Assembly (NCBI GenBank): GCA_003557485.1 | Contig: PWOI01000053.1 | Location: 1 to 5,629, forward strand | Length of the DNA: 5,629 bases | DNA from: Elusimicrobiota bacterium | Lineage (GTDB): Bacteria; CG03; SLGR01; PWQF01 | Direction: 5' to 3' | Shown: positions 1-5,629 of the stretch, in pieces | How positions within the stretch are numbered: position 1 is the first letter of the stretch | Layout of the letters: each line of letters starts with the position of its first letter | Translations under genes and position numbers: made by a program | The notes under the pieces: generated by a model | Database searches by the model: none | What the model was told of the DNA's origin: nothing | Seen by the model: the letters and a program-made list of their open reading frames with translations, nothing else

Positions 1-1803
1 AACAGCGGCGGAATCGGCAATATTGAAAAAGGCTTTCGTGAATCGGCCCTTGTAATCGAAAAAACCTGCAAAACACCTAATGTACAGCATACACCCATGG
101 AGCCTCACACAGCCTACGCTTACATGAAAAACGGACGTCTCATCATACATGCCTCTGTACAGACGCCTTATCATGTTAGAAGAATAGTATCAGGAATTCT
201 CGGACTCAAAGAGAACGAGTTAAGGGTTATAAAAGAGAAAGTGGGAGGAGGATACGGCGCCAAGCAGGACTGTAGCGTTGAGGATATAGTAGGAACGGTC
301 GCTTATATGACCGGCAAACCTGTCTACTTCCGAATGACGCGCAGGGAAGAATTTGTCGCCCGAACCAGGCCCCCTCTTCATATTACCGTAAAGGCTGGGG
401 CTGATAAGAAAGGCAATCTGAAAGCCCTGCAGATAAAGACCCTTTCCGATACGGGCGCTTACGGCCCTCACTGTCTCACCGTACCTATGAACGGCTGCTC
501 AAAAACTCTTCCTATGTTTACCTGCAAAAATATGGCTTATGATGTAAAATCATATTATACCAATAATATTGTCACCGGGGCATACCAGGGCTATGGAGTG
601 CCCCAGACCAACTTTGCAGTCCATATGGTTCTTGCGGAGCTTGCCAAAGGCCTGGGGCTCAGCTTTGAAAATTTTATATTAAAAAATCTTGTAAAGAAAA
701 ATTATAAGCTTGATATCTTAAAACAGCTTGGAGAGGGAACCGAAGGCCTCGCACAGAAAGTCTCAAGCTGCGGACTCGGTGAATGCATAGAAAAAGGCCT
801 TCTTAGATACAGAAAATGGAAAAACAACCGCTATGCTGACTCCAGCGATTATGTTCAGGGCAAAGGCATGGCCGTAATGATGCAGGGCTCGGGAATACCA
901 GGAATAGATTCAGCCAACGCCATTGTAAAAATGATATCCGACGGAACATTTATGCTTTACATCGGCGGAGCTGACCTGGGCACCGGAGAAGATACCGTCG
1001 CAGCAAAAATAGCAGCGGAAGAACTTTGCGTAACGCAGGATAAAATAACAGTTACCTCTGCGGATACCGATACCACCCCTTTTGATAAGGGATCCTACGC
1101 ATCAAGCGGCACATTTTTTACCGGGAATGCCTCATATAAGGCCGCAAATAATATGAAAAAACTTATCATACAGGCCGCAGCCGATATCCTGAAAGTAAAA
1201 AAATCAGATATAACCCTGCGAAACGGCAAAGTAAGCGCCGGCAGAAAAACTCTGACATATAAAGAGTTGGCCTATAAAACCCAGTCCGGGTCCGGATGCG
1301 GACAGCTTATAGCATCGGGTGCTTTTACGACTGAACAGTCTCCTATCCCATATGCGGCTCATTTCGCACAGGTCACTATAAACAAACGCACAGGTATCAT
1401 AAAGGTGGATAAATACTACGCTTTACACGACTGCGGGATTCCCATAAATCCCGACTTGGCTGAGGGGCAAGTATACGGAGGAATAATGAAAACAATCGGA
1501 CACTCTCTATACGAAGCGGTTGAATTCAATAAAAACGGGATATGCCTTAACGCTGATTTTACTAATTATCCAATACCCGGTATAAAAGATCTGCCAGAAG
1601 AAATTGATGTCGAGCTTATTGAGGTAGAAGACCGTATAACTCCCTATGTTGGCAAGTCCATATCAGAAATCGCCTGTAACGGAGCTTCCGCCTGCATCGC
1701 AATGGCGGTCAATGAGGCTCTGGGTATCTGGTTAAGAGAATGGCCTTTCAGACCTGAAAAAGTTTTGGCAGCCTTAGAGGAAAAGGAGAAAAATAGTATT
1801 TAA
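1..1803 (+). CDS. Xanthine dehydrogenase-family molybdopterin-binding large subunit (5' end outside window)
   Basis: The reading frame is open from base 1 to the TAA at 1801-1803, giving 600 visible residues. The motif QHTPMEPH (residues 29-36) shows that the methionine at base 97 is internal, so roughly the first 150 residues of a usual 750-780 lie outside the window. Family signatures in order: GGGYGAK (82-88), GAYQGYGVPQ (193-202), GGADLGTGEDT (322-332), YASSGTFFTGNA (366-377), HDCGIPINPDLAEGQ (476-490) and SISE (553-556) before a C-terminal RPEKVLAAL. These enzymes hydroxylate N-heterocycles or aldehydes at a Mo-pterin centre, usually with separate or fused FeS and FAD subunits. By alignment from memory to bovine xanthine oxidoreductase, Gln767 (Q54) and the base Glu1261 (E556) are kept, Glu802 is Gln (Q89, as in E. 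coli XdhA) and the substrate-binding Arg880 is Gln (Q196). Membership in the family is secure; the substrate, and xanthine in particular, is not. Confidence 0.93.
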   Translation, partial: NSGGIGNIEKGFRESALVIEKTCKTPNVQHTPMEPHTAYAYMKNGRLIIHASVQTPYHVRRIVSGILGLKENELRVIKEKVGGGYGAKQDCSVEDIVGTVAYMTGKPVYFRMTRREEFVARTRPPLHITVKAGADKKGNLKALQIKTLSDTGAYGPHCLTVPMNGCSKTLPMFTCKNMAYDVKSYYTNNIVTGAYQGYGVPQTNFAVHMVLAELAKGLGLSFENFILKNLVKKNYKLDILKQLGEGTEGLAQKVSSCGLGECIEKGLLRYRKWKNNRYADSSDYVQGKGMAVMMQGSGIPGIDSANAIVKMISDGTFMLYIGGADLGTGEDTVAAKIAAEELCVTQDKITVTSADTDTTPFDKGSYASSGTFFTGNASYKAANNMKKLIIQAAADILKVKKSDITLRNGKVSAGRKTLTYKELAYKTQSGSGCGQLIASGAFTTEQSPIPYAAHFAQVTINKRTGIIKVDKYYALHDCGIPINPDLAEGQVYGGIMKTIGHSLYEAVEFNKNGICLNADFTNYPIPGIKDLPEEIDVELIEVEDRITPYVGKSISEIACNGASACIAMAVNEALGIWLREWPFRPEKVLAALEEKEKNSI

Positions 1804-1979
1804 CGTCATCTTTCTATAAAACCTACTGTCGCTTATGGGTAAGATGGCTCCTTGGGCTGAACGACAGTGATAACAGAAATTTTTGTAAAAACGAGAGCTG
1901 GAATGAAGGGGGTGTAACTTATAGGCAGTTGGTGTCTTGAGCTTTATATAAAAATTTTAAGTCTACTCAAAAATAAATC
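1804..1979. other. Gene-free junction between hydroxylase and TA array
   Basis: This 176-bp stretch separates the convergent ends of the plus-strand hydroxylase gene and the minus-strand HEPN gene. It holds the repeat core at 1846-1881. It also has an inverted 7-mer, ACTGTCG at 1825-1831 and CGACAGT at 1862-1868, with a 30-nt loop and no T-tract, so it is not a convincing terminator. A Shine-Dalgarno-like AAGGAG lies at 1783-1788 just before the hydroxylase stop, but no open frame follows it. No plausible gene is seen here. Confidence 0.6.
1846..1881 (+). repeat. Diverged short copy (C) of the TA-flanking repeat
   Basis: These 36 bases match the right end of repeat copy B (4958-4993) at 30 positions, and all six differences are transitions. 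The shared core is GGGCTG followed by ACGRCAGTGATAAC. The longer AT-rich part of the repeat is not recognisable upstream. It lies about 106 bp past the stop codon of the HEPN gene, in the same relative position as copies A and B past the abiEii and Fic stop codons. It looks like a decayed or shorter family member. Confidence 0.7.
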
Positions 1980-2384
1980 CTATTTTACAACAGTCGCAGC
2001 CCACCTGAAAAATCTACTTGCATTTTTTACTATTTCATCTGCTTCCCTGCTGAAAATACTCCTGCTTTCGTATTGTACAAGGTTCTTTTTTGCAATAATT
2101 CTTTTCAGGGAATTACTCTTGCTCCCTGATTCGGGAAGCGGTATAGATTTTACAATTTCGCACAGATCAAGATGATTTTGTGATATCGAACGAATACCTT
2201 TCTCATGTATACAAACAGCATCCGCTGCAGAAATAACGCATTGTATTGCCAGAGTTGATGAGGCGTTATAGTTACCCTCTCTAAAAGATTTAATCATCTG
2301 AGAATGATTGTCTTCTGCTTTTTTAAGATACTGTAAAGCTTTTGATTTATCTTCTTCTCTGACCTTAATTTTTCTTGCACTCAT
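1980..2384 (-). CDS. HEPN-domain protein, putative toxin of a HEPN/MNT pair
   Basis: This 134-residue, largely helical protein has the size and shape of small HEPN proteins, starting with helices around KALQYLKKAEDNHSQM and a conserved mid-protein AIQCVISAADAVC helix (residues 46-58). Known HEPN toxins of this pairing are RNases restrained by the partner nucleotidyltransferase. The usual catalytic RX4-6H signature is not obvious. The C-terminal helix reads AKKNLVQYE (98-106), where the Arg and His positions appear as Ala and Val, but Tyr105 sits where HepT-type proteins carry the tyrosine modified by AMP. An R-SISQN-H string at residues 65-71 lies in the inter-helix loop and is probably not catalytic. 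The ATG at 2382-2384 is two bases after the upstream TAA, so the two genes are almost certainly translationally coupled. The family call is good; the activity is uncertain. Confidence 0.8.
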   Translation of the reverse strand: MSARKIKVREEDKSKALQYLKKAEDNHSQMIKSFREGNYNASSTLAIQCVISAADAVCIHEKGIRSISQNHLDLCEIVKSIPLPESGSKSNSLKRIIAKKNLVQYESRSIFSREADEIVKNASRFFRWAATVVK

Positions 2385-2386
2385 TT

Positions 2387-3022
2387 TTACTTGATATCCG
2401 TCAGATCTTTCCCATACACAAGCGTATATGTATTTATTAGAGTTGAAACAGGAGGCATTTTGTTATTAAGAAATTTAATAAATTCTTTCTTTTTCTTTAT
2501 ATATAGATCAAGATGGAGACCAAAATACTCATAGAATTCAGATGAAATTTTATCTGTAAAAGCATCCGCTATTTTTTCAAGGCTAACATCATCCCTTGTC
2601 ACCACAGCAACATCTACATCGCTATCCGGAGTATCTGTCCCTTTTGAGATGCTGCCGTATAGGAATAGTGAGACAATTTCATTTGTTAACTTATACTCTT
2701 TTATTTTACCTTTTATAAAATTCGCGATATCACTCTTTACAGCAATCTCTTTTGTAAATGCCGGAAGAAGGATATTCTTCACATTTCTGTTATTTATATT
2801 AAGACGGTAAAGATGCTGCTTTCCTATAATATCCCGCTTCAGAACATCCTCAGCATATAATTCCTTTAAAGCGGTATGCGCACCGGGCGGAGAAAGTCCC
2901 GTTTCTCTTGCAATTTCACGACCTGTTGCAATAAAATCCTGCCTTTTTGAAATAAACAAGCGGATGATTTTTAGCTTTGAAGGCGTATTTAATATTCTAT
3001 CTAGTACTCTTTCTACAACCAT
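2387..3022 (-). CDS. MNT-type nucleotidyltransferase with N-terminal winged helix, putative antitoxin of HEPN/MNT pair
   Basis: This 211-residue protein has two parts. Residues 1-85 form a winged helix-turn-helix (ATGREIARETGLSPPGAHTALKEL around 32-55, then a wing ending HLYRL at 70-74). Residues 95-211 are a minimal nucleotidyltransferase with YGSISKG (122-128), SDVDVAV (134-140) and LHLDLYI (169-175), giving the GS motif and three acidic metal ligands (D135, D137, D172). In characterised HEPN/MNT systems the MNT protein neutralises the HEPN RNase by adding AMP to a tyrosine. The intact active site fits that role (inference here). The winged helix suggests it also represses its own operon, whose promoter carries two palindromes. 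It is the first gene of a two-gene operon, with only 2 bp before the HEPN gene. The ATG at 3020-3022 lies about 20 nt downstream of the predicted transcription start. Confidence 0.88.
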   Translation of the reverse strand: MVVERVLDRILNTPSKLKIIRLFISKRQDFIATGREIARETGLSPPGAHTALKELYAEDVLKRDIIGKQHLYRLNINNRNVKNILLPAFTKEIAVKSDIANFIKGKIKEYKLTNEIVSLFLYGSISKGTDTPDSDVDVAVVTRDDVSLEKIADAFTDKISSEFYEYFGLHLDLYIKKKKEFIKFLNNKMPPVSTLINTYTLVYGKDLTDIK

Positions 3023-3038
3023 ATTATGTCAACCCTAC

Positions 3039-3072
3039 TTAACATATGTTAACTATAATTAACAAATTTGTT
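3039..3072. promoter_or_regulatory. Paired palindromic operator of the HEPN/MNT operon
   Basis: There are two perfect palindromes: TTAACATATGTTAA at 3039-3052 and AACAAATTTGTT at 3061-3072. Their centres are 21 bp apart, two helical turns, and both share the pattern AACA-AT-TGTT with small changes. The first touches the -10 box and covers the predicted start site; the second lies inside the -35/-10 spacer. This is a typical geometry for two dimers of an autorepressor on one DNA face. The likely ligand is the winged helix of the MNT protein encoded directly downstream. The palindromes are seen directly; the ligand is inferred. Confidence 0.7.
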
Positions 3073-3080
3073 TTTGTCAA
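3052..3080 (-). promoter_or_regulatory. Sigma70-type promoter for the MNT-HEPN operon
   Basis: Read on the minus strand, TTGACA (3080-3075) is followed after exactly 17 bp by TATAGT (3057-3052), a near-consensus housekeeping promoter. Transcription would start near 3045, leaving about 20 nt before the ATG at 3022. The ribosome site is weak: AGGG is about 10 nt before the ATG. A second TTGACA at 3032-3027 is too close to the start codon to serve this gene. The -35 hexamer sits at the left edge of repeat copy A. Confidence 0.78.
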
Positions 3081-3096
3081 GAGGAGCATTCCATAG

Positions 3097-3232
3097 AAAT
3101 GGGAATAGGAATAAACATCGTAACCCCCCTTTTAAATGAAGGCTATCTGATTTTAATAAAACTAAGAAGGAATTAATTGCTATATTTGAAAGTGCTGGCC
3201 CCCCGAGTTGGTCGACAGTGATAACGAGAATT
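3097..3232 (+). repeat. Repeat copy A (136 bp), between abiEii 3' end and MNT promoter
   Basis: This segment matches 4859-4993 in direct orientation, with 8 substitutions and one length change in a C-run (6 versus 5 C). The stretch 3125-3205 is identical in both copies for 81 bases. Differences cluster in the GC-rich right end (CCCCCCGAGTTGGTCGACAGTGATAAC), the part also found in copy C. Weaker similarity (13 of 22 positions) continues leftwards to the TTGACA box at 3075-3080. The right end lies 28 bp beyond the abiEii stop codon. No credible protein is encoded, and no attC-type R-box pair was found. Confidence 0.92.
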
Positions 3233-3259
3233 TAATCTGATTAAAAGATTTTTTAAACA

Positions 3260-4174
3260 TCATTCTTCTTTCCAACCTTTCTTTTGTTGCCATTTCAGAT
3301 TAAATGATTTCTTCATTACAATAGATTCTATGACCGGCATTATAAAATCTCTTAAGGTTATAACCGTATTTTCTAAACTTATCTCTGATTCTTTTATCCC
3401 AATTTTATTTAAAAATCCTTCCCACTGTTTATTTTTCTGTTTATCCATAATGAATTCTTCGCTTAACCCCACTGGAACAGTATCCGGGATTGGAGTTTTT
3501 CTTCTTTTGAAAGTTTCTTTTAATGCCTTCTGAAGTTTTGATCCATCTGTTTGAAATGTACTAATCAAAAACCGGATATCATAATAATCCTTCATACGGC
3601 TGTTGATTATTCCCTTCTCAAAAATTATCTGGATTTTCTCTGCAAGGCTTGCCTCTACAGAATAGGCTAATATGCGGGGAGCAGGAAAATCAAGCAATGT
3701 GGGATATTCAATTTTTTCCGGTTGCGTCATTATTGCGTCTCCAAACCCAATATCTATTTGAGCCGGAATAACAGCTTGTCCCAGTTGTGCCTTGAATTTT
3801 ATACGAATTCCCTGGTATTCATTTTCTTCTCTTATATCTTCTGCTAATATCGTTTCTTCAATAAAATTCAATCCGTCATCATCCACATTAACTCTGCACA
3901 ACTGCATTACCATCTCTTTTGCTTCTTTAATACTGATAATCTTTTTTGAAGAGAAATCTGCATCAAGAGTAGGTCTATGCGGTTCACCGTGCCAATAACT
4001 ATAAAGAACTGCGCCCTTTAAAACCAATTTGTCTGAGTATTCCGATATACTCAGCCTATATAGAAACCGCTCTATTGCATAACGAATTAACAAATTTGTA
4101 AAGATCTCGTTTCTCTCTCTGGAAATATTAAGCAATCGTGCCCTGACCGAAGCCGGAATATTTTTATTACTCAT
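3260..4174 (-). CDS. abiEii: AbiEii/AbiGii-family nucleotidyltransferase toxin
   Basis: This 304-residue protein is a textbook AbiEii. Motifs counted from the ATG: LKGAVLYSYW (52-61) followed by RPTLDADFS (67-75) with D71 and D73 as the acidic pair, QIDIGFGD (139-146), then VEASLAEKIQIIFEKG (173-188) and SRMKDYYDIRFL (192-203), the family's conserved Lys/Asp/Tyr block. AbiEii is the bacteriostatic toxin of the type IV AbiE system; characterised relatives bind or use nucleotides, and AbiE systems act in abortive phage infection. The frame can be extended 12 bases to a TTG at 4186, but the ATG at 4172-4174 is preferred. It has GAAG six bases upstream and overlaps the abiEi stop by 8 nt (ATGAGTAA), typical of translational coupling. 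Length is near the family norm and all core motifs are present, so it is probably functional. Confidence 0.95.
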   Translation of the reverse strand: MSNKNIPASVRARLLNISRERNEIFTNLLIRYAIERFLYRLSISEYSDKLVLKGAVLYSYWHGEPHRPTLDADFSSKKIISIKEAKEMVMQLCRVNVDDDGLNFIEETILAEDIREENEYQGIRIKFKAQLGQAVIPAQIDIGFGDAIMTQPEKIEYPTLLDFPAPRILAYSVEASLAEKIQIIFEKGIINSRMKDYYDIRFLISTFQTDGSKLQKALKETFKRRKTPIPDTVPVGLSEEFIMDKQKNKQWEGFLNKIGIKESEISLENTVITLRDFIMPVIESIVMKKSFNLKWQQKKGWKEE

Positions 4175-4766
4175 AAACTGCTTCAATATAAGGCCTTATT
4201 ACATTCTGTACTTTATTAATTTTTGAATACTCCCAAAGCTTATCTACCGTACCCTTGTTCTGTTTTTTATACTCCTTTAGTGCCTCAATAGCCACATCCA
4301 GGCCAATTTTATTTCTAAACTTGAAGCAGTCAGCAACGGTTTTTGCCGGACTATAAATATTAATTTTTATATTATCAATAAGATGCTCTTCGCAACCTTC
4401 TTTCAGGGAGTCCCCTGTCATTCTTATGATTTTAAGCGGAATATTTATTGCAGGAGTCCAATCTTTATGATGTATTGCAATCCAGATCTGAAAAGGGTTT
4501 TGGGATGTCATCTCATGAAATCTGAGCGCGCTAAGAAGGCAAATAACTGCATTGGGAACTTTTTTTGCTGTTTCAATCAGCATTATATCTTCCGAAAGCT
4601 CCTTATCCGGAATTTTATACAGACCCCTGCCTATTTTCTCAAGTTTTCCTTTTTTGTAAAGACGATAAATATACTGCCTGGGAATATTGTACTTCTCAAC
4701 ATCTTTTGGCCTCAGCACAGTATTTTTTTCAGCCAGTTCTATAATTTTTTCTATTTTACTGTTCAT
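4167..4766 (-). CDS. abiEi: AbiEi-family antitoxin / transcriptional autorepressor
   Basis: This 199-residue protein opens with a winged helix (residues 5-52: LRPKDVEKYNIPRQYIYRL, then KLEKIGRGLYKIP), followed by the AbiEi core: ICLLSALRFHEMTSQNPFQIWIAI (75-98) and YSPAKTVADCFKFRNKIGLD (138-157). In characterised AbiE systems this protein counters AbiEii without stable binding (type IV) and represses the operon by binding inverted repeats at the promoter. A 46-bp imperfect inverted repeat starts at the base immediately upstream of this gene's ATG (4764-4766), matching that mode of control. It is the first gene of the operon and overlaps abiEii by 8 nt. The ribosome site is poor, with only AAAG five bases before the ATG, so initiation may be inefficient or helped by other features. 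Confidence 0.94.
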   Translation of the reverse strand: MNSKIEKIIELAEKNTVLRPKDVEKYNIPRQYIYRLYKKGKLEKIGRGLYKIPDKELSEDIMLIETAKKVPNAVICLLSALRFHEMTSQNPFQIWIAIHHKDWTPAINIPLKIIRMTGDSLKEGCEEHLIDNIKINIYSPAKTVADCFKFRNKIGLDVAIEALKEYKKQNKGTVDKLWEYSKINKVQNVIRPYIEAVYE

Positions 4767-4812
4767 GTTACTTTACATAGGCAATTATTTATAAATGCCT
4801 ATGTTTTGTAAC
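4767..4812. promoter_or_regulatory. Inverted-repeat operator of the abiE operon
   Basis: Two 17-bp arms, 4767-4783 and 4796-4812, flank a 12-bp AT-rich spacer. The inner nine bases are perfect (ACATAGGCA / TGCCTATGT) and the outer five are perfect (GTTAC / GTAAC), separated by three mismatches (TTT against TTT on the same strand). The repeat starts immediately upstream of the abiEi start codon and reaches the -10 region, so a protein bound here would block initiation. Known AbiEi proteins autorepress by binding inverted repeats; this is the obvious target. In RNA the same arms could also fold into a hairpin over the start region. Confidence 0.82.
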
Positions 4813-4842
4813 TATACTAATATTTAATTTCATAAATGTCAA
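4811..4842 (-). promoter_or_regulatory. Sigma70-type promoter for abiEi-abiEii
   Basis: On the minus strand, a consensus TTGACA (4842-4837) is followed after 17 bp by TAGTAT (4819-4814); an alternative TATAGT (4816-4811) lies at 20 bp. The downstream context TATAGTTA is shared with the MNT promoter, where the spacer is 17 bp, suggesting common ancestry with a 3-bp length change. The transcript would begin at about 4807, at the edge of the inverted-repeat operator. Confidence 0.68.
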
Positions 4843-4858
4843 CTGAAAAATGCTACAA

Positions 4859-4993
4859 AAATGGGAACAGGAATAGACATCGTAACCCCCTTTTAAATGA
4901 AGGCTATCTGATTTTAATAAAACTAAGAAGGAATTAATTGCTATATTTGAAAGTGCTGGCCCCCCGGGCTGGACGGCAGTGATAACAGGAATT
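4859..4993 (+). repeat. Repeat copy B, between Fic 3' end and abiE promoter
   Basis: This is a direct repeat of 3097-3232 (about 94% identical; 4886-4966 is identical over 81 bases). It lies immediately upstream of the abiE -35 box and 30 bp beyond the stop codon of the Fic gene. With copy A it brackets the whole abiE operon in direct orientation, so homologous recombination between copies could delete a unit of about 1.76 kb. The right end, GGGCTGGACGGCAGTGATAAC, is the part shared with copy C. The plus strand has an open stretch (frame reading DFNKTKKELIAIF) but no start, ribosome site or continuation in copy A, so it is not called a gene. Confidence 0.92.
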
Positions 4994-5023
4994 CTCACGG
5001 AATATTTGGGATCGACTCTTTAT

Positions 5024-5629
5024 TTATCTGTTTTCACTTTTTTCCGATACTGTTTCATTCATATCTATTAAATTAGTTATCACGGATTCAATTATTTCTT
5101 TCTCCGACGAACCGCTTTCTGCAATCATAAGGGTCAACGCGCACAGGGTATTCTCTTCAATGCGTTTCCTGGCTTCATTAATATATAAAAGATTGTTTTT
5201 GTCCAGGTAACTTAAAAATACAGTAGATGCGATTCTCTTATTCCCGTCCACAAAAGCATGATTTTTTGTTATAGCATAAAGCAGGTGGGCAGCTTTTGAT
5301 TCTACACTGGGATATAATTCCTGGCCGCCAAAGGTCTGATATGTATTTTCAATAGCCGATTAAAAAGACTTATCTTTTACTTTTCCAAAGAACTTTTCTC
5401 CGGTAAATTTTTTCTTTAATTGATTAACAACGTCATTCGCATCTTTTAAACTAAATTTATAGTTCTCTTTTATGGCCTCTTTTCTTTCAACTTTCCCGTT
5501 GTCATAATTATCGAATAAAACCAGGGCGTTGTAATAATCTGATATAATCTTAAGTAATCCCTTTGTTTCCAGTAAATCAGTCTCTTTTTCCAGCTTATTA
5601 ACTATATTAAAAAGCTCCTTCAGTTTTTC
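5024..5629 (-). pseudogene. Fic/Doc-domain protein (RhuM-Fic-like), interrupted by an in-frame stop; 5' end outside window
   Basis: One minus-strand frame is open from 5629 to the TAA at 5024-5026 except for a TAA at 5360-5362. Before it are 89 codons (including IISDYYNALVLFDNYDNGKV), resembling the linker before Fic in RhuM-Fic proteins; after it are 111 codons with YQTFGGQELYPSVESKAAHL, the Fic motif HAFVDGNKRIAS, and a C-terminal CALTLMIAES helix. The motif is Doc-like (GNKR rather than GNGR). Family members transfer phosphate or nucleotide groups to target proteins. Both sides stay in the same frame, so a base substitution is more likely than an indel; relatives, from memory, have Lys here (AAA to TAA). 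Between the stop and the motif histidine there is no ATG, GTG or TTG, and the GTG at 5251 lies inside the motif after the His, so restart could not restore activity. Inactivation is likely; a sequencing error cannot be excluded. Confidence 0.82.

Follow-up and report, generated by a model that had tools for sequence, protein, structure and literature searches.

Results

The three repeats that follow the toxin-antitoxin operons of the window (the whole stretch of DNA analysed, an entire contig of 5629 bases) probably belong to a tandem accretion array at tRNA-Asn, made up of att-flanked cassettes that mostly lack a recombinase and built most likely by a large serine recombinase that targets tRNA genes. 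This reading explains the repeat and ties it to a clade of recombinases converging on the 3′ ends of tRNA and tmRNA genes. If real, it would supply new pairs of integrase and attB whose sites are universally conserved, and a route by which toxin-antitoxin operons could build up as cassettes without an integron.

Oriented repeats behind each cassette of the window

The original prediction placed one same-strand repeat past the stop codon of each of three units, HEPN/MNT, AbiE and Fic, and the coordinates bore this out: three copies of about 30 bp, members of a 37-nt family, were found in the same orientation at 1845–1881, 3196–3232 and 4957–4993 (placed originally at 1846, 3198 and 4958), lying 105, 34 and 37 nt 3′ of the minus-strand stop codons of HEPN, AbiEii and Fic, respectively. 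Copies 2 and 3 were 73–84% identical to the first over the 37-nt alignment. With up to three mismatches allowed, the 14-mer of the repeat was expected 0.47 times per shuffled window, and at least three occurrences were seen in 1 of 200 shuffles. A 50-position sequence model trained on the window's three copies together with related ones recovered the former with genome-wide E values of 5e-14 to 3e-11, by construction, since the model includes these copies.

All three cassettes are encoded on the minus strand, and the modules measure 1.2–1.8 kb with one toxin-antitoxin operon apiece. The HEPN/MNT nucleotidyltransferase cassette occupies 1980–3022 (HEPN, 1980–2384; MNT, 2387–3022) and the AbiE cassette 3260–4766 (AbiEii, 3260–4186; AbiEi, 4167–4766), with Pfam matches to HEPN (6e-5), NTP_transf_2, AbiEii (4e-46) and AbiEi_4. 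The RhuM-Fic unit (5024–5629) is truncated by the contig end, which falls in Fic, and is interrupted by an in-frame stop at 5360–5362; its assignment is based on 92.5% DNA identity (5027–5629) to a Pfam-supported Fic/RhuM pair in a relative. Positions 1–1803 of the plus strand form a host flank convergent with the array, encoding the molybdopterin-binding subunit of a xanthine-dehydrogenase-type enzyme. In the relative G003, other genes lie behind the orthologue of this gene and the array is not there, so that the dehydrogenase is merely the present neighbour. The contig itself carries no tRNA and no recombinase, and because the window is the whole contig the array cannot be traced rightward in its own genome.

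Copies 2 and 3 are embedded in a 135-nt duplication with 93% identity between its halves (3097–3232 and 4858–4993, minus strand). Each of these leaders comprises the site (2 and 3, respectively), a spacer and a promoter-adjacent motif, located at 3100–3124 in the first leader and at 4862–4886 in the second.

The repeat core corresponds to the tRNA-Asn 3′ end

Read in gene sense, the repeat consists of an arm, GTTATCACTGYC, and a core, GTCCAGCCCGGGGAGCCA. At its 3′ end, tRNA-Asn(GTT) carries this 18-nt core, both in contig C174 of the same genome and in the relative G005, where an intact tRNA-Asn heads the array. The sites had been proposed as a possible undescribed recombination site; with a tRNA 3′ end as their core, they are instead att sites of the genomic-island type. 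Site 1 (1845–1874, minus strand), behind HEPN, comprises the left arm GTTATCACTGTC at 1863–1874 and a core at 1845–1862 that differs from the tRNA end at 3 positions and is followed by CTTACCCATAAGCGA, an arm common to two sites of G005. Site 2 (3196–3225; arm 3214–3225, core 3196–3213) and site 3 (4957–4986; arm 4975–4986, core 4957–4974) are on the same strand. The cores of copies 1 and 2 have diverged. Two types of left arm were found, TGTTATCACTGCC and TGTTATCAACACC, suggesting that the core may serve more than one recombinase. A serine integrase would be expected to have an attP of about 50 bp with inverted arms. Such symmetry was not significant over all sites; at one site only, 7 of 8 arm positions matched at 34-nt spacing (P = 0.009, uncorrected).

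The repeat was confined to tRNA-Asn arrays and a few stray sites, within one order. When 84,980 species genomes were scanned for the pattern, only the G005 contig and one GC-rich match resembling chance were returned, and the same scan of viral contigs gave a single match, likewise GC-rich and chance-like. In genomes G001, G002, G004 and G007, no more than about 20 nt separate tRNA-Asn from a contig end, which is what repetition of the core at that place would lead one to expect.

Under a model built on these features, the repeats would be junctions (att sites) of mobile elements whose integration target is the tRNA-Asn 3′ end. Every such junction would be composed of arm, core and arm, the left arm coming from the end of one element and the right arm from the next, with the 18-bp core copied from the tRNA. 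Successive integrations at the same core would push earlier elements outward and so leave one same-oriented site per module. The modules of the window may have shrunk to, or been captured as, single toxin-antitoxin operons without a recombinase of their own, like cis-mobilizable elements, and the toxin-antitoxin genes may contribute to the upkeep of the array.

Cassettes are shared with a relative in a different order

The pattern, whose continuation with further units had been proposed as a check, continues elsewhere in the genome and in G005. On contig C83 of the window's genome, two further copies lie on either side of a second HEPN/MNT cassette, 91% identical to that of the window. In G005, an Elusimicrobia MAG, contig C103 (PWEK01000025.1) carries the intact tRNA-Asn at 14343–14418 (minus strand) and, beyond it, five same-strand core copies at 12097, 6996, 3490, 2327 and 277 that separate Fic, AbiE and other modules. 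Modules are each separated by one oriented site of recombination type, as had been supposed. Both cassettes of the window that lie between two sites (AbiE and HEPN/MNT), as well as the HEPN/MNT cassette of C83, are flanked by two sites with no other genes in between; the AbiE and HEPN/MNT cassettes have att sites on both sides and lack recombination and transfer genes, one of the features of a CIME (cis-mobilizable element).

The proposed comparison of cassette order revealed that it differs between the two genomes. The AbiE cassette (window 3201–4944) is 92.7% identical to its counterpart on the G005 contig, AbiE and Fic are 92–93% identical between G005 and the window in a different order, and the AbiE, RhuM-Fic and HEPN/MNT cassettes have 91–93% identical counterparts beside different neighbours.

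An occupied and an unseparated version of the same site were found on the G005 contig and on C174, respectively, with breakpoints at the core. Positions 3409–3816 of C174, comprising the core and a second recombinase gene (recombinase 2), are 93% identical to G005 12100–11693; the homology begins at the first base of the core, 3409, and the identity of the tRNA likewise ends at the core's end. Between tRNA-Asn and recombinase 2, G005 holds a 2.26-kb module that ends in a left arm, while in C174 the junction is direct. The AbiE homology between the window and G005 stops inside the core of site 2; the boundaries of the HEPN/MNT and Fic homologies are 25–105 nt off the site, not exactly on it.

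Large serine recombinases adjoin the core and converge on tRNA genes

The genome that contains the window was assembled as a MAG in 212 contigs and is 87% complete; owing to this fragmentation, contigs C83, C141 and C174 cannot be joined. One of the C83 copies overlaps a large serine recombinase gene (recombinase 1, 534 aa) at its 3′ end. This gene directly adjoins the HEPN/MNT cassette, in agreement with the idea that the array runs into a recombinase gene. Recombinase 1 has the organization of its class, namely Resolvase (PF00239) followed by Recombinase (PF07508) and a zinc ribbon (Zn_ribbon_recom, PF13408) in more than 450 aa. Its C-terminus, WLPGLDGSDN, is encoded through the core, and its frame is open. 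Matches to the CcrB/CcrA and XisF models were far below the cut-offs. On C174, the gene of recombinase 2 lies directly behind the intact tRNA-Asn, tRNA, core and recombinase being unseparated. That one gene overlaps the core and the other adjoins an intact tRNA-Asn points to a large serine recombinase, of a clade using tRNA 3′ ends, as the most likely enzyme. Recombination would then join a predicted attP, GTTATCACTGCC-core-CATAAGTGAT, to an attB formed by the tRNA-Asn 3′ end, with exchange inside GTCCAGCCCGGGGAGCCA; either recombinase could have acted, and cassettes may have been moved in trans.

Homologues of the recombinase were located at 22 loci, with the 3′ end inside the contig in 17; 16 of these 17, from 11 genomes, converge on the 3′ end of a tRNA or tmRNA that is at most about 430 nt away from the match end, and 13 read into it. 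The genes on which they converge are tmRNA and the tRNAs for Ser, Ile, Gln, Glu, Gly, Asp, Val, Ala, Asn and Arg. One homologue, in G057, has no tRNA nearby. Another (G144) lies at the end of an element of 10.9 kb with a 17-bp direct repeat of tRNA-Gly at its boundaries, the sole case in which direct-repeat ends were found within about 20 kb. In G031 and three other genomes, a search for solo tmRNA 3′ ends as additional att scars returned none besides the tmRNA itself. The 2014 Islander survey of tRNA islands knew of no serine integrases using tRNA genes (PMC4383910), and both a review of IMEs (PMC5704250) and a survey of mycobacterial prophages (PMC10654092) credited tRNA sites to tyrosine integrases; our search for tRNA-targeting serine integrases covered a collection of open-access papers, and a prior description may exist.

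Discussion

Related systems

Composite SCC islands of staphylococci combine Ccr large serine recombinases with tandem non-autonomous modules and a site repeated at each junction, a design that the window array shares, but their target is the protein gene rlmH/orfX rather than tRNA-Asn. An SCC element was rejected, recombinase 1 not being a Ccr (the CcrB model scored 100 bits, its cut-off being 900) and the core being tRNA-Asn. Accreting CIME/ICE/IME elements are mostly larger than the 1.2–1.8-kb modules described here. In such elements, as in ICESt1/3 of Streptococcus thermophilus and streptococcal IMEs (PMC5704250), att sites are kept while recombination and transfer genes are lost, and tandem stacks with chimeric att junctions form at the 3′ end of one gene, as in the window; at tRNA sites, however, they use tyrosine integrases, whereas serine recombinases lie at the sites of this array. 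Islander tRNA islands (PMC4383910) resemble it in that one end has a restored, intact tRNA, that each island end is marked by a 3′ fragment of the tRNA and that tandems are known, and differ in that their tandems require an integrase per island, of the tyrosine type.

Mobile integrons and superintegrons likewise line up short cassettes in one orientation, with many toxin-antitoxin genes and one site per cassette; the window array differs in lacking attC boxes or stem and IntI, and in its tRNA-derived site. Of the original proposal of a cassette array, the part that holds is thus a cassette-like accretion array with oriented sites, which is not an integron, the adjacent enzymes being large serine recombinases. 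We consider it rather unlikely, on present evidence, that the system amounts to a serine-recombinase counterpart of the integron, in which individually mobile one-operon cassettes, mostly toxin-antitoxin and lacking a recombinase, would be captured and reshuffled at a tRNA-Asn-derived site by an enzyme working in trans, itself part of a wider clade of large serine recombinases specialized in tRNA and tmRNA 3′ ends.

Alternative explanations

It is possible, though unlikely, that the modules are passive relics, old tRNA-Asn islands decayed to toxin-antitoxin genes and att scars that were later shuffled through homologous recombination involving both the scars and the 135-nt leaders. This account partly overlaps with accretion, as it accepts the same origin of the sites, and it is favoured by the diverged cores of copies 1 and 2, the stop in RhuM-Fic and the 93% identity of the duplicated leader; the exact core breakpoints (C174 against G005, and the AbiE 3′ end) and the open frame of recombinase 1 argue for site-specific exchange in at least some events. 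The same accretion array could instead be the work of a tyrosine integrase whose gene is not on the assembled contigs, with the serine recombinases as bystanders that share the site, which we regard as improbable. Tyrosine integrases classically target tRNA 3′ ends, Islander knew of no serine integrases at tRNA genes (PMC4383910), and tyrosine-recombinase-like genes are present in the window's genome, with one near a decayed site on G005 contig C58; yet in two contigs the genes touching the core are serine recombinases, and their homologues across bacteria converge almost without exception (16 of 17) on a tRNA or tmRNA gene.

A role as a regulatory element or terminator at the 3′ side of genes, or an origin as a dispersed MITE-like repeat, in either case with no tie to recombination, would agree with its position directly past stop codons, but is very improbable: an Rfam scan of the window gave zero matches, five copies compared had no common fold and no conserved stem, and the repeat carries a tRNA end and is restricted as described above. 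An integron-type array with unusual attC sites is close to negligible in our estimation, despite the one oriented site behind each unit's stop codon and the short cassettes rich in toxin-antitoxin genes, since the core is a tRNA end. Integron attC sites were rejected in the five tested copies, which lack a conserved stem as well as GTTRRRY and RYYYAAC boxes, the absence of such R-boxes having been noted originally. The integron integrase model TIGR02249 had no match above its curated cut-off in this genome, which is 87% complete, and sub-threshold matches also occurred in 14 of 14 controls.

The array repeats end in a tRNA-Asn sequence

The genome of the window is a 2.07-Mb MAG in 212 contigs, of which the window is one complete contig (5629 bases). 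Its minus strand carries, in order, RhuM-Fic (cut by the contig end), a site, AbiEi-AbiEii, a site, MNT-HEPN and a last site, beyond which lies a molybdopterin-enzyme gene convergent with the array. As the original prediction proposed, a single repeat, always in the same orientation, follows each of the HEPN/MNT, AbiE and Fic units: site 1 (1845–1874, minus strand) lies 105 nt past the stop codon of MNT-HEPN, site 2 (3196–3225, minus strand) 34 nt past that of AbiEi-AbiEii and site 3 (4957–4986, minus strand) 37 nt past that of RhuM-Fic. The length and similarity of the repeats exclude a chance origin. Sites 2 and 3 also form the ends of a 135-nt duplication (93%).

In gene sense, the repeat consists of TGTTATCACTGYC followed by GTCCAGCCCGGGGAGCCA, and the latter exactly matches the end of the tRNA-Asn(GTT) gene on its 3' side, both in contig C174 of the same MAG and in a relative. 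Numbered from the left, the three copies of the window carry three, four and one changes in the 18-nt core, respectively. Left arms were either GTTATCACTGCC or variants resembling GTTATCAACACC, and the variant differs between the related genomes G003 and G005 at the same module end. Inverted symmetry of the arms was not significant over all sites; a single site gave a 7/8 arm match at 34-nt spacing (P = 0.009, uncorrected). A 50-position sequence model found strong copies of the site only in the window's genome, G003 and G005, with a decayed copy in G001, indicating that the exact site is confined to one order among the searched genomes. In G001, G002, G004 and G007, the 3' side of tRNA-Asn was at a contig end or within about 20 nt of one, circumstantially consistent with the effect that a repeated core would have on assembly.

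Two side observations concern the window itself. An in-frame stop (5360–5362) breaks the RhuM-Fic unit, and the relative's RhuM-Fic is likewise split, at a different position. Window positions 1–320 overlap contig C171 of the same MAG (4181–4500) at only 90% DNA identity, which may reflect either strain mixture or a paralogue.

Breakpoints lie at the core and module order varies

No tRNA or recombinase was visible in the window's own array (5629-base contig); the window, C174 and C83 are separate, unjoinable contigs of a fragmented MAG. A member of the same taxonomic order, Elusimicrobia bacterium T1Sed10_83R1 (G005, contig C103, PWEK01000025.1), also has an array: behind an intact tRNA-Asn (14343–14418, minus strand), the core recurs on the tRNA's strand at 12097, 6996, 3490, 2327 and 277. 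These sites delimit an outer-membrane-type module, RhuM-Fic together with a SEC-C gene and an AbiE pair, an ATPase plus an AbiE pair, a methyltransferase and one further gene.

The tRNA-Asn genes of C174 and G005 are 100% identical through the last base of the core, and homology begins again at the core (C174 3409–3816 versus G005 12100–11693, 93%). In C174, one core is common to tRNA-Asn and a partial recombinase gene, whereas in G005 two cores enclose a 2.26-kb module; the two contigs thus represent an unseparated and an occupied site with breakpoints at the core. Similarly, the AbiE cassette (window 3201–4944 versus G005 3480–5221, 92.7%) loses homology on its 3' side inside the core. RhuM-Fic is also common to both (window 5027–5629 versus G005 10294–10896, 92.5%), but is followed by the site in the window and by the SEC-C gene in G005, showing that module order is not fixed. 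The original prediction had set fixed order, lack of a recombinase and random repeat positions against a cassette array; order instead varied between window and relative.

Contig C83 carries two sites with perfect cores (277–306 and 1503–1532), between which lies another MNT-HEPN pair that shares 91% identity with the one in the window. The contig begins within what reads like the end of another Fic gene, which would give the order Fic-like, site, MNT-HEPN, site, recombinase, as compared with Fic, site, AbiE, site, MNT-HEPN, site in the window.

Large serine recombinases adjoin tRNA 3' ends

A convergent gene for a 534-aa protein with Resolvase, Recombinase and zinc-ribbon domains overlaps the second C83 site with its 3' end, and the C-terminal stretch WLPGLDGSDN of the protein is the site read antisense. 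The partial recombinase of C174 (3502–4413), convergent and behind tRNA-Asn, is of the same broad type. A homologue search covering 145 relatives and other bacteria gave 22 loci besides the 534-aa protein itself, five of them cut off or fragmentary. A convergent tRNA or tmRNA 3' end lay within about 430 nt of the end of the protein match at 16 of the remaining 17 loci (11 genomes), and in 13 of those 16 the recombinase frame runs into the tRNA/tmRNA gene. The targets vary (Ser, Ile, Gln, Glu, Gly, Asp, Val, Ala, Asn, Arg and tmRNA). In genome G144, tRNA-Gly and a 17-bp copy of the 3' part of this gene delimit a 10.9-kb stretch with the recombinase at one end; judging by their translations, the genes that it holds are antirestriction-like, RadC-like and XRE-type. 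When tRNA-Asn was searched separately, a recombinase-like frame was found to run into that gene in G011. Taken together, these positions link the recombinase clade to tRNA 3' ends and suggest that its members act there.

A 100-aa protein encoded directly upstream of the 534-aa recombinase (C83 3062–3364) had no match in Pfam or NCBIfam; a similar-looking protein (L144 2096–2398) precedes its 70% identical paralogue in contig C198. This protein is a candidate accessory or directionality factor.

Origin of the array

Most likely, the attP of an integrative element would recombine with the 3' end of tRNA-Asn, restoring the tRNA, and a next element entering at the same core would push older ones outward, leaving left arm, core and right arm at each junction. 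Elements that have lost their recombinase would stay flanked by sites and, in principle, could be excised or moved by one in the same array, as in C83, or elsewhere. That the remaining modules are toxin–antitoxin operons would fit the addictive effect that toxin–antitoxin systems are generally established to have, and may reflect selection.

The array is no integron: the repeat has neither R-boxes, whose absence had already been noticed, nor a shared stem, and no integron integrase scored above the cut-off. The array would work like composite SCC islands but is no SCC element, as Ccr models scored far under their cut-offs. Accretion at tRNA-Asn would also resemble that of CIMEs (PMC5704250), and the tRNA site is shared with Islander islands (PMC4383910). 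What is unusual is that large serine recombinases are paired with tRNA genes: the Islander survey (PMC4383910) states that serine integrases were not known to use such genes, and tRNA sites are listed for tyrosine integrases in a later review of IMEs (PMC5704250) and reported for them in a 2023 survey of mycobacterial prophages (PMC10654092), and no paper on a tRNA-targeting large serine recombinase clade was found in the incompletely covered open-access literature.

Other repeats

C83 contains a 106-nt direct repeat (3615–3720 and 5232–5337, 86%) around a second, reversed HEPN/MNT pair, a cassette type different from the tRNA-Asn one. Another direct repeat (4997–5038 and 9004–9045, 90%), one copy of which continues into the tRNA 3'-end fragment GGTTCGAGTCCAACTCGCGGAGCCAC, may be a scar left by another element that targets tRNA genes.

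The motif GGGGGTYACGATGTCYNTTCCTATTCCCA (window 3100–3124 and 4862–4886, minus strand; also loci L033, L034, L035, L036 and L080–L107) is dispersed, with its end some 20 nt upstream from a −35 box of the TTGACA type. The genes behind it are very diverse, including toxin–antitoxin and apparently housekeeping genes. Genome G008 has 15 copies, and those inspected, at contig ends, are preceded by about 75 more near-identical bases. The motif resembles the terminus of a repeated element set at a fixed distance from promoters.

Follow-up and report, generated by a model that had tools for sequence, protein, structure and literature searches.

The near-identical direct repeats A and B, which bracket the abiE operon, are probably att sites of a tandem array that is anchored at the 3′ end of tRNA-Asn and in which small cassettes would be moved in trans by serine recombinases. 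They were analyzed in a stretch of 5,629 nucleotides (the window) on contig C141 of the source genome (G000), alongside G005, a relative from the same order but another family, and the other relatives among G001-G008. In the proposed mechanism, a large serine recombinase would join two adjacent cores and thereby release the unit between them as a circle, which it would then insert elsewhere, with the core at the tRNA 3′ end or at an att site of an array as target. Small toxin-antitoxin (TA) units without a recombinase would travel in trans, and the TA pair would penalise loss of its unit. The 5′ part of the repeats (P) would be the end of a separate mobile element, situated 19 bp upstream of the -35 box of the TA promoter.

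Repeats A (3097-3232) and B (4859-4993) share the same orientation and are identical in 127 of 136 aligned columns (93.4%), with one gap and a single uninterrupted identical run of 81 bases. A chance origin is excluded. The description in an earlier note of near-identical direct repeats with an 81-bp run is therefore accurate, as is its statement that only the abiE operon and its operator lie between them: the interval holds abiEii and abiEi, their promoter and the operator-like palindrome (4767-4812), and nothing else. Both repeats are composite and contain P, a leader, an 18-bp core and an arm of about 19 bp (Table 1). A repeat search revealed a partial third copy at 1845-1881 with core and arm only, matching the last 37 bases of A and B and scoring 50.9 bits with the att model described below. 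The tail of the repeat brackets two operons, MNT-HEPN and AbiE, with a third module, RhuM-Fic, to the right; the three att sites are co-oriented and separate these modules from each other. The window has no Rfam match at E-values up to 1.

The genes abiEi and abiEii form one overlapping operon, as in type IV AbiE systems, with predicted antitoxin and toxin roles. The nucleotidyltransferase of the MNT-HEPN pair shows a distant match, below cut-off, to the MntA antitoxin. Fic and RhuM were identified via the homologous, 92.5% identical region G005:C103:10294-10896 (PF02661, PF13310). This module looks decayed in both genomes, with an in-frame stop in the window and a copy split into two frames in G005. 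Contig C171 of the source genome breaks off within a sequence 90% identical to the dehydrogenase gene (compared with window positions 1-320), which suggests strain variation or a second copy.

Table 1. Features of the window, with positions, strand and remarks.
Feature	Position	Strand	Remarks
Molybdopterin-binding dehydrogenase subunit	1..1803	+	Likely chromosomal flank beyond the last att site
att site C	1845..1882	-	Core 1845-1862, 15/18 to tRNA-Asn 3′ end, plus arm
HEPN protein (PF05168), paired with the nucleotidyltransferase	1980..2384	-	Pfam
MNT-type nucleotidyltransferase, N-terminal winged-helix-like part	2387..3022	-	PF01909, PF18765
MNT-HEPN promoter	3052..3080	-	-35 TTGACA 3075-3080, -10 TATAGT 3052-3057, spacing 17
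P in repeat A	3100..3128	.	End of a dispersed mobile element; 19 bp from -35 hexamer
Leader in repeat A	3129..3195	.	Between P and att core; identical to leader of B
att site A	3196..3232	-	Core 3196-3213, 14/18 to tRNA-Asn, plus arm
AbiEii nucleotidyltransferase toxin homologue	3260..4186	-	PF08843
AbiEi antitoxin homologue	4167..4766	-	PF13338; overlaps abiEii
Operator-like palindrome before abiEi	4767..4812	.	Also kept in G005
abiE promoter	4814..4842	-	-35 TTGACA 4837-4842, -10 TAGTAT 4814-4819, spacing 17
P in repeat B	4862..4890	.	19 bp from -35 hexamer
Leader in repeat B	4891..4956	.	Also in G005 abiE unit, up to 13 bp before core
att site B	4957..4993	-	Core 4957-4974, 17/18 to tRNA-Asn, plus arm
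RhuM-Fic module	5024..5629	-	Cut by contig end; in-frame stop 5360-5362

The core corresponds to the last 18 bp of the tRNA-Asn gene of the source genome, 14-17 of which are kept at the sites in the window. On the plus strand, the core reads as the T-arm half and acceptor end of this tRNA in reverse complement. Read in the sense of the tRNA, each site consists of the arm (TGTTATCACTGCC and more), the core and the leader, with a conserved arm and a more variable leader. When matches to the tRNA end were ranked over the window, the three sites came out on top (17, 15, and 14 of 18), the next-best place reached 10, and the best match in 100 shuffled windows was 13 of 18. The source tRNA-Asn (G000:C174:3351-3426) and its G005 counterpart agree at every position over 79 bp. 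In G005, contig C103 carries five same-strand sites (263, 2313, 3475, 6982, 12083) in a row that terminates at tRNA-Asn (14343-14418), the 3′ end of which is the site sequence. Direct repeats that reproduce a tRNA 3′ end, one hallmark of a tRNA-anchored tandem integrative array, are present here. The att sequence model recovers 13 full sites in 16 Elusimicrobiota genomes, the same 13 sites from which it was built, and nothing else above 29 bits. In these genomes, full sites were found only in arrays, namely on contigs C141 and C83 of the source genome, C103, C51, and C58 of G005, and C168 of G003. The earlier note had named, as an outcome that would speak against its proposal, a repeat found genome-wide and unlinked to accessory genes; this does not apply to the att part and does apply to P, which is dispersed.

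A row physically ending at tRNA-Asn was seen in G005 (C103). In the source assembly, contig C141 (5.6 kb) is too short to display such a row and is not joined to tRNA-Asn, which counts against an anchored array. In four relatives, contigs end 0-18 bp past the tRNA-Asn 3′ end (G001:C141, G002:C21, G004:C164, G007:C144), and these breaks, scored at tRNA-Asn genes, fit a variable downstream content in the sampled populations. We also sought an empty site beyond the dehydrogenase gene; around its orthologues in G002, G003, G004, and G007, neither an att site nor a tRNA is found, and hence they offer no unambiguous empty site. The ungapped dyad symmetry that is expected of serine-integrase sites was not significant for nearly all att sites, another point against the proposed reading.

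The units between the sites, which are small, accessory and mostly TA modules, are shared and reordered between genomes. The abiE unit (window 3201-4944) and G005:C103:3480-5221 share 92.7% identity, and the source genome has a second copy of the MNT-HEPN unit (window 1976-3118 versus G000:C83:339-1481, 91.3% identical). The end of the recombinase unit adjoining tRNA-Asn (C174:3409-3816) matches G005 at 93.4% identity; there, this sequence is displaced outward by one unit. C83 and C103 have a further unit in common, at 90% identity. For the por genes next to this tRNA-Asn, identity between the source genome and G005 is only 69%. Unit order and neighbours differ as well, with abiE being followed by MNT-HEPN in the source genome versus a methyltransferase in G005. 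Judged from these alignments, reordered units with 90-93% identity point to horizontal exchange at fixed boundaries between families. The earlier note had also suggested that abiE is a 1.76-kb unit that a single recombination event could excise or amplify. The layout favours such a unit, since the sites bracket a discrete segment and the abiE unit has other neighbours in another family; neither a strain with one repeat copy and without abiE nor a circular form or read junction was seen. Viral contigs contain no P or att pattern and only distant AbiEii; in plasmids, the sole matches cover about 70 bp within abiEi. The contig that carries the copy of the window's MNT-HEPN pair also has another pair of this type, more diverged (C83 3759-4805).

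Site-specific recombinase genes at an att site were found on two contigs of the source genome, C174 and C83. Directly downstream of the source tRNA-Asn, and pointing toward it, lies the gene of a large serine recombinase with Recombinase and Zn-ribbon domains (C174:3502-4413), which is cut by the contig end. The serine recombinase on C83 (534 aa; Resolvase, Recombinase, and Zn-ribbon domains) adjoins an att site, and its reading frame crosses the core, with WLPGLDGSDN being encoded by the tRNA end and the arm. The alignment with a relative of this enzyme in G001 (C178) stops 18 bp from the tRNA-Gln 3′ end, another relative in the source genome (C159) overlaps tRNA-Gln, and fragments occur near tRNA-Gln in G005 (C107). 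As its relatives adjoin tRNA-Gln, the C83 recombinase family appears to target tRNA 3′ ends. At or near tRNA-Gln, the C83-related recombinases on these three contigs are arranged tail to tail with the tRNA. According to a review (PMC5704250), tyrosine integrases act at tRNA 3′ ends and site-specific serine integrases disrupt genes; against this background, serine recombinases at tRNA 3′ ends look unusual. The window itself contains no recombinase gene, which counts against the array reading. On C83, the serine recombinase is flanked by 98% identical inverted copies (1523-1710 and 3480-3667) that comprise the recombinase 3′ end and half an att site and could permit inversion of the recombinase gene. 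The att-bearing contig C58 of G005 encodes a XerD-like tyrosine recombinase of 193 aa (2138-2719) beside a PAS histidine kinase.

P is a 29-bp sequence (TGGGAAYAGGAATARACATCGTAACCCCC) with five copies in the source genome and fifteen in G008, the contigs of which match HGW-Elusimicrobia-2 records. All named matches of P are Elusimicrobia MAGs except for one MAG, whose label says only bacterium. In G008, contigs break off beyond P at almost the same distance each time and in nearly identical sequence, which is how the edge of a long multicopy element should appear. The opposite element end, seen in two genomes, is an imperfect inverted copy of P. The end of P lies 19 bp from a -35 hexamer: TTG occupies bases 20-22 in 22 of 33 distinct copies, with 0.77 expected per position. 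The copies always face the same way relative to the promoter, and a -10-like signal follows 17 bp beyond the -35. Both TA promoters in the window obey the 19-bp rule exactly (TTGACA on the minus strand, 3075-3080 and 4837-4842). Because this spacing is fixed across copies, the P element is probably promoter-phased, by target choice or by function, and P is the end of a possible promoter-targeting mobile element. Multiple copies and imperfect inverted ends agree with an insertion sequence; a complete copy was not assembled, and a search via 40 G008 contig ends gave one further end. Neither a partial ORF next to one copy of P nor a C-terminal remnant could be placed confidently in a transposase family, and we make no assignment to IS481. 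We also discarded the reading of P as a motif that codes for a peptide, the frame not being kept across copies.

The high similarity of A and B can be traced to their P and leader. In G005 as well, the abiE unit includes a diverged P, along with the leader as far as 13 bp short of the core position; P and leader therefore probably belong to this unit. The MNT unit in the window has them in common with abiE, whereas its counterpart on C83 departs from this sequence inside P and continues into a different leader. The A/B identity over P and leader hence seems to reflect a shared unit end. The MNT unit in the window may have obtained its abiE-like end by recombination at P, by recombination at the core, or by copying.

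The earlier note had explained the high identity of A and B by recent duplication, gene conversion or selection. A local origin by duplication or gene conversion, in which an intergenic segment was copied and no site-specific mobility took place, would account for the 81 identical bases, a run exceeding the identity of the same leader between two genomes. It does not predict, however, that the tail of the repeat recurs at 1845 and in other genomes' arrays, each time made up of the tRNA-Asn 3′ end and the arm. We consider it improbable as a full account and unlikely for core and arm, although gene conversion could still have homogenised P and leader; as the main cause it should give way to site-specific accretion at tRNA-Asn, which the repeats appear to mark. 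Even less probable is that A and B are two remnants of one insertion element (P plus interior) at two promoters. P is indeed dispersed, promoter-phased and the 5′ part of both repeats, but its copies elsewhere have neither core nor arm, and P is missing from some att sites (site C at 1845, C83:1501). Such remnants explain only part of the repeat and are refuted for core and arm.

Integron gene cassettes are small and co-oriented, have a site downstream of each operon and commonly carry TA modules. The window resembles them in its co-oriented repeats between small TA cassettes and in a site downstream of each operon, and A and B could accordingly be attC sites of a classical array. This is almost certainly not the case: A and B lack paired GTTRRRY/RYYYAAC core motifs, their single-strand folds are no better than those of shuffled sequence, the core is a tRNA end, and no integron integrase (IntI) was found above cut-off, the only tyrosine recombinase on an att contig (G005:C58) scoring 105 bits against 265 (TIGR02249). 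The strongest competitor, itself unlikely, is a tandem array moved by a tyrosine recombinase with the serine recombinases as mere passengers. Tyrosine integrases are usual at tRNA 3′ ends (PMC5704250), and the XerD-like recombinase of G005 is located on an att-bearing contig. None of 12 Phage_integrase matches in four genomes, however, lies on C141, C83, C174, C103, or C168, and serine recombinases directly adjoin the tRNA or att site, in one and the same orientation, in two cases in the source genome and once more with tRNA-Gln. Movement by serine recombinases at the tRNA-Asn end remains our preferred explanation.

Tycheposons resemble the units described here in being small cargo elements at tRNA genes; they may differ in their tyrosine recombinases and in the whole tRNA that they carry. 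Tandem accretion and CIMEs at tRNA genes (PMC5704250) are similar in their direct att repeats with a tRNA 3′ end, in decayed or passive elements in a row and in TA modules among the cargo. The units here differ in being 1.2-1.8 kb in size, often with a single TA operon, and common to different families, and the nearby enzymes are serine rather than tyrosine recombinases. SCC of staphylococci and the Enterococcus cassette chromosome (PMC6222049) likewise combine large serine recombinases, a fixed chromosomal site and variable cargo. Here, in contrast, the target is tRNA-Asn instead of rlmH, the units are much smaller and the rows longer, and the recombinase is not a Ccr by the curated cut-off: the best NCBIfam match of the C83 enzyme is CcrB with 100.5 bits, far from the required 900. 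While tRNA-linked tandem islands are already known, the small, single-operon unit size, the serine recombinases at tRNA 3′ ends, the exchange between families and the promoter-phased element in the same repeat are new here.

Tentatively, and with less than even confidence, we propose that two systems meet in these repeats: a serine-recombinase analogue of integrons, with the 18-bp tRNA end as shared site and TA operons exchanged between families, and a promoter-selecting element. The latter would insert 19 bp upstream of the -35 box, close to where bound RNA polymerase begins on its upstream side, and its end would become embedded in the cassette promoters. If true, TA operons would be exchanged as cassettes without integrons in a phylum that is known mainly from metagenomes; the tRNA end would be the site in common, and serine recombinases would probably drive the exchange. 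The array reading would explain why TA operons are conserved between families while tRNA-adjacent genes are not. Should the promoter-phased element be confirmed, bacteria would have a counterpart of the retrotransposons that target genes bound by polymerase.
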